Positions 1 through 64,000 of a DNA stretch of 64,000 nt are shown here, piece after piece. Under the pieces are notes generated by a model. It made no database searches. It had not been told where the DNA came from and saw only the letters and a program-made list of their open reading frames with translations. The DNA is taken from positions 1 through 64,000 of the forward strand of contig JAJZBG010000006.1 in NCBI GenBank assembly GCA_021799035.1. Reading direction: 5' to 3'. Numbering within the stretch: the first letter of the stretch is position 1; every line of letters begins with the position of its first letter. Both the position numbers and the translations under genes were made by a program. Source of the stretch: Actinomycetes bacterium. GTDB taxonomy: Bacteria; Actinomycetota; Acidimicrobiia; Acidimicrobiales; Acidimicrobiaceae.

Positions 1-35
1 TCAAGGGCGTGAAGGTCGTCGACGTCGGTGTATGA
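1..35 (+). CDS. Possible 3' end of a gene running in from the left edge
   Basis: Reading from base 3 gives KGVKVVDVGV followed by a TGA stop at 33-35. The alternating hydrophobic pattern looks like a terminal beta strand, so this may be the last ten codons of a plus-strand gene that begins outside the window. The piece is too short to identify, and chance cannot be excluded. Confidence 0.3.
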   Translation, partial: KGVKVVDVGV

Positions 36-86
36 CACAAACGTTCTTTGCCTGCCATTCTCTTGTGGTCGATAGAGGACTTCTCA

Positions 87-521
87 TCATTCACTCTGTT
101 CCAGCCATCCAAAAATGGGTTCCAGATCTCGCCACTCTTTTCTTTCAAAGCCGTCAATTTGCACGGATCCATCTTTTGGATGGAAGCTGGCATTTACACC
201 GTTTCTAGTTGACGAGAAAAAGATATCGTCCTCTTCCATCTTGCGAAGCTCCCACCATTCTCTAAATATCGGCGCCTCCACTACTCCGATGGGCTTGTTT
301 GCTTTGTCGTACCTCTCCTCTATTGTTAGAAGAAAGGACTCGAAGCCTTCAAAGCAGCGGCAGGCGAAGAATTCGAGTATCTCAGCCGCCCAGTTCTCTT
401 GTTCCACAGAAAGGTGGAACCCGTAGCTTTCTATGGTGCTGCCTAGTGTCGCGGGCTGTAGGTTTCCTAGTAGATCTAGCTGCCACTGCAGCTGCTCGAT
501 CTTTAGTTCTGGCGTATTCAT
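87..521 (-). CDS. Hypothetical protein, 144 aa, soluble and acidic
   Basis: I do not recognise this family. The product is soluble, rich in Trp, Glu and Phe, with no signal peptide or membrane segment. The C-terminal half (residues ~100-144) contains an alternating pattern that could be a small beta sheet. Four in-frame ATG codons exist. The one at 521 is preferred because GAAGG precedes it at a five-base spacing, whereas the longest form (start 572) has no ribosome site. It is followed by no obvious partner, and the next feature upstream is a short tandem repeat and a tRNA gene. It could be strain-specific accessory DNA. Confidence 0.55.
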   Translation of the reverse strand: MNTPELKIEQLQWQLDLLGNLQPATLGSTIESYGFHLSVEQENWAAEILEFFACRCFEGFESFLLTIEERYDKANKPIGVVEAPIFREWWELRKMEEDDIFFSSTRNGVNASFHPKDGSVQIDGFERKEWRDLEPIFGWLEQSE

Positions 522-687
522 GCCAACCTTCGTTATCGTCATGCGCATCTGCGCCGCATGGGATATATGCATGAGAGACAGAACTTTCTGGGGAAGCTTG
601 AATTTAGCCGATTTGGGACTTTTTTCCTAGCGGAGCAAATTCATGAACTGGCAAAGACCGGGGATTGGGGGAAGTCGCCGACTGGAC

Positions 688-728
688 GGTAGTTGGTCGG
701 TAGTTGGTCGGTAGTTGGTCGGTAGTTG
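688..728. repeat. Tandem 11-bp repeat, 3.7 copies
   Basis: Three perfect copies of GGTAGTTGGTC (688-698, 699-709, 710-720) are followed by the first eight bases of a fourth (721-728). The array lies in non-coding DNA between a hypothetical gene and tRNA-Pro. It has no dyad symmetry, so it is not a terminator. Copy-number slippage is the likeliest origin; a protein-binding iteron is possible but unsupported. Confidence 0.9.
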
Positions 729-861
729 CAGAAATAATTGTGGCGCAATCCCACGAATATCAGCGAACGGTGGCGGACGACGAATTGCGTGTGTTGGAAT
801 TTAGGCTACTTTGGAATACCTGTTCAAAGGCCATTTCTAAAACCTGTGACCTGCTATTTCG

Positions 862-939
862 TGGTCGGGCTGCCGGGATTTGAACCCGGGACCTCTTGAC
901 CCCCAGTCAAGCGCGCTAACCAAGCTGCGCCACAGCCCG
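862..939 (-). tRNA. tRNA-Pro (anticodon GGG)
   Basis: The minus strand folds as a complete cloverleaf: acceptor CGGGCTG pairs with CAGCCCG, the anticodon stem CTTGA/TCAAG encloses a loop with GGG, and the T arm has the GGTTCAAAT loop. The C1-G72 acceptor pair, A discriminator and GGG anticodon identify proline. The CCA tail is encoded in the gene (862-864). There is no variable-arm extension. It lies upstream of the hypothetical gene and downstream of the small zinc-ribbon gene, all on the same strand. Confidence 0.96.
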
Positions 940-1033
940 TTGTCACTTCGATAGTAACCAGTGCGAATTTGGAATCGTGCTGCATCGCTCCAGATATCCA
1001 GCAAGTTGTGTAGGAAAGGCAGCCATGCTTTAT

Positions 1034-1237
1034 CTAGTGACCGATGATTCTGGAAAGCCAGAATACAAGCTGAATAAGCCTATAAGTGAGATAGATCACA
1101 GTGGCGACTATGAGGAGCTTGAAGTGCCATGGCGCCTTTTTTGGAGGTGCAATGACTGTCCCGCATTCTGGACACTCCCCTTTCCTACCTATTTCATCGT
1201 TTTCACGAAACTGTGTGCAGGTTTCACAAAACGGCAT
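1034..1237 (-). CDS. Small zinc-ribbon membrane protein, 67 aa
   Basis: The product has two CxxC knuckles, CETC near residue 4 and CPEC near residue 23, as in a treble-clef or rubredoxin-like zinc ribbon. One hydrophobic helix follows (residues ~40-62), so the zinc ribbon probably sits at the membrane face. It starts about 60 bp downstream of der on the same strand and may be cotranscribed with it. The ATG at 1237 is chosen; TTG at 1249 and GTG at 1246 are alternatives. Its function is unknown. The paired cysteines and coding-like composition argue that it is real, not a chance ORF. Confidence 0.7.
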   Translation of the reverse strand: MPFCETCTQFRENDEIGRKGECPECGTVIAPPKKAPWHFKLLIVATVIYLTYRLIQLVFWLSRIIGH

Positions 1238-1296
1238 TCGCAGCACCAATGACTCTGATCTTCAACAAATACATCCTATGCCCCGGCAATGGACAT

Positions 1297-2691
1297 TTAT
1301 CTGCCCGATCTTCGTCGCACCCGCATTTTCACTGGAGTCGGACCCAGGCCAAAGCGCTCTCGTATTTGCTTCTCGATGTATCTGAGGTACCCAGGAGACA
1401 GCTCTTTGGTAGTGAAGAGGGTAAACGTCGGAGGGTCTGTGGCACCTTGCACCCCGTAAAGTATCTTCGATCCTTTTGGGGCGCTCTTTGCTTGGGCCTG
1501 CTGTAGGAGCAAATTCAACTCACGAGTGGGAATCCGGTTACGATATGCTGCAATTGAATCGGAAAGAGCTTTCCATAGTCTTGTCACGCCAAGACCTGAC
1601 AGAGCCGAAATTCTCAGCACTGGGGCGTAGCTGAGATATGCGAGTCTATCCTCAACCTCTTCATTCACCTTGAGCTTCTCTTCCGTGCTGAGAAGGTCCC
1701 ACTTATTTAGGATGACCACGACTGGAGAGCCGGCTGCGTCGATTCGCTCCGCGAGGCGCTGATCTTGGTGCGTGACGCCTTGAGTTCCGTCAATTACAAG
1801 AAGAGACACATCTGCCTCATCGATAGAACGAAGCGTCCTGATCATTGAATAATATTCCGTGCCTTGTTCAATTCGAGATTTTCTTCTAAGACCGGCTGTG
1901 TCAATGAAGCGCAAAGTCCCGATTTCAGTTTCGACTATCGTGTCTACGGAATCAGTGGTCGTTCCGGCCTCATCATGGGTGATTGAAAGCTCTCCACCGA
2001 TTAAGCGGTTGAAAAGTGTTGACTTGCCCACATTCGGCCTGCCCACGATCGCGACAGAAAAAGAGCTCCTTGACTCTAAAGTTTCTTCGAATGCTGCCTC
2101 TGACTCTGACTCTGACAACATGGATTGGTCTAACTCAGACGCCACTTCGGGGCGTATTTTTCTCAGCTCTTCGACAATTCGGTCGAGCAAGTCACCAGTC
2201 ATCCGGCCGTGTAGCGCTGAAATGCGTACCGGCTCCCCAAATCCGAGACGCATGAATTCCCAGACCTCACTGTCTCTGCTCGATGAGTCGGCCTTATTTA
2301 CCACTTGTATAACCGGTAGCGATAGCCTATGGAGCATTTCTGAAACAGCTAGATCTTCATCAGTGACGCCGACAGTTACGTCCGTCATGAAGATGATGAG
2401 ATCTGCCTGTTTGGCCGCCTTCTCTGCTTGCTCGGAAATCTTGCTCTCTAACGCTCCTCCTGAAGCAAGCCAGCCACCTGTGTCAATGATTTCGAAGTCT
2501 GCACCCTGCCAATTTGCTGTCAAGATCTTCTTATCCCTAGTCACACCTGGCATGGAATCGACTATTGCTACCTGCTTTCCGATGATTCGATTGATTAGGG
2601 TAGATTTCCCGACGTTTGGACGACCAATGATTGCGACTCTGCCGAGAGATTTTTGCTTGGGTAGAAACTTGTTAGCTCGTTCTGCACTCAC
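1297..2691 (-). CDS. der: Ribosome biogenesis GTPase Der (EngA)
   Basis: Der is a double GTPase that works in the cytoplasm on maturation of the 50S ribosomal subunit. Two GTPase domains are seen: G1 GRPNVGKS at residues 23-30 and again at 217-224, G3 DTGG near 70 and DTAG at 264-267, G4 NKAD at 122-125 and NKWD at 319-322. A C-terminal KH-like domain follows, with the usual basic end RVRRRSGR. The 464-residue length is normal, and a slightly long acidic linker separates the two domains (~180-208). Translation starts at GTG 2691 after AAGGA. It lies 81 bp downstream of the DUF512 gene on the same strand. Confidence 0.97.
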   Translation of the reverse strand: MSAERANKFLPKQKSLGRVAIIGRPNVGKSTLINRIIGKQVAIVDSMPGVTRDKKILTANWQGADFEIIDTGGWLASGGALESKISEQAEKAAKQADLIIFMTDVTVGVTDEDLAVSEMLHRLSLPVIQVVNKADSSSRDSEVWEFMRLGFGEPVRISALHGRMTGDLLDRIVEELRKIRPEVASELDQSMLSESESEAAFEETLESRSSFSVAIVGRPNVGKSTLFNRLIGGELSITHDEAGTTTDSVDTIVETEIGTLRFIDTAGLRRKSRIEQGTEYYSMIRTLRSIDEADVSLLVIDGTQGVTHQDQRLAERIDAAGSPVVVILNKWDLLSTEEKLKVNEEVEDRLAYLSYAPVLRISALSGLGVTRLWKALSDSIAAYRNRIPTRELNLLLQQAQAKSAPKGSKILYGVQGATDPPTFTLFTTKELSPGYLRYIEKQIRERFGLGPTPVKMRVRRRSGR

Positions 2692-2772
2692 GGCGATCCT
2701 TCGATGGTTGGTTTAGCGGGAAGCAAGATTACCTGCTTTAGAGCCTAGTTGGGATAGCTGCTGCTCCACTTG

Positions 2773-4140
2773 CTATCTCGACTCGAGAGCTCTTAGTAGA
2801 GAATGACCGTCGGTATTGACAATCTCGACTCGACGTGGCAGATCATGAGGAGTCATGCCGTCGAGAAAGCGACCCTGAGACAGGCAGACGTCAGGGAGTA
2901 GGTATCTGTCGCCTTCAGGCTGATTGTCAAGGACTCTCGCAAGATCTTCCCCAACCATGAGACCAGCCACGCCCACGTTGCCCCCGAAAAACCTGTTCTC
3001 GACAATGACGAATCTCACATCCTCCCGTGGGTGCTGTCGCACAAGAGGCTCGAGGACTCTAAACCCGTAGGAACCTGTCAGGATTCCTACCCTCTTAGTC
3101 GATGGGTTCGGGTGCTCGGAGTCTCTTCTGGTCTCCGCAACCCTTGCCGCCCTGTAGCCGGCAGCTGGTGCACCATCAACGGACGCGAAGAAACCAGGCT
3201 TGACTCCATATGCATGATCAAGGTCACCGTTGAAGGCAGATTCAAATGCACGCGCCATGCCAATGCCGTTCTCATGCTGAGGAAATCCTTCATAGGTTTC
3301 CGCGCGAGGAAAGTCCCTCCCCGCCAAGAGGTAATATTCGTCTGAGGCAAAAATCATTCTTCTGTCAAGAAGTGACATGCAAATATCCTGGTATGTTTCT
3401 ACGAGATCTACCACTCGCTCTGCTTCGGCACGCGTGTGAGGTCGCATGTTTTGCTCCTGCGAGAATTTAGATACGCCTAGTGGAACCGCTGCCACGGATG
3501 CAAGCTCGTGGTACTCCTCTAGGATTCCTAACAACGTCTCTTCGAATTGGTCTCCGTCGTTGATGCCTGGGCATACAACGATCTGTCCATGGACCTCAAT
3601 CCCAGATTTCAGAAGCTCCTTTAGCCACCGCAAAGAGGTTGCTCCCCTCTTATTGCGAAGAAGCCTTGCTCTCAATGTGGGGTTTGTTGAATGGATCGAG
3701 ACAAAGAGTGGCGACAAGCGTTCGGTTATCACTCTTTCCAGGTCGAATTCTGTAAATCTGGTTAGTGTGGTGAAGTTTCCGTAAAGAAATGAGAGCCTGT
3801 AGTCATCGTCTTTCATATACAAGCTCTTCCTGAGCCCTATAGGGAGCTGGTAGATGAAACAAAACTCACAGTGGTTGTCACAAGTGCGCACCTGATCGAA
3901 AAGAGGTGACTCAATCTCTGCGCCAAGAGGCTCGCTGGCAAGTTTCTCAATAGAAATGGAGTGTTGAAGACCACCCCTTTCTACCTCGATTTCAAGCTCT
4001 GCTTCGTCAACAAGCAGCTGGTACTCGATGATGTCCCTTGGACGTCTTCCGTTGATTGTCAAGATGTGGTCGCCGGGAAGGATGAGCGCCTTTTCTGCGA
4101 CTGATCCCCTAGCCACGGCTGAGACGCGAGGCAAAGACAT
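2773..4140 (-). CDS. DUF512 family protein (PDZ plus radical-SAM-like, YtlA/NifB-like)
   Basis: This is the DUF512 family, common in clostridia and actinobacteria, of unknown reaction. An N-terminal PDZ-like domain (residues ~5-65, GDHILTINGR) precedes a radical-SAM-like barrel whose cluster motif reads CDNHCEFCF, with cysteines at 87, 91 and 94 (Cx3Cx2C). The C-terminal DUF512 part ends in a conserved stretch (GGNVGVAGLMVGEDL, DVCLSQGRFLDG). The length of 455 is typical. In actinobacteria and firmicutes it is usually found beside der, as here. A role in ribosome maturation or RNA modification is a guess from context only. It is divergent from ispH, with 38 bp between them. Confidence 0.9.
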   Translation of the reverse strand: MSLPRVSAVARGSVAEKALILPGDHILTINGRRPRDIIEYQLLVDEAELEIEVERGGLQHSISIEKLASEPLGAEIESPLFDQVRTCDNHCEFCFIYQLPIGLRKSLYMKDDDYRLSFLYGNFTTLTRFTEFDLERVITERLSPLFVSIHSTNPTLRARLLRNKRGATSLRWLKELLKSGIEVHGQIVVCPGINDGDQFEETLLGILEEYHELASVAAVPLGVSKFSQEQNMRPHTRAEAERVVDLVETYQDICMSLLDRRMIFASDEYYLLAGRDFPRAETYEGFPQHENGIGMARAFESAFNGDLDHAYGVKPGFFASVDGAPAAGYRAARVAETRRDSEHPNPSTKRVGILTGSYGFRVLEPLVRQHPREDVRFVIVENRFFGGNVGVAGLMVGEDLARVLDNQPEGDRYLLPDVCLSQGRFLDGMTPHDLPRRVEIVNTDGHSLLRALESR

Positions 4141-4178
4141 GGTTTCTATAGTATTTCCTAACCACTAATCTGGTACAC

Positions 4179-5234
4179 GTGGATGTCCAGAAGGTTTTGC
4201 TCGCTAAGCCACGCGGCTTTTGTGCAGGCGTCGAAATGGCAATAAAATCGCTCACCTGGATGGTCAGAATATTTGATCCGCCCGTCTATTGCTACCATGA
4301 GATAGTCCACAACAAGGTTGTAGTGGCTCGATTCGAGCGCCTAGGCGTGAAGTTTGTGAATGATATCTCCGAGGTTCCACCTGGCTCACCTATCATGCTG
4401 TCTGCTCATGGATCTGCTCCGGAACTGGTGGAGGCTGTCAGAGGCATGAGCAAGGCAAGTATTAACGCAGTTTGCCCGCTGGTTACGAAGGTCCACCATG
4501 AAGTGAAGGTGCGCTCGAACAAAGGCTACTCAATTATCTACGTTGGCCACAGAGGCCACGACGAAGCAATTGGCACCACTGCAATAGCGCCGGACTCTAT
4601 CAGGCTCATAGAGGCCGAAGAAGATTTGAACCAGATTCCAGAGATTACGGGGCCTGTGGCCGTCATAAATCAAACAACGCTCTCGATGGATGAGTGGTCA
4701 GGAATCCGTGAATCGGTACTGAGAAGGTATCCCGACGTGTGGATGGCAAACAGGTCCGATCTGTGCTTTGCGACAACGAATAGGCAACTTGCAGTCAGGG
4801 AAATCGCGAAGCGTTCAAACACGGTGGTTGTAATAGGCTCAAGCAACTCATCCAATACAGTCGCGCTTGAAAAGACTGCCCGGAGATATGGCGCGAAAGA
4901 TGTATTTCGTGTAAATGATCCCTCCGAGCTGCCAGAAGAGATCTTTGGCGTTGTGGGTGTTACAGCTGGTGCTTCGGCCCCAGAAGACGTTGTAGAGGCA
5001 ATTGTGCAAAAACTCAATCCACGCGACGGGATCGAAGAGGTCGATGCCACCCAAGAGAACGAATACTTCCCTCCCCCTCCGGAGCTTCGCGATCTGTTGA
5101 AGGCACTTGTGGCGGCCGTTACTGTAGCCTTGCTTGCGCCGGGAGGTGCCAACTCTCCCGTCGAGAACGACAGCAAGCATGGAGCGGCACAAACCCTCAA
5201 TGCGTTACTAGAGAAGCGCGGCGCGACGTTTTAG
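4179..5234 (+). CDS. ispH: 4-hydroxy-3-methylbut-2-enyl diphosphate reductase IspH
   Basis: IspH performs the last step of the MEP isoprenoid pathway, reducing HMBPP to IPP and DMAPP with a 4Fe-4S cluster. The three cluster cysteines are visible in their motifs: RGFCAG (residue ~15), VCPLVTK (~98) and DLCFATTNRQ (~198). The TNRQ and SSNSSNT substrate motifs are intact. The start is GTG with no Shine-Dalgarno sequence; TAATCT at 4166-4171 ends seven bases before it, which suggests a leaderless mRNA. At 351 residues it is longer than the usual ~310. The extra residues follow the EYFPPPPELR motif and form a C-terminal tail with one hydrophobic stretch (LLKALVAAVTVALLAPGG). The gene stands alone, divergent from DUF512. 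Confidence 0.96.
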   Translation: MDVQKVLLAKPRGFCAGVEMAIKSLTWMVRIFDPPVYCYHEIVHNKVVVARFERLGVKFVNDISEVPPGSPIMLSAHGSAPELVEAVRGMSKASINAVCPLVTKVHHEVKVRSNKGYSIIYVGHRGHDEAIGTTAIAPDSIRLIEAEEDLNQIPEITGPVAVINQTTLSMDEWSGIRESVLRRYPDVWMANRSDLCFATTNRQLAVREIAKRSNTVVVIGSSNSSNTVALEKTARRYGAKDVFRVNDPSELPEEIFGVVGVTAGASAPEDVVEAIVQKLNPRDGIEEVDATQENEYFPPPPELRDLLKALVAAVTVALLAPGGANSPVENDSKHGAAQTLNALLEKRGATF

Positions 5235-5293
5235 GATCATTGCCGCCTCCCGCTGGGTACGGAGTGGCTCGTAGTGACGAAAGGGGCGCCAGC

Positions 5294-5995
5294 CTACTTC
5301 GATTCGACTAAGGACTGTGCTTCATCGAATAGTTGCTGAAGGGCATGGTTCAAGTCTTGTGAGAGCTTGGACAACGATGATCGAGTGACTCGATCAGATT
5401 CTTGATTTGTTTCGGGGTAGATGGGGTCACCCACAATCAAGACCACCTTGGCGGGCCTAGGAAGCTTTTTTGTCTTTGACCAAGCTTTTTCGGATCCACC
5501 GATTCCTACTGGGACAATCGGCACCTTGCCCTTCAGTGCGATATAGGCCGCACCTTCGAATAGGCCTTCTACAACGGGTCCGCTCTTTCTTGTTCCTTCT
5601 GGGAACAGAACAAGAGGCTCACCGCCAGAGAGAACCAGATTGCATCTTCTCATGGCGTCTCGATCTGCAATCCCACGATGAACGGGAAAGCTGCCTAGTG
5701 CGCTAAGAATCGTTCCCACCAACTTGTATTTCCATACCCCGTCCTTGCCCATGTACCTGAGCCGCCTTGTCGTAAGTGAAGCTACCAGCAGGGTGTCAAG
5801 GTTCGAGCGATGAACTGGTGCGAGTATGAAGGGTCCAGGCGGGAGTTTGTCAGCTCCGATGACCTTAACTCGCCACGCACTCCGGTTGATGAGAACCACG
5901 AGCGTACGTACGAAGCCATAGAAATAAAGCTCCCAGGCCTTTGGTGGCCGGATACAAAATGATTCAGATGCTGAGCTGGATGATTCTACTGTCAT
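5294..5995 (-). CDS. plsC: 1-acyl-sn-glycerol-3-phosphate acyltransferase (PlsC family)
   Basis: The enzyme acylates lysophosphatidic acid to phosphatidic acid at the inner membrane face. The catalytic HX4D motif is HRSNLD at 62-67, the glycerophosphate-binding motif FPEGTR is at 131-136, and the VPVGI block is near 160. One hydrophobic N-terminal segment (~24-38) would anchor it. It begins eight bases downstream of cmk, and its AGGAG ribosome site overlaps the cmk stop region, so the two are probably translationally coupled. The cmk-plsC pairing is common in actinobacteria and firmicutes. Confidence 0.92.
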   Translation of the reverse strand: MTVESSSSASESFCIRPPKAWELYFYGFVRTLVVLINRSAWRVKVIGADKLPPGPFILAPVHRSNLDTLLVASLTTRRLRYMGKDGVWKYKLVGTILSALGSFPVHRGIADRDAMRRCNLVLSGGEPLVLFPEGTRKSGPVVEGLFEGAAYIALKGKVPIVPVGIGGSEKAWSKTKKLPRPAKVVLIVGDPIYPETNQESDRVTRSSLSKLSQDLNHALQQLFDEAQSLVESK

Positions 5996-6002
5996 CTAAC
6001 TC

Positions 6003-6641
6003 CTAACCTATCTCCCGCTGACGAGACTTCTGCCTCTTCCAGGCCTTGACAACAAGAGTCTCGACCTCCTGGAGCGACAGCCGGGTCGTGTCAATCACAA
6101 GTGCATCGGGTACTTTGACAAGCGGGGCTGTTGCGCGCCCGGTGTCGCGTTGGTCTCTAGCAGCTGTGCTGTCTGCGGCAGCCTCGGATCGTCTTGCGGC
6201 TCGCACCCCTGCGTCTGCTTCCAGAAAGACCTTCAGAGAAGCGTCTGGGAAGACGACTGAGGTAGTGTCGCGTCCTTCGACTACTGAATCTCCGTGCTTG
6301 TCAACCCAGCTTCTCTGCCATTTGAGAAGCTTTTGACGAATTTGAGGATGAACCGCAATCTTCGAGGCTGCGGCAGATACGTCATCGCTACGAACCTTTG
6401 AGGAAACGTCGACCCCATCAACGATGCATGTTCCGTTTTCGAATGAAATGGCGGCTCCTTCAGTCGCTCTAACGACCTCGGCTTCGTCGTCCAGGTTTGC
6501 ATTTGCTTTGAGGGCTGCCCAGGCTGTCATTCTAAAGGTCGCGCCCGTGTCAAGGTAATTCAGCACCAGTCGTTTGGCGAGCATCCGCGCGAGAGTAGAC
6601 TTCCCTGTTCCAGCCAGTCCGTCTATGGCTAACACTTCCAA
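6003..6641 (-). CDS. cmk: Cytidylate kinase Cmk
   Basis: Cmk phosphorylates CMP and dCMP using ATP in pyrimidine nucleotide synthesis. The Walker A motif GLAGTGKST is at 8-16, followed by LDTGATFR and, further on, the conserved GRDTTSVVFPDA (normally GRDIGTVVFPDA) and the lid RSEAAADSTAARDQRD. It is 212 residues, slightly short for the family (~220-230). The start is TTG at 6641, supported by GGAGG eight bases upstream. It is the first gene of a cmk-plsC unit and is divergent from htpX. Confidence 0.95.
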   Translation of the reverse strand: MEVLAIDGLAGTGKSTLARMLAKRLVLNYLDTGATFRMTAWAALKANANLDDEAEVVRATEGAAISFENGTCIVDGVDVSSKVRSDDVSAAASKIAVHPQIRQKLLKWQRSWVDKHGDSVVEGRDTTSVVFPDASLKVFLEADAGVRAARRSEAAADSTAARDQRDTGRATAPLVKVPDALVIDTTRLSLQEVETLVVKAWKRQKSRQREIG

Positions 6642-6731
6642 CTAGCAATCCTCCAGTTCAGCCTGGAAATCAGGCTACACGTTCCTCTCAGGCAAATCAC
6701 AGCTGCATAAAGACCAGATGGTGCGCGCTGA

Positions 6732-6746
6732 TGCTTTAATGTATAT
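6732..6746 (+). promoter_or_regulatory. Extended -10 promoter for a leaderless htpX mRNA
   Basis: TGCTTTAAT (6732-6740) is an extended -10 element (TGN plus TTTAAT). A start site at the normal six to seven bases downstream falls on the A of the htpX ATG at 6747. No Shine-Dalgarno sequence is present. This reading is inference from sequence only. Confidence 0.5.
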
Positions 6747-7673
6747 ATGGCAATAACAAGGTTTCCAAAAGATCGAGGACTAAGCGCGAGGATGGGTCTC
6801 ACCATCTTCCTGATTGGACTCCTTTACGTAGTATTCATCTCGCTTCTAATAGCTGTCGGCGTCCAGTCAGTAACAGTGATTATCATTGCAGCTGCACTGC
6901 TGTTTTCGCAGTATTACTTCTCCGATAAGATCGCATTGTATTCTATGGGTGCACGCATCGTGACCAGAGAACAGGCACCTGAGCTTCACGCAATCGTTGA
7001 CAGGCTGGTTGCCATGGCTGACATGCCCAAGCCCCAGGTAGCTGTAGCAGATATCGACATGCCCAATGCATTTGCAACGGGACGTTCGCCGAAGGCGGCG
7101 GTTGTGTGTGCGACCACCGGGCTTTTGCGACGGTTGGACAACCAAGAGATCGAGGCAGTGCTCGCGCACGAACTGTCACACGTGGCACACAAGGACGTGG
7201 CAGTGATGACCATCGCAAGCTTTCTCGGAATGGTTGCTGGCTTTCTGACGAGAATTGCGTTATGGTCTGGAATGTTTATGGGTGGCGGAAACTCACGAGG
7301 GAACAACAACTCCAATAGCAACGCAGCGGTCATTGAGCTTGCGGTGGTTGTGGTATCTGCGATCATCTATGCGATATCGTTCCTTCTTACCCGAGCACTC
7401 TCGAGATATCGCGAGCTGTCTGCAGATCGCTCGGGAGCAATCTTGATCGGACGGCCCTCGATGCTGGCGTCTGCTCTGGTGAAGGTGAGTGGAGAAATGG
7501 GCCGGATTCCCACACGTGACCTTAGGTCGGCTTCAGCATTCAATGCTTTCTACTTTGCTCCAGCACTAACGCAGGGAGTTTCCTTAGGGAATTTGGTTTC
7601 GACTCACCCGACTCTGGAAAAGCGGCTCGAACAGCTCTCAAAGCTCGAAGAGCAAATGAATAGGCCGAGTTAG
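6747..7673 (+). CDS. htpX: Membrane zinc metalloprotease HtpX
   Basis: HtpX is a membrane-bound M48 protease that degrades misfolded membrane proteins. The zinc motif HELSH is at 141-145 and the third ligand Glu is E223 in RELSAD. Hydrophobic helices lie at ~18-38 and 40-56 before the catalytic domain and at ~152-176 and 195-215 after it, matching the family layout. An Asn/Ser/Gly-rich loop (181-192) between the last two is unusual but short. The 308-residue length is typical. It is followed ten bases later by pspAB, a pairing known in actinobacteria and pointing to envelope-stress control. Confidence 0.95.
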   Translation: MAITRFPKDRGLSARMGLTIFLIGLLYVVFISLLIAVGVQSVTVIIIAAALLFSQYYFSDKIALYSMGARIVTREQAPELHAIVDRLVAMADMPKPQVAVADIDMPNAFATGRSPKAAVVCATTGLLRRLDNQEIEAVLAHELSHVAHKDVAVMTIASFLGMVAGFLTRIALWSGMFMGGGNSRGNNNSNSNAAVIELAVVVVSAIIYAISFLLTRALSRYRELSADRSGAILIGRPSMLASALVKVSGEMGRIPTRDLRSASAFNAFYFAPALTQGVSLGNLVSTHPTLEKRLEQLSKLEEQMNRPS

Positions 7674-7683
7674 GCGAAGAGCG

Positions 7684-8253
7684 ATGAAGATCTTTGACAC
7701 AATTCTCGGTCGCACGCAACCTCCAAAATCGAACCTCGACAATCTCTTCTCTTTGCCGGGGGCCAGTATCACCCTTTCGGTTTCAGGAAACCTAGTCAGT
7801 ACAGGCAAGGCTGGTGTTTGTTTCAAGCCAGCGTCTGGCGCATCATTTGAAAATGCGCTTTCTGAATTTCAGACGGTACTGGAGACGATGGGCACGAAGG
7901 AGCCTGCACCCAGTGCGACCGATTCTTACGGTTACGAGTGGATTACGCTTGCAGACGATGACTTCGGGAATCTGGTCACCAAGGTCCACGTTTTGAATTC
8001 CACCATCAACGATGCCGGTTTCGGATCGCAACTTCTTTGCTCAGTGTTTCCATTCAAAGAAACAGAGAGCGGAGAGGTCGTCTACTTCGTGTATCTGTTC
8101 AAGCGGGGCTCATTCTATCCTTTTGTTCCCACGGGTCCTGAAAAGCGCAACAGCGAGAGGGAGATGGCTGTTAAGGCTCTCATTGAGAAGGAAATTCCGA
8201 TTGAACACGATCTTGCCCACTGGTTCCCGCTATGGGAGATTCCCCTCAGGTAA
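7684..8253 (+). CDS. pspAB: PspA-associated protein PspAB family
   Basis: The N terminus (IFDTILGRTQPPKSNLDNLF) and the overall length of 189 match the actinobacterial PspAB family, often encoded next to htpX and sometimes next to pspA. The biochemical role is not established; context implies membrane-stress response. The protein is soluble, with a mixed alpha/beta pattern and the conserved end HWFPLWEIPLR. It follows htpX by ten bases, so the two are almost certainly one transcript. No pspA gene is visible in the window. Confidence 0.8.
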   Translation: MKIFDTILGRTQPPKSNLDNLFSLPGASITLSVSGNLVSTGKAGVCFKPASGASFENALSEFQTVLETMGTKEPAPSATDSYGYEWITLADDDFGNLVTKVHVLNSTINDAGFGSQLLCSVFPFKETESGEVVYFVYLFKRGSFYPFVPTGPEKRNSEREMAVKALIEKEIPIEHDLAHWFPLWEIPLR

Positions 8254-8275
8254 GAAAACCTCTCCCAAAAGCTGG

Positions 8276-9577
8276 CTAGAGACGGCCTTCTGAAAGAGCT
8301 GTGAAGTCGTCCAGGAAACGCGGGTAAGAGGACTCGACGCTGTCGAAACCAGAGATCTCTGTCGTCCCTTCAACAGCGGCCCCCAGAACTGCCGTTGCCA
8401 TCGCGATTCTGTGGTCGAGATGTGCCTGAACCTTACCGCCAAAAAGTCTTCTATTGCCGGATATGGCCATGCCGTCAGGTAACTCATCCACTTCAGCTCC
8501 GAACGATCTGAGAGCTGTAGTCATAACGGATATTCGATCTGACTCCTTGACGCGCAGCTCCGATGCGCCGGTAATTGTCGTTGTACCTGCCGCGCATGCG
8601 GCTGCTACCGAAAGAATGGGTATTTCGTCAATCAGGCCGGGAATCTCATGAGGGGATATGTCCGTTGAGTGGAGCTGCGAAGAGCTTGCTGTAACGTCCC
8701 CAGAGTTCCTCGTCCTTTGGTTAATTGAAAGTCCAGCCCCCATTCTTTTCAGCACAGCAAGAAAGTCCGACCTCAATTCCCCAAGGTATATATTCCTAAT
8801 TGTTATCTTTGATCCAGGCGTTATAAGAGCAGCCACGATCCAAAAGGCAGCTTGCGACGGATCTCCGGGAATGTCGTATTCAAGGGGGTTCAGCTTGCTT
8901 CGTTTCACCGAGATCTCACTTCGGTCCGGAAACCTCTCGAAGTTAATGGAGGCGCCTGCGTCCGCGAGCATCTCTTCAGTGTGACGCCGGGTCGGTATTT
9001 TTTCAATGACGGTTGTGGTTCCGTCTGCGCCAAGGCCTGCCAGGAGAATCGAGGATTTGACCTGGGCTGAAGCTACAGGCATCAAGTAGGTGATCCCGTG
9101 TAGCTGTTTGCTTGTGATCGCAAAAGGAGCAGTATCGCCGTTGTTCGAAGCTTCGATCTCCGCGCCCATCTGGCTTAGAGGTACAAAGATGCGCTTCATC
9201 GGCCGGCGGTTTACCGAATCGTCTCCGGTAAAGCGGTATCTGCCACCCAATCCCGCAACCAGCCCAGCGGCAAGTCTTATAAGGGTTCCAGAGTTCCCGA
9301 CGTCCAGCGTGTCTCCAGGTGGCCCAAGACGGTCTCTACCGCCTTGGACTATGATATGTTCTCCGTCTTGAGTGACGTGAGCGCCAAGCTGGGAGATAAG
9401 AGTGGCTGTAGCCCGAACATCGCCTCCGTTTGAAAGTCCACGGATTCTAGAGGTGCCTTCAGATAACGCGGAAATCAGCAGAGCCCTGTGGGAAATGGAC
9501 TTGTCTCCTGGAACGCTCGTCTCCCCATTGAAGCTTCTGATGCCTGAAATTGATACTGCTCCAGAAAGGGACGTCAT
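8276..9577 (-). CDS. aroA: 3-phosphoshikimate 1-carboxyvinyltransferase (EPSP synthase)
   Basis: AroA joins PEP to shikimate-3-phosphate in the shikimate pathway. The PEP/S3P motifs are present: GDKSISHRALL from residue 24, GNSGTLIRL from 94, the central GDPSQAAFW, the LRVKESDR segment and the DHRIAMA signature near the C terminus. Its 433 residues are normal. The start ATG at 9577 has AAGGA seven bases upstream. It is the last gene of scpA-scpB-rluB-aroH-aroA, directly after chorismate mutase, so two steps on the way to aromatic amino acids are coexpressed. It is convergent with pspAB, with 22 bp between them. Confidence 0.97.
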   Translation of the reverse strand: MTSLSGAVSISGIRSFNGETSVPGDKSISHRALLISALSEGTSRIRGLSNGGDVRATATLISQLGAHVTQDGEHIIVQGGRDRLGPPGDTLDVGNSGTLIRLAAGLVAGLGGRYRFTGDDSVNRRPMKRIFVPLSQMGAEIEASNNGDTAPFAITSKQLHGITYLMPVASAQVKSSILLAGLGADGTTTVIEKIPTRRHTEEMLADAGASINFERFPDRSEISVKRSKLNPLEYDIPGDPSQAAFWIVAALITPGSKITIRNIYLGELRSDFLAVLKRMGAGLSINQRTRNSGDVTASSSQLHSTDISPHEIPGLIDEIPILSVAAACAAGTTTITGASELRVKESDRISVMTTALRSFGAEVDELPDGMAISGNRRLFGGKVQAHLDHRIAMATAVLGAAVEGTTEISGFDSVESSYPRFLDDFTALSEGRL

Positions 9578-9611
9578 GCTCTTATCCTTAGGGATCTTTC
9601 TGCCACACGAT

Positions 9612-9974
9612 TCATTCCGGAAGGTCGTCCCTTAGCCCTTTGGCTCCCCTTAGATATACGTGACGCATCTCTCCTCTCTGCCTGGAAGTTTCGAGATGGA
9701 TCATCACGCGTATGCAAAGGGGGGTTGAGTTGATGATCTCGAGCTCCCTGGCACACATCAGGGGCACGTCTCCCAAACCAATCTCGCGAGCAGCTACTGC
9801 TGGAAATGCAGAATGAATGTCAGCTGTAGCGGTGAAGATGATGCTGATGAGATCCTCTTTTGCAACGTTGTTCCGCTCCATCATCAGCGTTACAAGCTCT
9901 CTTGTCTGCTTGTACACCTCTTCGGCGGTGTCGAAATCAATCGTGGTTGCGCCTCTTAGCGCTCTAATAGACAT
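9612..9974 (-). CDS. aroH: Chorismate mutase, AroH type
   Basis: The enzyme converts chorismate to prephenate on the phenylalanine/tyrosine branch. It is the monofunctional AroH fold of Bacillus subtilis, not the helical AroQ type. The residues matching the known active site can be seen: R7, C74, E77 (in CARELE), R89 and Y107 (in HVYLRGA). The 120-residue length fits. The ATG at 9974 is chosen; a longer reading to 10037 would overlap rluB by about 50 bp and adds 21 residues absent from the family. It lies between rluB and aroA in one operon. Confidence 0.95.
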   Translation of the reverse strand: MSIRALRGATTIDFDTAEEVYKQTRELVTLMMERNNVAKEDLISIIFTATADIHSAFPAVAAREIGLGDVPLMCARELEIINSTPLCIRVMIHLETSRQRGEMRHVYLRGAKGLRDDLPE

Positions 9975-9984
9975 CCTGCTTAGC

Positions 9985-10761
9985 TTAACTTCCCTTCTGA
10001 TTAGAAAAGGCCTTGAAACTGGTGCTAGAAAGAGCATCTTCCCGCAATGAAAGCACCTCCGCGGGGGTCAAATGTCGCCAAGCTCCCTGAGGAAGGTGGG
10101 GGTCTCTAATCTTTCCGATCCTGGTGCGAATCAAGCGCTGCACCTTGCATCCAACAGCCTCGCACATGCGCCGGATCTGACGATTCCGCCCCTCATGGAT
10201 AGTGATCCGAAAAGCGGTCTCGGAGATCCTTCCAACTTTGGCAGGCGCAGTGGGACCGTCTTCGAGGTTGACTCCCCGACGGAGCTGGGAAATGGCTCTG
10301 TTAGATATTTCTCTATCTGCGTTGACCAGATACTCCTTTTCTACACCGTGGGAGGGATGGGTGATCAAATTTGTAAGATCACCATCGTTGGTGAGTATCA
10401 GCAGCCCCTCACTTTCGTAGTCCAGCCGGCCTACGGGATAGACGCGAGCCGACTCGGTAACCAAGTCCATTACAGTGCGCCGCCCTTGCGGATCGCTGAC
10501 TGAACTAATATACCCTGCAGGTTTGTTCAGGAGGATGTAAACGAGGTCAGGCCTTACGCCTACGACCTTTCCGTCCACCCTTACTTCATCCGATGAGACG
10601 TCTATCCTGGCACCGATGCTGGCGACCTGGCCATTAACTTGGACTCTGCCTTGAGTTATCATGATCTCGCAAGCTCTTCTTGATCCGAATCCCAAACGTG
10701 CGAGTACTTTGTGTAGCTTTTCAGAACCAGCGCTGGTCTCTTTGGGGGAGGATGAATCCAT
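9985..10761 (-). CDS. rluB: 23S rRNA pseudouridine synthase, RluB/RsuA family
   Basis: The enzyme converts a uridine in 23S (or 16S) rRNA to pseudouridine. An S4 RNA-binding domain (LHKVLARLGFGSRRACEIM) is followed by the RsuA-type catalytic core, with the catalytic Asp in GRLDYESEGLL and the conserved EGRNRQIRRM helix. The ATG at 10761 is preferred because GGAGG lies nine bases upstream; ATG 10770 is too close to that site, and the longest form begins at 10800. It lies 69 bp after scpB and ends ten bases before aroH. RluB rather than RsuA is suggested by the scpA-scpB-rluB arrangement. Confidence 0.92.
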   Translation of the reverse strand: MDSSSPKETSAGSEKLHKVLARLGFGSRRACEIMITQGRVQVNGQVASIGARIDVSSDEVRVDGKVVGVRPDLVYILLNKPAGYISSVSDPQGRRTVMDLVTESARVYPVGRLDYESEGLLILTNDGDLTNLITHPSHGVEKEYLVNADREISNRAISQLRRGVNLEDGPTAPAKVGRISETAFRITIHEGRNRQIRRMCEAVGCKVQRLIRTRIGKIRDPHLPQGAWRHLTPAEVLSLREDALSSTSFKAFSNQKGS

Positions 10762-10830
10762 GGCGGTCATCCTCCGCAATTCTGAGTGCTCTCCGTCCAA
10801 GCCAGAAGTCCAAGCTGGCTTGTATGTTGG

Positions 10831-11409
10831 TCAATGACTGCTTTCAAATAGTGACGCCTCCAAAGCTTCGGCCACTTCTGGCCCTGGGAGAAAGCCTTCG
10901 ATCTTGGGCAGGTCGCTTAGGGTGAAAAGCCCGAGCTTCTCAAGAAAAAGTTGTGTCGTATGCAAGTATCTGACACCCCTGGGCCCAGTATCTCGAGAGC
11001 TTGCTTCGACGTATCCCCGGGACAAGAGCATTTTCACCGCGTGATCAGAATTGACGCCCCTTATTGCAGAGATCTGGGCCCTGGAGATCGGCTGACGGTA
11101 CGCTATAACTGCCAGCGTTTCCATAACCGCTCCCGAAAGCCTGGGGGGATTCTGACTAAGCGCATATTTTTCGAGGATCTCTTTCATTTCAGGTCTAGCA
11201 GCGAATCGGAAGCCCCCACCAACTCGCTGAATGTAGAAGCCACGATCAGAAGAGTCGTAAAAGTCTGAAAGCTCAGACAGCGCACTTTCGAACTCGGAAA
11301 CGGAAATGCTCAGTATTTCTGCTGCTCTTTCGCTCGACACTGGCTCAGAGCTCACCATCAGTATGGCTTCGATTCCTTTCGACAACATTGGTTGGTTTGG
11401 CAAACTCAT
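10831..11409 (-). CDS. scpB: Segregation and condensation protein ScpB
   Basis: ScpB is the winged-helix kite subunit of the Smc-ScpA-ScpB condensin that compacts and segregates the chromosome. The signature LSGAVMETLAVIAYRQPISRAQISAIRG, with two winged helices, is clear (~residues 89-118). The 192-residue length is typical. GGGGG five bases before the ATG gives the ribosome site. It follows scpA after 122 bp, with rluB next. No smc gene is in this window. Confidence 0.95.
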   Translation of the reverse strand: MSLPNQPMLSKGIEAILMVSSEPVSSERAAEILSISVSEFESALSELSDFYDSSDRGFYIQRVGGGFRFAARPEMKEILEKYALSQNPPRLSGAVMETLAVIAYRQPISRAQISAIRGVNSDHAVKMLLSRGYVEASSRDTGPRGVRYLHTTQLFLEKLGLFTLSDLPKIEGFLPGPEVAEALEASLFESSH

Positions 11410-11531
11410 AAAAACCCCCGAGGACGATTACGAGCAAAGGTCTCTCTACTTCACTCAATATAGCTACTTCGTATAGAACGATTGGTTATGCCGGCTCCAT
11501 GCTCGGACGCAAGAACGTGTCCGAAAAACGT

Positions 11532-12323
11532 CTAGTCGTCACCGAGATGAAATCCTGACACCTCCAAGAACTCTTCGATCTCGTCAGGAGTGAGGTTATC
11601 GGAGGCCCATTGAATCGAAATCTCCCCTAGAGAGTTTTCCTGGTCCAAAAGGACACGCGATTGACGATAGAGCTCAAGGATTGCCAGAAAACCCACGACG
11701 ATCTCGAACCTGGAACCAGCCGACTCCATGAGCAGAGCAAAACTGCATCTTCTAATATCCATGAGCCTTACAAGAACCTCTCTTGCAGCTTGCGAGATTG
11801 CAACAGGATGTTCCGGAAGATGGGAGACGTCGACGCTCTCTGGGGAGTCGGTTACTAAAAGGCGGTTGAGACTGCGGGCAAGCCGGTCTGGAGTGATGCC
11901 GGTTAAGATGTCGGGCATCATCGACAAATAGGGTTCGTCAAGCATTCCCACATGTGGGACGCTTGACGATGCTGTTTCCAAAAGCTCAACAAGTCCTTGG
12001 GAGGCATCGCGGTAAGCCTTGACTTCAAGGAGCCTGGCAAGAAGAAGATCTCTTTCTTCGAAAAAAGCAAACTCCTCATCAAGCTCCTCTTCGTCAGATG
12101 GGAATAGCCTGCGGCATTTGAGTTCGAGGAGAGCAGACGCGACAACTAAGAATTCCGTCGCAATCTCAAGGTCCATCTCCCGCATTCGATCGAGTTCAGC
12201 GAGATAGGCGTCAATGAGATCAGATATTGACAGCTGCCAAAGATCAACTTTTTGAAGAGAAATCAAAGAAAGCAACAGCCCTATCGGACCCGTGTATGCT
12301 TCCGTCTCAACCTCAAAAGACAA
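11532..12323 (-). CDS. scpA: Segregation and condensation protein ScpA
   Basis: ScpA is the kleisin that bridges the Smc heads. The N-terminal motif FEGPIGLLLSLI-type (here YTGPIGLLLSLISLQKVDL) and the helix with ATEFLVVASALLELKCRRLFP are typical, as is the C-terminal winged helix (VVGFLAILELYRQ...). The central segment is acidic (DEEELDEEFAFFEE). The 263-residue length is normal. Translation starts at TTG 12323, with GAGG about seven bases upstream. It is the first gene of the scpA-scpB-rluB-aroH-aroA operon. Confidence 0.94.
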   Translation of the reverse strand: MSFEVETEAYTGPIGLLLSLISLQKVDLWQLSISDLIDAYLAELDRMREMDLEIATEFLVVASALLELKCRRLFPSDEEELDEEFAFFEERDLLLARLLEVKAYRDASQGLVELLETASSSVPHVGMLDEPYLSMMPDILTGITPDRLARSLNRLLVTDSPESVDVSHLPEHPVAISQAAREVLVRLMDIRRCSFALLMESAGSRFEIVVGFLAILELYRQSRVLLDQENSLGEISIQWASDNLTPDEIEEFLEVSGFHLGDD

Positions 12324-12455
12324 TGCCGAACCTCATGCCTGACAATCGTGCAGCCAACTTGCTTGACGAATAGAGACTAGCAAATAAGGCACTGAAACAT
12401 CGCATGCAGCGCTAATGCACAGTTTCTATATGCAGCATGCATGAAATGCCTAAGA

Positions 12456-12494
12456 CCGCCCATTTGTGCGCATCATGGGCTCACAAATGGGCGG
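12456..12494 (-). terminator. Perfect 13-bp inverted repeat after the symporter gene
   Basis: CCGCCCATTTGTG (12456-12468) and its exact reverse complement (12482-12494) flank a 13-base loop. The repeat begins 17 bases after the symporter stop codon on the minus strand. Only a weak T run (TCTTA) follows, so it is either an imperfect intrinsic terminator or a stable 3' stem protecting the mRNA. It also separates the symporter from scpA. Confidence 0.65.
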
Positions 12495-12510
12495 CTAGGA
12501 GCTCAGACGG

Positions 12511-14061
12511 CTAGCGAGTCTCCAATTCGCGGACTGGCTCTGCCTCCGCGAGGTAGTCGCTCGGCGAGGTCTTATCCACTCCGTTAGATAGCTTTGCGCC
12601 GTTGAATATTGCAGATAGCACTATCACGACAATTATGTTCGCAATCACTGCCCAAACTGCTGCATAACCGAGTTCAGACTTTCCGAAGATGTGGAGTGCG
12701 TAAGTTGACGAAGCGAACTTCAGCGTGTACGCCATGTAGGTTCCCCAGGCCATGCCAACCAGCCATCCGATCAGAAGCGCCCGCTTGTGGAACCAACGAG
12801 TCCACAGGCCGCCAATGATAGCGGGACCTGTCTGGAGGATCCAGATTCCACCGAGAGTCTGCAGGTATATCGCGTACTTAAGAGGTATTACCACCACAAA
12901 GAGCAGGGCCCCAAGCTTGACGATAAGTGACACAAACTTGGCCACTTTGGCTTCCTGTTGCGTCGTAGCGCCCTGGTTGAAAAAGTCCTTGTAGATGTTG
13001 CGCGAAAACAGGTTTGCTGCTGCAATTGACATGATCGCCGCGGGCACCAGCGCCCCTATGGCAATGGCGGCGAAGGCGATTCCCACGAACCATTGTGGAA
13101 GGGTCTTCAGCAGCAGAAGAGGAACTACCTCGGAAGAAACGCTTGTCTTGATTCCTGCAGCTATAGCCATGAAGCCGAGTATCGCAAGCAAGGCTAAGGC
13201 TACTGAGTAAAGAGGAAGCAGCGCAGAGTTTCTCTCGATTGTCCTAGCCGACCTGGCTCCCAGTGTTCCAGTTATCACGTGAGGATAGAGCAGCAGTGCG
13301 AATGCTGATCCAAGTGCAAGCGTGGAAAATGCGCCGTAGAGCTTCGGCGAGAGATTGATGCTCCCATTCTTTGCGACCAGGGCTGCTTGCGATACCGAAA
13401 AGATATGGGTGAACCCACCTAGCTTGATGGGAATCGCAATGATGGCCACAATCACAGTTGCGTATATGAGGATATCCTTTACGACTGCGGTCAGAGCTGG
13501 AGCTCTGAGTCCCGACGTATAGGTGTACGCCGCGAGAATGGCAAACGCTATGAATAATGGGAGATCCTTCAGTGCTCCAGAGCTAGAGACGCCCATTGCG
13601 ACTAGGACTGCCTGTATCCCTACAAGTTGAAGTGCTATATAAGGCATGGTCGCCAGAATGCCGGTAATGGCAACCGCAAGCGACAATGACCTGGAGTCGA
13701 ATCTTGCCCGTATGAAGTCCGACGGAGTGACAAAGCTGTTTGCCTTGCACACCCTCCAGAGTCTGGGCATTACCACATACATGATCGGGTAAAGAACAAT
13801 TGTGTATGGCACGGCAAAGAAGCCAAAGGCTCCTACGCCATACACTAAAGCGGGTACTGCAATGAAGGTATAAGCCGTATATAGGTCACCACCCAAGAGA
13901 AACCAGGTAACCCATGTTCCGAATCTGCGTCCTCCCAGTCCCCACTCATCCAAAAGGCCAAGATCCCCCCTCCTCCATCTGGCCGCCCAGAATCCCAGGC
14001 CGGCTACGAAGAGGAAGAGAATGAGGAAGATGACAAAAGCTTGCCACTTAATTTCAATCAC
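12511..14061 (-). CDS. Sodium:solute symporter (SSS family), monocarboxylate-type
   Basis: A 516-residue membrane carrier with about 13 hydrophobic helices and the SSS-family pattern, including GGRRFGTWVTWFLLGGDLYTAYTFIAVP in helices 1-2 and a conserved GALVPAAIMSIAAANLFSRNIYKDF segment. It would move an organic acid or similar solute into the cell with sodium. The neighbouring DUF3311 gene is the usual partner of the MctP/YhjB-like branch of this family, whose known substrates are short monocarboxylates and amino acids. The exact substrate cannot be read from the sequence. The start is GTG 14061. Confidence 0.88.
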   Translation of the reverse strand: MIEIKWQAFVIFLILFLFVAGLGFWAARWRRGDLGLLDEWGLGGRRFGTWVTWFLLGGDLYTAYTFIAVPALVYGVGAFGFFAVPYTIVLYPIMYVVMPRLWRVCKANSFVTPSDFIRARFDSRSLSLAVAITGILATMPYIALQLVGIQAVLVAMGVSSSGALKDLPLFIAFAILAAYTYTSGLRAPALTAVVKDILIYATVIVAIIAIPIKLGGFTHIFSVSQAALVAKNGSINLSPKLYGAFSTLALGSAFALLLYPHVITGTLGARSARTIERNSALLPLYSVALALLAILGFMAIAAGIKTSVSSEVVPLLLLKTLPQWFVGIAFAAIAIGALVPAAIMSIAAANLFSRNIYKDFFNQGATTQQEAKVAKFVSLIVKLGALLFVVVIPLKYAIYLQTLGGIWILQTGPAIIGGLWTRWFHKRALLIGWLVGMAWGTYMAYTLKFASSTYALHIFGKSELGYAAVWAVIANIIVVIVLSAIFNGAKLSNGVDKTSPSDYLAEAEPVRELETR

Positions 14062-14131
14062 CCCCAGCTATAAGAACTTTTGTTAGTTTCCAAGAGACAG
14101 TGCGACATTCTGCTCAGCACTTGACGTGGCA

Positions 14132-14419
14132 CTATCTTCTTGATTCTGAAAGGAAGTACACGATTCCACCGATTACACCGGTGATGATAATCCAGAGGAT
14201 GAGGTACCAATAGAAGTACGGAAGACCTAATAGCGTTGGTGTCACTTTGGAATAGAACGACGGTATCAGAGTTCCAATAAACGGAATTAGAAACAACAAG
14301 TAATAGAACTGCCTGGCTTTCCCTGCCACGAGTTCACCCCCTTTGACCGAATCGCATCCAGAAACAAGCCCTACAGATACTTCGACAGATGCTGCGTTTT
14401 TCAGCGCTTCTGCCGACAC
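14132..14419 (-). CDS. DUF3311 small membrane protein, partner of the symporter
   Basis: A 95-residue protein with two hydrophobic helices (~38-56 and 68-88) separated by a short loop containing GLPYFYWYLILWIII, the pattern of DUF3311 proteins. Such genes stand directly upstream of SSS-family carriers and may be small regulatory or assembly subunits; no mechanism is established. The N-terminal ~35 residues are hydrophilic and longer than in most members. It ends 70 bp before the symporter start. Confidence 0.8.
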   Translation of the reverse strand: MSAEALKNAASVEVSVGLVSGCDSVKGGELVAGKARQFYYLLFLIPFIGTLIPSFYSKVTPTLLGLPYFYWYLILWIIITGVIGGIVYFLSESRR

Positions 14420-14560
14420 TCATGATGCCATTTGTTACTAGTGCGAATCATACATTAACTAAAGAAAAGAATTCAGAAATTGCACAAATGCTGTCTATTT
14501 AGAAGATCCAATGCGGAGGATTCCGAGTTCTCGAAACTGGAGGTCGTGCCGGGCTCGCTA

Positions 14561-15535
14561 TTAGGGTAGATATTTGCGGTAAAAGTAGAAGCCCGCCGGC
14601 AGGCCGACTAAGAGGTTGAGTGCCCGGTAGACTACTGTGACCGAAAAGGCAAGCGCGAAAGGGGTACCGAGGGCCACCAGGGTGCCTGCCATGCCCACTT
14701 CGAATACTCCAGTGCTGATGAAGACGCCTCCGAAGATGCTTGCAATGTTGGCAAACAGGTATGCCATTACAGTGATGCCCGGATTCATCACGATTGAGAA
14801 TGCCAAGAAAGTCACATAGAAGGTGCCCATCTCAATCGCTATATAGACGATGGACCAGCCGAATGGCACCGCCATCTTCCTCTTCTCCGCTGTTAGTCGA
14901 TGCCAGCCGGCATAGAACTCATCGGCAAATCCGCGGACTCTTTCAACGTCGAACTTCTTGAACACTCTCTTCAAATCACGTGCGATCCAATTCAAGATGT
15001 GGTAGACCCACTTCTCCCGTTGGACAAGTGCGGCTGTTAGCACTGCCAGAAGTGTGATGGCAGCTGCCGAAATGATCGTGGCCTTTACGACTGGATTTGC
15101 CGATTCTTTGCTGGCAAGAAGAAGGGCAATGCCAACCGGCAGCATGAACAGTACCGCAAGCCCACTCAGGGCATAGCGCATGAGTTGCGTAAGAAAGCTC
15201 TCCCCCCTCGGTACTTCTGGGGACAGCACTTGGGATAGGTAGCCTGCGCCGGCAAGTCCAGCGGTCGGAAGAACATAATTTACAAAATTTGTAGCCAGTG
15301 CTCCTTCGTAGAGCCTTTCAATTCCGACCTCGTATCCGAATATTCGCAGAATCGAGCGATAGTACAGTCCATTCACCCAGTAGCTTGCCAGCTGCAAGAG
15401 AATGATGATGACTAAGACGTACCAGCGCAGCTTCTGCAGGAGATGCCAAACTCTTACAAACTCATCCCGGTTGAGGTAGATGACTAAACCCAAGGCGAGA
15501 AGTCCCATGAGTGCCAGGATGTTTCGCAGCTTCAC
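14561..15535 (-). CDS. Flippase-like integral membrane protein (LPG synthase TM domain family)
   Basis: A 324-residue protein with about eight hydrophobic helices, starting with NILALMGLLALGLVIYLNRDEF, and the family pattern ATNFVNYVLPTAGLAGAGYL and GGVFISTGVFEVGMAGTLVALG. These match the lysylphosphatidylglycerol synthase transmembrane/flippase-like domain (UPF0104). It has no soluble aminoacyl-transferase domain, so it is unlikely to make lysyl-PG itself; lipid translocation is the family inference. It starts 19 bases after the acyl ligase fusion gene, suggesting a shared role in phospholipid remodelling. The start is GTG 15535. Confidence 0.82.
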   Translation of the reverse strand: MKLRNILALMGLLALGLVIYLNRDEFVRVWHLLQKLRWYVLVIIILLQLASYWVNGLYYRSILRIFGYEVGIERLYEGALATNFVNYVLPTAGLAGAGYLSQVLSPEVPRGESFLTQLMRYALSGLAVLFMLPVGIALLLASKESANPVVKATIISAAAITLLAVLTAALVQREKWVYHILNWIARDLKRVFKKFDVERVRGFADEFYAGWHRLTAEKRKMAVPFGWSIVYIAIEMGTFYVTFLAFSIVMNPGITVMAYLFANIASIFGGVFISTGVFEVGMAGTLVALGTPFALAFSVTVVYRALNLLVGLPAGFYFYRKYLP

Positions 15536-15554
15536 CTTAGGGACTCTGTCTTTC

Positions 15555-18017
15555 CTAGAGCGTTTCCATAATGTGATGAAGCTTCATCGCGACCTCGTCG
15601 TAACGATCATGAGGACCAAATCTGACAGGTTCGCCAATCTTCACGGTGACTTTCGAGCGTATCTTTGGCCACTTAGCATGGAGCGGCACGGTTCCTTTCA
15701 AACCATGCGTCTTTAAAGGAACTATTGGAACTCCCAATTCGACCGCAAGCAAGCCAACTCCGGATTTAAAGGGTTGCAGTTCTCCCGACTTGCTCACAGA
15801 GCCCTCCGGTGAGAGCACGATGCTCCTTCCTGAATCAATTAGGCGGCCTATGTATTCCATGCTTGGCATGTAGGGCTCCGTTCTGGAAATATTGAAGCCA
15901 GCGAAACATAGCCGAATGACGAAGGCCAGAAATTTGTGGTCGCGCATCACATCGTCTGCAGCTGCAACCGACAGCTTCCTCCGCATCTCAACGGGAATTG
16001 CTTTATAGACGACGGGTCCATCAAAGTCGTCGGTGTGGTTGAAGATGATGATGGAAGGCGTTGACAGCTGCAAGACATTTTCTGCGCCTTCTACCCGAAT
16101 CTCTACCCAAATCCTCAAAATTCTACTCATGACTTGGTCTCGAATCAGGTCGCCAACGGCTCTAACTACGCTATTGAAAGGCCATTCTGGGAGAGTCGGA
16201 TGAGCTTCGAAAGGCCGACCCTGGCTCACCATGGCGCGAAGCTGCTCAACCGTGGTCTCCTGGGTGACAAACTCCTCGGGAATGGTAGTGCCGAGTCGCT
16301 GTTCTATAAGCGAGACAAGGGTGAGGCGCCGCAGCGAGTCGAGTCCGACATCGGACAAGCGGTTTTCGTCGTGGAAGGATGCAGCCCGGTCACCGAGGCT
16401 CTCGCGAATGAGCTCAGATAAGGGATCTTCGAGCGTTCGCGCTGGTCCCGGCTGAACATGCTCTCGAACGACTGAATTGGCCCACTCTTGAACCTTTCTT
16501 CTGTCAATTTTGAGAAGTCGAGTCCGGGGAAAATCACTGTCGGGCCATCGCCGCCACGATGCGATGTGTTGGAACGACTCCAACTGGGCATTGACATCGG
16601 CAATTGCCTGAGATATGTCGTCTTCAGGTCTCTGTGACGCCACCACAGCGAGCACTCTCTCGCCATCAGCATGGGTCTCTCCGACTATGCACATGGGACT
16701 GAGAACTGGCGACTTGGAAGAGATCAGCTCGATGTCTTCCGGAAATACTTTGAGGCCGCTGCTTAGCACAATTGCAGACTTGAGCCGGCCTCGGATGTGC
16801 AGGAATCCCTCCTTCAACTCTCCAACGTCCCCAGTCCTGAACCACCTTTCCGAAGTGAACGCTTCTCTGGTTGCCTGTTCATTGCGCCAGTAGCCAGGAA
16901 AGACGTTAGGGCCTTTCACCTGGATTTCTCCCTCCTCGCCGATGCGGATGTCCACGTTGAAAAGTGCACGACCAGGTGAATTGCGGTGACGATCTTCCAA
17001 GCTGTTAACGGTAAGTATCGGCGAAGTCTCCGTGAGCCCGTAGCCCTCAACGATCCTGACCCCCATCTTTTCCCAGGCATCGGCTATATCTTCAGGAACT
17101 GGCGCTCCTCCCACCACAACCAGATCAAGCTTTCCCCCCAACTGTTTGTGTACTCCCGCAAAAAGGTGTCTACGGAGAGAAAATGGAACTCGGCCGGCCA
17201 TGTTCACGAGAACCTGAAACAGCGCTGCCTTGCCACTGCGACGAGCAGCCTGCTCGATCTGTTCGAGCATCAAGACAAGTAGCTGCGGTATCGCTAGCAT
17301 CGTGGTAATTCGGTAGTCGTTTAGGGCGCCAACGATGGCTGAGGGTGTCACACGGTTCACATAGAAGATGCCCGCGCCGCTATTCAAAGCAGCGAGGCTT
17401 CCAGTCAGTTCATACATATGAGAGAGAGGAAGAACCGAAAGGAGGCGCCACTCCGGATCTATGGTGATTCGATCCAGTATTCCCTCGATATTTGAAAGCA
17501 CGTTCCTCTGGGTGAGCATGACTCCTTTCGGTGCCGCGGTAGTCCCCGACGTGTAGACAATCAATGCAGTTGCATTTCCATCTGGATTGTTTAGGGGACT
17601 CTGGGGATAGCCTTCGATGAGGTTGCTATGCTCGTCCAGCAAATATGTTGTGATCGTTGAACTGATTTCTTCGTGACGACCCCTGCTGCGAAAAATCATC
17701 CTGGGTTCGGTGTCTTTGATGAAGCGCGCGAGAACTTGAGTTGAGCTGGCGGCGTCGACTGGAACCAGAATTGCTCCGATCAACTGGACTCCCAGGAATA
17801 GCTCGATCCACTCAGGCGAGTTGTCGGCAACGACCATAATCCTGTCACCGAAATTGACTCCGGAATCTGCCAAGAAATGGGCCGTCTGGCGAGCTTTCGA
17901 TTGGAGATCGTGAAAGCTGGTTCGCTCCGTCTTGATGAAGCGTCGGATCGCCAAGGCAAGGCTGTCATCATTTGAGCCAAGCTTTGTGACATAGTCACCG
18001 AAGTTGTCGCAGCTCAT
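15555..18017 (-). CDS. Three-domain acyl ligase / acyl carrier / PlsC acyltransferase fusion
   Basis: Three enzyme parts are fused in 820 residues. Residues ~1-520 form an AMP-dependent acyl ligase, with the P-loop YTSGTTAAPKG at 155-165, GYGLTETSP at 325-333 and the FRTGD motif at 393-397. Residues ~528-595 form a carrier protein whose phosphopantetheine serine is S561 in DVGLDSLRR. Residues ~615-820 form a PlsC-type acyltransferase, with HTDDFD at 661-666 and SPEGS at 736-740. The protein could activate a fatty acid, hold it on its own carrier and pass it to a lysolipid. E. coli Aas does a comparable job with the domains in reverse order and free ACP. It is followed by a flippase-like gene after 19 bases. 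Confidence 0.9.
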   Translation of the reverse strand: MSCDNFGDYVTKLGSNDDSLALAIRRFIKTERTSFHDLQSKARQTAHFLADSGVNFGDRIMVVADNSPEWIELFLGVQLIGAILVPVDAASSTQVLARFIKDTEPRMIFRSRGRHEEISSTITTYLLDEHSNLIEGYPQSPLNNPDGNATALIVYTSGTTAAPKGVMLTQRNVLSNIEGILDRITIDPEWRLLSVLPLSHMYELTGSLAALNSGAGIFYVNRVTPSAIVGALNDYRITTMLAIPQLLVLMLEQIEQAARRSGKAALFQVLVNMAGRVPFSLRRHLFAGVHKQLGGKLDLVVVGGAPVPEDIADAWEKMGVRIVEGYGLTETSPILTVNSLEDRHRNSPGRALFNVDIRIGEEGEIQVKGPNVFPGYWRNEQATREAFTSERWFRTGDVGELKEGFLHIRGRLKSAIVLSSGLKVFPEDIELISSKSPVLSPMCIVGETHADGERVLAVVASQRPEDDISQAIADVNAQLESFQHIASWRRWPDSDFPRTRLLKIDRRKVQEWANSVVREHVQPGPARTLEDPLSELIRESLGDRAASFHDENRLSDVGLDSLRRLTLVSLIEQRLGTTIPEEFVTQETTVEQLRAMVSQGRPFEAHPTLPEWPFNSVVRAVGDLIRDQVMSRILRIWVEIRVEGAENVLQLSTPSIIIFNHTDDFDGPVVYKAIPVEMRRKLSVAAADDVMRDHKFLAFVIRLCFAGFNISRTEPYMPSMEYIGRLIDSGRSIVLSPEGSVSKSGELQPFKSGVGLLAVELGVPIVPLKTHGLKGTVPLHAKWPKIRSKVTVKIGEPVRFGPHDRYDEVAMKLHHIMETL

Positions 18018-18191
18018 GTATTAATCCTATTATTTGGATCTGCGAGGAGCTCTAAAAGGCGCGACAACCTCTGATCTGTGAACATGACGCGCATTGCAGC
18101 GCGACATCGACGCTTGTGGGGCCTTTCTAGCCCAAGTTGCTCCAGCCAATTCAGCTTGCATGAAGGCAAAAGTCATCTAGCATCTAAAGGC

Positions 18192-19172
18192 GTGATACGA
18201 GTACTTTCCGGCATACAGCCGAGCGGAGAACTGCACATCGGAAACTATTTTGGTGCGATTCAAGCCTGGGTCAATGATCAACACTCATTCGACTCTTTCT
18301 TCACAATCGTGGACCTGCATGCCATTACGGTGGAGCATTCACCAGAGGAGCTCAGGTCAAACACGCTGTCACTGGCGATGACACTGCTTGCCGCTGGGCT
18401 GGATCCTCAGATTTGCACAATCTTTGTGCAAAGCCATGTCTCTGCTCACGCAGAGCTTTCATGGCTGCTGGAATGCACGGCTACATATGGCGAACTCTCG
18501 CGCATGACTCAGTTCAAGGAGAAGGGTCGAAGTGACGAATCGATAAGAGCCGGTCTATTCACATATCCGGCCCTCATGGCAGCTGACATCCTCCTATATC
18601 AGGCAGAAAGAGTTCCTGTAGGAGAGGACCAGCGGCAGCATTTGGAGCTCACGAGAGATATCGCGATCCGGTTTAATACCAAATATGGTGAAACTTTCAA
18701 AATTCCAGAAGCAACTATTCCACCGCTGGGAGCTCGAGTGATGGATTTGGCGCATCCCACCAAGAAGATGTCCAAGTCAGCAAAGTCCAGGGCCGGGACA
18801 ATATTCATTCTCGATAGTCCGGACGAGATCGCCAAAAAGGTTGGACGAGCTGTCACTGACGCGGAGAATCGGGTTGAATATGACGCCGATCGCAAGCCGG
18901 GCGTTACAAATCTCCTCGAGATTTACTGTGCTGCCACTGGAGAGAATCCCAGTGAGGTGGCTTCACGCCACAAGATGTACGGCGACCTCAAGAAGAGCGC
19001 GACTGACGCCTTAGTGGCGCTGCTCGAGCCCCTCCAAGCTAGATATATCGAGCTGAGCAAAGATCCAGCTGAGGTGGGGCGGATACTCAAACTCGGCTCA
19101 CAAAAGGCAATGGATATTGCAGCGCCGACCTTGAAAATGGCAAAAAACAATATTGGGCTGGTTATTCCCTAA
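18192..19172 (+). CDS. trpS: Tryptophan--tRNA ligase TrpS
   Basis: TrpS charges tRNA-Trp. The class I signatures are clear: SGIQPSGELHIGNYFGA near the N terminus (HIGN) and KKMSKS near the middle, with GEDQRQHLELTRDIA between them. The conserved protein begins at VIRVLSGIQPSG, so GTG at 18192 gives the usual length (~326 residues). An in-frame ATG at 18078 would add 38 residues with no resemblance to the family and is doubted, although the AAAGG next to GTG 18192 is closer than normal. TTG 18156 is another option. The stop codon overlaps that of the convergent dksA-like gene. Confidence 0.93.
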   Translation: MIRVLSGIQPSGELHIGNYFGAIQAWVNDQHSFDSFFTIVDLHAITVEHSPEELRSNTLSLAMTLLAAGLDPQICTIFVQSHVSAHAELSWLLECTATYGELSRMTQFKEKGRSDESIRAGLFTYPALMAADILLYQAERVPVGEDQRQHLELTRDIAIRFNTKYGETFKIPEATIPPLGARVMDLAHPTKKMSKSAKSRAGTIFILDSPDEIAKKVGRAVTDAENRVEYDADRKPGVTNLLEIYCAATGENPSEVASRHKMYGDLKKSATDALVALLEPLQARYIELSKDPAEVGRILKLGSQKAMDIAAPTLKMAKNNIGLVIP

Positions 19173-19513
19173 CGGATCAGGCTCGCACAAGGTGTGCAGT
19201 ACTTGGTTCTTGGGACAGCTTCCAGTCGTTCCAAGGGTATTTCCTTGCCGCATTTCATGCATAGTCCGTAAGTGCCATCTGCGATCCGGTTCAGGGCATC
19301 GTCGATCTCGACGAGCGTTTCTTTCAATGGCTGAATTAACGCATCAGCTTCACCCTTCTCAGCCGTGACTTGGGAAATATCGGCAAAATTTGGGTCATAG
19401 CCGCCATCAGTGCTTCTGGATACCCCAAAGGTTTCCAGCGCTTCCATTACTTCCTGCCGTTCTTCAAGTAGCAGCTGCTTCAGACGAGCGATATCAACAT
19501 TGTCTAATGCCAT
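19169..19513 (-). CDS. TraR/DksA-type zinc-finger protein
   Basis: A 114-residue DksA/TraR-family protein. A helical N-terminal part (residues ~5-30 and 50-78) would form the coiled coil that enters the RNA polymerase secondary channel. The C4 zinc finger has cysteines 85, 88, 106 and 109. The family modulates transcription initiation with or without ppGpp, but actinobacterial members vary and some may have other roles. The ATG at 19513 is chosen over TTG 19522. It lies 14 bases after xerD in the pyrG-NUDIX-xerD-dksA group, and its stop overlaps the trpS stop on the other strand. Confidence 0.87.
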   Translation of the reverse strand: MALDNVDIARLKQLLLEERQEVMEALETFGVSRSTDGGYDPNFADISQVTAEKGEADALIQPLKETLVEIDDALNRIADGTYGLCMKCGKEIPLERLEAVPRTKYCTPCASLIR

Positions 19514-19527
19514 AGCAAACAATACAC

Positions 19528-20439
19528 CTAGCCCTTTATAGCGCGGGGATGCGCGCTGAAATATACTGACCGAATTCTTTCACTTGACACCTTCGTGTAA
19601 ATCTGTGTTGTCGCAACAGAAGCATGCCCTAGGAGCTCCTGCACCACCCGTAGGTCTGCACCATTATCCAACATATGCGTAGCGCAAGAATGTCTCAACA
19701 CATGTGGAGAAAACTTCTTTCCTAATCCAACCCTGCTCGCACGATCCTTGAGTATCAACCATGCTCCCTGACGAGTTAGTCTCATACCTCTCAAATTCAA
19801 AAAGACCGCGTCGAGTGAATCTCTGTTTCGCTTCGCCTTTCCAAGAAGGCTCATCCTTCCATTGGCCCCTATCCAGTTCAGCAGGGACTGGTAAGCGTAC
19901 CTGCCAATTGGCAACAACCTTTGCTTGCTGCCTTTGCCTGTCACTACGACCAGCTGCTCCTCAAGGTAGATATCGCTCATAGAGAGGTTGCACAACTCCG
20001 AAATTCTCATTCCAGTACCATATAGAAGCTCTATGATCGACAGGTCTCTTACGTCTGCGAGCGTGGAGCCTGAAATTGAGCTTATGAGCGCTCCAACCTC
20101 CTCTTCGCTCAAGGACTTTGGCAGCCTAAGCGGAACTCCCACTCCGCCAATGTCCGCGAAAGGACTGATTGCAATGCGCTCTGACTGGAAAAGGAAAGCA
20201 TAGAAGCCCTTCACTCCAGAGATGATTCGCGCCTGGGAGGTCTTTGAGTGAGTGCGAGATATCTCTTCGATGAATGAGTTCACCTCTCTGAGGCCAATGT
20301 GAAGGTAATCGAAGTGCTTGCTTTCCAGGAAAGCAAAAAAAACATTTAAATCATGTCTATAGGACGCAATGGTGTTTTCGGCACGACCGCGGACTATGGA
20401 AAGCTCAAAGAGATACTCGGAAACGTCATCGTGCGACAT
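19528..20439 (-). CDS. xerD: Site-specific tyrosine recombinase XerD
   Basis: XerD resolves chromosome dimers at dif with its partner XerC. The full catalytic set is visible: R145, K169, H246, R249, H272 and nucleophile Y281 (in TTQIYTKV). An N-terminal SAM-like core-binding domain covers residues ~1-95. The 303-residue length is standard for chromosomal Xer proteins rather than phage integrases. It starts six bases after the NUDIX gene, and its place next to pyrG and ADP-ribose pyrophosphatase is the usual actinobacterial position of xerD. Confidence 0.94.
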   Translation of the reverse strand: MSHDDVSEYLFELSIVRGRAENTIASYRHDLNVFFAFLESKHFDYLHIGLREVNSFIEEISRTHSKTSQARIISGVKGFYAFLFQSERIAISPFADIGGVGVPLRLPKSLSEEEVGALISSISGSTLADVRDLSIIELLYGTGMRISELCNLSMSDIYLEEQLVVVTGKGSKQRLLPIGRYAYQSLLNWIGANGRMSLLGKAKRNRDSLDAVFLNLRGMRLTRQGAWLILKDRASRVGLGKKFSPHVLRHSCATHMLDNGADLRVVQELLGHASVATTQIYTKVSSERIRSVYFSAHPRAIKG

Positions 20440-20445
20440 GACAAA

Positions 20446-21102
20446 TTAGAGTGAAGCCAGCAAGCTGGCCCATTCAGACACACCTGAAGCGTCAGTGATG
20501 CTGAGCTGTTCGAAATTTCCATGAGGCCAAGCGTGAGGGTAAAGCATCCGGCGTTGATCATGGTCCCTGGCCATGAAGTCGGCCGTTCGTGCAAGACCGA
20601 TAATTGTCTTTGCATCGGATATTAGACCCTGGGAGATCAGCTCTGGCACACGAGAAAGGTCAACTGTCACAATCGAAGCCTCCATTTCCTCGACAGACTG
20701 CGGGGCAACCTTTCCCAGGGAGAGTCCAAGGGCCAGGTATGCGAAGGAATGCTCGTCGGTGAATCCCGGGGAGTTTTCAAATTCGCCCAGTTTGATCAAC
20801 AATGAGCAGCGCAGCCCTAGTTCCTCCTCCAACTCCCTGATGGCTGTAAGTTCCGGAGCCTCGTCCACGACATCTCGCTTGCCGGCAGGTACTTCGATCA
20901 ACGGCCTGCCGAGAGACGCGCGGAACTGGGACATGAGCACCACAGTTTTGCCGTCGTCGAGAAGCGGGACGATGCTTACAGCGCCAAGATGCCTTACCAC
21001 GTCCCGCTCGAAGATCTTCCCTTCGCGAGTAGAGAACAACACTTTAGACAGCGATATCACATTGTTGCGATAAAGCTCGACCTCTGAGATCTTCTCAAAC
21101 AT
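20446..21102 (-). CDS. NUDIX hydrolase, ADP-ribose pyrophosphatase type
   Basis: A 218-residue NUDIX enzyme that probably splits ADP-ribose or a related nucleotide diphosphate. The box reads GKRDVVDE-x7-REL-x-EELGL, with the catalytic REL-x-EE intact; one residue is inserted compared with the strict G-x5-E pattern. The preceding VPAG and following FTDEHSFAYLA fit the ADPRase group. The ATG at 21102 is chosen; reading further upstream to 21345 would overlap pyrG by about 180 bp with an Arg/Pro-rich, non-conserved stretch. It sits between pyrG and xerD. Confidence 0.9.
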   Translation of the reverse strand: MFEKISEVELYRNNVISLSKVLFSTREGKIFERDVVRHLGAVSIVPLLDDGKTVVLMSQFRASLGRPLIEVPAGKRDVVDEAPELTAIRELEEELGLRCSLLIKLGEFENSPGFTDEHSFAYLALGLSLGKVAPQSVEEMEASIVTVDLSRVPELISQGLISDAKTIIGLARTADFMARDHDQRRMLYPHAWPHGNFEQLSITDASGVSEWASLLASL

Positions 21103-21161
21103 TTCAGTTCCAGCTCGTTTCGGATCGGTGCCTTCAGGAAGGCTTGCTGAAAGGAAGGCCC

Positions 21162-22784
21162 CTAGCCGACGTCCTTGCCAGACGCCTTTCGATTGACCGC
21201 CGCGCGCATAAAGGCAACGAATAATGGGTGGGGGCGGTCTGGACGGGATTTGAACTCGGGATGGGCCTGAGTTCCAACCCAGAATGGGTGATTTGGAAGC
21301 TCGATGAACTCGACCAGCGCCCCGTCCGGTGAGTGTCCCGAGCAAACGAGTCCGGCATCCTCTAACCGCTGACGATATTTCGGATTGACTTCGAATCTGT
21401 GTCGGTGCCTCTCGGATACTACGAGCTCTCCATAGGCATTGGCTACCACGCTATGTGGCTTGAGCACCGCAACATAAGCTCCCAACCGCATCGTCCCACC
21501 GAGATCAGTGATGCTTTTCTGATGTTCCATTAGGTCGATGACCAGGTGCGGAGAATCGCGCCTGAACTCTCCTGAATGTGCCCCTTCGAGGCCTGCGGCG
21601 TTTCGGGCAAAATCAATGACCATGGTTTGAAGGCCCAGGCAGAGGCCCAGGGATGGCACTTCATTTTCTCGAGTCCAAGTTGCGGTGGCGATCTTCCCCT
21701 CAATCCCCCGCTCGCCGAATCCACCTGGAATGACAATTCCATCGAGATGTGACAGAAGGCCAGGAGCCATCATTGGGGTGACGTCCTCTGCTTGTATCCA
21801 CTCGATGTCGACCTTGACGCCGCATTCAATAGCGGCATGGCGCAAGGCCTCGACAACGCTCAGATAGGCGTCAGGCAAATTTATGTACTTACCTATAAGC
21901 CCAATCCGTACCCTCCCGGTTGCATTGTTGGACTTTTCAACAACGGCTTCCCACGAACTCATCTCCAAGGGATGCTCACTCGGATCGAATCTCAAGAGCG
22001 ATAAAACGAGATCATCCAAACCCTCTTGATGTAGCACCATTGGCAACTCGTAGAGATTTTTTGCATCGACGGCTGAAACCACCGCCTCTTGTGACACGTC
22101 GCAAAGCATGGAGATCTTCGCTTTTAATCCCTCGGAGAGAGCCTTATCGGATCGGCACACAATAATGTCAGGTTGAATTCCCCTGGAGCGCAACTCTGTA
22201 ACAGAGTGCTGGGTCGGCTTTGTCTTCTGCTCGCCACTCGGGCCAAGGAAAGGCACCAGTGTCAGGTGTATGTAGCAGACATTGTCTCGTCCGACGTCCT
22301 TGCGGAACTGCCTAATGGATTCAAGGAAAGGAAGGATTTCGATATCGCCAACAGTGCCACCTACTTCGGTTATAACGACGTCAACGTCATCGTCCGCCAG
22401 GGCTAAGATGCGGCTCTTTATCTCATCTGTGACGTGCGGAATTACCTGGACAGTCTTTCCGAGATAGTCTCCCCGCCTCTCGCGCGCGATCACTGAGGAG
22501 TATATAGAGCCTGTGGTGACCGAGGATGGTCTGGTTAAGTTGACGTCCACGAACCGTTCGTAATGCCCAAGGTCGAGGTCTGTTTCAGATCCGTCGTCAG
22601 TGACAAACACCTCTCCATGCTCAAAGGGATTCATCGTTCCTGGATCGACATTAATGTAGGGATCGAGCTTTTGCATTACAACTCGAAGGCCTCGGGATTT
22701 GAGCAATCTCCCGAGAGAGGACGCTGTAAGACCCTTGCCCAAGGATGACGCAACTCCTCCGGTCACAAATACGTGCTTAGCCAA
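21162..22784 (-). CDS. pyrG: CTP synthase PyrG
   Basis: PyrG aminates UTP to CTP using glutamine. The N-terminal synthase domain opens with [20 protein letters not shown] (P-loop) and contains the [22 protein letters not shown] region. The C-terminal class I amidotransferase domain has the oxyanion motif GGFGERG, the nucleophile Cys in GLCLGLQ, and the His-Glu pair in AHPEFKSRP. It is 540 residues, normal. It heads the pyrG-NUDIX-xerD-dksA group. The 290 bp upstream, before the dioxygenase stop, holds no gene or clear structure. Confidence 0.97.
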
Positions 22785-23076
22785 GGTCCACCACTGTTCA
22801 ACTCTCCCGATCTAAATCCAGTTCACGTATAAACCAATGAAAGAGTCTACACCACCCATTGGGCCAGTTTTGCTTTAGATGAAAGGGGCACGTCAAAACA
22901 GTGAGAAGCAAAAAGACTGCGCTAAGCCGATGGTGGACGACGGTCATGTGCCGACTAATTGAGCAGGAATATGGAGCGCGCCGAGCATCCAAGCGTTGGC
23001 GTAGCAACCTCCCTGATTGACAATGCCACTAACAAGTCAGTATCATCGCGGCATTGGCGGGGACACCCGAAGTCAG

Positions 23077-23964
23077 CTATGCCAAAGGCTTGCCCTGGGG
23101 ATCGTAGTAGGCCTCCTCGCCCGCCAAGACGATTCTGTGCATGCGTCGTATATCACCCGGGGCAAGATTGCCAGTGGCTTTGTGATTAAGGCATCGGTTG
23201 TCCCACATGACTATGTCGCGATCTGACCAGACGTGGCGATACTGGAACCTTTCATCATAGATATATTCAAAGAGTTCATCTAGGAGCGGCTGCGCTTCTG
23301 AATCATCCATCGCATCGATGCCAATAGTGAATCGTGGCGAGACATATAAGGACTGCCTTCCGGTCACGGGGTGCGTTCTGACCATCGGCTGAAGCACGCT
23401 TGGCCGGGTTTTCGCGGCGTTTTCGTAGAACTCCTTTGCATCAGGTCTCTTGGCGGAAACGGTCATCCTCGGATTAATGGTCTTGCTGACGTTGTGAACT
23501 CCTGACCTTCCTGCGATTCGGTATCGCGTTTGTGGTGGGAGCGCGTCGAAAACCAGGTGCATATTGCAGTAGATCGTGTCTCCCCCAACATTGGGGTTCT
23601 TGATCGACTGCAGTATCGTTGCTTTTGAAGGCGTGGCGATATGGGATGAATCGGTGTGCCATCCGTCTCCCCCATCTACCAGCCCCACAGGAGTGCCGTC
23701 AGGGCGAACCTCGTTTGAGAGAATGAGCACCTCATCGCACTCGGGATGCACGTACAGTTGGTTTATTGGGGTTTCCAAAATCCCAAATTGCTTTCCAAAC
23801 CGCGATAGTTGAGTTGGAGCCAACGCCTGATCACGAAAGAGGATTACATGATTCCGGCTGAAAAGCTCCTCAACCTCTTCTTTGACTTCAGAAGCCATGT
23901 TGTTGACATCAAGATCAATGATTTCAGCGACCCAATCGTTGATTTGATTGGCCTTAATTGGCAT
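23077..23964 (-). CDS. TauD/TfdA-family Fe(II)/2-oxoglutarate dioxygenase
   Basis: A 295-residue non-heme iron dioxygenase that oxidises a small substrate with 2-oxoglutarate and O2. The facial triad is visible: H103 and D105 in GWHTDSSH, and H261 in CLNHKATG, with the 2-oxoglutarate-binding Arg in RRMHRIV (R273-R277). The family includes taurine, alkylsulfate and 2,4-D dioxygenases; the substrate is not readable. ATG 23964 is chosen because GGGGGAA stands just upstream; the longer frame to 24039 adds a stretch unlike the family. It is an isolated gene, divergent from panD, with no transporter or desulfonation partner nearby. Confidence 0.9.
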   Translation of the reverse strand: MPIKANQINDWVAEIIDLDVNNMASEVKEEVEELFSRNHVILFRDQALAPTQLSRFGKQFGILETPINQLYVHPECDEVLILSNEVRPDGTPVGLVDGGDGWHTDSSHIATPSKATILQSIKNPNVGGDTIYCNMHLVFDALPPQTRYRIAGRSGVHNVSKTINPRMTVSAKRPDAKEFYENAAKTRPSVLQPMVRTHPVTGRQSLYVSPRFTIGIDAMDDSEAQPLLDELFEYIYDERFQYRHVWSDRDIVMWDNRCLNHKATGNLAPGDIRRMHRIVLAGEEAYYDPQGKPLA

Positions 23965-24164
23965 TGTTCCCCCAGTTGTTCTTAAATACGTAGTTAGGCT
24001 GTACAAAAACTTGAATGAAAAGAGACTATCGCGAATCACACTTGAAGTGTGGAGCTAATCTTCGATCTTACGGAGCGTTGCGGCGCCGTGGGTGATCTAT
24101 GGCAATTGACAATTCGAAGGTTGCGCAGTTCTATGCTTTAATTTCGATAACTGGAGGCGTCAAC

Positions 24165-24521
24165 ATGAACTACATCACCATGCTCAAAGGCAAGCTACAT
24201 CGCGTGAAAGTCACTGCAACCGAACTCAATTACGAAGGCTCCTGCGCGATCGACTCCGAACTTCTTAAGCTCTCGGATATCAGGCCCCACGAGCAGATTC
24301 ACATTTACAACGTCAACAACGGCCAAAGGTTCATAACCTATGCCATTGAAGCTCCAGCCGGGTCGGGCACCATCTCGTTGAACGGTGCAGCTGCCAGGCT
24401 TGCTGCCTTGGGCGACCTTCTAATAATTGCAGCGTTTGCACAGGTTCCAGAGGAATCGGCTGACAGCTATCATCCGCTTGTGACCTATGTGGATGACAAG
24501 AATAGGCCGATAGTCAAATAG
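24165..24521 (+). CDS. panD: Aspartate 1-decarboxylase PanD (proenzyme)
   Basis: PanD makes beta-alanine for pantothenate and CoA. The self-processing site is intact: NYEGSCAID, where cleavage before Ser would create the pyruvoyl group. The N terminus MLKGKLHRVKVTATEL and the NGAAARLAALGD block are typical. The ATG at 24165 follows GGAGG (24153-24157) at seven bases; an ORF extension back to 24099 is not supported. The 118-residue length fits. No panB or panC gene is nearby. Confidence 0.95.
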   Translation: MNYITMLKGKLHRVKVTATELNYEGSCAIDSELLKLSDIRPHEQIHIYNVNNGQRFITYAIEAPAGSGTISLNGAAARLAALGDLLIIAAFAQVPEESADSYHPLVTYVDDKNRPIVK

Positions 24522-24537
24522 CCATTCGAGCTATCTG

Positions 24538-26130
24538 TCATAGATTTCCTCTTTTTGCCAGAAGCTCACGAGCATGTTCCCTGGCCTTTTCAGAGTCTGC
24601 GTGGCCAGAAAGCATGCGAGCCAGCTCCGAAATCCGTTCTTCGCCTTCGACCTGCCTCCCGATGGTTAAGGTACGGCCCGCTTCGAGATGCTTGCTGATT
24701 GCAATCTGACGATCCGCGAACACCGCAACCTGTGCCAAATGCGTCACTACTATGACTTGCTTTCCTGCAGCCAGCTCTGCCAAAGCCTTTCCGATGCTTA
24801 AGGCGGTTCGTCCGCCGACTCCGGCATCCACTTCATCGAAGATCATCGTGGGGACCTCAGATGCCGACACCAATCGTATCGCCAGCATCAGGCGTGAAAG
24901 CTCTCCTCCTGATGCCACTTTAGAAACAGGTCCCAACTTCTCCCCTGCATTGGAAGAGAACATGAAGGAAACAGGATCCCCGATACCATGGTCCCCGAGA
25001 AGTATTTCAAACTTGGCATTGGGCATTGACAGTGCACCAAGGCGGCGAATGACAGCTTCTGCAAGCTCAGTCGCACCCTTCTTCCTTGCTTCGAGGATCC
25101 GGCGTTCAAGTCGGGTGATCTCCATCAAGTGCTCCTCGATCTCCTCCTCAATGCCAGCCGCCAAAGTCTCATAAGATAGCAGCTCCTCGATCCTCGCTGC
25201 CATCTGCTTCTGGTGCCCCAACACGTCAAACAGGGTATCGCCATACTTCCGCTTCAGCTTCGAGAGCTCGAACAACCGATTTTGTAGCCGTTCAAGTCTG
25301 CCTGGATCCGGATCTAACCGCTCCAGTTCGGACCTGATCTCACGTCCGGTCTCTCTCAAGGACTCGATCTGGTTGGAGATCTGGTCAACCGCATCAAGGT
25401 ACCTGCCTGTATTCGCAAGCACTCTTCTAGCCTCACCCAGCTGGTCCATGGCGGCAGGCAGTTCTTCGGCCTCGATCAAAAGCGAGTGAGCTTTCTCCAG
25501 CGCCATTCGGAAATCCAGTGCATGCGATAGCAATTCGAGTTCTTCCCTTATGTGCAATTCCTCTTCTGGACCTTCAATCCTCGCAGATGCGATCTCCTCT
25601 AACTCGGATTGACATATAGAAAGCTCCCTTTGCCGCGAACGATCATCACCACCTAAACTCCTCAGTCGCTCCCGAGCCATTGCCAGTTTGTGTTTCACCT
25701 CCATCAGCTCGCCATAGCCGATCGAGCAGAAGCTGTCCAATGTTGCTGCCTGCGCTGAAGGCGAGAGCAGGACCTGTGCATCGTGTTGACCGTAAATGTG
25801 GAATAGATCCAGGCTGGCGTTTGCGAGATCTGCCACGCGCGCGATTGCACCGTTTATGTAGGCTCGCGATGGATCGTCGGTAGAGAGCTGGCGAGCCAGG
25901 ATGGTCTCCCTGTCCGAAGCGTCACGAAATCGTGCTTCAGCCCTTGCTGTCATGGCTCCACTTCTTATCAGGGTGGCTTCAGCTCGCTGGCCGCCAAGCA
26001 CTGAAAGCGCACCCACAATCAACGTCTTTCCAGCCCCGGTTTCGCCGCTGATCACCGTCATGCCGGGTCCAGGCCGAATTGACAGGTCTTCGATGACCCC
26101 GAAATTCGTTACATGAAGTTCATCAAGCAC
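24538..26130 (-). CDS. recN: DNA repair protein RecN
   Basis: RecN is an SMC-like ATPase that helps recombinational repair of double-strand breaks. The Walker A motif GETGAGKT is at 29-36, the ABC-like signature SGGELSR begins at 407, and Walker B IFDEVD is at 430-435. Two long coiled-coil arms lie between them (~residues 150-350). The length of 530 is a little shorter than the usual 550-590, mainly in the arms. The start is GTG 26130. It is the last gene of the coiled-coil gene-tlyA-nadK-recN operon, the standard actinobacterial order. Confidence 0.95.
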   Translation of the reverse strand: MLDELHVTNFGVIEDLSIRPGPGMTVISGETGAGKTLIVGALSVLGGQRAEATLIRSGAMTARAEARFRDASDRETILARQLSTDDPSRAYINGAIARVADLANASLDLFHIYGQHDAQVLLSPSAQAATLDSFCSIGYGELMEVKHKLAMARERLRSLGGDDRSRQRELSICQSELEEIASARIEGPEEELHIREELELLSHALDFRMALEKAHSLLIEAEELPAAMDQLGEARRVLANTGRYLDAVDQISNQIESLRETGREIRSELERLDPDPGRLERLQNRLFELSKLKRKYGDTLFDVLGHQKQMAARIEELLSYETLAAGIEEEIEEHLMEITRLERRILEARKKGATELAEAVIRRLGALSMPNAKFEILLGDHGIGDPVSFMFSSNAGEKLGPVSKVASGGELSRLMLAIRLVSASEVPTMIFDEVDAGVGGRTALSIGKALAELAAGKQVIVVTHLAQVAVFADRQIAISKHLEAGRTLTIGRQVEGEERISELARMLSGHADSEKAREHARELLAKRGNL

Positions 26131-26157
26131 GCTAACCCACCGTTACGGAAGTCTGTA

Positions 26158-27012
26158 CTAGTCGCCCATCTTTTTTGAATGCAGACCAAATTTCCTCTTC
26201 AAGATCTCGTGGAAATCGCGTTCAGTGAAGGTGACCAGGTGAGCTGGTGTTTGAGTCGCGCTGCACCTCACCGAGTCACCTGGCTCTAGAACTGCCTTTC
26301 GAGAACCGTCAACCATTACTGCAGCGGAAGGGCCCTCTGCAATCTTCAGCTCAACAGCCTCGGAGGGCTCTAGGACCAGCGATCTGTCGAAGAGCATGTG
26401 TGGGCTGATTGGAGTCAGGATCATGGCCCTCAGTCGGGGAGATACGACAGGCCCTCGGGCGGAAAAACTGTACGCAGTGGAACCGGTAGGAGTGCTAACG
26501 ATCAACCCGTCGGCCTCGTAGGTCAAGAAATGTGTGAAGCCGAAAGACACCTCTACGCGGATCACATGTCCGGAGTCCAGCTTCTCCACGACCAGATCAT
26601 TCAGGGCGACAAAATGCTTGCTGAAAGGAGCCTGAACCTGTGGCCTTTCTGCAGCACCCTCGTCCTTTTCAACATCGATCGAGAGCGTCATTCGCTCTTC
26701 AATCCGGTAATCCCCGTCGAAAAATCGTTCGAGCGCTCCATAGAGGCCGTCAGGATCTATCTCCGTAAGATAGCCGAGCGATCCGAAGTTCACGCCCAAT
26801 ACAGGAATCGGCAACGGCAAGATCCGATCGATAGCCCTGAGCATGGTGCCGTCCCCGCCAAGGGACACAACCAGATCGAGACCGTCCTCAGCCCAGCTCT
26901 CGCCTAGGAATACCGCCCTGTGATCCCTTTGATAAAGCCATCTCTCAAGCTCGCCAGCCTTTGTGCGGGCACTTTCACGTTGTGGATGATAGACAATTCC
27001 TACATTTGCCAT
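26158..27012 (-). CDS. nadK: NAD kinase NadK
   Basis: NadK makes NADP from NAD, supplying cytoplasmic reducing-power cofactor. The catalytic GGDGT motif is at 52-56, with the LNDLVVEK (NE/D-type) motif and the SPTGSTAYSFSARGPVVSP block following. The 284-residue length is typical. It lies 31 bp after tlyA and 27 bp before recN in the same transcript. The C-terminal end is short and basic, as in other actinobacteria. Confidence 0.95.
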   Translation of the reverse strand: MANVGIVYHPQRESARTKAGELERWLYQRDHRAVFLGESWAEDGLDLVVSLGGDGTMLRAIDRILPLPIPVLGVNFGSLGYLTEIDPDGLYGALERFFDGDYRIEERMTLSIDVEKDEGAAERPQVQAPFSKHFVALNDLVVEKLDSGHVIRVEVSFGFTHFLTYEADGLIVSTPTGSTAYSFSARGPVVSPRLRAMILTPISPHMLFDRSLVLEPSEAVELKIAEGPSAAVMVDGSRKAVLEPGDSVRCSATQTPAHLVTFTERDFHEILKRKFGLHSKKMGD

Positions 27013-27043
27013 TGGCTACAAACTAACAAATTGTCGCAACCTG

Positions 27044-27877
27044 TCAAACGGATTCCCCCCTAGATCCAACCAAAGCGCGTGCAATCTCGCCGTCGATGGC
27101 TTCCTTGATATCGGACTGGGCAAGGCCCTTCCCTCCTCTAGAAAGATGGAAGAAGAACTCGACATTGCCTTGAGTGCCACGAATTGGAGAAACCGCTATC
27201 CCGAGAATACGTGCATCTTCCCTGGCAAATTGATCTGCCACATTGATCAAACTACTCTTCCAAAGCAAGGGATCTTTTATTATGCCCTTGCCCCGCGAGG
27301 CATCTTTGTGACCAACCTCGAACTGAGGCTTTACAAGGATGACGAGCTCACCATCTGGTTTGGTCAATTCGACAAGGTGGCGGGCGAGGAGCGCTACTGA
27401 GGTGAAAGATACATCCGCCACGACCAGGTCAAATCCGAGTCCTTCTGGGTCGGTGAAATTTTTGATGTTGGTCTGCTCGAAGCTCATTACGCGAGGATCT
27501 TGGCGTATTTTCTCATGAAGTTGGTTGGTACCTACGTCGACAGCGAAGATTTGCCTGGCTCCCTGCTGAAGGAGGCAGTCAGTAAAACCTCCGGTCGAGC
27601 TGCCGACATCGAGCACTCTAAGTCCGGCAATTTTTATGCCAAACCTGGTTAGCGCTCCCTCGAGCTTGAAACCGCCTCTGGAGACGTAGCGAGGTGGAGA
27701 CAGTATCTCTATTCGGTCTCCAGCTCTGACCTGTCTGGCGGCCTTGAGCGCAACTGAGCCATTTACCAGCACTTGTGATTCGCGAATCAGCTCAGACGCA
27801 CTCTCTCTTGAGGCCGCAAGTCCACGTTCTACCATTACGACATCGAGACGTGCCGAATGACCCTTTATGCTGCCCAT
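27044..27877 (-). CDS. tlyA: TlyA family rRNA 2'-O-methyltransferase
   Basis: TlyA methylates rRNA cytidine 2'-OH groups (16S C1409 and 23S C1920 in mycobacteria) with S-adenosylmethionine. The N-terminal S4 RNA-binding domain spans ~residues 9-58, and the FtsJ-type methyltransferase core follows, with LDVGSSTGGFTDCLL as SAM motif (~89-103). The 277-residue length is normal. It lies upstream of nadK and recN, the classical order, and follows the coiled-coil gene by 62 bp. Confidence 0.94.
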   Translation of the reverse strand: MGSIKGHSARLDVVMVERGLAASRESASELIRESQVLVNGSVALKAARQVRAGDRIEILSPPRYVSRGGFKLEGALTRFGIKIAGLRVLDVGSSTGGFTDCLLQQGARQIFAVDVGTNQLHEKIRQDPRVMSFEQTNIKNFTDPEGLGFDLVVADVSFTSVALLARHLVELTKPDGELVILVKPQFEVGHKDASRGKGIIKDPLLWKSSLINVADQFAREDARILGIAVSPIRGTQGNVEFFFHLSRGGKGLAQSDIKEAIDGEIARALVGSRGESV

Positions 27878-27939
27878 CTATCGGATCGTCATGATGAAGA
27901 TTCTCCGAGGTTCAGGAAACACGGAAACCAAATCGCCAT

Positions 27940-28554
27940 CTAGGCATCAGGGGCGCCTTCACTTGGTCCCTTAGAAGTTTCGGTATTCGGAGATTCGGCA
28001 GAAGTCTTCTCCTCTGATTCAACGTCGCTGACTTGCGTGCTCTTTGTGTCTTTGGCAGGTGCCTTGGCTCTGCTTGCGCGAGGCCTTGGCGCCTTGGCTG
28101 GCGCCGCTTTGGGTTTCTCTTCAGCGACGGTTGGCTGTTCCTCTCCCTTTTTCTCTTCTTCGATCGTTTCTTGCTTCTGCATTGACCGCATCAGCGAGTT
28201 GACCATCTCAGTGAGCTTGGCTACCTCTTCCTTGACGGAAGACATCTTCTTCAAGTCTTGGCTTAGCCCGGAAAGTCTCTCTGAGAACTTGCTGAACTCC
28301 TCTTTGGAGAGGGTATTTGCAGCCCGCATCTGCTTGTCCATCTCCTTACGCAGCCCCTTGATTAGCAGCTCCGTGCTCTCACGACTCTTCTTTGCAGCAT
28401 CTTCAAAAATCTCACGCATCTGGTTTCTTTGCGTTTCTGATAGGTGTGCCACATCTCGCAGGGCTTCCTCTGCCTTGGCTTGGGCCATCTTGGCTACGGA
28501 AAGTCCAGTCTCAACTAGCTTTCCAAGTTTCTGAGTACCATCTTTCCCTGCCAT
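27940..28554 (-). CDS. Coiled-coil protein with Lys/Ala/Pro-rich tail, phasin-like
   Basis: A 204-residue protein. Residues ~10-130 form a continuous amphipathic helix or coiled coil (LVETGLSVAKMAQAKAEEALRDV...). From ~135 onward the sequence is low-complexity, first Glu/Lys-rich, then Lys/Ala/Pro/Arg repeats like histone-H1 or AlgP-type tails, then Ser/Thr/Glu. Such proteins stand upstream of tlyA in many actinobacteria and are annotated loosely as phasin-like. A structural or nucleic-acid- or granule-binding role is possible; nothing proves it. It is likely the first gene of the tlyA-nadK-recN operon. Confidence 0.75.
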   Translation of the reverse strand: MAGKDGTQKLGKLVETGLSVAKMAQAKAEEALRDVAHLSETQRNQMREIFEDAAKKSRESTELLIKGLRKEMDKQMRAANTLSKEEFSKFSERLSGLSQDLKKMSSVKEEVAKLTEMVNSLMRSMQKQETIEEEKKGEEQPTVAEEKPKAAPAKAPRPRASRAKAPAKDTKSTQVSDVESEEKTSAESPNTETSKGPSEGAPDA

Positions 28555-28836
28555 AATTCCATCCTTCCAGATAGACCTATTGCTAACAATACCATGTGCA
28601 ACCTTAGAATTTCATGGATCTTTTTGGGGGTTGACCACGGGTTACCTGCCTCTAGTCACCACGTCAAGCGGATTACCCAGTGGCAGCAACGACCCCAGGC
28701 ATGCTGCGAGACGAACTCCGCACAGCAGCAGAATTCTCTCCGTAGAACTTGGCATGCATGGCAGGGATGTTGCAATCGACCCAGCCTCGCGCTTCACAAT
28801 GTCACAGGCATGCGCAATATTATTAATTATTAGGGA

Positions 28837-29994
28837 ATGAGAGACAAGGGTATGCAAATTTCAGATCGTGCAAGTCGTTGGATAGAGACCTCCAAAGGGA
28901 ATGCTCTCCCTGACGGGACTATTGCTGCCCATGCCAACGCGAAGACCATTCGGGTCAAGCCAGTGCTCATGATGAGGGAAAAGCGCGAGGAACTCGAGCG
29001 ATTTCGTCTTGCTGAAGGCGCGACGCTGTCCATTGGCGCTGGCAATCGCGCTCGCAGCGAAGAACCAGATCCCATGCGCACCGCCTTTGAGCGGGACAGA
29101 GACAGGATCCTTCATTCAACCGCGTTTAGGCGCCTGGCGGGAAAGACTCAAGTGTTCATTTTCCCCAGCGATCACCAGAGGACTCGGCTAACTCATGCCC
29201 TCGAAGTCTCCCAGGTTGCTACCGCAGTAGCTCGTGCAATTGGGCTAAACGATTCCCTTACCGAGGCCATCGCAATCGGCCATGATTGTGGTCATGGCCC
29301 TGGAGGGCACGCAAGCGAGGACGCGTTTTCTCAATTCCTTCCCGGTGGATTTGATCACGCTACCTGGGGTGCTGACCACACCTTATCCGACCTCAACTTA
29401 TGCACAGAGACATTAGATGGGATTAGAAACCATTCCTGGTCCCGTCCCCAACCGTTGACCCCGGAAGGCTCGGTGGTGTCCTTTGCTGACCGCATCGCGT
29501 ATTGTGCGCACGATCTGGAAGATGCTATACGTGCGGGCATCATCTCCGAATCCGAGATTCCAGATTCAGTTGCTGAGCTTGCGGGTAGAACCCGAGCCAG
29601 ACAACTCAGTTACTTCATATCCGACCTAGTTGAGACTGTGTCAAGAACCGGGCAGATTGCCCTTTCAAGTGCAGCGGCCTCCGCTCTTGCGGAATTGAGG
29701 GAGTTCAACTACGAGTACATATACATGAGGCCAGAGTCACTTGCTCAGTCTGACACCGTCATTCGCGTGTTGAGCATGCTTGTCGAGCACTATGCAAAGC
29801 ATCCGGAGAAGATGAGCTCCGTCTCCGGCGAAGAGATGGATGAAGGGTCGTCGGATTATTTGCGGATTGCAGTGGGATACGTCTCTGGCATGACGGATAG
29901 GTTTGCTTTTCAGAAGGCAATCGAATATTTGGATTTGGACCCGAGTGCCCTGCCGTTCGGTATCGACCTTGCTCTAGGACATCGCGTTCAATAA
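28837..29994 (+). CDS. dgt: Deoxyguanosinetriphosphate triphosphohydrolase-like protein (HD domain)
   Basis: The enzyme removes triphosphate from dNTPs, mostly dGTP. The HD-domain residues are present: R-x-RLTHALEVSQVA with H120, then HD at 149-150 in IGHDCGHGPGGHASE, and the later DRIAYCAHDLEDA. The conserved family start is near residue 45 (MMREKREELE), so the 44-residue N-terminal extension may be unreal and the true start may be ATG 28966 or 28969. However, ATG 28837 lies just downstream of an AT-rich -10-like tract (28819-28830), as a leaderless mRNA would have. The intergenic region before it (28555-28836) shows no other feature. Confidence 0.88.
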   Translation: MRDKGMQISDRASRWIETSKGNALPDGTIAAHANAKTIRVKPVLMMREKREELERFRLAEGATLSIGAGNRARSEEPDPMRTAFERDRDRILHSTAFRRLAGKTQVFIFPSDHQRTRLTHALEVSQVATAVARAIGLNDSLTEAIAIGHDCGHGPGGHASEDAFSQFLPGGFDHATWGADHTLSDLNLCTETLDGIRNHSWSRPQPLTPEGSVVSFADRIAYCAHDLEDAIRAGIISESEIPDSVAELAGRTRARQLSYFISDLVETVSRTGQIALSSAAASALAELREFNYEYIYMRPESLAQSDTVIRVLSMLVEHYAKHPEKMSSVSGEEMDEGSSDYLRIAVGYVSGMTDRFAFQKAIEYLDLDPSALPFGIDLALGHRVQ

Positions 29995-30014
29995 CAGGCG
30001 GGCGAGCCGCTTGT

Positions 30015-31301
30015 CTAAGCTTCGCGTCGCGGATTCAGAAGCATCTGCCTCCCGAGGAGTATCACGCCTGCGCCCATCACGGCTATGACTCCATTTACGA
30101 TCCAAGCGGCAGCATACGAGCCATGTGCAGCGATGAGTCCGAAAACCAGTGGACCGAACACGCTAGCCAACCTTCCACCGACCTGCGTAATTGAAGTAGC
30201 TCTAGCCGGGGCCTTGGAGTGTGTTCGGATGACAGCAAAATTGAACAGGCCGTTCCATCCCCAACCGGCACCATATGCTACGAGCGCGCCTATCCAGAAA
30301 AACAAGAAGAATCTCGTGATAGAGCCCAGCGCTATCCCAACATAGCCAACAGAGCCTAGAACGAGCATTGCCGAAATGACCTTGAAATGGCCTCCCCCAC
30401 GGCGATCGGCCAATATTCCAGAATAAATGCGAATGACTACAGCAAGTGCTCCTGCCACTCCTGCGAGATATCCAGCATCGGACTTAGAAATCCCACCCGC
30501 AACAGCTGATGTGACGAGGAAGGCTGTCATGGCGGAGGCCGCAAAGATTCCCAGTCCAAAGCCTGCTCCCAAGATCACCAGTGGAGCGGTGCGTCCGGGC
30601 GAAACCGGGTCCTTGTGCTGAGCGCGATAGGTGGCTAGATCAGTGTGGGATCTCGGGACAATAAGTGCCGCCACGCCCGACCAGACAGCAGCGAGCGCAA
30701 ATGCCCATCTCCATCCCACCGTAAGCGCAATGGCAGGAACTGCTAATCCGCCAAAAAGTGATGCGAACGGAATTGCTGACTGCTTGACCCCGAAAGCGAA
30801 GCCTTGCCGATTTCTCGGTATCCTGCGCGCCAAAAAAAGGTTTGTTGCCGGCTGCATCGCCGCTGAGACAATTCCGGCGAAGAAGAGGACAATGCTCAGG
30901 CTCACGGTGGAGTGCACTAGAACGGCGATCAAGGCCAAGAGAATGCCGGCGATGACAGCCGTTGGCCTCATTACCCTCGCCCCTCCTACCGCCTCTGTGA
31001 TACGCCCGAAGGGCACGGACCCTGCCGATGCACCTAGGTAATAAATAGAAACTGCGAGTCCCAGAGAATCCGGGCCGAAGTGAAGGGTAGAACCCATCTG
31101 GACTGCAAGAGCACCCGTTAGAAAGACTGCAAAGGAGGTGCTTGTACTGGAAGCTATCGCCGATAGAACGTCTTTGCCAATCTTTTGCGGCTCCTCGCCA
31201 GAGCTTGCTCCAGATCTCGGCGTCATCTCCAACTCTGGAGAACTCTCGTCATTCACCAAACCAGTAACACCCCTCAGAAATGCCGCCGACAGATAAAGCA
31301 C
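30015..31301 (-). CDS. MFS transporter (paralogue 1 of 3 in the window)
   Basis: A 12-helix major facilitator carrier of 428 residues. It shares the blocks RQGFAFGVKQSAIPFASLFGG and GAGWGWNGLFNFAVI with the two tandem carriers at 48.3-50.9 kb, so all three descend from one ancestor. The N-terminal ~40 residues are polar, Ser/Gly/Glu-rich and may be partly outside the true start; ATG 31223 is an alternative. The substrate is unknown. It is convergent with dgt (20 bp apart) and monocistronic. Confidence 0.87.
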   Translation of the reverse strand: MLYLSAAFLRGVTGLVNDESSPELEMTPRSGASSGEEPQKIGKDVLSAIASSTSTSFAVFLTGALAVQMGSTLHFGPDSLGLAVSIYYLGASAGSVPFGRITEAVGGARVMRPTAVIAGILLALIAVLVHSTVSLSIVLFFAGIVSAAMQPATNLFLARRIPRNRQGFAFGVKQSAIPFASLFGGLAVPAIALTVGWRWAFALAAVWSGVAALIVPRSHTDLATYRAQHKDPVSPGRTAPLVILGAGFGLGIFAASAMTAFLVTSAVAGGISKSDAGYLAGVAGALAVVIRIYSGILADRRGGGHFKVISAMLVLGSVGYVGIALGSITRFFLFFWIGALVAYGAGWGWNGLFNFAVIRTHSKAPARATSITQVGGRLASVFGPLVFGLIAAHGSYAAAWIVNGVIAVMGAGVILLGRQMLLNPRREA

Positions 31302-31662
31302 TCAGCTTGAAGATCTCTGCATCAGACCCTCAAGCTGAGAGATGATTTCAATTCCGCAAGGTTCTCCTATGTCACAGGCAACAAACAGCCTCATCGACCG
31401 GATGCAGACCAACCTCATCGAAGCCTGTACGGGGTGACCGTCCGCGCCGGGAGGTCTCGACAACCAGCATATACTCAAAGCGTTTGGGCTGTCTCGCAAT
31501 GTGTGTCGCTTGGACATATAGAATTCAGGCGAGAGATAAGTTTCAGCCCCTTGGGCCTGCCTCGGGCCTGGTCCCTTGCGATGACTGTTGGTTGCCAGCT
31601 TAAAGACATTTGGCAGCCCGGATCACCGAACTGCCAAATCAGCGCTAGACGCTTTACGTTTG
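31302..31662. other. Intergenic region with an inverted repeat, no gene
   Basis: The 361 bp between the MFS carrier and trxA contain no convincing gene; short open frames on both strands lack ribosome sites and family features. A 9-bp inverted repeat, ATTTGGCAG at 31608-31616 and CTGCCAAAT at 31631-31639 with a 14-base loop, lies 24 bases past the trxA stop and may end its transcription, although only a short T run follows. The promoter of the MFS gene must lie in the left part, but no clear -35/-10 pair stands out. Confidence 0.5.
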
Positions 31663-31986
31663 CTACTTTGAAATTCCCAGATCTGCCTCAATGAGCCTCT
31701 TGGGCTTGGCGCCTATGGATGCGGCCACAAGCTCTCCGGAGCGGAACAGACCAATGGTGGGGATGGAGAAAATCTGATATCTGCCTGCAACCTCTTGATT
31801 GATGTCGACATTTACCTTCACGAGTTTGATCTCCCCTGCACGTTCCGCTGCCAGGGTGTCGAGCTCGGGAGCAACCATCCGGCAGGGTGCGCACCAGGGC
31901 GCCCAGAAGTCCACAACGACTGGAATGTCAGACTTCAGAACCTCCGATTCAAAGGTCTCTTTTGTATTTGCCTCTACCGTTGTCAC
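31663..31986 (-). CDS. trxA: Thioredoxin
   Basis: A 107-residue thioredoxin that reduces protein disulfides in the cytoplasm. The active site WCAPC is present within VVVDFWAPWCAPCRMVAPEL, with the conserved cis-Pro segment FSIPTIGLF. The start is GTG at 31986, fixed by a strong AGGAGG seven bases before it; the longer frame to 32028 is rejected. It lies 63 bp downstream of the AcuI-like gene on the same strand and may share its transcript. Confidence 0.96.
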   Translation of the reverse strand: MTTVEANTKETFESEVLKSDIPVVVDFWAPWCAPCRMVAPELDTLAAERAGEIKLVKVNVDINQEVAGRYQIFSIPTIGLFRSGELVAASIGAKPKRLIEADLGISK

Positions 31987-32049
31987 GATAATTCTCCTCC
32001 TAGCAGGGTTACGAAAATAACAACACATACCTCAGGAGGTATATTCCCT

Positions 32050-33036
32050 TCAGCTATTAACGTTTACGACTACCCTTCCTTTTACCTTTCCTTCCAGGAT
32101 CTCTCTGCCATATCTGGTCAAGTCGCCAAGTCCTATTTCCTGGGTCATGGCATCCAGGCGATCGAGCGGAAATATCTCTGCAAGCCTTTCCCACAACACG
32201 GCGCGCTTGTCGATCTCCAAAGAAACCGAGTCAATCCCTAAGATGCTCACGCCTCGGAGAAGAAACGGCATCACATTTGCGGTAAACGAAGAGCCAGCAG
32301 CCAGCCCCACCGATGCAATCGACGCTCCCCTGCGCAACTGGCTAAGCACATGGCCGATGGTCGAACCTCCCACATTGTCTATGCAGCCTGACCATCGTTC
32401 ACTTTCGAGAGGTCGCGAAACCGGCTCTTCGAGTTCGGATCGTTCAACTACTGTTGAAGCGCCAAGAGAGCGCAGATACTCATGCTCTGCCGGCCTGCCA
32501 GTCGAAGCAGCCACCTTATATCCCAAAGCTGCAAGAAGCGCCACAGCAATTGATCCAACGCCCCCAACGGCGCCGGTAACGAGGACCTCATATGCCGAAG
32601 GCTTGAGCCCGTGGTTTTCGAGCGCATCTACAGCCATCATTGCAGAAAATCCCGCCGTACCGAAGGCCATTGCCTGGAATAGCGTCAAATTGCTGGGGAG
32701 CTTCACAACCCAATCGGCTGGAACACGAACAAGCTGGGAATAGCCGCCCCAATGTATTTCTCCGAATCGGTAGCCGCCTACAACTACCTTGTCTCCAGCT
32801 TTGAACCGCTGGTCGGTGGACTCTCGAACTACGCCTGATACGTCGACCCCCGGGATATGGGGATAGCTTCGCACAAGCCTCCCAATCCCATTGAGAATCA
32901 TTCCGTCTTTGTAATTCAAAGTGGAATAGCTTGCGTCGATGGTGACTTCGCCTTGCGGCAAAAGATCCTCCGACAGCTCTTTGATTGATGACGTTACCTT
33001 GCCATCCACCTCGTCGATAACTAGAGCAGTAAACAT
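32050..33036 (-). CDS. acuI: NADPH-dependent acryloyl-CoA reductase family protein (AcuI/YhdH)
   Basis: A 328-residue medium-chain dehydrogenase/reductase without the zinc-binding residues, of the AcuI/YhdH group. Typical N-terminal sequence LNYKDGMILNGIGRLVRSYPHIPGVDVSG and the nucleotide-binding GAVGGVGSIAVALLAALGYKVAASTGR are seen. Characterised members reduce toxic acryloyl-CoA to propionyl-CoA, which fits 3-hydroxypropionate or DMSP-type metabolism, but substrate choice is inferred. The ATG has no Shine-Dalgarno sequence. Two CRP/FNR-like palindromes lie 80 and 139 bp upstream. Confidence 0.88.
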   Translation of the reverse strand: MFTALVIDEVDGKVTSSIKELSEDLLPQGEVTIDASYSTLNYKDGMILNGIGRLVRSYPHIPGVDVSGVVRESTDQRFKAGDKVVVGGYRFGEIHWGGYSQLVRVPADWVVKLPSNLTLFQAMAFGTAGFSAMMAVDALENHGLKPSAYEVLVTGAVGGVGSIAVALLAALGYKVAASTGRPAEHEYLRSLGASTVVERSELEEPVSRPLESERWSGCIDNVGGSTIGHVLSQLRRGASIASVGLAAGSSFTANVMPFLLRGVSILGIDSVSLEIDKRAVLWERLAEIFPLDRLDAMTQEIGLGDLTRYGREILEGKVKGRVVVNVNS

Positions 33037-33115
33037 GCTATTTTTCTAGCAGATTTCGGACGCTAGCGACAGTTGCGGTGGCGAGGCCGATCTTCTGCAG
33101 ATTGAAGATCGTCAA

Positions 33116-33131
33116 TGTGACATATGTTACA
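33116..33131. promoter_or_regulatory. CRP/FNR-type palindrome 1
   Basis: TGTGA-CATATG-TTACA matches the CRP/FNR consensus TGTGA-N6-TCACA at nine of ten arm positions and is a near-perfect palindrome. It is 80 bp upstream of the AcuI-like start. Binding by an actinobacterial CRP/FNR-family protein is inference. Confidence 0.45.
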
Positions 33132-33174
33132 CTCCTAATAACTTTGCACACTAAGAATGTGACTCACATGCTGT

Positions 33175-33190
33175 TGTGTCAAATGTCACC
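33175..33190. promoter_or_regulatory. CRP/FNR-type palindrome 2
   Basis: TGTGT-CAAATG-TCACC matches TGTGA-N6-TCACA at eight of ten arm positions. It stands 59 bp from palindrome 1 and 88 bp upstream of the consensus -10 box of the small RNA. Its pairing with the other site in the same gap makes chance less likely, but no regulator is known here. Confidence 0.35.
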
Positions 33191-33277
33191 AGGTCACAGC
33201 TTTATTGTGATTCCTTACTGCTGCTGAAACTTTGAATAAATATTCACGAATTTTGGCGGATCTCTATGAAGCATTGC

Positions 33278-33283
33278 TATAAT
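33278..33283 (+). promoter_or_regulatory. Consensus -10 box (TATAAT) of the 6C-like RNA
   Basis: TATAAT at 33278-33283 is a perfect sigma-70-type -10 hexamer. The best -35 candidate is weak (TTGGCG at 33253-33258, spacing 19). A start near 33290 would begin an RNA that runs straight into the two C-rich hairpins. Confidence 0.6.
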
Positions 33284-33289
33284 TAAATC

Positions 33290-33405
33290 AATACTTACTG
33301 GCGATCCCCCTCTGCTAGTAGGTTTACTAGATCCTATCCCCCCCAAAACGGGATCTAGCTACTCGATAGTAACCCCGGGCGGCCAATCCCCCGGGGTTAC
33401 ATCAT
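33290..33405 (+). ncRNA. 6C-type small RNA (two hairpins with C-rich loops)
   Basis: Two adjacent hairpins follow a consensus -10 box. Hairpin 1 pairs CTAGATCC (33327-33334) with GGATCTAG (33351-33358), with seven C residues (33338-33344) in its loop. Hairpin 2 pairs GTAACCCCGGG (33369-33379) with CCCGGGGTTAC (33390-33400), extended by GAT/ATC outside one bulged base, with a run of five C on its 3' side. Two hairpins with runs of about six C in their loops define the 6C RNA class of actinobacteria. The 5' end is estimated from the promoter and the 3' end from hairpin 2, which may also terminate transcription. Its targets and function are not known. Confidence 0.7.
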
Positions 33406-33580
33406 TTATCCGGGTCGTTTCAGAATCCACCTTGTATCGGCTTACTGCCGCGGGATTTGCCATGAGGCTCTTGGCTGCCTTCGGGGGAAAATTCGCAAAC
33501 GGTTGCAAGCTGCGCCGTGATTACTTGACCCTTGACGCCTGGCAAATCAACTTGGCATAGCTATCAGGATGCAGATTTTT
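33406..33580. other. Remainder of the 544-bp intergenic gap, no feature seen
   Basis: Between the end of the RNA and the aldolase stop codon I see no open frame with a ribosome site, no tRNA and no further strong stem. The sequence is of ordinary composition. Confidence 0.5.
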
Positions 33581-34249
33581 CTACTGCGCGTAGATGGTGC
33601 TGTAGAACTCCCAGGCCCTGATTGGCTCATTGGGAAGATCGCTTTGAAGTCGTGATGCAATTGCGTCCGGAGCCCATGGGGACACCGGGCCCAGCTGGCG
33701 GGCGAGGAACTGCAACTCTGCAGATTCCTCGAGAAATATCGCCTTCACGCAAGAGTCTCCAACGCTGTCCCCAACAACCAGACATCCATTGCCAGGAAGA
33801 ACTACGGCATGAGCGGTCATGAGAGCCTCTACTACGGCTCGACCTTGAACGTGGGACGTAACCAGGTATGGACTTTTGTGAACTGGTACCGTTCCTCGCA
33901 ACTCTGCCCCAAAACCGTGGACAACTTCTATAGGCTGACCTGCAATGCCCATCACGTTGACATACTTGGAGTGCGTTCTCGAGATGGCTGCCACATCAGG
34001 TCGCGCGGCGAAGACTGCTAAGTGCATAGCTGCCTCGAGGGGCGGGTTGCCGCTATTCAATATCTCGCCATCGAGGCTGAGATGGACTAATTCGGCTTCG
34101 GTAACCAGTCCCAAACCCTTCCTTGGTGTGATCAGCACCGATCCGTCGTTGAGACGGGCGCTGACGTGTCCAAAACCTTCGACCAGCCTGAGTCGGGTCA
34201 AGACACGGCAAGCACGAACAATTTCTTGGCGGATCTCCTCATCACGCAT
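33581..34249 (-). CDS. Class II aldolase/adducin family protein
   Basis: A 222-residue member of the zinc-dependent aldolase/epimerase family (L-fuculose-phosphate aldolase, ribulose-phosphate epimerase and relatives). The core motifs GFGHVSARL, PLEAAMHLAVF with the acid/base Glu, RTHSKYVNV (metal His) and the later MTAHAVVLPGNGCLVVG are visible. Note AHAVVLPGNG replaces the common HGAVLLRGHG, so one metal histidine is displaced. The ATG at 34249 is chosen from the family start (MRDEEIRQEIVRACRVL). It probably forms one transcription unit with the small protein and the acyl-CoA ligase upstream. Confidence 0.88.
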   Translation of the reverse strand: MRDEEIRQEIVRACRVLTRLRLVEGFGHVSARLNDGSVLITPRKGLGLVTEAELVHLSLDGEILNSGNPPLEAAMHLAVFAARPDVAAISRTHSKYVNVMGIAGQPIEVVHGFGAELRGTVPVHKSPYLVTSHVQGRAVVEALMTAHAVVLPGNGCLVVGDSVGDSCVKAIFLEESAELQFLARQLGPVSPWAPDAIASRLQSDLPNEPIRAWEFYSTIYAQ

Positions 34250-34436
34250 TGCAAAGCCTCCATCTTTAACCCTGCAGCCTCTCACATGATTCTTGCCAGC
34301 TGCTGCCATAAGCAGGCAAGTCTATTTACTCGACCTTTTGCTTTCGCCTTGGCTGAGCATCGGTCGCCGGGCTCCGAGTGAGCCCGAATTCGTAGCGGGG
34401 CGCCAGCATATTTCGCAGAAGTCTTGGAACTCCCAT

Positions 34437-34637
34437 TCAATCGAAAGTGGACTGGTCAAGCTCAGCAATGGCTTTGACTATGGCGCGACGAGCTCGATGG
34501 ATTCTCTTCTCCATCTCCCTGTCTTTTGCATCACCGGATGACATATACTCGCGCAAAGCTGACATTGCAAGCTCATCCAGTTGGTCCAATACGGTCTTCA
34601 GGCTTTCCACCTGCGTAATGAATTCAGGAGAATACAC
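34437..34637 (-). CDS. Small helical protein, 66 aa, unknown function
   Basis: A 66-residue, mostly helical, charged protein (VESLKTVLDQLDELAMSALREY..., EKRIHRARRAIVKAIAELDQ). It resembles no family I know. The GTG start at 34637 follows GAGGTGGGG. It lies between the acyl-CoA ligase and the aldolase on the same strand, 131 bp after the ligase. The helical-hairpin pattern and the ribosome site argue that it is translated, but the short length leaves doubt. Confidence 0.55.
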   Translation of the reverse strand: MYSPEFITQVESLKTVLDQLDELAMSALREYMSSGDAKDREMEKRIHRARRAIVKAIAELDQSTFD

Positions 34638-34768
34638 CTGGCCCCACCTCAGCTTTCAACAAACATCACACGACAAGCTGTCGATTCCGACTGCTCGGCA
34701 GCCTAATGCGGTCGCAAATTTGTTGCGCCTCAAATCCTGCCATCTGGCAACGGCCAAGCGGGGCATGC

Positions 34769-36397
34769 CTACGGCTCGACTGAAACCAGGTTGAGCTCTC
34801 CGCTCGCAAACGCCTTCCGAAGCACTTTCTTGTCGAACTTTCCAACACTGGTCTTTGGGATCTCGGTCAGGATGGCGACCTTGCCAGGAAGCCACCATTT
34901 CGCAACCCTATCAGAGAGAAAGTCAACCAGATGCTTGGGATCGACTTCACTTCCCGGCTTCGGGACTACGCAAGCAAGGGGCCTCTCCACCCACTTTTCA
35001 TCGGGTATGCCTATCACTGCCGCCTCATATACCCCCGGGAATGCCATTATCTCGTTTTCGAGGTCTACCGATGAGATCCACTCTCCCCCTGATTTGATGA
35101 CGTCTTTGGTCCGATCGACGATCCTGAGATAGCCTTCACTATCAATAGTCCCAATGTCTCCAGTGCGCAGCCATCCGCGATCAAAGCTCTCCGGATGCAC
35201 CCCTTTGTAGTAGCTTCCGGCAATCCAAGGACCGCTTACCTCAATCTCTCCAAGATTCTCCGTTCCCCTGGGCAAGGCATTATCGTTGTCGTCGACTATT
35301 CGAAGCTCAACACCGGGAATTGCTCGACCTGCTGTCAATAGGTACTTGATTCTCTCTTCCTCTGGGGTGTTTCGCGGGGGGATTCCAAGGGTGCAGATCG
35401 GCGAGGTCTCGGTCATTCCCCATCCTTGCCACAGCTCCAAGCCGAATCGATCCTTGAATCCCTGCATCAAACCCTGTGGGACTGCCGAACCTCCGCCAGT
35501 GATTCCTCGAAACGAAGACATGTCAACTTCATGAGTTTCTGAGTAAAGAAGCAACTCGTTCCATATGGTAGGGACACCAGACGATACTGTGGGACGGTAC
35601 ATCGAGATCATCTTCGCCAAGTGCTCTGCCTGAAGGAACCTGGAAGGCATGATAAGGTCGCAACCTGCCATCCAGCCCGAATATGGCACGCCCCAGGCAT
35701 TTGCATGGAACATTGGAACGATTATGAGGGCAATATCGTCATTGTTGAGCCCAAGTGTGTTCGCAGTGCAGGATGAGATTGCGTGCAGCCATGTGGACCT
35801 ATGCGAATACACGACACCCTTTGGGTTGCCAGTAGTTCCGGAGGTGTAGCACATTGCTGCTGCTTGGAGTTCGTCGATCTTGGGCCAATTGTATATGGAG
35901 CTATGGGCTGCAATCAGATCTTCATATTCGTAGGCGTCAATCTTCAGTGCCTCGAATATCGAAGGATCGTATGGTCCAACCACTATAACGGCCTGAACCG
36001 ACGGGGTTTGCGGAAGAATTCTTGCAAGGAGGGGAAGTACCACCGAGTCCACGATGATGACCTTGTCCTCTGCGTCATTGATCACAAATGCGAGCTGATC
36101 TGGGAACAGCCGGACGTTCAACGTGTGAACGATTGCACCCATCGAAGGTACCGCCATGTAGGCCTCTAGATGCTGTTGCGTATTGAAGGCAAATGTTCCT
36201 ACCCGGTCGAAATCCTTTACCCCTATGGATGCAAGCGCATTAGCAAGGGATGCCGTTCTCTTGGCAGTGTCCTCGTAGGTAATAGTAAGTCCGCCATCAC
36301 CAAGGTAGGTGGTGACGCTCGCCTTCGGAAATGTTGTTGCCCCGTAATTCATGATCGACGTGATAGATAGAGCACCATCCTGCATAGTTGAACGCAT
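34769..36397 (-). CDS. Acyl-CoA synthetase (long-chain-fatty-acid--CoA ligase family)
   Basis: A 542-residue AMP-forming ligase that activates a carboxylic acid as its CoA ester. Visible motifs are CYTSGTTGNPKGVVYSH (~183-199), GWGMTETSP, WLRTGD, and the C-terminal catalytic Lys in KTSVGKFDKKVLRK. The N terminus MRSTMQDGALSITSIMNYG matches the medium/long-chain clade. The ATG at 36397 is chosen because GGAGG ends seven bases before it; the longer frame to 36412 is unlikely. It is divergent from thiO. The substrate is not determined. Confidence 0.93.
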   Translation of the reverse strand: MRSTMQDGALSITSIMNYGATTFPKASVTTYLGDGGLTITYEDTAKRTASLANALASIGVKDFDRVGTFAFNTQQHLEAYMAVPSMGAIVHTLNVRLFPDQLAFVINDAEDKVIIVDSVVLPLLARILPQTPSVQAVIVVGPYDPSIFEALKIDAYEYEDLIAAHSSIYNWPKIDELQAAAMCYTSGTTGNPKGVVYSHRSTWLHAISSCTANTLGLNNDDIALIIVPMFHANAWGVPYSGWMAGCDLIMPSRFLQAEHLAKMISMYRPTVSSGVPTIWNELLLYSETHEVDMSSFRGITGGGSAVPQGLMQGFKDRFGLELWQGWGMTETSPICTLGIPPRNTPEEERIKYLLTAGRAIPGVELRIVDDNDNALPRGTENLGEIEVSGPWIAGSYYKGVHPESFDRGWLRTGDIGTIDSEGYLRIVDRTKDVIKSGGEWISSVDLENEIMAFPGVYEAAVIGIPDEKWVERPLACVVPKPGSEVDPKHLVDFLSDRVAKWWLPGKVAILTEIPKTSVGKFDKKVLRKAFASGELNLVSVEP

Positions 36398-36548
36398 CTT
36401 CAACCTCCACATTCCCGTTAAACTCCACTATTTATTCAATCACCTCAACAGCCTCTAGTTGTAGTAATTCTTTTCAACTCGGAATTCACACCATTTTGAT
36501 AATGCGGTATAGTTCAACTGAACCGGGTCAGAATTCTGGAAAGTAGTT

Positions 36549-37676
36549 ATGGCACAATTGCAAATAGGAGTGGTCGGAGGTGGCGTAGCTGGACTTAGCG
36601 CAGCATTCAGGCTTGCCAAGCACAATCACCAGGTCACCGTCTTTGACCCCGATCCGGCAAATGGGGCCTCCCACGCTGCTGCTGGAATGCTGGCTCCAGC
36701 ATCTGAGGCGAATTTCAGTGAAATACCTTTGCTAAGGCTGATGCAGCATTCCAACGAGCTGTGGACTGATTTCGCTGCAGAGATTGAAGCTGTATCCGGC
36801 ATGCCCGTGGGACTCCGCAGGGAAGGCACCATCGTAATCGGCTTTGAACCAAATGACGCTCGCGATCTAGAGCGCCTGTCGGAGTTTCAAAGGGAGCTCG
36901 GCATCGAGGTGATCCGCCTGACGCGTCACCAGCTGAAAGAACTAGAACCCGAGACGGGAGGCCCATTTCCCTACGCTGCGATGATCGACTCAGACGTGCA
37001 GCTTGACAATCGCAAACTCATGGATTCGCTATTGGCGGCACTCGACAGCCTGGGAACTAGGTTTGTTCGCCAAAGTGTAAGCGCTGTGAATGAGCGCGGA
37101 GACGGCGGATACGAGATAGTGCTTGACGACGGTGCAAAGGTGCAGCCAGATGCAGTCCTTGTTGCACCTGGCTCCTACGTTGGGACGATTTCCGGCCTTC
37201 CAAAAGCTGTCACTAGATCGATAAGACCGGTCAAGGGGCAGATAATTAGGGTTCAAGCCTCGCCGGAGCTGCTTCGCCACGTGATCAGGGCAAAGGTTTA
37301 CGGCAAGACTTTATACATGGTCCCCAGAAGCGATGGCGAGATCGTCATAGGTGCCACCCAGGAAGAGGTCGGCTTCGACACAACTGCCAAGGTGAGACCG
37401 ATAGCAGAAATGCTCTCTCAAGCTGCGCTTCTGTTGCCAGGGATAGGAGAAGCTGATTTCATTGAACACATGGTGAGATTCCGCCCAGGCTCTTTTGATA
37501 ATTCTCCGATTGTCGGAAGATATGAGGACTCGAATCTCTTCCTGTGCTTGGGACATTTTCGCCATGGCATTCTGTTGTCTGCCGCACTATCAAAATACGT
37601 CGCAATGGCAATAGAAACCGGGAAGCAGCCTCTTGAAATTGAGCAATTCAGCGCCACCAGACTGGAAGCTAGCTAG
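36549..37676 (+). CDS. thiO: Glycine oxidase ThiO
   Basis: ThiO is an FAD-dependent oxidase that turns glycine to iminoglycine (dehydroglycine) for thiazole synthesis in aerobes. The dinucleotide fold VVGGGVAGLSAAFRLA is at the N terminus, with AAAGMLAPASEANFSE and the C-terminal RFRPGSFDNSPIVGRYEDSNLFLCLGHFRHGILLSAAL characteristic of the family. The 375-residue length is normal. GGAAAG stands just before the ATG. It is the first of the four thi genes, thiO-thiS-thiG-thiD. No TPP riboswitch was found in the 151 bp upstream. Confidence 0.95.
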   Translation: MAQLQIGVVGGGVAGLSAAFRLAKHNHQVTVFDPDPANGASHAAAGMLAPASEANFSEIPLLRLMQHSNELWTDFAAEIEAVSGMPVGLRREGTIVIGFEPNDARDLERLSEFQRELGIEVIRLTRHQLKELEPETGGPFPYAAMIDSDVQLDNRKLMDSLLAALDSLGTRFVRQSVSAVNERGDGGYEIVLDDGAKVQPDAVLVAPGSYVGTISGLPKAVTRSIRPVKGQIIRVQASPELLRHVIRAKVYGKTLYMVPRSDGEIVIGATQEEVGFDTTAKVRPIAEMLSQAALLLPGIGEADFIEHMVRFRPGSFDNSPIVGRYEDSNLFLCLGHFRHGILLSAALSKYVAMAIETGKQPLEIEQFSATRLEAS

Positions 37677-37689
37677 GTTCTTATACGTG

Positions 37690-37890
37690 ATGGAGATTAC
37701 GCTGAACGGATCTGTGCAGCAAGTTCGCGAGTCGACCACAGTTGCCGAGCTTGTCGAGGCGCTGGGTCTGCCGATGCGCGGCATTGCTCTAGCGGTCAAC
37801 AGTGAGGTGGTTCCCAAAAGCAGCTGGAAGGAGAGATCGTTGTCTCCTCAAGATAAAGTGGAATTGCTCACTATCGCCCAAGGGGGATGA
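37690..37890 (+). CDS. thiS: Sulfur carrier protein ThiS
   Basis: A 66-residue ubiquitin-like sulfur carrier whose C-terminal GlyGly receives sulfur for thiazole formation. It ends in IAQGG, with the motif LNGSVQQV at the N terminus and ALAVNSEVVPKSSW in the middle. The ATG at 37690 follows thiO by 13 bases; GTG 37687 is also possible. thiG starts three bases after its stop, so the two are coupled. Confidence 0.95.
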   Translation: MEITLNGSVQQVRESTTVAELVEALGLPMRGIALAVNSEVVPKSSWKERSLSPQDKVELLTIAQGG

Positions 37891-37893
37891 AAC

Positions 37894-38676
37894 GTGAACT
37901 CAGGGCTTGAACCTATCAAACTTGGAAGTGTGACGATTTCCTCCAGACTCATTCTGGGCACAGGAGGTGCGCCATCCAACCAAATAATCAAGGAGATTAT
38001 CGAAGCGGCAAAGGCCGAACTCGTGACTGTAGCTTTGAGACGTTACGAGCCTCGGGCAAGCAACTCTCTCTACGACGTGCTTCGATCGCTTAACGTGGAA
38101 ATTCTGCCAAACACTGCTGGCTGTTTCAGCGCCAAGGAAGCTGTGATGACCGCAAAGATGGGCCGTGAGGCACTCGAAACCAACAATGTGAAACTGGAGG
38201 TGTTGTCCAGTGACAAGGACCTACTTCCTGACCCATTTGAACTGCTGGACGCTACCGAAGCTCTAGCTATGGATGGATTCAACGTCTTTGCTTATACCAA
38301 TGATGATCCCGTAGTCGCACGAACTCTCGAACATGCCGGGGCTCAGGTCGTAATGCCCCTTGGCGCTCCTATAGGAACGGGCCTTGGAATTCGCAATCCT
38401 CACAATATAGAGATGATCGTCTCTCAAGCGTCGGTGCCAATCGTCCTTGATGCGGGGATCGGGACTGCTTCGGATGCCGCTCTCGCTATGGAGCTTGGCT
38501 GTGATGCAGTTCTTGTCGCTTCTGCAATCACGCGAGCCAAGCAGCCTGAAAGAATGGCAAAATCAATAGCCTTGGCAACAGAAGCGGGCCTCCTTTCCCG
38601 TCATGGGGGAAGGATTCCCAAGAGAGAATGGGCCTTAGCATCCTCGCCGACCGAGGGAATTGCAGAGTTCAGCTAG
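37894..38676 (+). CDS. thiG: Thiazole synthase ThiG
   Basis: ThiG joins 1-deoxy-D-xylulose-5-phosphate, dehydroglycine and ThiS thiocarboxylate to form the thiazole phosphate. The Schiff-base lysine is K100 in NVKLEV, and [34 protein letters not shown] and [22 protein letters not shown] are conserved. The 260-residue length fits. The GTG start follows AGGGGG, close to the thiS stop. No thiF or thiH-like gene is nearby; the ThiO-type glycine pathway is used. Confidence 0.97.
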
Positions 38677-38771
38677 GATCAGGGTAAATTCTCATTGCGT
38701 AATTTGACTGCCAACCAAACTTGTAATCAACTCCCCAGATTTCACACAAACGAGGTAAAGGCGGAAATCTA

Positions 38772-39632
38772 TTGAGCGTCGCAGAGAAAAGAAAGAAGAC
38801 ACCGCCGGTTGCGTTGACGATTGCTGGATCTGATTCTGGCGGAGGTGCAGGCATTCAGGCCGATCTCAAGGCCTTCTCTGCTAATCGGGTATTTGGAACA
38901 ACCGTCGTTACGGCGATTACCGCCCAAAACACCCATGCAGTGCAAGCCTCGGAGCCGGTGGATCCCGACCTTGTCCGAGCCCAAATTCGTGCCGTGATTT
39001 CAGACTTCATAGTCCGAGCAGCGAAAACCGGCATGCTGGCAACAGCCGAGACGGTGAACGTTGTAGCAGAGTTTGCAGATAAGGGGGCGTTCGAGAAACT
39101 CGTCGTAGACCCAGTGCTGGTTTCCTCCACCGGTACAAGGCTTCTGGACAAAGCTGCGGAAAATGCATATCTTGAAAGGCTCATTCCCAAATCCACGCTG
39201 ATAACACCTAATCTCTCAGAGGTAAAGGCCCTGCTTGGAAAGCTCCCGTCAAATCTTGAAGAAATGATCGCTGCGGCTCGCGAGTTGAAAAAGATGGGCC
39301 CCCGGTATGTTCTCATCAAGGGGGGTCACCTAAGCGGCTCTGAAAGCACCGACATATTTTACGACGGACAGACAATCCTCAAGCTTTCTGCATCAAGAAT
39401 TCAGACTGACAACACTCACGGTTCGGGATGTACTCTCTCGGCAGCTATAACCGCAAATCTGGCTAAAGGAATGGACGTTACGGAGGCGGTCAAGACCGCA
39501 AAGGTGTATATTACTCGAACCATCAAGGCAGGTTCTCTCTGGCAATTAGGGCTGGGACACGGCCCAGTCGATCAGTTCATCTGGGCAAGCCAAGAAGATA
39601 TGGGATCACAGCCTCCTGAAAACTCAAACTGA
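38772..39632 (+). CDS. thiD: Hydroxymethylpyrimidine/phosphomethylpyrimidine kinase ThiD
   Basis: ThiD phosphorylates HMP and HMP-phosphate for thiamine synthesis. The signature GSDSGGGAGIQADLK is at 19-33, and the anion-hole/catalytic block DNTHGSGCTLSAAI is present. The 286 residues are slightly long; the extra is mostly the C-terminal tail. The start is TTG at 38772, supported by AAAGGCGG seven bases before. It is 95 bp after thiG. thiE and thiC are not in the window. Confidence 0.95.
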   Translation: MSVAEKRKKTPPVALTIAGSDSGGGAGIQADLKAFSANRVFGTTVVTAITAQNTHAVQASEPVDPDLVRAQIRAVISDFIVRAAKTGMLATAETVNVVAEFADKGAFEKLVVDPVLVSSTGTRLLDKAAENAYLERLIPKSTLITPNLSEVKALLGKLPSNLEEMIAAARELKKMGPRYVLIKGGHLSGSESTDIFYDGQTILKLSASRIQTDNTHGSGCTLSAAITANLAKGMDVTEAVKTAKVYITRTIKAGSLWQLGLGHGPVDQFIWASQEDMGSQPPENSN

Positions 39633-39657
39633 CCCAAGTACCGCTTCGTCCGACATT

Positions 39658-42510
39658 TTAGAGGCGAGTCATCTCAACAACATTGATATCAGCACCGGCC
39701 GTTTCAAAGAGTCTGATTGCATCGGGCTTGGCGCAGAAATAGAGGATCTGGCGATACTTCGCCACCGACGCAAGCTCCGAAGCAAGCCCTTGGGCACGTT
39801 CGATATCAGCGTTCACCATTACATCATCCATCAACAGAGGCAAATCAAGTGCGTTCGGCCTCTCGACTAAAGCGAGCCGGATGGAGATGTACAGCTGTTC
39901 TCTGGTGCCCCTCGAAAGGTCCGAGTCCAACACATCTTCTCCCGATTCATTCCGGGCGAAGATTGCGTCACCTTTAGGTCCTTGCTTTTTGAAAACCGAA
40001 GTGTATCTGCCCTGAGTAACCCTCGAGAATATTTCTGAAGAGATTCTCAACAGCTCAGGCTGGTGCAGCTCTTCGAACCGCACGCTCGCCGCAGAGAGCA
40101 AGTGCCTTGCTAACACACTTGCGCGTAGCCGCTCGGCAATCTCCTCCGCTTCAAGCCGTAGCGTTTCGACCAGAGCTTGAGCCTCGACCACCGAGCTGCT
40201 CGTTTCAAGCCGCTTTTCCTCGGCTCTAATCTCCGCTTCCGTGCCCAACAACCTGTCTCTCTCATCTTGTAGCTCGCCAGCAGTTTTGCCTAGCGAACTA
40301 ACAGATTCCTCAACGGCTAACCGGCCGCTCTCGAAATGTGGACGGATCTCCTCAAAATCCACTCCAAAGACTGACTCCGCAGAACGCAGGAACATGATCT
40401 TTTCAGCTCGCTTGCGATCGTAGTTTCGGAACAGGGAAAGGAGGTCTTCGTTGAGGGATGCGTGGTCGAATCCGCTCCCGTCCAACAGATCGTCCAATCG
40501 CCGCACATGCGTTTCCAACTCGCCAGAAAGCTTCTTCAGCTCTGCTTTGTTAGCCTTCGTATCTCGATCCAGCGTCTCTGCTTGAGACCAAATCTCCCGC
40601 ATTGACGACAGTCTCTCCATCAATCCTGCGATCACCACGTCGAGATGATCTGGAGTGGGGTCGCTAGGAAGTGCGATCTCGGCGAAGTCGGCTTGGAGCA
40701 GAGACACAAGGTCTCCCTTTCTATCTTCGACCTTTGCTTTCGATCTTGCGACAGCTCTTTCAAGCTTCTCCTTGTCAGAAACGGAACGCATCAGGTGCAA
40801 CAGCCCCTCTACCTTTTGACTGAGCATCTCGAGGGTTTCAGATCGGTCGATATTTGGCATGAATGCCGTCAATATTGTGGCGATCCTTTCAGTTTCAGAA
40901 TGAAAGCCCGCAAGTGCTTCAATTTCTCTCCTCTCGGCTTGCAACTCCTCGAGTCGAATAAGAAGTTCGCGCTGTTCGAAACTTGCAATGCCCAGCTCGT
41001 CAAGCATTTGTTCACCTTTGCTGGTACTCCTCAATTTGGATTCCCGTCCGCTTACAACAAGTGTCACAACAAAGGCTGCAGTAAAGAGGATGCCAACGGA
41101 AAGAAGAACTTCAATTAAACCGGTGATCACTTTCGTCGAATACAGGTATGCCACTATAACCAGACCCGTCAAAACCACCGTGCTGCCAAATATCAGTCCA
41201 CGCTGCTTTTCAGTCTGACTAGGTGGGTGTGTTTCCCCTGCCAAATCGCTAAGTCTTCTAATGGCCGTCTCAACCTCGGCCTTCTTTGCCGCCAATTCGC
41301 CTACTGATGCGTGAAGCAGCGAAGAGCTGGAATATTCACTCATCTGCCTTTCCAGGGAATCGAGGTTTCCTCCCAGCTTCTCCAGCGTTTCAATCGCATA
41401 GCTGGGACTGGATATGCCAGTGGAAATCTCTACCTCACCTTCTCGTGTCTGCAAATCTGCGATCATTCTCCCGATCTCCGACCTGGCGGCTTGGAGCTCG
41501 GCATTCTGTTCCAGTTCATCCTTTTGAAGCGCCATGAGCTCGTTGCGAACATTCGAAGCCGTCAGGACCTTCTCTTGGCGATCCAACAAGCTCCTGTCGA
41601 TTTCGAAGAGCTGCAACCGCATGGAAGCGGAAGCGAGTTTGGCTTCACTTTCCTCCACGGCTGCGCCGGTAGCGCGATAAAGCGCGAATGTGGACTCGAT
41701 ATCTCTAAGCAGTTCCGAAGACACCCCCGCCAACTTCGGGTGCTTCTCTAAGAACTCGGTCGCCTCTAGATAAGAGTTGTACTCGTTTCCCATGCGCAAC
41801 ACTTCGCCGAGCATTCGCTGCTGGTGCAAAACTGCCGCCTGTTCGCGCTCAAGGTCGGAGATCCTCTCCCTGATCCGGTCCCTTTCCTGGTACCGGCCAA
41901 GAAATGCCTCTTCGTCCAAGATTCTTGCCGCGAGTTCTTGCTCAGCATTCTCCAGCTCATCCAATGCCTTGCTCAACGACCTGGTTTTTGCCTCTCTTCC
42001 GGTGATCCTCTTGATTCTGTCGTCCAGCCGATCGAAAACGGAACTGATCGAGACTCCCTTGCCACTCGCTATTGCACCAAAGAGGTGCTCTGTGAGCACT
42101 CCGCTTCCGCTTGTGGTTCCCGCCAGCAACTGATCCAACCCAAAGCTGTACAGACTGGAGAACACCTCGTTTCCCCCGGTCCGGAGAGAGGGAAAAAGGC
42201 TGGAGATGTCTTTCTCAACCAAAACCCCATCAAGATAGAGCCTCCTCTGCAGAGCGGCTCCCTTTTTCACGAGTTCGAGCAAGTAATCATCACCGCGATG
42301 GGTAAATTCAACACGGCCTAGAGGTCGTGCATCCCGGGACATTCTGGCGCTTGGAAACAGTGATTGCTCCAAGAACCCTTTTAGCTGTGACTTCCCTGCT
42401 TCATTTGGGCCGTACAGAACGTTCAACCCGCCAGTCAACTCCCCCATCATCGGAACGGCCAGATGCGACAGGGATCCGTAACTGTCCACCCAGATCGCAC
42501 GGAATCTCAT
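39658..42510 (-). CDS. SbcC/YhaN-like ATPase with a mid-chain membrane hairpin
   Basis: A 950-residue SMC/Rad50-like ATPase. Walker A GPNEAGKS is at 34-41, the signature LSRGTREQLYISIRLAL lies in the C-terminal domain, and Walker B LLMDDVMVN is near 892-900. Long coiled-coil arms span ~180-430 and ~490-860. Between them, in place of a zinc hook, stand two hydrophobic helices (~439-457 and 461-487). This layout matches Bacillus YhaN more than SbcC. The start overlaps the stop of the YhaO-like gene by four bases. A membrane-tethered DNA-processing complex is inferred. Confidence 0.88.
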   Translation of the reverse strand: MRFRAIWVDSYGSLSHLAVPMMGELTGGLNVLYGPNEAGKSQLKGFLEQSLFPSARMSRDARPLGRVEFTHRGDDYLLELVKKGAALQRRLYLDGVLVEKDISSLFPSLRTGGNEVFSSLYSFGLDQLLAGTTSGSGVLTEHLFGAIASGKGVSISSVFDRLDDRIKRITGREAKTRSLSKALDELENAEQELAARILDEEAFLGRYQERDRIRERISDLEREQAAVLHQQRMLGEVLRMGNEYNSYLEATEFLEKHPKLAGVSSELLRDIESTFALYRATGAAVEESEAKLASASMRLQLFEIDRSLLDRQEKVLTASNVRNELMALQKDELEQNAELQAARSEIGRMIADLQTREGEVEISTGISSPSYAIETLEKLGGNLDSLERQMSEYSSSSLLHASVGELAAKKAEVETAIRRLSDLAGETHPPSQTEKQRGLIFGSTVVLTGLVIVAYLYSTKVITGLIEVLLSVGILFTAAFVVTLVVSGRESKLRSTSKGEQMLDELGIASFEQRELLIRLEELQAERREIEALAGFHSETERIATILTAFMPNIDRSETLEMLSQKVEGLLHLMRSVSDKEKLERAVARSKAKVEDRKGDLVSLLQADFAEIALPSDPTPDHLDVVIAGLMERLSSMREIWSQAETLDRDTKANKAELKKLSGELETHVRRLDDLLDGSGFDHASLNEDLLSLFRNYDRKRAEKIMFLRSAESVFGVDFEEIRPHFESGRLAVEESVSSLGKTAGELQDERDRLLGTEAEIRAEEKRLETSSSVVEAQALVETLRLEAEEIAERLRASVLARHLLSAASVRFEELHQPELLRISSEIFSRVTQGRYTSVFKKQGPKGDAIFARNESGEDVLDSDLSRGTREQLYISIRLALVERPNALDLPLLMDDVMVNADIERAQGLASELASVAKYRQILYFCAKPDAIRLFETAGADINVVEMTRL

Positions 42511-43784
42511 CTGAAGCTCCCTCCGTTCAGCAGCTCAAACAGCAAGCGCTCTGCCGCGTCAAGGTCGCTCAGTCTCAGTGGCAAAGACTCGGCAATTCCC
42601 AGCCTTCGCACCTTTGCTGAAAGAGCGCTTCGGAGTTCCGTTTCAACCGAAATCTGAGTGAGCGCAGACTCATTGTTTCTCGATTCCCTAAACAGGTCTA
42701 TTAGTTCGCCAACTACGTCGGAAAGCTCGACCAATGCATCGAGACTCGCCGACGTCAGGAGGTGGCCATCCAGTTGGTCGAGAAATACCGGCGGATCAAG
42801 GTCTGCAAGCTCACTCTCCAATTCTTGGTGAAGAGAATCGAAGTCATCCTCCAAGCCGTAAAGCTCAGGTTCAAGAGTTCCAGTCAGATCGATCCTGACG
42901 ACAAGTGGTTTCTCTCCAAGGGTTTGCCTGCTGCTTCTCAGCGCATCGACACATCCATCAACGAGCGCATTGAGCGTTCGGTAGCCCGTGACATCCAATC
43001 GAACCATCTCAAAGATCACCTCGGACAGAGGAATGAAGGAGTGGGAGACTCCTTGGTGTGCGACCTCCACCAGCTCGGCACCTTTAGGGCCTCGTTCGGA
43101 AGGCTTCATGTGGAGCCCCTGAATATTTCCTGGATAGATGACCAAAGGCGATTCAAAAAGCACGCTGCGTTTGTGTATATGCCCGAGCGCCCAGTAATCA
43201 TAGCCCTTGGTGATCAAATCCCCTAGGCTCGCCGGAGCGTAGTTTCCGTGCTCCTGCGAATTCCCGATGTTTGCGTGAAGCACCGCAATGGCAAACGAGT
43301 CGCTATCAGCCATTGGGAACAGCGATGCCAGGTTGCGTTGCTCATGCCGGCTTTGATAACTTACTCCGGTTATTTCAGCAAGCTTGGTGCCGTTGCGCTC
43401 AACGGCAAACCGTTCAGGCACAACAGGGAATCGAACGACGTTTTCTGGCCAATCCACTGCAAACCTGCTGGATGACTCGATTGGATCGTGATTTCCAAAA
43501 GCGATGTAAACCATGATTCCATGACTCTCAAGACGCAAGAGCTGGCGCCTGAGCGCAAGCTGCGCTCGCGCACCCCGTTCGATCCCGTCATAGACGTCGC
43601 CAGACAATATGACGAAGTCAACGTCATTATCTATGGCAACATCGCAGAGCCTGGCGAAGGCACGAATCGATGCATCCAGAAGCAATCGCCTCAACGTCTC
43701 ATTTTGACCCTCATGAAGCCGAAACGGCGAGTCAAGATGCAGATCAGCCGCATGGATGAACTTGAAGGGGAAAGGTATTCTCAT
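42507..43784 (-). CDS. SbcD/YhaO-like metallophosphoesterase
   Basis: A 425-residue calcineurin-type phosphoesterase, probable nuclease partner of the downstream ATPase. Metal-site motifs are D14-x-H16 (AADLHLD), GDVYD (D63), GNHD (98-100), H170 (VLH) and GHIHKR (H202, H204). The C-terminal ~170 residues form a capping domain like that of SbcD/YhaO. The ATGA overlap with the ATPase gene implies coupled translation. It is the first gene of a two-gene unit, divergent from the CHAD gene (105 bp apart). Confidence 0.9.
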   Translation of the reverse strand: MRIPFPFKFIHAADLHLDSPFRLHEGQNETLRRLLLDASIRAFARLCDVAIDNDVDFVILSGDVYDGIERGARAQLALRRQLLRLESHGIMVYIAFGNHDPIESSSRFAVDWPENVVRFPVVPERFAVERNGTKLAEITGVSYQSRHEQRNLASLFPMADSDSFAIAVLHANIGNSQEHGNYAPASLGDLITKGYDYWALGHIHKRSVLFESPLVIYPGNIQGLHMKPSERGPKGAELVEVAHQGVSHSFIPLSEVIFEMVRLDVTGYRTLNALVDGCVDALRSSRQTLGEKPLVVRIDLTGTLEPELYGLEDDFDSLHQELESELADLDPPVFLDQLDGHLLTSASLDALVELSDVVGELIDLFRESRNNESALTQISVETELRSALSAKVRRLGIAESLPLRLSDLDAAERLLFELLNGGSFR

Positions 43785-43889
43785 CTCTGTGTTGGTGGAA
43801 ATACACTCATGAACGCAGATTAGCGCACGGCTATGACCTTAGCCATGAATAAGAGCGTGAATGCAATTGCTGATCACTAGATTCAAATC

Positions 43890-45482
43890 ATGGCGTCTGC
43901 ACGGGTCTCGCTTGTGTTTCCCAGGACCGACATCAAAATTCTCTCAGCGGCTTTCCACGGCCTGGCCCATCAGCCTGTTGTGGGTGCGCCAAGATCGGGC
44001 ATCTTGAAACTCATGGATACCTTCGATTGGGCTCTTGATCGTCAAGACACACTGCTTCTTTTTTATGAGCACGACAAAACTGCCGAAGCAATCTTCCTTG
44101 GCCCTAGGCACACGGTTGTGACTGACCTGCGACTTTCAACGATCGATTGGATCGATCCAAGACGCCTGACGGAACCGGTTATGTCTAGGTTGCTTCTCAG
44201 TGCTATCGACAGGTCTTTGATTATTCAAGCGTCGACTGCTGTCAATGCCGTCAGATTAGACTTCTTTGATTCGCAAGGAATGGCTGTGGTGGCGGCGTGG
44301 CTCTTTGAATTTCCCGAAATCGACCGATGCAGCATCCTCTTGGCCAAGAAGCGGGGCCACCGGAAATTCGGAACTCAGATTGAAGCGCTGATACGGGACA
44401 TGCTGGAAGGCCAGGGCATTTCTCCCGTGACGGGCGCCGATCCTTTCGACGTGATTCTCTACCGGCAGCACCGCTCAAAGCAAGATTACCAGTCTCGGTT
44501 TGCCCTAAGCCTAACGCCGTCTACTGAACTCTGCGTAGCCTTCGGCCAAGCGCTGCTTCAAGAGCAGCAACGCGCAAAGAGGAATGCCTTGTGGATAGGC
44601 CGCCATCCAGACTCAGAGTTCCTTCACGACCTGCGGGTTGCAATGAGACGAACTTCGTCCCTGGTGAAGATGCTCATGCCCATGCCGATGGCTTCGACCG
44701 TAGAGGTGACATGGCTCATCGCAGAACTTAAATATTTCATTAGTGTCACGTCGCCTGTTCGAGACCTGGAGAACCTCGCCGGCCTGGTCAATAAGATCAG
44801 CAACGCGGGAAGAGCGTCGCCCGAGCTTGAACTGCTCGATTCCATTATGACGCAGGATCTGGAAACCAGATACAGGGAGCTGAGCGAACTCATCGGGTCC
44901 CCCAGATTCGAACATTTCATACTCAGCTGGGGCAGACTGGCAAGAGATTCCCTCGCACTCTCACTAGGATCGGCGTTACCAGCGAACTTGACCGGCTTTG
45001 AATCCAAGGTCCGCAGTGGCAACTGCCATCTGCCTCCTCGATCCGCCGTCTCCGACTCTGCTCGTCTTCTTCTTCTCAGGTCGGGTCGCTCGCTGACAAG
45101 AAAGGCGAAGAAAGCCAGACCTTCCATGACTCCTGAATCACTGCACGCACTGCGCAAACAGGCAAAGACTATTCGCTATCTCCTTGAGTTCTATGAGTCA
45201 GTTCTCGATCCAAGAGCAGTCAGTAAATCTATTGAGGCGATGAAGAGGCTCCAAGACGCTTTGGGACAACATCAAGATAGCCATGTGCAGGCTGAGCAAC
45301 TAGAAAGCTTGTGCAAGAGCCATTCGATGCCAAAAGAGAGCGTGCAAATTGTATTTGATGTTCTTGAGCGGAACAAACGAGCCGCGCTCAAGAACTTTGC
45401 TACCGAAATAGAGCTTCTCTCCGGCAGAAGACTGTCTTATGAGCTAGAGTCTGCAACAACTCCAAGGAGAAGCAGCCGATGA
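43890..45482 (+). CDS. CHAD-domain protein with a degenerate CYTH-like N terminus
   Basis: A 530-residue protein. A CHAD (conserved histidine alpha-helical) domain covers ~215-510, with the paired motifs HDLRVAMRRTSS and LHALRKQAKTIRYLLEFYE, in which His and Arg/Lys would bind polyphosphate. The N-terminal ~200 residues carry the pattern MDTFDWALDRQDTLLLFYE, like the DTPDWRL segment of CYTH domains, but the ExExK motif is missing. Known CHAD proteins bind polyphosphate granules; CYTH proteins hydrolyse or bind triphosphates. Its last four bases overlap the ATG of the ParA gene. Confidence 0.85.
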   Translation: MASARVSLVFPRTDIKILSAAFHGLAHQPVVGAPRSGILKLMDTFDWALDRQDTLLLFYEHDKTAEAIFLGPRHTVVTDLRLSTIDWIDPRRLTEPVMSRLLLSAIDRSLIIQASTAVNAVRLDFFDSQGMAVVAAWLFEFPEIDRCSILLAKKRGHRKFGTQIEALIRDMLEGQGISPVTGADPFDVILYRQHRSKQDYQSRFALSLTPSTELCVAFGQALLQEQQRAKRNALWIGRHPDSEFLHDLRVAMRRTSSLVKMLMPMPMASTVEVTWLIAELKYFISVTSPVRDLENLAGLVNKISNAGRASPELELLDSIMTQDLETRYRELSELIGSPRFEHFILSWGRLARDSLALSLGSALPANLTGFESKVRSGNCHLPPRSAVSDSARLLLLRSGRSLTRKAKKARPSMTPESLHALRKQAKTIRYLLEFYESVLDPRAVSKSIEAMKRLQDALGQHQDSHVQAEQLESLCKSHSMPKESVQIVFDVLERNKRAALKNFATEIELLSGRRLSYELESATTPRRSSR

Positions 45483-46231
45483 AGATTCTGTCCCTATGCA
45501 ACATAAAGGGCGGGGTCGGCAAGACCACCTTCGCCGTGAATATCGCCTATCATGCATCGCAGGCAGGAATTAACACCCTACTCTGGGATCTCGATCCACA
45601 AGGATCCGCCACCTACCTCTTGCGAGTGAAACCTAAGCTCAAAGCGGACGCTTCGGACTTTGTGGCAGGCAAGAGTTCTATAGCCAAGTCGATCAATGAG
45701 ACGCATTGGCCGCTTCTGGATGTTCTCCCGGCAGAATTTGGTCTTCGCCGGCTGCCATCTCTACTGGAAGAGCGCAAGCACCACTCAGCAAGGCTTTCCA
45801 AGTCCGCACGGGCTTTCGCGTCTGGATACGACCTCGTGGTGGTAGATAGTGCACCGGAAGCGTCGGCGGTGAGCGAGAATATACTAAACCTCTCAGACCT
45901 GATCCTTGTCCCGGTGATTCCCAACCAGTTGTCGATCAAGACGTTTGAGAAGCTTTTGGATTTTGCTGAAAGAGCAGCAGCCAGAAAGCCTAGAATAGTT
46001 GCGGCATTCAACATGGTGGATAGAAGAAGGCAACTCCACAAACAGCTCCTCAATGCTCACATCGGGTACGATGCCAGATTCCTCAGAAGCTACGTTCCGG
46101 CATCCTCAGCTATAGAGCTGATGGCCCGCAACAGAGCTCCCCTGAGTGCATTCAACGCGCGATCAGTCGGCTCAACATCCTTCGTCGAACTCACCAGCGA
46201 GGCACTCTCAGTGCTGGGCACTATCCGCTAG
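45479..46231 (+). CDS. ParA/MinD-family ATPase
   Basis: A 250-residue deviant-Walker ATPase. KGGVGKTT is at 10-17, with LLWDLDPQGSATYLL (switch) and DLVVVDSAPEASAVSENIL following. It is closest to ParA-type cargo-positioning proteins, which make surface gradients on the nucleoid. No ParB, parS or McdB-like adaptor gene adjoins it. The ATG overlaps the stop of the CHAD gene (ATGA), so the two are coexpressed. The end is one base from the convergent DinB-like gene. Positioning of polyphosphate granules is an inference from this pairing. Confidence 0.87.
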   Translation: MKILSLCNIKGGVGKTTFAVNIAYHASQAGINTLLWDLDPQGSATYLLRVKPKLKADASDFVAGKSSIAKSINETHWPLLDVLPAEFGLRRLPSLLEERKHHSARLSKSARAFASGYDLVVVDSAPEASAVSENILNLSDLILVPVIPNQLSIKTFEKLLDFAERAAARKPRIVAAFNMVDRRRQLHKQLLNAHIGYDARFLRSYVPASSAIELMARNRAPLSAFNARSVGSTSFVELTSEALSVLGTIR

Positions 46232-46232
46232 C

Positions 46233-46727
46233 TCAACTCCCGGGAAGAAGCTCCAGCTCCTTGAGCTGAGCGAGGTGCTCTCCCAAATGAGCTATGAGAT
46301 GCTTAGAGATCAGGTCTCTGACGGTGATTTGGCCATCCGATAAGTGGGTCACAGTCAAATTAAGGTCGCTTGGTTCCAACGCTGCGAGAAATCCGGCCGT
46401 CTTTCCAATTTCGAGGGTGAGGCGGTCTATGAGATCTGGCGTCGTGAGCGTCGACAACATCTCGATTCTGCGACTTCGTTCCTCACCAAGGGGAGAACGT
46501 CCCAAAACTCTGGATCCCGGCCTCCGGAGCCCATCCTCTAGGTCATTTCTCCAGAATTCGCACCATTCAGCCATATGTGCGACTATTTGTTTCGAGTCCC
46601 ACCCTTCATGGTGAGTGCCGTTAGTGCGGCTTCTGCCCCTGGGAAGTCCGGCTTCGAGCAGTTCAACTAGCTCCTCGGAAATGAGGTCGAATTCAAACAG
46701 CAGGTCAGAACCTGTAGCTTCAGCCAT
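46233..46727 (-). CDS. DinB/mycothiol-type four-helix metalloenzyme, function unknown
   Basis: A 164-residue helical protein of the DinB-like superfamily. The metal histidines are in VAHMAEW (~H51) and the C-terminal HLIAHLGEH pattern (~residues 143-151), giving a three-histidine nickel/zinc site as in bacillithiol or mycothiol transferases. In actinobacteria such enzymes may use mycothiol as cosubstrate; this is not seen directly. It is convergent with parA and stands alone. Confidence 0.8.
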   Translation of the reverse strand: MAEATGSDLLFEFDLISEELVELLEAGLPRGRSRTNGTHHEGWDSKQIVAHMAEWCEFWRNDLEDGLRRPGSRVLGRSPLGEERSRRIEMLSTLTTPDLIDRLTLEIGKTAGFLAALEPSDLNLTVTHLSDGQITVRDLISKHLIAHLGEHLAQLKELELLPGS

Positions 46728-46811
46728 CGAAATGTCCTTTCACGCTCGTTCGGTACAAACTTGAAGCAGAAATAACTAACACTTCGTTGTGGTTACTAGC
46801 TATCTTATTAC

Positions 46812-47330
46812 ATGGCTATTTACGCACTCGGTGAAAACGTCCCGAAAATCCATTCAAGCGCTTACGTTCATCCAGACGCCACTGTAATAGGAGATGTTGA
46901 AGTTGGAGAGAATTCGTCGATCTGGCCATCCTCCGTTGTGCGTGCTGACTACGGCACCATTGTAATTGGTCGGGATACTTCGATACAGGACGGCACAGTG
47001 ATTCATGCCACCGCCGGCCTTGTGACCAGCATCGGTTCCCGATGCGTGGTTGGTCATCTCGCCCATCTCGAAGGATGTACTGTTGAAGATGATGTCTTGA
47101 TTGGATCCGGCTCAATTGTGCTACACCGAGCAGTGATCGAGCGACATTCCCTTGTTGGGGCTAATTCAGTGGTCACGAACGATATGCGAGTTCCCTCCTT
47201 CGCTATGGCTTTAGGCGTGCCGGCGAAGATTTTGCCCGACCGAATCAAAGAAGGAAGCTTCTCAGTAATTGTTGAGAACTATATCAAGAATGGCAAAAGA
47301 TACAAAGCCGAGCTAAGACGTATCGAGTGA
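46812..47330 (+). CDS. Gamma carbonic anhydrase-like hexapeptide-repeat protein
   Basis: A 172-residue left-handed beta-helix protein of the gamma-carbonic-anhydrase/PaaY/CaiE group, with repeats such as VIGDVEVGENSSIWPSSVVRADYG. The metal ligands H65 (DGTVIH) and H82 (VVGH) are present. The third canonical His, six residues after H82 in YrdA-like proteins (GHx4H), is replaced here: the sequence is GHLAHLEGC with H85 and E87. Activity as carbonic anhydrase is therefore uncertain. The gene overlaps the convergent ABC ATPase gene by 18 bp. Confidence 0.88.
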   Translation: MAIYALGENVPKIHSSAYVHPDATVIGDVEVGENSSIWPSSVVRADYGTIVIGRDTSIQDGTVIHATAGLVTSIGSRCVVGHLAHLEGCTVEDDVLIGSGSIVLHRAVIERHSLVGANSVVTNDMRVPSFAMALGVPAKILPDRIKEGSFSVIVENYIKNGKRYKAELRRIE

Positions 47331-48116
47331 GGTCACGAATCCCCTGTATCGGCCAGAATGTTTGTCGACCTCAAGTGGGATGTCAAACGCTTCCGAAAGG
47401 GTCTTGCCTGTCAGCACCTCGTTTGCCCTTCCCAGTGCGACAATCTTGCCTCGTTTGAGAACTAGCGCGTGAGTAGTAGACCGGGGAACGTCTTCAAGAC
47501 GGTGGGTGATCATCACAAGGGCAAGGCTAGGGTGCTCGCCCAGCAGGATCTCGAGCCGTTCCAGGAAGCGCTCTCTGGCCCCCATATCCAATCCAGATGT
47601 TGGCTCATCCAAAAGAAGTAGCCGAGGCTCTGACATCAATGCCCGGGCTGTCATGACTTGCTGGCGTTCACCCGCAGATAGCGTGGAAAACAACCTCTGG
47701 GAAAGCTTCTCTGCCCCAGCTAGTCGGAGAAGCTTGATAGCCCTCTCGAGATCCGCATCGGTATATGTCCTCCACCATGGCGCCAGATCCCCGTATATGC
47801 CAGTCAAGATCACCTCGTCAACCGATAGGTCCCGTCGAAACTGCTCCGCAATGGATCCGGAACTGATGCCGATACGCTGTCGCAGCTTTCTCATGTCTGT
47901 GCGGCCTAAGGTTTCTCCCAACACGACCGCCGTTCCTGACGATGGCCGAGAGCGTGCTGCTCCCAGTTGAAATAGCGAAGTCTTTCCGGCACCGTTCTGC
48001 CCCAGGACGACCCAATGCTCACCGGGAAATACCCTGAACGACACCTCAGCCAAGACAGGGTTGCCATCCAAAATGAGTCCGATGTTGTCAAAATCAATTA
48101 CAGCTTCTTCGGCCAA
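47313..48116 (-). CDS. ABC transporter ATP-binding protein without a visible permease
   Basis: A 267-residue ABC ATPase: Walker A GQNGAGKTS at 39-47, signature LSAGERQQV, Walker B LLLLDEPTSGLD, and the H-loop ITHRLEDVP. The sequence resembles the YlmA/ModF-like group of stand-alone ATPases. No permease or substrate-binding gene adjoins it, so it may serve a complex encoded elsewhere, or a non-transport function. Its 3' end overlaps that of the convergent gamma-carbonic-anhydrase-like gene by 18 bp. Confidence 0.92.
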   Translation of the reverse strand: MAEEAVIDFDNIGLILDGNPVLAEVSFRVFPGEHWVVLGQNGAGKTSLFQLGAARSRPSSGTAVVLGETLGRTDMRKLRQRIGISSGSIAEQFRRDLSVDEVILTGIYGDLAPWWRTYTDADLERAIKLLRLAGAEKLSQRLFSTLSAGERQQVMTARALMSEPRLLLLDEPTSGLDMGARERFLERLEILLGEHPSLALVMITHRLEDVPRSTTHALVLKRGKIVALGRANEVLTGKTLSEAFDIPLEVDKHSGRYRGFVTSLDTS

Positions 48117-48282
48117 ATCTCAAAACTTTCATCACTATCTGGTCACTAGAACCTTAGTCTTGGTAGCTCTTGGCGCCGCCATCTGAAAGCCGCAAGCTGA
48201 AAGCGCGACTATTTGTGCAGTGCCTAGTTTTCATTGGTTATTACAGCTCGGCTGCCGGCTCTGTTGGTGATATGGATCGCAT

Positions 48283-49497
48283 TTACACGAAGCGCGAAGC
48301 AGCAGAGGCGATCATCCTCTTTGCAACAACAATTGCCAGAGCAGCGAGAACCGCTTCTGTGGCGGCCGTGGACCACGCCAGAGCGTAACCCGATTCATCG
48401 ACTACGAGCCCAAAGAGGAGAGGTCCGAGGACGGAACCAAAGTATGCACCAGACTGGGTGATTCCAGTGGCGTACCCAGCTGACTTAGGATAGCTGGATA
48501 CCACTGCGAAGTTGAAAAGCCCGTTCCATCCCCAACCGGCTCCATATGCGATTATCGTCGCAGGAATTATGAGCCAGGAGTAGCCAAGCATAAGTAAGAA
48601 GTAGCCAATACCACCGATGCCCACCATTGAGGCGGTTACGGCCAGGTGCTTTCCCACACGCCTGTCTGCAAGATGGCCGTTGATCAGCCTTGAGCTCATT
48701 CCCGTGACTGAACCGAGGACCACAAGCAGTCCCGCGGCACCTGGCGCCCAGCCCGCGTGAACCGACGAGGAGACGAGGAAGGCGCCTAACCCATTCGCTG
48801 CTCCGGAACCCAGTCCCATTCCAATTGCCAACACGACCAACGGTGCCACGTAGATCTTTCGAGCTGCTTGAAGCGCCTTCCCTTCTGGCGGGTCTTCTCT
48901 TTTGGTTCCAGGAATCATGAAAAACAACAGTGCTCCAACTGGGGCGATGATGAGATACGCAAAGTGCCAACCAATCGTGAGAGCGATAACAGGCACGGCC
49001 AGTCCCGAGAGAAAGGTTGAAACTGGTATAGCGGCCTGCTTGAAACCGAATGCGAAGCCTTGCCTGGAGACAGGGACTACTCGAGAGAGGAACAGATTCA
49101 CAGCAGGCTGAGATGCGCCGTTGATGATGCCCCCCAAAGCAAGAAATGACAGGAGTAGAAGATAGTTCCTAGCCAACAGCCCTATGCCACCGAGTGTCAC
49201 TACAGAAAGGAGAACGCAAACCTTCAGTATTCGTTCATAGCCCGAACTCTGAGCAAGTCGTCCAGACGATATTGAGGTTATTGCTGCAGCAGCAAAGAAT
49301 ACTGCCACCGCTCCCCCAAGCTGAGAGGCATTCAGGTGAAGGTCGTGCCGAATCTGAACCGCAAGGGCACCGGTCATAAACACGGGAATCGTAGACACTG
49401 TCGTTATCGATATGCCGAGAAGTATTGGCTTGAGATCGAAATTCTCTTTTGCGTGCCCTTCGCTCAATCCTTCCCCACACCTCTCGACAAATTGCAC
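48283..49497 (-). CDS. MFS transporter (paralogue 2 of 3)
   Basis: A 404-residue, 12-helix MFS carrier. It shares SRQGFAFGFKQAAIPVSTFLSGLAVPVIALTIGW-type blocks and GAGWGWNGLFNFAVV with the neighbour upstream and with the carrier at 30-31.3 kb. The tandem pair is more alike than either is to the third (ATGITQSGAYFGSVLGPLLFG versus ATGTVQSGAYIGSVLGPLAFG). Substrate unknown; it lies downstream of the redox operon on the same strand. Its start may lie a few codons later than given. Confidence 0.87.
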   Translation of the reverse strand: MQFVERCGEGLSEGHAKENFDLKPILLGISITTVSTIPVFMTGALAVQIRHDLHLNASQLGGAVAVFFAAAAITSISSGRLAQSSGYERILKVCVLLSVVTLGGIGLLARNYLLLLSFLALGGIINGASQPAVNLFLSRVVPVSRQGFAFGFKQAAIPVSTFLSGLAVPVIALTIGWHFAYLIIAPVGALLFFMIPGTKREDPPEGKALQAARKIYVAPLVVLAIGMGLGSGAANGLGAFLVSSSVHAGWAPGAAGLLVVLGSVTGMSSRLINGHLADRRVGKHLAVTASMVGIGGIGYFLLMLGYSWLIIPATIIAYGAGWGWNGLFNFAVVSSYPKSAGYATGITQSGAYFGSVLGPLLFGLVVDESGYALAWSTAATEAVLAALAIVVAKRMIASAASRFV

Positions 49498-49645
49498 GCT
49501 CCCCTCAAACCAAGGTTCAACTCCCGCCTGCCTCTCAAGCAGCAGCTCTCAGCTCTCAGAGGCATTCGCCAAGAACAATTTAGGTGATAGCCGGCACAAA
49601 GTCACTGACAAGCGCACAAAGCAATCCGCAAAATGTCAATGAAAT

Positions 49646-50863
49646 TCATCCAACAGCCTCTGGCTGAGATGCAATTATAGAACGTCGCGCTATCCAGACG
49701 GCGAGTGCGGCACACACCGCAGCGCTCGCTGCCAAGATCCAGGCCATCTGATATCCATGTGCCTCCACGATAAACCCGAAGGCAAGAGGGCCGAGTACCG
49801 AGCCTATATAGGCACCCGATTGAACCGTGCCTGTGGCGTATCCCGCATGTCTCGGGAAGTTTCTCACTATTCCAAAGATGAAAAGCCCATTCCATCCCCA
49901 GCCCGCACCGTAACATATTACCGTTGCGGGGATTATCATCCAGGAGTCTGTAGTTGAGAACATGAGGTATCCCAATCCTCCGACTGCGACCGAACATGCC
50001 GCTACAAGGAAATGCTGGCCGTGCCTTTTATCGGCCGCAAGACCGTTCCCTATCCTGGCCAACACGCCAATTGCCGATCCGAAGACTATGAGAAGTCCTG
50101 CTAGCCCAGGCTTCCATCCAGAATGGACCGCAAACGACACAACAAATGCACCAAAAGAGTTTGCGGCACCGGTGCCAAGCCCCATTCCGAGTGCAAGCAT
50201 CACTAAAGGTGCTGCAGATGGGCGACCAGCAAGCTTCGCGGTTCCAGTCCTTCCCGGGGCCATTTGGACGGACTTGGGCGCGAGAAAGAAAAAGATCAGT
50301 CCCAGCGGGGCTGCAGACAGAAATGCATATCTCCAGCCAATTGTAAGTGCGATAGCCGGAACAGCCAGACCAGCTAAGAAGGTCGCCAGGGGAACGGCTG
50401 CCTGCTTCACTCCAAAAGCGAAGCCTTGCCGTCTCTTTGGTATAACGTGCGACAAAAAGAGATTGATATGGGGCTGTAAGGCACCGTTCACTGCACCGCC
50501 TAGGGCGAGAAGAGCTACGAAAGTTGGGTAATTGACTCCGGCAATTCCAATTGCAGCCAACACGGTAAATGAAAAAAGCATGCAGGATTTGATTACGAAG
50601 GATCCGTCGACCCGGTGAGAAATATGGCCCGAGACAAAAGAGCCAAGCGCCGCAAAAAGAAAGAAGACGGCGACCGCCGAACCAAGGAGAGAAGGGGTAA
50701 AGTTGAGATTCTGCCTTATCTGAACTGCAAGCGCACCCGTCAGAAAGACTGGAAGCACGGCCGAAATTGCGATTCCAATTGCCAAGATCACCGGGGCAAG
50801 TTGAAAAGGCCCCTCGTCGCTCGTCCCAGAATGCGCCTCGGTCGAAACTTCTTTGCTCGCCAT
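49646..50863 (-). CDS. MFS transporter (paralogue 3 of 3)
   Basis: A 405-residue, 12-helix MFS carrier, tandem with paralogue 2 (148 bp apart). Shared motifs include RRQGFAFGVKQAAVPLATFLAGLAVPAIALTIGW and GAGWGWNGLFIFGIV. It begins 66 bp after the ferredoxin stop, so read-through from the redox operon is possible. The two copies probably arose by local duplication. Its substrate is not readable from the sequence. Confidence 0.87.
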   Translation of the reverse strand: MASKEVSTEAHSGTSDEGPFQLAPVILAIGIAISAVLPVFLTGALAVQIRQNLNFTPSLLGSAVAVFFLFAALGSFVSGHISHRVDGSFVIKSCMLFSFTVLAAIGIAGVNYPTFVALLALGGAVNGALQPHINLFLSHVIPKRRQGFAFGVKQAAVPLATFLAGLAVPAIALTIGWRYAFLSAAPLGLIFFFLAPKSVQMAPGRTGTAKLAGRPSAAPLVMLALGMGLGTGAANSFGAFVVSFAVHSGWKPGLAGLLIVFGSAIGVLARIGNGLAADKRHGQHFLVAACSVAVGGLGYLMFSTTDSWMIIPATVICYGAGWGWNGLFIFGIVRNFPRHAGYATGTVQSGAYIGSVLGPLAFGFIVEAHGYQMAWILAASAAVCAALAVWIARRSIIASQPEAVG

Positions 50864-50929
50864 GATCCCTCCGCTCGAGAGTTAAACCTTACTCTCATCA
50901 GCGGCTCATTAAACACATGTTGGTGAGCT

Positions 50930-51130
50930 TTAGTATTCTCGAATTATCACGGCTAGCGTTGGACAGAGTCTCTCCGCGCGTCTGGCATGGTCAAGCAGCG
51001 CTGGTGGCAGATTTCTGGACTTAAGGATGGGAAATCCCCATTCGTCGAGTTCTATAAGCTCAGGCAGCAATTCAGCACAGATTCCATGGCCGTCACAAGC
51101 AATGGGATTTATCGCAATCTCGGTTTTCAT
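50930..51130 (-). CDS. Small 3Fe-4S-type ferredoxin
   Basis: A 66-residue ferredoxin with only three ligand cysteines, C12 and C18 (CDGHGIC) and C56 (LCP), which is the pattern of actinobacterial 3Fe-4S ferredoxins that feed P450s and other oxidoreductases. ATG 51130 is chosen because homologues begin at MKTEIAIN; the frame can be extended to 51205 over the NuoF-like gene, which is unlikely. It lies four bases after that gene's stop and ends the redox operon. The likely partner is the NuoF-like flavoprotein. Confidence 0.9.
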   Translation of the reverse strand: MKTEIAINPIACDGHGICAELLPELIELDEWGFPILKSRNLPPALLDHARRAERLCPTLAVIIREY

Positions 51131-51134
51131 CTCA

Positions 51135-52439
51135 TCACTTCGCAGCCAGAACGCCGGTCGGTGGAACCAGCCGGCCACTTCCTTGGCCATAGCTGCACCT
51201 ACCACCCTGATGCTCTAGAAGCTCAGACCTGAACCTTCTCAGAGATGTTCTCGCCAACAGTACAGCGCCATCGGGCATGGCACAGCCGCCCCTGCCCGCC
51301 AACTCATCGCAGAGTTCATCTACGCGAGAAATTGAAGCAGCGGTGACGTTGTCCGAAGCGAGAGACTTCCATGTCTTTGCCAACTCAGGCAGACCCAAGT
51401 AGCAGGGCCCGCATTGACCAGCAGATTCCTTTGCCAAGTAGTTGATGATCCTGGCAGTCTCTGAGATTGGGCACCCCTCAGCAAGAGCAACGACTCCTGC
51501 TCCGAAGGAGAAGCCAGCTGATTTGAGAAATGATTGGCTCGCCCTAAGTGTCCAAAGCTTATCTGAATCGATCAGCTGTCCGAAGTAGCCGCCAAGAAGT
51601 CCGCAGCTGACTTGCTCACGCGAAATGCCCATAGCTTGAAAGATCTCGGCAAATTCTGTTCCGGCGACGACTTCCAGCACTCGGTAGGAGCCGCTTGGCA
51701 ACCATAGCGTTATTAGGCGGGTGCCTGAATCGTTTTCAGTGCCAATTGAGGAAAACCAGTGCGAGCCAAATCTAGCCAGTAGTGCCAGATGGGCCAGAGT
51801 CTCGACATTTGCTAGGAGGGTTGGCCGCCTCCTAACTCCGCGGACTATGGGCCTCTCAGGCATGTAAAGTGGCAGGCCCCCTTGACGGTTGATCGCAGAA
51901 ATAACGGCTGTCTCCGACCCTGCCACATATCCGACGCCCGCAACCGTAGTTGACACCTCAATTCGAAAAGGATCCACGCCGCGTCTCTCTGCTATTGCCT
52001 CTTGAACGATCCTGATCGAGGCCTCTTTCGAAGACTTCAAATGAATGAATCCCATCTTTGCATCGAGTGCGCTTCCCAGAATTGACAAGCCGTCAAGAAC
52101 GAGATGAGGGTGACGAGCCAAAAGAGCCTCGTCCTTGCGGGAGAGGTACTCTCCTTCCGACCCGTTGGCAACAACCACTACCTTTCCGCGGTGCTTCTCG
52201 TACCCGGCAATCTTTTTCGAAAGCGGAAATGCTGCCCCGCCTCGCCCGAGAAGCTCATTCTCGGAAAGCTGAGTTTTCAAATGATGAAGCTTGCCGAGGT
52301 AAGGTTCAACGCTGCCGAAAACGGATACGTGTTCGAAGAAATGGATCGTTGAAGACGGAATTGCGGCAATTCTGTTAGAACTGCTGACCTTTCCTCCGTA
52401 GGCTAACCGTGGAAACGAATAACGAGAGTTGTCTGACAT
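51135..52439 (-). CDS. NuoF-like NADH/flavin dehydrogenase subunit with an altered N3 cluster motif
   Basis: A 434-residue protein related to the 51-kDa NuoF subunit of complex I: FMN motif GRGGAAFP at 65-72, a NANGSEGEY/KDEALLARHPHLVLDG block, an SLBB-like region, and a C-terminal iron-sulfur region. That region reads ESAGQCGPCYLG and later RGGC, so cysteines 343, 346 and 386 are present but the first canonical cysteine (SCGxCxPC) is A340. It probably oxidises NAD(P)H or another donor and passes electrons to the ferredoxin or the membrane protein. Its start shares a base with the stop of the upstream gene. Confidence 0.85.
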   Translation of the reverse strand: MSDNSRYSFPRLAYGGKVSSSNRIAAIPSSTIHFFEHVSVFGSVEPYLGKLHHLKTQLSENELLGRGGAAFPLSKKIAGYEKHRGKVVVVANGSEGEYLSRKDEALLARHPHLVLDGLSILGSALDAKMGFIHLKSSKEASIRIVQEAIAERRGVDPFRIEVSTTVAGVGYVAGSETAVISAINRQGGLPLYMPERPIVRGVRRRPTLLANVETLAHLALLARFGSHWFSSIGTENDSGTRLITLWLPSGSYRVLEVVAGTEFAEIFQAMGISREQVSCGLLGGYFGQLIDSDKLWTLRASQSFLKSAGFSFGAGVVALAEGCPISETARIINYLAKESAGQCGPCYLGLPELAKTWKSLASDNVTAASISRVDELCDELAGRGGCAMPDGAVLLARTSLRRFRSELLEHQGGRCSYGQGSGRLVPPTGVLAAK

Positions 52440-53614
52440 TAGTGATCCCTGGATTCCGATCTTCTTCCGTAATTGCTCGGGGCTCCGTTGGTGAACGAAG
52501 AGCTAGCCGAACCGGCAACGGTTCCCGTAAAAGACGAGCCATTATTTCCAAGATTAAGGCTTGCCGAGAAGGTTAGGCTCTGGCCCGACGCGTTTGATAC
52601 CTGGCTGACGAGCGTGGTTCCGTTGAGCGATGTTACGGAGCCTCTGTAAACAACAGTTCCGCTCGTGGAGGCAATTTCAACGAGGCTCGACGTCATGGAG
52701 ACCCCACCTTCCAGCGGCACTCCTATGAGCACCACCGACAGGAGATACCCAGGGGAGCTTGCAAGCCGACCCATCAAGCGAAGCGCGATCTCACCTTGGG
52801 AATTAGGAGCTGACTGGTCTATGCCTCCCGACCAGTTTGATGTATAGCTTGGGGTCAATTGCAGCAAATGAACCGGCTTTGATGCTGGTCCGGTGGAGGC
52901 CTTCGTTCCGGAGTTGGCAATGCTTGCGGATGTGAGGACAGACTGTTTGAGCCCTGCCTGTGCGCGTTTTGGCCAGTTCACACCGAGAGGCCCGGACGCC
53001 GTCCAGGCAATGATCACTAGCGGGACTGCAAGACTGGTACCAAGCAGCGCAGCCTTCTTGCCGATGACCAAGTCCTGTCTCGCCACCAATCTCGAAATGA
53101 TAGCCAGCAAAATCACGCCACCGACAGCCAAGTAAATGAACTTCGAAAACCAAAGCGATGTATCAGTGCCCGAACCTAGACCATGCACGATTGACAGCGC
53201 AAAGATTGGATAGCTGGCCCAGTGAACCAGCTTCCAACTGCGATAACCCATCCGCACCCTGACGAGTGACGTAATCATCACTGCGAGTCCGAGATCCACT
53301 GCGATGGCACCTATGCCCACCCAAATCGGCCGGTATGCCGAAAAGAAGGGCACGAAGACGTCTTTTATTCCGATGAACGAGTACTTGTCCGCGACAGCTG
53401 CCCCTACGTGAATGGCAAGAACTACCATTGCAAGGAGGGATAGAGATCTGTGAAGATCAGGCGTGAGGAATTTTGTCCCGTGGGCAATCTTTAGATTGCC
53501 CGCAGTAATAATTCCCAAGACTCCTATCAATCCGAGCAGAATCAACCCTATATAGCCCGCTGAGCGGGAGACGTACCAAAGCGGGCTGATGGAAGCAGTC
53601 GCAGCAAACATCAT
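52439..53614 (-). CDS. Ferric-reductase-like di-heme membrane protein with exported C-terminal domain
   Basis: A 391-residue protein with six hydrophobic helices in the first ~206 residues. Four histidines form two pairs in helices 2 and 4: H55/H69 (LHRSLSLLAMVVLAIHV) and H131/H144 (HWASYPIFALSIVH), as in the b-heme pairs of ferric reductase/NOX-like proteins. No FAD/NADPH domain is fused; instead ~185 Ser/Thr/Gly-rich residues of beta type follow and would face outside. It probably carries electrons across the membrane. It overlaps ApbE by four bases. Confidence 0.85.
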   Translation of the reverse strand: MMFAATASISPLWYVSRSAGYIGLILLGLIGVLGIITAGNLKIAHGTKFLTPDLHRSLSLLAMVVLAIHVGAAVADKYSFIGIKDVFVPFFSAYRPIWVGIGAIAVDLGLAVMITSLVRVRMGYRSWKLVHWASYPIFALSIVHGLGSGTDTSLWFSKFIYLAVGGVILLAIISRLVARQDLVIGKKAALLGTSLAVPLVIIAWTASGPLGVNWPKRAQAGLKQSVLTSASIANSGTKASTGPASKPVHLLQLTPSYTSNWSGGIDQSAPNSQGEIALRLMGRLASSPGYLLSVVLIGVPLEGGVSMTSSLVEIASTSGTVVYRGSVTSLNGTTLVSQVSNASGQSLTFSASLNLGNNGSSFTGTVAGSASSSFTNGAPSNYGRRSESRDH

Positions 53615-54561
53615 CTCAGACTCCCGATGCGGTTAGCCCCTTCCCACGCGCCGAAATACCTGACGTCGGCATTTCTGGCCCGTGCAATAGCGGGTAGCCT
53701 CGTAGATTCCAACCACTCAGGACCCAAACTTCCCATCGCTATGGTGCCACACGAAGCAATGTTCGCGTCAAGCGCAGAGCCAGCGACCACAGTCACGGAT
53801 TCAAAGGGGGAATTTGCGCTGATCCCCGTACGGGGATCGATAATGTGATGGGCCCGAATACCCGAACTCGTCCGCCACGACCTCTTCAGGGTCGAAGATG
53901 TCGCAACACCGCCACCCGAAATCTGGATGATCACCCCGCTTGAAAAGGGATCCAAACCTCCGTCATCTGTGATTTTGACCGGCCATGATTCACCTTCAAG
54001 GGTGAGGGAAGCTGAGATATCCCCTCCAAGATTTACAAGAACATGCTCGGCAAGCTCCAGCTCTATTCTGTGTCTAATCCTGTCTGCTAGAAAGGCCTTC
54101 CCTGTGGACCCCAGATCCAGAGTCACACCTTCTGAGACCGACACTGAGAGCTCGCCTCTGTGCAAGCGAATGTTCCGATATCCTGGTGGAAGCACGACCT
54201 GAAGGTCGGGCAGGTCCCCTTCGGAACGGCCGCTGATTTCGGAAAAATCCGCCTTGTATCCCATCGCAACAAGTGAACCTGCGACAGTGGGATCGAGGTA
54301 CCCGTTGGTCACCACAGCCGCAAACAGTGCGGCGTCAATCGCGTCAAACAGGATTTCTGAGACCACAACTTTTGAAAGGGCCTTTCCATTAAAGATCCGG
54401 GACAATTCAGAATCTTCTCGAAACCGCGACGCCGCCACGTCCATTTCTTGGATGAGAGAGACAAAGATCTGCCTCGCCTCGACAGACGGCGGCACCCCGT
54501 AGCCGATGAGTGAGCACGCCGTTCCTAATGCCGAGATGCTATATCCATCAGCACTGCTCAT
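53611..54561 (-). CDS. apbE: ApbE-family FAD:protein FMN transferase, no signal peptide
   Basis: A 316-residue ApbE-like enzyme, which transfers FMN from FAD to a Thr or Ser of a partner protein. Motifs: LDLGSTGKAFLAD (DxGSxGKAxxxD), LVNLGGDI and HHIIDPRTG. Most characterised members are exported lipoproteins; here the N terminus MSSADGYSISALGTACSL has neither signal sequence nor lipobox, so it should act in the cytoplasm. No protein in the operon shows the canonical flavinylation motif (SGAT/S), so its target is unclear. Overlaps by ATGA at both ends with its neighbours. Confidence 0.88.
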   Translation of the reverse strand: MSSADGYSISALGTACSLIGYGVPPSVEARQIFVSLIQEMDVAASRFREDSELSRIFNGKALSKVVVSEILFDAIDAALFAAVVTNGYLDPTVAGSLVAMGYKADFSEISGRSEGDLPDLQVVLPPGYRNIRLHRGELSVSVSEGVTLDLGSTGKAFLADRIRHRIELELAEHVLVNLGGDISASLTLEGESWPVKITDDGGLDPFSSGVIIQISGGGVATSSTLKRSWRTSSGIRAHHIIDPRTGISANSPFESVTVVAGSALDANIASCGTIAMGSLGPEWLESTRLPAIARARNADVRYFGAWEGANRIGSLR

Positions 54562-54887
54562 GATGCACCAGTAGCAGATACGGCGGGACCTGGCGACTGC
54601 ATCGGAGCCGGGTTGCTTGGTGACAAGGATTGTTGGGGAGATACAGGCGAGCTAGGTGGGGCGGAAAGCGTCGGGGAGGTAATGTTATATCCACTGCTCA
54701 AAGAAGAGCTGGAAGATGAGGATGCTGGAGTCGTCGTGGTTGATCCCATGGGCTTCCCAGGATTTATTTTCGCAACGAATCCAGCAAGCCCTAGTATCGC
54801 CAACAGCGCTCCATACCAAAAACCCTTCGAAAGCACTGATGACCTTGCCACCGCTGCGTCTCTACTATGTCCGGTAAATTTACGCAT
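54558..54887 (-). CDS. One-TM protein with Ser/Pro/Thr-rich exported tail
   Basis: A 109-residue protein: a basic N terminus, a membrane helix at ~22-40 (GFWYGALLAILGLAGFVA), then ~65 low-complexity Ser, Pro and Thr residues outside. The tail ends SATGAS, which is not a proper flavinylation motif. The ATG of ApbE overlaps its stop, so it belongs to the redox operon and is its first gene. It may be an assembly or anchor subunit. No family is recognised. Confidence 0.7.
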   Translation of the reverse strand: MRKFTGHSRDAAVARSSVLSKGFWYGALLAILGLAGFVAKINPGKPMGSTTTTPASSSSSSSLSSGYNITSPTLSAPPSSPVSPQQSLSPSNPAPMQSPGPAVSATGAS

Positions 54888-55032
54888 CTCTACGTCCCAG
54901 TTCGAAGCTTTTGGGTATATTCTTGCACCTGCGTCTGAGACATCACTGAATTTCCACTTAAAGGATCCTTGCGAAATTACGGGTGCCGTACCGCATTTTC
55001 AACTATTCGAAGTTCTAAGATGCCAAGTAGCA

Positions 55033-55509
55033 ATGAGATACAACCCGCGTCTTGCCACACGTGCGATGCTTATAGATCAACAATCGCGATTGCTCCTCTT
55101 GGAAGGCCATGACTCCACTATCGCCAACTCGAAGCACTGGTGGTTCACCGTTGGAGGAGGGTTAGAAGGGGAAGAAACTACCATGCAAGCGCTGCATCGA
55201 GAGGTCCTGGAAGAAACAGGGCTTGACATCTCTAGCTTCGCAAAGACACCTTTTTCGAGAACCCTCTCCTTCACCTTTGAAAGCCGGTCTTACTTCCAGC
55301 ACGAGACCTATTTCCTGGCGCGCGTGAAGACTTTCGTTCCGGAACCCAGCGGTTTAACTCCACTTGAAAGGCGCAGCATAATAGGCTATCGGTGGTGGCA
55401 CTTGGATGAGTTAAAACGCACAACCGAAACGATCCATCCCCCTCAACTGGCCGCATGGCTCGAGTACATACTCAGGACTCATCTCGAAGAAGTGGAGACC
55501 TGCGCATAA
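55033..55509 (+). CDS. NUDIX hydrolase
   Basis: A 158-residue NUDIX protein with an intact box, GGGLEGEETTMQALHREVLEETGL, near residues 43-66. The core RLATRAMLIDQQSRLLLLEGHD begins right after the ATG at 55033; the open frame extends upstream to 54613 but there it overlaps the divergent redox operon. The C-terminal YRWWHLDELKRT is typical. The substrate is unknown. It lies alone between the redox operon (divergent) and pntB (convergent). Confidence 0.87.
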   Translation: MRYNPRLATRAMLIDQQSRLLLLEGHDSTIANSKHWWFTVGGGLEGEETTMQALHREVLEETGLDISSFAKTPFSRTLSFTFESRSYFQHETYFLARVKTFVPEPSGLTPLERRSIIGYRWWHLDELKRTTETIHPPQLAAWLEYILRTHLEEVETCA

Positions 55510-55578
55510 GTCATGCGCCAGAGCCCTCCAGACACCCAAAAATGTGCTCCTACCGTCAGAACCCGTCACGGTTGCATA

Positions 55579-55610
55579 AGAGGGGCGGTACCTTTATGGC
55601 CCGCCCCTCT
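55579..55610. terminator. 10-bp inverted repeat between NUDIX and pntB
   Basis: AGAGGGGCGG (55579-55588) and CCGCCCCTCT (55601-55610) form a G+C-rich stem with a 12-base loop between two convergent genes, 22 bases past the pntB stop. It may stop transcription from both sides, though neither strand has a clear T run after the stem. Confidence 0.6.
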
Positions 55611-55631
55611 GAATCGGCTGTGGAGAATGAC

Positions 55632-57062
55632 CTATGAAGCCTTGACAGCTGCAACAAGCTTCGTCAAAGACTCCTTGGCATCTCCGAAAAGCATGATCGT
55701 TTTCGGATCAAACATGAGTTGGTTGTCTATTCCAGCAAACCCGGGTCTCATCGACCGCTTCATGAACACGATATTCTTTGCATCCTCCGCATTCAGAATT
55801 GGCATGCCATAAATTGGACTTCCCGGATCAGTCTTAGCGGCAGGATTTACCACGTCATTTGCTCCAACGATCAACGCAACATCGGCAAGCTTGAACTCAT
55901 CATTTATCTCATCCATCTCCTTGAGCTGGTCATATTTCACATCGGCTTCCGCCAGGAGGACATTCATATGACCTGGCATGCGGCCGGCGACGGGGTGAAT
56001 GGCATACTTCACGTCGACACCGCGCTGCTCTAACAGATCTGCCAGCTCTCTGACAACATGCTGTGCTTGTGCCACGGCGAGTCCATAACCGGGCACGATG
56101 ATGACCCGTTGCGAATATGCGAGTAGGACCCCGATATCGTCAGCAGTGCCGGAGCGCACCGCCTGATCCTGGCTGACTCCAACTGCCCCCGCGGAACTCA
56201 CCGTCACCTTTCCGACAGCAGCGAACAAGATATTTGAAAGCGACCTTCCCATAGCATCGGACATCATTTTGGTGAGAAGCGTTCCAGAGGCACCAACAAG
56301 AGTTCCGCCCACTATTAGCACTGTATTACCCAGCGCGAAACCGCTTCCTGCAACCGCCAAGCCCGTGAAGGCGTTCAGAAGAGAGATGACTACGGGCATG
56401 TCTGCACCGCCGATAGGAAGGACAAAAGCGATACCGAGTATCAGAGAGATGACCAGCAATATAGCAAGCAATGCAATGCTCGAGGTAAATCCAATGAGCA
56501 CAACTGCGAGTGCCAGGATCCCCAACAAGACAATCCCATTTACCACTTGCTGACCAACATAAGTAATTGGCACTCCGGTCATGAGTTCTTGAAGCTTGGC
56601 AAAGGCGATGGCAGATCCAGCAAAGCTCAGCGAGCCTACGACCACGGCGAATACTACCGATATTGCCAGTACGATACCGTGGCTAGAACTCACCAACCTC
56701 GTGTAGTCCTCGATTGAGACGAGTGCCGCAGCGCCGCCACCAACTCCGTTAAATGCTGCGACCATCTGCGGCATCGCGGTCATCTTTACAGTACGAGCAG
56801 ATATTGCACCCACGACGGTTCCAATGATCACTGCCACGATCATCAATATCACCTTCCCCGACGAAGGGTGTATCTCAGTCAGTGAGGTGATTATTGCTAT
56901 CAACATGCCTACCGCGGCAGTAGTGTTTCCTTTTCGAGCTCCCTTAGGGGAACTCAGCTGCTTCAAGCCAAGAATGAACAAAACAGCAGCTAACAAATAA
57001 AGTAAGCTAACACCTTCGTCCAAGGTCAAACCGGAGGTCGCCAGCAGATTTATGTTCGACAA
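55632..57062 (-). CDS. pntB: NAD(P) transhydrogenase subunit beta PntB
   Basis: PntB is the NADP(H)-binding membrane subunit of the proton-translocating transhydrogenase, which makes NADPH from NADH using the proton gradient. About nine hydrophobic helices are followed by the C-terminal domain III with GYGLAVAQAQHVVRELADLLEQRGVDVKYAIHPVAGRMPGHMNVLLAEADVKY, the NADP-binding core. The 476-residue length is normal. It is the last gene of pntAA-pntAB-pntB, starting 11 bases after pntAB. Confidence 0.97.
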   Translation of the reverse strand: MSNINLLATSGLTLDEGVSLLYLLAAVLFILGLKQLSSPKGARKGNTTAAVGMLIAIITSLTEIHPSSGKVILMIVAVIIGTVVGAISARTVKMTAMPQMVAAFNGVGGGAAALVSIEDYTRLVSSSHGIVLAISVVFAVVVGSLSFAGSAIAFAKLQELMTGVPITYVGQQVVNGIVLLGILALAVVLIGFTSSIALLAILLVISLILGIAFVLPIGGADMPVVISLLNAFTGLAVAGSGFALGNTVLIVGGTLVGASGTLLTKMMSDAMGRSLSNILFAAVGKVTVSSAGAVGVSQDQAVRSGTADDIGVLLAYSQRVIIVPGYGLAVAQAQHVVRELADLLEQRGVDVKYAIHPVAGRMPGHMNVLLAEADVKYDQLKEMDEINDEFKLADVALIVGANDVVNPAAKTDPGSPIYGMPILNAEDAKNIVFMKRSMRPGFAGIDNQLMFDPKTIMLFGDAKESLTKLVAAVKAS

Positions 57063-57073
57063 CTCGGATCGAC

Positions 57074-57376
57074 CTACCTTTTCTCTTCCGCGGGGCGACG
57101 CGGCTTGAACATTTCAAGCATCCTGTCGGTTACTACGAATCCGCCCACAACATTGATAGTTGCGAGCACGATAGCTAGGAGACCCAGCCACAGCTGCACA
57201 GTTCCGTGGGAAGCTGACGTCACGGAGATAGCACCCACGAAGATGATGCCGTGAATCGCGTTGCTTCCCGACATAAGTGGAGTATGCAATATTGTTGGAA
57301 CCTTTGAGATGACCTCAATTCCCACAAAGGCAGCGAGAACGAAGGTCGTAATGTATCCAACGAGCTCTGGACTCAT
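57074..57376 (-). CDS. pntAB: NAD(P) transhydrogenase subunit alpha part 2 PntAB
   Basis: A 100-residue membrane subunit with three hydrophobic helices, including SKVPTILHTPLMSGSNAIHGI, the conserved block of alpha part 2. Splitting alpha into two genes is the Rhodospirillum/actinobacterial form. It overlaps the stop of pntAA by four bases (ATGA) and is followed by pntB. Confidence 0.95.
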   Translation of the reverse strand: MSPELVGYITTFVLAAFVGIEVISKVPTILHTPLMSGSNAIHGIIFVGAISVTSASHGTVQLWLGLLAIVLATINVVGGFVVTDRMLEMFKPRRPAEEKR

Positions 57377-58524
57377 GATAGATTCCCTTCACTAGGGTTA
57401 TTGCCTGTTGCTGCGCCCCCGAATCCCAACCGTGTCTCACCCGAGTGAGTCACGCAGGATGCGTTTACTAATTCATCGTTGAAGTCGATCTGAATCTGCC
57501 CCTCCTTCAAGAGTGCGAGAAGGAAATTACCTACGTTTCGAGAGTAGGTCTGACTTGCATGTACAGACACCGAGCTCGGAACGTCGTATAGACCGACAAT
57601 TTTCACCCCGTTGAAGACTGTCTCCTCTCCGGGAGACGTCACTTCACAGTTTCCGCCGGATTCTGCGGCCAGGTCTACTATGACGGAGCCGGGCCGCATT
57701 CGTGAAACCATCTCAGAGGTCACAAGAGTCGGCGCCTTTTTCCCTGGCACCGCGGCCGTTGTAATTACTATGTCGGATGCAGCAATGCGCTCGGCGAGCA
57801 GCTCCCGCTGTCGGCGAAGATAGTCTTCGGACTGTTCTGCCGCATAGCCCCCGGTTCCCTCAGAAGATTCCAAAGGAATCTCGATAAACTTTGCACCGAG
57901 GCTTTCTATTTCATCTTTGACCGCAGTCCGCACGTCAAACGCCTCGATAATAGCTCCCAGACGCCTAGCAGTAGCTATAGCCTGAAGCCCCGCGACTCCT
58001 GCACCCATGACGAAGACACGTGCAGGCGCAAGTGTGCCAGCGGCTGTCATCTGCATCGGTATAATCTTGTCCAAACGCGCAGCCGCCATTATCATGGCCT
58101 TGTAGCCAGCTAGAGAGGCCTGAGAAGATAGCGCATCCATGCTTTGTGCACGGCTGATCCTCGGCAGCAATTCCAGGGCTAGCGCCGTGACGTTTCGCTT
58201 GGCAAGTGAAGCGGTGACTTCCGTATTCCTTGCCGGGTAGAGAAATGAAATCAGCAAGGCATTCGGAGGAATCAGGTTTACTTCGTCTAGAGTCGGTGGT
58301 TGAACCTTTAAAACTGCACTGGCATCCTTGAAGAGTTCAGTGAGGTCGCTCGTTACCCGCGCACCGGCTTCTTGGTAGGCTGAATCGTCGTGATGCGCTT
58401 CTAAGCCTGCGCCGGCTTGGATCCAAACATCAAATCCAGCACCACTCAGCTTTGGCACCACGTCTGGAACCACTGCCACTCTGCGCTCACCATTGGCAGT
58501 CTCCTTTGGTATGACTACCTTCAC
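57373..58524 (-). CDS. pntAA: NAD(P) transhydrogenase subunit alpha part 1 PntAA
   Basis: The soluble NAD(H)-binding domain I, 383 residues: KVVIPKETANGERRVAVVP at the N terminus, and the NAD fold VFVMGAGVAGLQAIATARRLG near the middle, with RRQRELLAERIAASDIVITTAAVPG after it. GTG 58524 gives the family start and is chosen; an ORF start at 58560 adds twelve residues not seen in homologues. It heads the three-gene pnt operon, whose product would supply NADPH. Confidence 0.95.
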   Translation of the reverse strand: MKVVIPKETANGERRVAVVPDVVPKLSGAGFDVWIQAGAGLEAHHDDSAYQEAGARVTSDLTELFKDASAVLKVQPPTLDEVNLIPPNALLISFLYPARNTEVTASLAKRNVTALALELLPRISRAQSMDALSSQASLAGYKAMIMAAARLDKIIPMQMTAAGTLAPARVFVMGAGVAGLQAIATARRLGAIIEAFDVRTAVKDEIESLGAKFIEIPLESSEGTGGYAAEQSEDYLRRQRELLAERIAASDIVITTAAVPGKKAPTLVTSEMVSRMRPGSVIVDLAAESGGNCEVTSPGEETVFNGVKIVGLYDVPSSVSVHASQTYSRNVGNFLLALLKEGQIQIDFNDELVNASCVTHSGETRLGFGGAATGNNPSEGNLS

Positions 58525-58960
58525 CTGTAGTAACCCCCAATCGGATTGATCTGCAAACAATTATTCAGTTGTTACTCGCCAGTAAAGAACATGACTTTCG
58601 CATCCGCGCCCAGACCGAATCTTGCTACTCTAACTAACGTGAAATGTACTCTAGCAGGCTGGATCCACGAAAAAGAAATCCAGACACTTGCCGAGCGCGC
58701 CAGAAACCACCACCACAACTGCAGGAGCTTTGAGGCGTTGGCATCACGTTGCGCGCAGCCGCCATGGAATCTCTCAGCGTCGCCAAGACGCCCGGAGATC
58801 CCAGCTGAGACACCAAGAGTCTAACACCTCAGCCCTAGCGATTTTGGACATCTAGGCACAGAAGATTACCTGCGCCTCTTCTTCAATAAATTGACTGCAA
58901 ATTCACCACATTGCGCAAGGGCTACGACGGCACACTCCCCTGCATCTGCTAACTGCATCT
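58525..58960. other. Intergenic region upstream of the phosphate permease, no gene
   Basis: This part of the 569-bp gap between divergent pntAA and the permease shows no coding sequence with a ribosome site, no tRNA and no strong stem. The pnt promoter must lie near the left end. The functional sequence to the right is annotated as the PhoP-box array. Confidence 0.5.
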
Positions 58961-58966
58961 GTTTAA

Positions 58967-59005
58967 ATTCACCGAAAGTTCATCTTAAATTCGCTTTAGT
59001 TAAAC
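58967..59005 (+). promoter_or_regulatory. PhoP-box-like direct repeats before the phosphate permease
   Basis: Heptamers ATTCACC (58967), GTTCATC (58978) and ATTCGCT (58989) start exactly 11 bp apart, and GTTAAAC follows at 58999. Streptomyces PhoP boxes are 11-bp direct repeats of a GTTCACC-like heptamer, so this array is a good match in unit and period. The gene downstream encodes a phosphate-type permease, which is the expected target. TGTAAC at 59011-59016 could be the -10 box. PhoP control is inferred. Confidence 0.65.
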
Positions 59006-59093
59006 TCCTCTGTAACTTCCTTGCGGCACTCTGTAAGTGCATCCGAGCGATGCAGAGAATTTCTGTGTGGCTAAACGCCAGAGAGGAAGGTTC

Positions 59094-60509
59094 GTGACTC
59101 CTACAGTTTCAATATCAGAGGCGCTGGATAACGCTCCGCTGAGTCGTTTCCATACCCGCTCGATCTTCACCGCGGGCATGGGATTCTTCACCGATGCGTA
59201 TGACTTGTTCATTATCGGCATCGCGAGCACCCTGATCGCCAAGCAATGGGGGTTAAGCGCGAGTCAGACGGGGTGGATCAATTCGATCACCCTTCTTGCA
59301 GCCTTCATTGGCGCAATCATTTTCGGCCGCGTTTCCGACGTTCTCGGTCGCAAGCGCACCTACGGGCTTGAGGCGGCCATCATGGTGGTTGGAGCAGTCC
59401 TGTCAGCTTTCGCGCCGTCCTTCATCTGGCTGCTGGCATTCCGATTCATACTCGGCTTCGGTGTAGGAGGGGACTACCCCATGTCCGCTGTCCTCATGGG
59501 AGAGTTCTCAAATACAAAGAGTAGAGGAAAGCTAGTTGGACTTGTCTTTGCGATGCAAGCAATAGGAACCATCTCCGGCTACGTCGTTGGCCTCGCTCTG
59601 CTGTCGGCCAAGGTCAATCCGGACATCGCGTGGAGAATCATGCTTGGGCTTGGTGCGATTCCAGCTGCCGCAGTAATCTATCTCCGCCGCCAGATGCCAG
59701 AGTCTCCCCGCTTCCTTGCGAGGGTTGCTGGACGGGCATCTGAAGCCGCATCGTCAATAGCTGCCTATTCTGAGGGCGTGATCAAGATAGCCGACCCAAG
59801 CGAGCAGACGACAAAGCTATCTCTTGGACGATTTCTCTCCACCCCTACCTACCTGCTCTACCTACTGGGTACAGCAGGGTCTTGGTTCGTTTTCGACTAC
59901 GCGTACTACGGAAACTCAATTTCAGCACCAATGATTGTCACCAGCGTCCTTGGATCTTCCGGATCAAAGGTGCTAACGGAAGCCATCGCATTGCAGCTGA
60001 TCGTCTTCGCGGTCGCCGCAGTGCCTGGGTACTACTTGGCAGCCTTCTTTATGGATCGGATCGGACACAAAAGGCTTCAGCTGATCGGCTTCGTATTCAT
60101 GGGTCTGGCGTTTCTCCTCATTGGAGTCATTCCTAATGTCACCACCTTCGTTCTGCCGTTCATGCTCCTTTTCGGACTGAGCTACTTCTTTGCTGAGTTC
60201 GGACCTAACACAACGACTTTCGTGCTCTCAGGCGAGGTATACCCAACCGGCGCAAGATCAACAGGACATGGCATCTCAGCCGGGGTCGCGAAGTTTGGAG
60301 CTTTCCTCGGCGTCTACATCTTCCCGATTCTCAAGAGCCATCTTGGAGTTGGCGGAGCACTCGAATTCTCCTTCGGAATGTCGGTCCTCGGCTTCCTGGT
60401 CACTTTGGTGCTTCCGGAGCCAGCGCGGCGCTCTTTGGACGAATCATCACGCGAACTTGAGCTCGCCGCGACAAAGACACCCTCTTTGGCAAGATCTGCG
60501 GCACACTAG
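59094..60509 (+). CDS. MFS phosphate:H+ symporter family transporter
   Basis: A 471-residue MFS carrier of the PHS group. GMGFFTDAYDLFIIG at ~28-42 and GFGVGGDYPMSAVLMGEF match the signatures of phosphate:proton symporters (Pht1/Pho84 type). Twelve hydrophobic helices are seen. GTG 59094 is chosen because GAGAGGAAGG stands just before it; the frame can run back to 59037 but lacks a ribosome site. The PhoP-box-like array lies about 90 bp upstream, so it is probably induced when phosphate is scarce. Confidence 0.9.
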   Translation: MTPTVSISEALDNAPLSRFHTRSIFTAGMGFFTDAYDLFIIGIASTLIAKQWGLSASQTGWINSITLLAAFIGAIIFGRVSDVLGRKRTYGLEAAIMVVGAVLSAFAPSFIWLLAFRFILGFGVGGDYPMSAVLMGEFSNTKSRGKLVGLVFAMQAIGTISGYVVGLALLSAKVNPDIAWRIMLGLGAIPAAAVIYLRRQMPESPRFLARVAGRASEAASSIAAYSEGVIKIADPSEQTTKLSLGRFLSTPTYLLYLLGTAGSWFVFDYAYYGNSISAPMIVTSVLGSSGSKVLTEAIALQLIVFAVAAVPGYYLAAFFMDRIGHKRLQLIGFVFMGLAFLLIGVIPNVTTFVLPFMLLFGLSYFFAEFGPNTTTFVLSGEVYPTGARSTGHGISAGVAKFGAFLGVYIFPILKSHLGVGGALEFSFGMSVLGFLVTLVLPEPARRSLDESSRELELAATKTPSLARSAAH

Positions 60510-60701
60510 CCAACGCTCGTTTCGACTTCCAGCTGGCCTCGCATCCCATGGGGCCAGCTGGCCCATTTAAGGACTTGGACTACAGGACAGTCGTGTCCAT
60601 TGCTTGGTCTAGGAACAAGGAATCGAGAAGCCTAGGCAAGGCCTGGTGCACAATTGAATGCACAGATCTGATGCATCCAAATTTCGAGAAAATTAAGAAA
60701 G

Positions 60702-60785
60702 TGTCGAAGGGGGGACTTGAACCCCCACGCCCTTACGGGCACTAGCCCCTCAAGCTAGCGCGTCTGCCTATTCCGCCACTTCGAC
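60702..60785 (-). tRNA. tRNA-Leu (anticodon GAG)
   Basis: The minus strand gives a cloverleaf with a long variable arm: acceptor GTCGAAG pairs with CTTCGAC, anticodon stem CTAGC/GCTAG encloses TTGAGGG with anticodon GAG, variable-arm stem GCCC/GGGC, and T-loop GGTTCAAGT. The type II variable arm and GAG identify leucine. Discriminator A; CCA is not encoded. The 192 bp before it, after the permease, hold nothing else. Confidence 0.96.
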
Positions 60786-60877
60786 TTCACAGTCTCAAAT
60801 GAGATTATTTGAAAGCAAAAACAACTTAGCTGAAGTCGCAGCGACTTCATGCCACTATCCATTGTATCTCCTCGATC

Positions 60878-62590
60878 TCATTTCTGAGGTATGTAGCTCC
60901 AGGCACTGCTGTTCCAAAACACGGTTGACGAGCTAGTACTGTTGGCAATGAAGTTATAGCCAACGTTATATGCCAGGACATTTGGAACCGAGTACAGGGG
61001 AATTGAGGGGAGGTCCTTCCATATCAGCTGATCAAGCTGATTGTAGATCTTCGCAGATGTCGCCGGGTCAAGCTCTGTATAAGCTTTGCTGATCAAGGTG
61101 TCAGCTAGCTTGCTTGAATAGTGCATGTAGTTGTCGTTCGATTGTGTGCCGGATGACTGATAGCGGCTCACGTGAAAGGTCGCGTTGGGGGAAGCTGACT
61201 CTTCGGCTATCGCCATGTCGAAGTTCCCTTTGCTCAGCACTGAGGAATCCAGCACCCCGGAAGGATAGTTGTCAGGATTGACGACGATCCCAACGGCTGA
61301 CAGCTCTTCGGTGATCATCTCTTCCACGTAGAGTAGCTGGCTGCTAGAACTATCAACTGACATAGTCAGCACCAGTGGGCGACCATCCTTGGTCATGATT
61401 CCTTTTGAAGAACGGGTGTAACCATCAGCCAGAAGCACGTCCACGGCTTTAGCAGGGTTGGAGGTAAGATATCCGCTACCATCATTTTGATACTGAGGTT
61501 CGCCTGGAGCGTAGATGTTATTGCCTGCAGGTGTGGCACTCGAATCGTAGCTACCCAGTGCTGACTGCACTATCGCCTTTCTGTCAATAGCCAATGCAAT
61601 TGCCTCACGCACCTGGGGATCCGAGAGAGGGCTCTTAGAAAGATTGAAAAGAAGTTCTAGTATCGAATGTGAGGGCACCAAGCTAGTGGATACATTCTTG
61701 AGTGCCTTCAAGTTGGAATAAAGCAAATCGGTTGCTCGTGCATCCACCAGATTCAAAGACCCGTTGGCAAACTGAGCTGGGTAGTCGTTCGGATTTGGGT
61801 CGTCGAGAAACACAAGTTCAGGAATCACCGCTGGCTTCGCCCAGTAATGGGGGTTTCTGGTGAGCTTGATCTCTTTTCCGGGAATCACCTCTGAAATCTG
61901 GTAGGGGCCACCCGAAACCTCAACAGTCGGCGATGCAATCTCAAATCCAGAGTTCCACCCAATCCGCTGGGCTATATGCGCCGGAACGAGGGGGTTGAAG
62001 AGCGACTCCCATTCTGAAAAGTATTTCTTGAATATCACGGTGACGGTCTTGCCGCCGTTGGAAGCCGTCATGGACTTGATGTCACCATAGCCCACCGTCG
62101 AATTTGCAAGATATTGCGAGCCTGATGCTTCTAGAAAATTGCGATCTCCCAACTGCGCTTTCCAGTTGAAGATAAAATCTGACGCGGAGATCGGAACCCC
62201 GTCGCTCCAGACTGCTTTCGGATTTATCTTGTATACAATCTTTTCGGGATTGGTCGAAACGAGTTCCGCGGACGTCATCAGTGCGGAGTTCAAAACGGGA
62301 AGATACTTCGAATTTTCGTAAAACACCGAGGGCCAAACGTTGACCATCACTTCCCGCGTAATGCTTTGGTCTCCAGCGGGCGTATTTGGATTGAAATTTT
62401 GAGGCAGAAAAGGAGCCGCAAAGGTCAGCTTCAATGCGCGAGGTGGAACTGTCGTCGTCGTTGAGGAAGTCGTAGTACTGGCCAGAGCTGCCCTGCTCGC
62501 CGTTCCGCATGAAACCAGCAATAGAGGTAGCAGAAAGATGGAAACTAGGCGCGCATACTTATGCCTAGTGCAAGGCGCATTTCGGATCAC
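60878..62590 (-). CDS. Family-5 extracellular peptide/nickel-binding lipoprotein of an ABC importer
   Basis: A 570-residue solute-binding protein (SBP_bac_5, OppA-like). From GTG 62590 the signal peptide (TRHKYARLVSIFLLPLLLVSC) ends in a lipobox with C28, followed by a Ser/Thr-rich linker and the family core (VYKINPKAVWSDGVPISASDFIFNWKAQLGDR). It binds oligopeptides or similar ligands outside the cell. No permease or ATPase genes adjoin it. The longer frame to 62650 would overlap secG by 38 bp, so GTG 62590 is chosen. Confidence 0.88.
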   Translation of the reverse strand: MIRNAPCTRHKYARLVSIFLLPLLLVSCGTASRAALASTTTSSTTTTVPPRALKLTFAAPFLPQNFNPNTPAGDQSITREVMVNVWPSVFYENSKYLPVLNSALMTSAELVSTNPEKIVYKINPKAVWSDGVPISASDFIFNWKAQLGDRNFLEASGSQYLANSTVGYGDIKSMTASNGGKTVTVIFKKYFSEWESLFNPLVPAHIAQRIGWNSGFEIASPTVEVSGGPYQISEVIPGKEIKLTRNPHYWAKPAVIPELVFLDDPNPNDYPAQFANGSLNLVDARATDLLYSNLKALKNVSTSLVPSHSILELLFNLSKSPLSDPQVREAIALAIDRKAIVQSALGSYDSSATPAGNNIYAPGEPQYQNDGSGYLTSNPAKAVDVLLADGYTRSSKGIMTKDGRPLVLTMSVDSSSSQLLYVEEMITEELSAVGIVVNPDNYPSGVLDSSVLSKGNFDMAIAEESASPNATFHVSRYQSSGTQSNDNYMHYSSKLADTLISKAYTELDPATSAKIYNQLDQLIWKDLPSIPLYSVPNVLAYNVGYNFIANSTSSSTVFWNSSAWSYIPQK

Positions 62591-62612
62591 AGCTCGTGCC
62601 TGCTGCACGCTG

Positions 62613-62840
62613 TTAGAGCCGCATTCCCAACGCAATTGACGTGAACGCAAATACCACGACCAGCACGATCGTGATCCGGTCGAGGTTGCGCTCGACCACC
62701 GTTGACCCAGCTGCAGCGGAACCTACGCTCCCACCGAACATATCCGATAGTCCGCCACCCCTCCCGGAGTGAAGCAAGACGAAAATCACTAGACCAATTG
62801 AGGCTATTAGTTGGATGACAATCAACGCAGCTGTCAACAT
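62613..62840 (-). CDS. secG: Preprotein translocase subunit SecG
   Basis: A 75-residue protein with two hydrophobic helices and the conserved loop HSGRGGGLSDMFGG between them. SecG assists SecYEG in protein export. It lies downstream of tpiA, the usual pgk-tpiA-secG order of actinobacteria. Confidence 0.95.
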   Translation of the reverse strand: MLTAALIVIQLIASIGLVIFVLLHSGRGGGLSDMFGGSVGSAAAGSTVVERNLDRITIVLVVVFAFTSIALGMRL

Positions 62841-62917
62841 TTACCCTTACTGCCTTTCCGCACCGTACAAGCCTGACCATGCTGCATAGACCCACAACAG
62901 CCTTTGAGCAACATGAA

Positions 62918-63727
62918 CTATGCCTGGATAATCCTAGCGAAGGAATCTGGATCCAGGGCAGCAGTGCCTACAAGAAGCCCGTCAATGTCATCGAGCTCCA
63001 TGAACTCGGCAGCGTTAGTGGGATTCACCGAGCCGCCATATTGAATCCGAACCTTTCTGGCCACCTCGTTTCCCCAAAAGGAGTCGAACACGTTCCTGAT
63101 GATCGAGGCTCCAGCCTGCGCATCGCTTGGCTTGGCGCTCACCCCAGTTCCGATAGCCCAAATCGGCTCATACGCAACGACACATCTCTCAGCGAGTTCT
63201 GGTGCGAGAAATGAGAGCGCGGCTTCGACTTGCGACCTCAGTCGTGCTTCCGTCGACCCTTGCTCTCGCTCTTGCAAGGTCTCGCCAACACAAACAATTG
63301 GGGTCATCTGCGAGCGGAAAACGGCCTCCACCTTTGCCCTGACGATCTCATCTGTCTCACAAAAGTACTGACGCCGCTCGGAATGACCGATGATGACGTG
63401 AGACACATTCAACTTGGCGAGCATTGGGGCCGAAATCTCGCCCGTGAAAGCCCCTGAAGGCTCAAAGTGGCAGTTTTGAGCACCGAGGCGGAACCGCATC
63501 TGATCCGAATCGATGAGCAGCTGGAGTGGCCGAAGATCGGTAAAGGGAGGATGTATTGATATCTCGACGTATGAATAGTCCGCTGGCCTCAGCAGGAAGC
63601 TAAGTTTCTGCACCGCCTGAATTGCCTCCAAATGATTGAGATTCATCTTCCAGTTGGCGCTTATTAGCCGGTATCGCCCTGTGCGTGGGTTAGGCCTCAG
63701 CTCCATATCGTTTCTTCCCTTAGCCAT
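62918..63727 (-). CDS. tpiA: Triosephosphate isomerase TpiA
   Basis: TpiA interconverts dihydroxyacetone phosphate and glyceraldehyde-3-phosphate. Catalytic motifs: NWKMN (N and K), IGHSERR (His) and AYEPIWAIGTG (Glu), with YGGSV near the C terminus. The 269 residues exceed the usual ~255 by a short N-terminal extension (MAKGRNDMELRPNPRTGRY); ATG 63706 is a possible later start. It follows pgk by 56 bp and precedes secG. Confidence 0.96.
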   Translation of the reverse strand: MAKGRNDMELRPNPRTGRYRLISANWKMNLNHLEAIQAVQKLSFLLRPADYSYVEISIHPPFTDLRPLQLLIDSDQMRFRLGAQNCHFEPSGAFTGEISAPMLAKLNVSHVIIGHSERRQYFCETDEIVRAKVEAVFRSQMTPIVCVGETLQEREQGSTEARLRSQVEAALSFLAPELAERCVVAYEPIWAIGTGVSAKPSDAQAGASIIRNVFDSFWGNEVARKVRIQYGGSVNPTNAAEFMELDDIDGLLVGTAALDPDSFARIIQA

Positions 63728-63783
63728 GACAAGTCCTAGATTCTCCTGGGCTGAAGGCCAGCCGTCCTACTCTCCATCGAAAC

Positions 63784-64000
63784 CTACGCCTGCGACGGTG
63801 ACTCCCTTAGAGCCTTCAAGCCAGGCAAATCTCCATTCTCGAGGAACTCAAGGGACGCTCCACCTCCAGTGGAAAGGTGAGAAATCCGATCGGCCAAACC
63901 CATTTGCTCAAGTGCTGCTGCACTGTCTCCGCCGCCCACCACAGAAAAGCCGCCGAAATTGGCTACCGCAGTCGCCACCGCTTGGGTGCCTGCAGAAAAC
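63784..64000 (-). CDS. pgk: Phosphoglycerate kinase, C-terminal part (cut by window edge)
   Basis: The last ~71 codons of pgk. The nucleotide-binding loop [15 protein letters not shown] and the [16 protein letters not shown] motif are those of the C-terminal lobe of phosphoglycerate kinase, which makes ATP from 1,3-bisphosphoglycerate. The rest lies beyond base 64000. It precedes tpiA and secG in a glycolytic unit. Confidence 0.97.

Follow-up and report, generated by a model that had tools for sequence, protein, structure and literature searches.

A small membrane protein at the head of a five-gene operon in Actinobacteria looks like a minimal flavin carrier that has been overlooked, a flexible string anchored in the membrane, whose last residue, judging from its sequence, is the likely point of flavin attachment. 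The operon is located on the minus strand of the window (the whole analysed stretch of 64,000 nucleotides from an Acidimicrobiaceae contig), at positions 50930-54887. It opens with this one-TM protein, here called X (54558-54887; 109 aa), which matched no Pfam or NCBIfam family. X is followed by an ApbE-type FMN transferase without signal peptide (53611-54561; 316 aa; PF02424, 5.5e-42), a four-His ferric-reductase-domain membrane protein, here called Mem (52439-53614; 391 aa; PF01794 Ferric_reduct, 5.9e-09), a NuoF-like NAD(P)H:acceptor subunit (51135-52439; 434 aa; Complex1_51K, 3.5e-27, and NADH_4Fe-4S, 2.1e-16), and a small three-Cys ferredoxin (50930-51130; 66 aa; Fer4_15, 1.6e-10). X and apbE, and likewise apbE and Mem, are joined by 4-base ATGA overlaps (54558-54561 and 53611-53614), Mem and the NuoF-like gene overlap by one base (TAATG) at 52439, and a four-base gap (51131-51134) precedes the ferredoxin gene. 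Coordinates and Pfam matches agree with the five-gene arrangement, overlaps and gap included, that an earlier note on this DNA had described. That note assigned no role to X and no target to ApbE, and overlooked the ...SATGAS at the C-terminus of X.

The five genes constitute a genuine electron-transfer operon common throughout Actinobacteria. The order ApbE, four-His membrane protein, NuoF-like protein and ferredoxin is repeated throughout this phylum, and apbE is preceded by X almost everywhere; a search for the same order elsewhere, which the earlier note had proposed as a check, recovered X-ApbE-Mem-NuoF-Fd across Actinobacteria. Since the order recurs across the phylum, it lies far beyond chance. 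ApbE and NuoF-like genes were found together at 87 loci among those examined, and the hosts of the X-type cluster include Streptomyces, Nocardia, Rhodococcus, Mycolicibacterium and Solirubrobacterales. Six clusters without an adjoining apbE retain X and its motif, and ApbE is present elsewhere in 6/6 of these genomes; in one genus (g8, loci L054-L057) no X-like gene adjoins the cluster. Two-component genes are the commonest neighbours, with a response regulator at 33 loci. A promoter and terminator scan gave a result at chance level.

X from the window is predicted to have its N-terminus inside, a TM helix at about residues 22-40, and then a 69-residue disordered tail rich in Ser, Thr and Pro. 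Its homologues likewise possess one TM helix and a Ser/Thr/Pro/Ala/Gly tail of 49-144 residues. The charges flanking the helix are +4.1 on the N-terminal and 0.0 on the C-terminal side, with N exceeding C in 76/79 proteins, and because of this bias we place the N-terminus inside and the tail outside. The motif recognized by ApbE, D-x-x-[ST]-G-A-[ST], comprises seven residues, the last of which is flavinylated; its Asp is largely dispensable, tags are most effective at a terminus, and ApbE is reported to favour Thr over Ser (PMC12052999). The last codons of X in the window (54561-54578, minus strand) encode SATGAS, which conforms to [S/T]-G-A-[S/T] and is proposed here as a flavinylation motif, with the last residue, Ser109, as the putative acceptor. 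Across 72 distinct X proteins, [ST]-G-[AG]-[ST] forms the exact C-terminal end in 52, and the last residue is Ser or Thr in 67; after redundancy reduction, 36/55 carry the motif. The expectation from X's own tail composition is 0.47%, and the controls showed the motif in 1.3% of neighbouring ORFs and in 0/284 core proteins. The C-terminus of X in Streptomyces, DSTSGAS, fits the full 7-mer, the motif Asp is absent from most X proteins, and some have Gly for Ala (TGGS). The 20/72 proteins outside the strict motif include xGS ends in Corynebacteriales and SSGF in two. A literature search among open-licence full texts, preprints aside, found no account of X.

The membrane-spanning step of the operon is represented by Mem. 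Its four helical histidines in two pairs (H55, H69, H131 and H144), already recognized in the earlier note, are kept in 108/108 aligned homologues and, together with the PF01794 match and their location in two helices, place it in the ferric reductase domain superfamily; it likely binds two b hemes, at H55/H131 and H69/H144. The AF2 model (mf02cfbebbd5d; mean pLDDT 80.7) shows six TM helices and, apart from them, a C-terminal beta domain of 8 strands (residues ~256-370; 52505-52849, minus strand), present in some lineages only and absent from the homologues of ~185-200 aa in Streptomyces, Nocardia and others. The positive-inside rule puts this modelled domain outside, as had been suggested for the C-terminal part, and neither Pfam nor the model showed a FAD/NAD(P)H domain, consistent with the previous reading that no flavin domain is fused. 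Mem resembles NOX, STEAP and ferric reductase domain proteins in its TM bundle, which has four His spaced by 13-14 residues and likely two hemes, but differs from NOX, STEAP and FRE in the absence of this fused domain, in having a sixth helix in addition and, in this lineage, in its outer beta domain. Foldseek related Mem to a STEAP2-like TM bundle (prob 1.00 but E 0.04), with no match at E <= 0.001; for the outer domain it returned weak beta-barrel matches alone (E 0.02 and above), which were set aside.

The NuoF-like protein (AF2 model, pLDDT 85.7) shares the Complex1_51K and NADH_4Fe-4S domains with Complex I NuoF, but scores 164.4 bits against the 558.65-bit cut-off of the NuoF equivalog TIGR01959. 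It deviates from the four-Cys N3 ligand set SCGxCxPC, the first Cys being Ala340 (SAGQCGPC; Ala in 108/109), and possesses additional invariant C323 and C415. In the ferredoxin (CxxHxxC...CP), C12, C18 and C56 are invariant in 107-108 of 108 sequences; these three Cys fit the [3Fe-4S] type named in the earlier note, which is probably the cluster present. Conserved gene order, the four invariant His, and the NuoF-like and 3-Cys ferredoxin subunits support the earlier proposal of transmembrane electron transfer with a module on the NAD(P)H side, and the operon probably moves electrons from NAD(P)H outward through the membrane.

The best explanation, which we hold to be fairly probable on these sequence patterns, is a chain for electron export in which X, with FMN bound to its terminal Ser, would be a covalent flavin carrier of the operon's own. 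Electrons would pass from NAD(P)H to the NuoF-like subunit, through its Fe-S cluster to the ferredoxin, then to the cytoplasmic and the outer heme of Mem, and finally through the FMN on X to an external acceptor, ApbE having used FAD to place this FMN on the hydroxyl of the terminal residue of X. With FMN in that position, the flavin would sit at the free end of a string, which would let it move back and forth between the outer heme and an envelope acceptor. X would probably receive its FMN while the tail is still inside the cell, because ApbE has no signal peptide. With a similar degree of confidence, X may be the founding member of a new class of ApbE substrates spanning the phylum, natural minimal flavin tags without a folded flavin domain, in which a disordered, membrane-anchored swinging arm with FMN on its C-terminal Ser would carry electrons across the envelope and a dedicated Asn-type ApbE clade would serve it.

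The ApbE of the window passes the PF02424 cut-off (144.6 vs 25.6 bits), is related to solved FMN transferases and conserves the catalytic S222, R227 and H239; S222 and H239, which correspond to the catalytic Ser and His (S241 and H257 in V. cholerae), are invariant in 96/96 sequences. At the position of the catalytic Asp285 (V. cholerae) or Asp301 (FmnB) it has Asn267 (codon 53761-53763, minus strand). X-linked ApbE proteins have Asn here in 89/97, Glu in 8/97 and Asp in 0/97, against Asp in 24/24 FMN_bind-linked ApbE of the same order; FMN_bind loci of the wider phylum had no ApbE in the stretch covered, and the control was therefore restricted to these 24 same-order loci. Asn-type X-linked ApbE form their own clade and FMN_bind-linked ApbE another. 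Because the reported catalytic-triad Asp is Asn in the X-linked clade, transferase activity cannot be assumed, and the exchange could denote another activity, such as attachment of another nucleotide or hydrolysis of FAD only. We regard this as quite improbable, since the Ser, His, Arg, Lys and GGD residues are retained and the partner X bears the FMN acceptor motif. The Asp-to-Asn exchange as an accommodation of X's C-terminal carboxylate was also considered. Paralogues of the genus with internal TGAS-RALR motifs do have an acidic residue (Glu) at the ApbE position, but L061, L065 and L128 combine Glu with a Ser end as well, and the idea was not supported. The N-terminus of the window ApbE is not signal-like, and simple hydropathy (no SignalP) detected a strongly hydrophobic N-terminal stretch in only 3/96 X-linked ApbE, which would suit an X that is flavinylated but keeps its tail in the cytoplasm, swinging between the NuoF-like protein or ferredoxin and the inner heme. 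This arrangement is very unlikely: the charge bias points to an outside tail, the inner electron step is already filled by the ferredoxin, Ser/Thr/Pro/Ala-rich tails are typical of exported linkers, and the canonical FMN_bind-linked ApbE of the same order that were inspected (L156-L159) also seem to be without signal peptides.

If ApbE acts on a target other than X, either another protein or the outer domain of Mem, X would serve only for structure or docking, with its C-terminal Ser motif as a binding peptide. In favour of this, the conserved tail could work as a short linear motif for binding, X still adjoins Mem where apbE has moved off, and the active site of ApbE is altered. However, the motif of X matches the ApbE recognition sequence, exactly so in Streptomyces, and ApbE is still encoded in every genome in which X has no local apbE. 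The outer domain of Mem is missing from many lineages that keep ApbE, and was rejected as the target for this reason. Moreover, the nine genomes of the genus contain no FMN_bind, DUF2271 or DUF3570 substrate (PF04205, PF10029, PF12094), with ApbE present in 8/9; PF04205 was not found in X itself, nor in four Corynebacteriales genomes with X and ApbE. We consider a docking role unlikely and favour flavinylation of X.

The operon core is of a known, uncharacterised kind, since the 2021 survey of flavinylation records 31 clusters of an MsrQ-like flavinylation system with NuoF, mostly in Actinobacteria (Meheust et al. 2021, PMC8238504). As in that variant, a PF01794 protein, ApbE and a PF10589 NuoF-like protein are clustered, and NAD(P)H-driven electron export was proposed there. 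The survey (eLife 2021) defines the system by ApbE or FMN_bind lying no more than five genes from a PF01794 protein, an arrangement found in the window. It took FMN_bind, DUF2271 or DUF3570 proteins as the substrates to look for, demanded that they or ApbE carry a signal peptide or lipidation site, and excluded clusters in which a signal peptide was missing; in the X-type cluster, ApbE is without one, and the substrate families are absent from the genus. Unlike in the survey clusters, a one-TM tether with no domain is the candidate substrate here, and X is not mentioned in the passages drawn on, which report that ~4% of flavinylation-positive genomes (670) have ApbE but no known substrate, and that such orphan apbE genomes imply unidentified substrates (PMC8238504).

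What looks new is X, absent from Pfam and NCBIfam, as a candidate target of ApbE. A folded FMN_bind domain is found in nearly all known ApbE substrates, and X is without it. Like the NqrC/RnfG-type FMN_bind proteins, X is a candidate carrier outside the cytoplasm whose ApbE motif ends in Ser/Thr and which would be fed by a membrane electron-transfer protein; in the FMN_bind proteins the FMN lies in a folded domain and the motif is internal, whereas the acceptor in X would be the last residue. Among the FMN_red and Flavodoxin_4 substrates of ApbE, FMN_red has its motif on an unstructured C-terminal extension, as X does, but this extension sits at a folded flavodoxin-like flavin site (PMC11334425), for which X has no domain. 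The Flavin-tag (Tong et al. 2021, as presented in PMC12052999) shows that seven residues, D-x-x-[ST]-G-A-[ST], are enough for ApbE and perform best when placed terminally; the tag is engineered, and X would be its natural counterpart. If true, a domain-less tether would fill part of the orphan-ApbE substrate gap, Actinobacteria (including Streptomyces, Nocardia and mycobacteria) would gain an unrecognised trans-membrane electron route, and a covalent flavin could act as a carrier without a protein fold around it.

The operon could specifically serve to reduce ferric iron, either in respiration or in iron uptake. This proposal concerns the acceptor, is compatible with electron export through X, and is in our view rather doubtful. 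The host belongs to Acidimicrobiaceae, which is in keeping with the organism guessed in the earlier note, the TM bundle of Mem has the weak STEAP2-like match, VIT-family genes adjoin plasmid copies of the cluster, and some MsrQ-like clusters are linked with VIT1 in the survey passages (PMC8238504). On the other side, VIT was found at just 5/123 loci, for which reason we rejected ferric specificity derived from neighbouring genes, two-component genes being the commonest of these; the cluster is common in neutrophilic aerobes, and the sequence points to no acceptor. Given its presence in hosts from Streptomyces to Solirubrobacterales, the cluster is not tied to acidophilic iron cycling, and ferric iron as the specific acceptor, suggested in the earlier note, was not supported. 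The VIT-family genes near a few copies are the sole hint of iron.

The five minus-strand genes at 50930-54887 have the positions and overlaps that the earlier note had assigned to them. Genes two to five match Pfam families: ApbE, Ferric_reduct for the four-histidine membrane protein (Mem), Complex1_51K with NADH_4Fe-4S for the NuoF-like protein, and Fer4_15 for the ferredoxin (Fd). The first gene, X (54558-54887, minus strand, 109 aa), matched no family in the Pfam search. A match to Mem is present in 45 of 60 relatives, and the stretches examined display a single order, ApbE-Mem-NuoF-Fd, across genus, family and order. Queried with the NuoF-like alignment, a set of 84,980 species genomes yielded 560 or more related stretches. 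The best 80 of these belong mainly to Actinobacteria (Streptomyces, Nocardia, Rhodococcus, Gordonia, Mycolicibacterium, Actinoplanes and Solirubrobacterales), plus Dormibacterota and some Chloroflexi, and the majority carry the four genes in the same order. The earlier note had counted it as a refutation if homologues of the five genes never clustered elsewhere, and they do cluster elsewhere. Upstream of the operon lies an NAD(P) transhydrogenase beta subunit gene (pntB, 55632-57062), conserved within the genus wherever the contig extends far enough. The downstream neighbour, an MFS transporter (49646-50863), is conserved in the genus and also in most members of genus g4, among them Acidithrix. 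Between X and pntB runs a divergent Nudix-type hydrolase frame (54613-55509, plus strand), whose real start is probably near 55020.

X is almost always located immediately upstream of apbE, and its build is constant across loci: a positive N-terminus, one transmembrane (TM) helix, often with Pro-Gly right after it, and a tail of 49-144 residues with a high content of Ser, Thr, Ala, Gly and Pro. This tail is variable in sequence and constant at its C-terminal end. Among 72 distinct X proteins, drawn from 87 loci in which ApbE and NuoF-like genes occur together, 52 have [ST]-G-[AG]-[ST] at the C-terminus (36/55 once redundancy is reduced) and 67 have Ser or Thr as the last residue. Random draws of four residues from the tail of the protein concerned give the motif in 0.47% of cases, and it ends 1.3% of neighbouring ORFs and none of 284 core proteins. 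The window's X ends in SATGAS, and six Streptomyces X proteins end in DSTSGAS. The published ApbE motif is D-x-x-[S/T]-G-A-[S/T], in which the last residue carries the FMN; seven residues suffice, the Asp is largely dispensable, and terminal tags work best (JBC 2025 review, PMC12052999). By comparison with this motif, X appears to bear a naturally occurring flavin tag at its end. A Pfam and NCBIfam search of 39 X members gave no consistent family match, and annotated plasmid copies list X as 'hypothetical protein' or leave it unannotated.

The window's ApbE keeps the catalytic Ser, the His and the FmnB-type Arg, and has Asn267 where V. cholerae has Asp285, a residue counted as catalytic together with Ser241 and His257 (PMC12052999). 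Of 97 X-linked ApbE proteins, 89 have Asn at this place, 8 have Glu and none has Asp. All 24 ApbE that adjoin canonical FMN_bind genes within the same taxonomic order have Asp. In a tree built with this column removed, FMN_bind-linked ApbE form one clade (support 0.99) and Asn-type X-linked ApbE a separate one (88/88, support 0.58). No other evidence points as strongly to an enzyme and substrate dedicated to each other, and none casts more doubt on the chemistry of the pair.

Candidate substrates other than X were sought. FMN_bind, DUF2271 and DUF3570 are each absent from all nine genus genomes, 8 of which encode ApbE; the genomes are incomplete (69-96%) and one absence weighs little, but taken together the absences are telling. 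FMN_bind is also absent from four genomes with X and ApbE (Rhodococcus, Nocardia, Williamsia and Mycolicibacterium loci). Six clusters consist of X, Mem, NuoF and Fd without adjoining apbE; their X proteins end in SG[AG]S, TGGS or TSGS, and ApbE is encoded elsewhere in each of the six genomes. Genus g8 (loci L054-L057) has ApbE-Mem-NuoF-Fd with no X-like gene adjoining. Five Chloroflexi/Thermomicrobiales loci (L092, L100, L103, L104, L141), with NuoF-like and ferredoxin genes and no ApbE or four-His Mem nearby, put this NAD(P)H module to a different use.

The window's own genome (G000) encodes a second ApbE on another contig, C23, beside another ferric-reductase-like protein, within a second flavinylation-type cluster (L033:2041-4654). 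This cluster holds two further one-TM proteins, one with TGASS and the other ending in STGASRALR, and their TGAS stretch is kept within the genus. Its ApbE has Glu at the Asp285 place, the ferric-reductase-like protein is multi-TM, and a NuoF-like gene is absent. A DsbA-like gene lies upstream.

MsrQ-like systems are named in the eLife 2021 survey, whose 31 clusters with PF10589 indicate that the module was already known in outline (PMC8238504). As its scope is stated there, the survey covers a cluster only if its ApbE or a known substrate bears a signal peptide or lipidation site, a restriction that would exclude X-linked clusters, and it takes the remaining orphan apbE genomes to imply unidentified substrates. 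A 2024 follow-up added Flavodoxin_4 and FMN_red substrates (PMC11334425), which differ in having a folded flavin domain. Since the survey gives the outline and no description of X was found in the open-licence full-text literature, preprints aside, the electron-export architecture is known and X seems to be a new class of flavin carrier.

The mean charge flanking the X helix is +4.1 before and 0.0 after, and is higher before it in 76 of 79 proteins, so the tail should be outside. The positive-inside rule, applied to the Mem loops by eye, puts the predicted C-terminal domain of Mem outside as well. An AF2 model of Mem has six helices plus a beta domain of eight strands; this outer domain (52505-52849) has only weak beta-barrel fold matches, and occurs in members of Acidimicrobiia, Solirubrobacterales and Dormibacterota but is missing in Streptomyces, Nocardia and others. 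ApbE shows no signal peptide, so modification of X probably precedes its export; FMN_bind-linked ApbE in L156-L159 seem on inspection to lack one likewise, and the trait is therefore not peculiar to X.

Over some 108 homologues, conservation is complete or almost complete for the four His of Mem, the NuoF-like cysteines C323, C343, C346, C386 and C415, and three ferredoxin Cys. Ala takes the place of the first NuoF N3 cysteine in 108 of 109 NuoF-like homologues (Ala340 in the window). In this subfamily (51135-52439 in the window) His410 is also invariant, besides Cys323 and Cys415, and the Glu pair of the NADH site is variable: complex I has GEET there, the window GSET. From family knowledge and gene linkage, we infer that electrons would pass from NAD(P)H to the FMN and Fe-S centres of the NuoF-like protein, then through ferredoxin to the inner heme of Mem, on to its outer heme and the FMN at the X tip, and finally to an acceptor. 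Iron, as the earlier note had suggested, is a possible acceptor. The commonest cluster neighbours are response regulators (33 loci) and histidine kinases (30 loci). VIT-family and DUF2231 genes adjoin two plasmid-borne copies (L153 and L154, from Cnuibacter and Rhodococcus), with two-component genes alongside and metal-transport genes, including heavy-metal ones, nearby.
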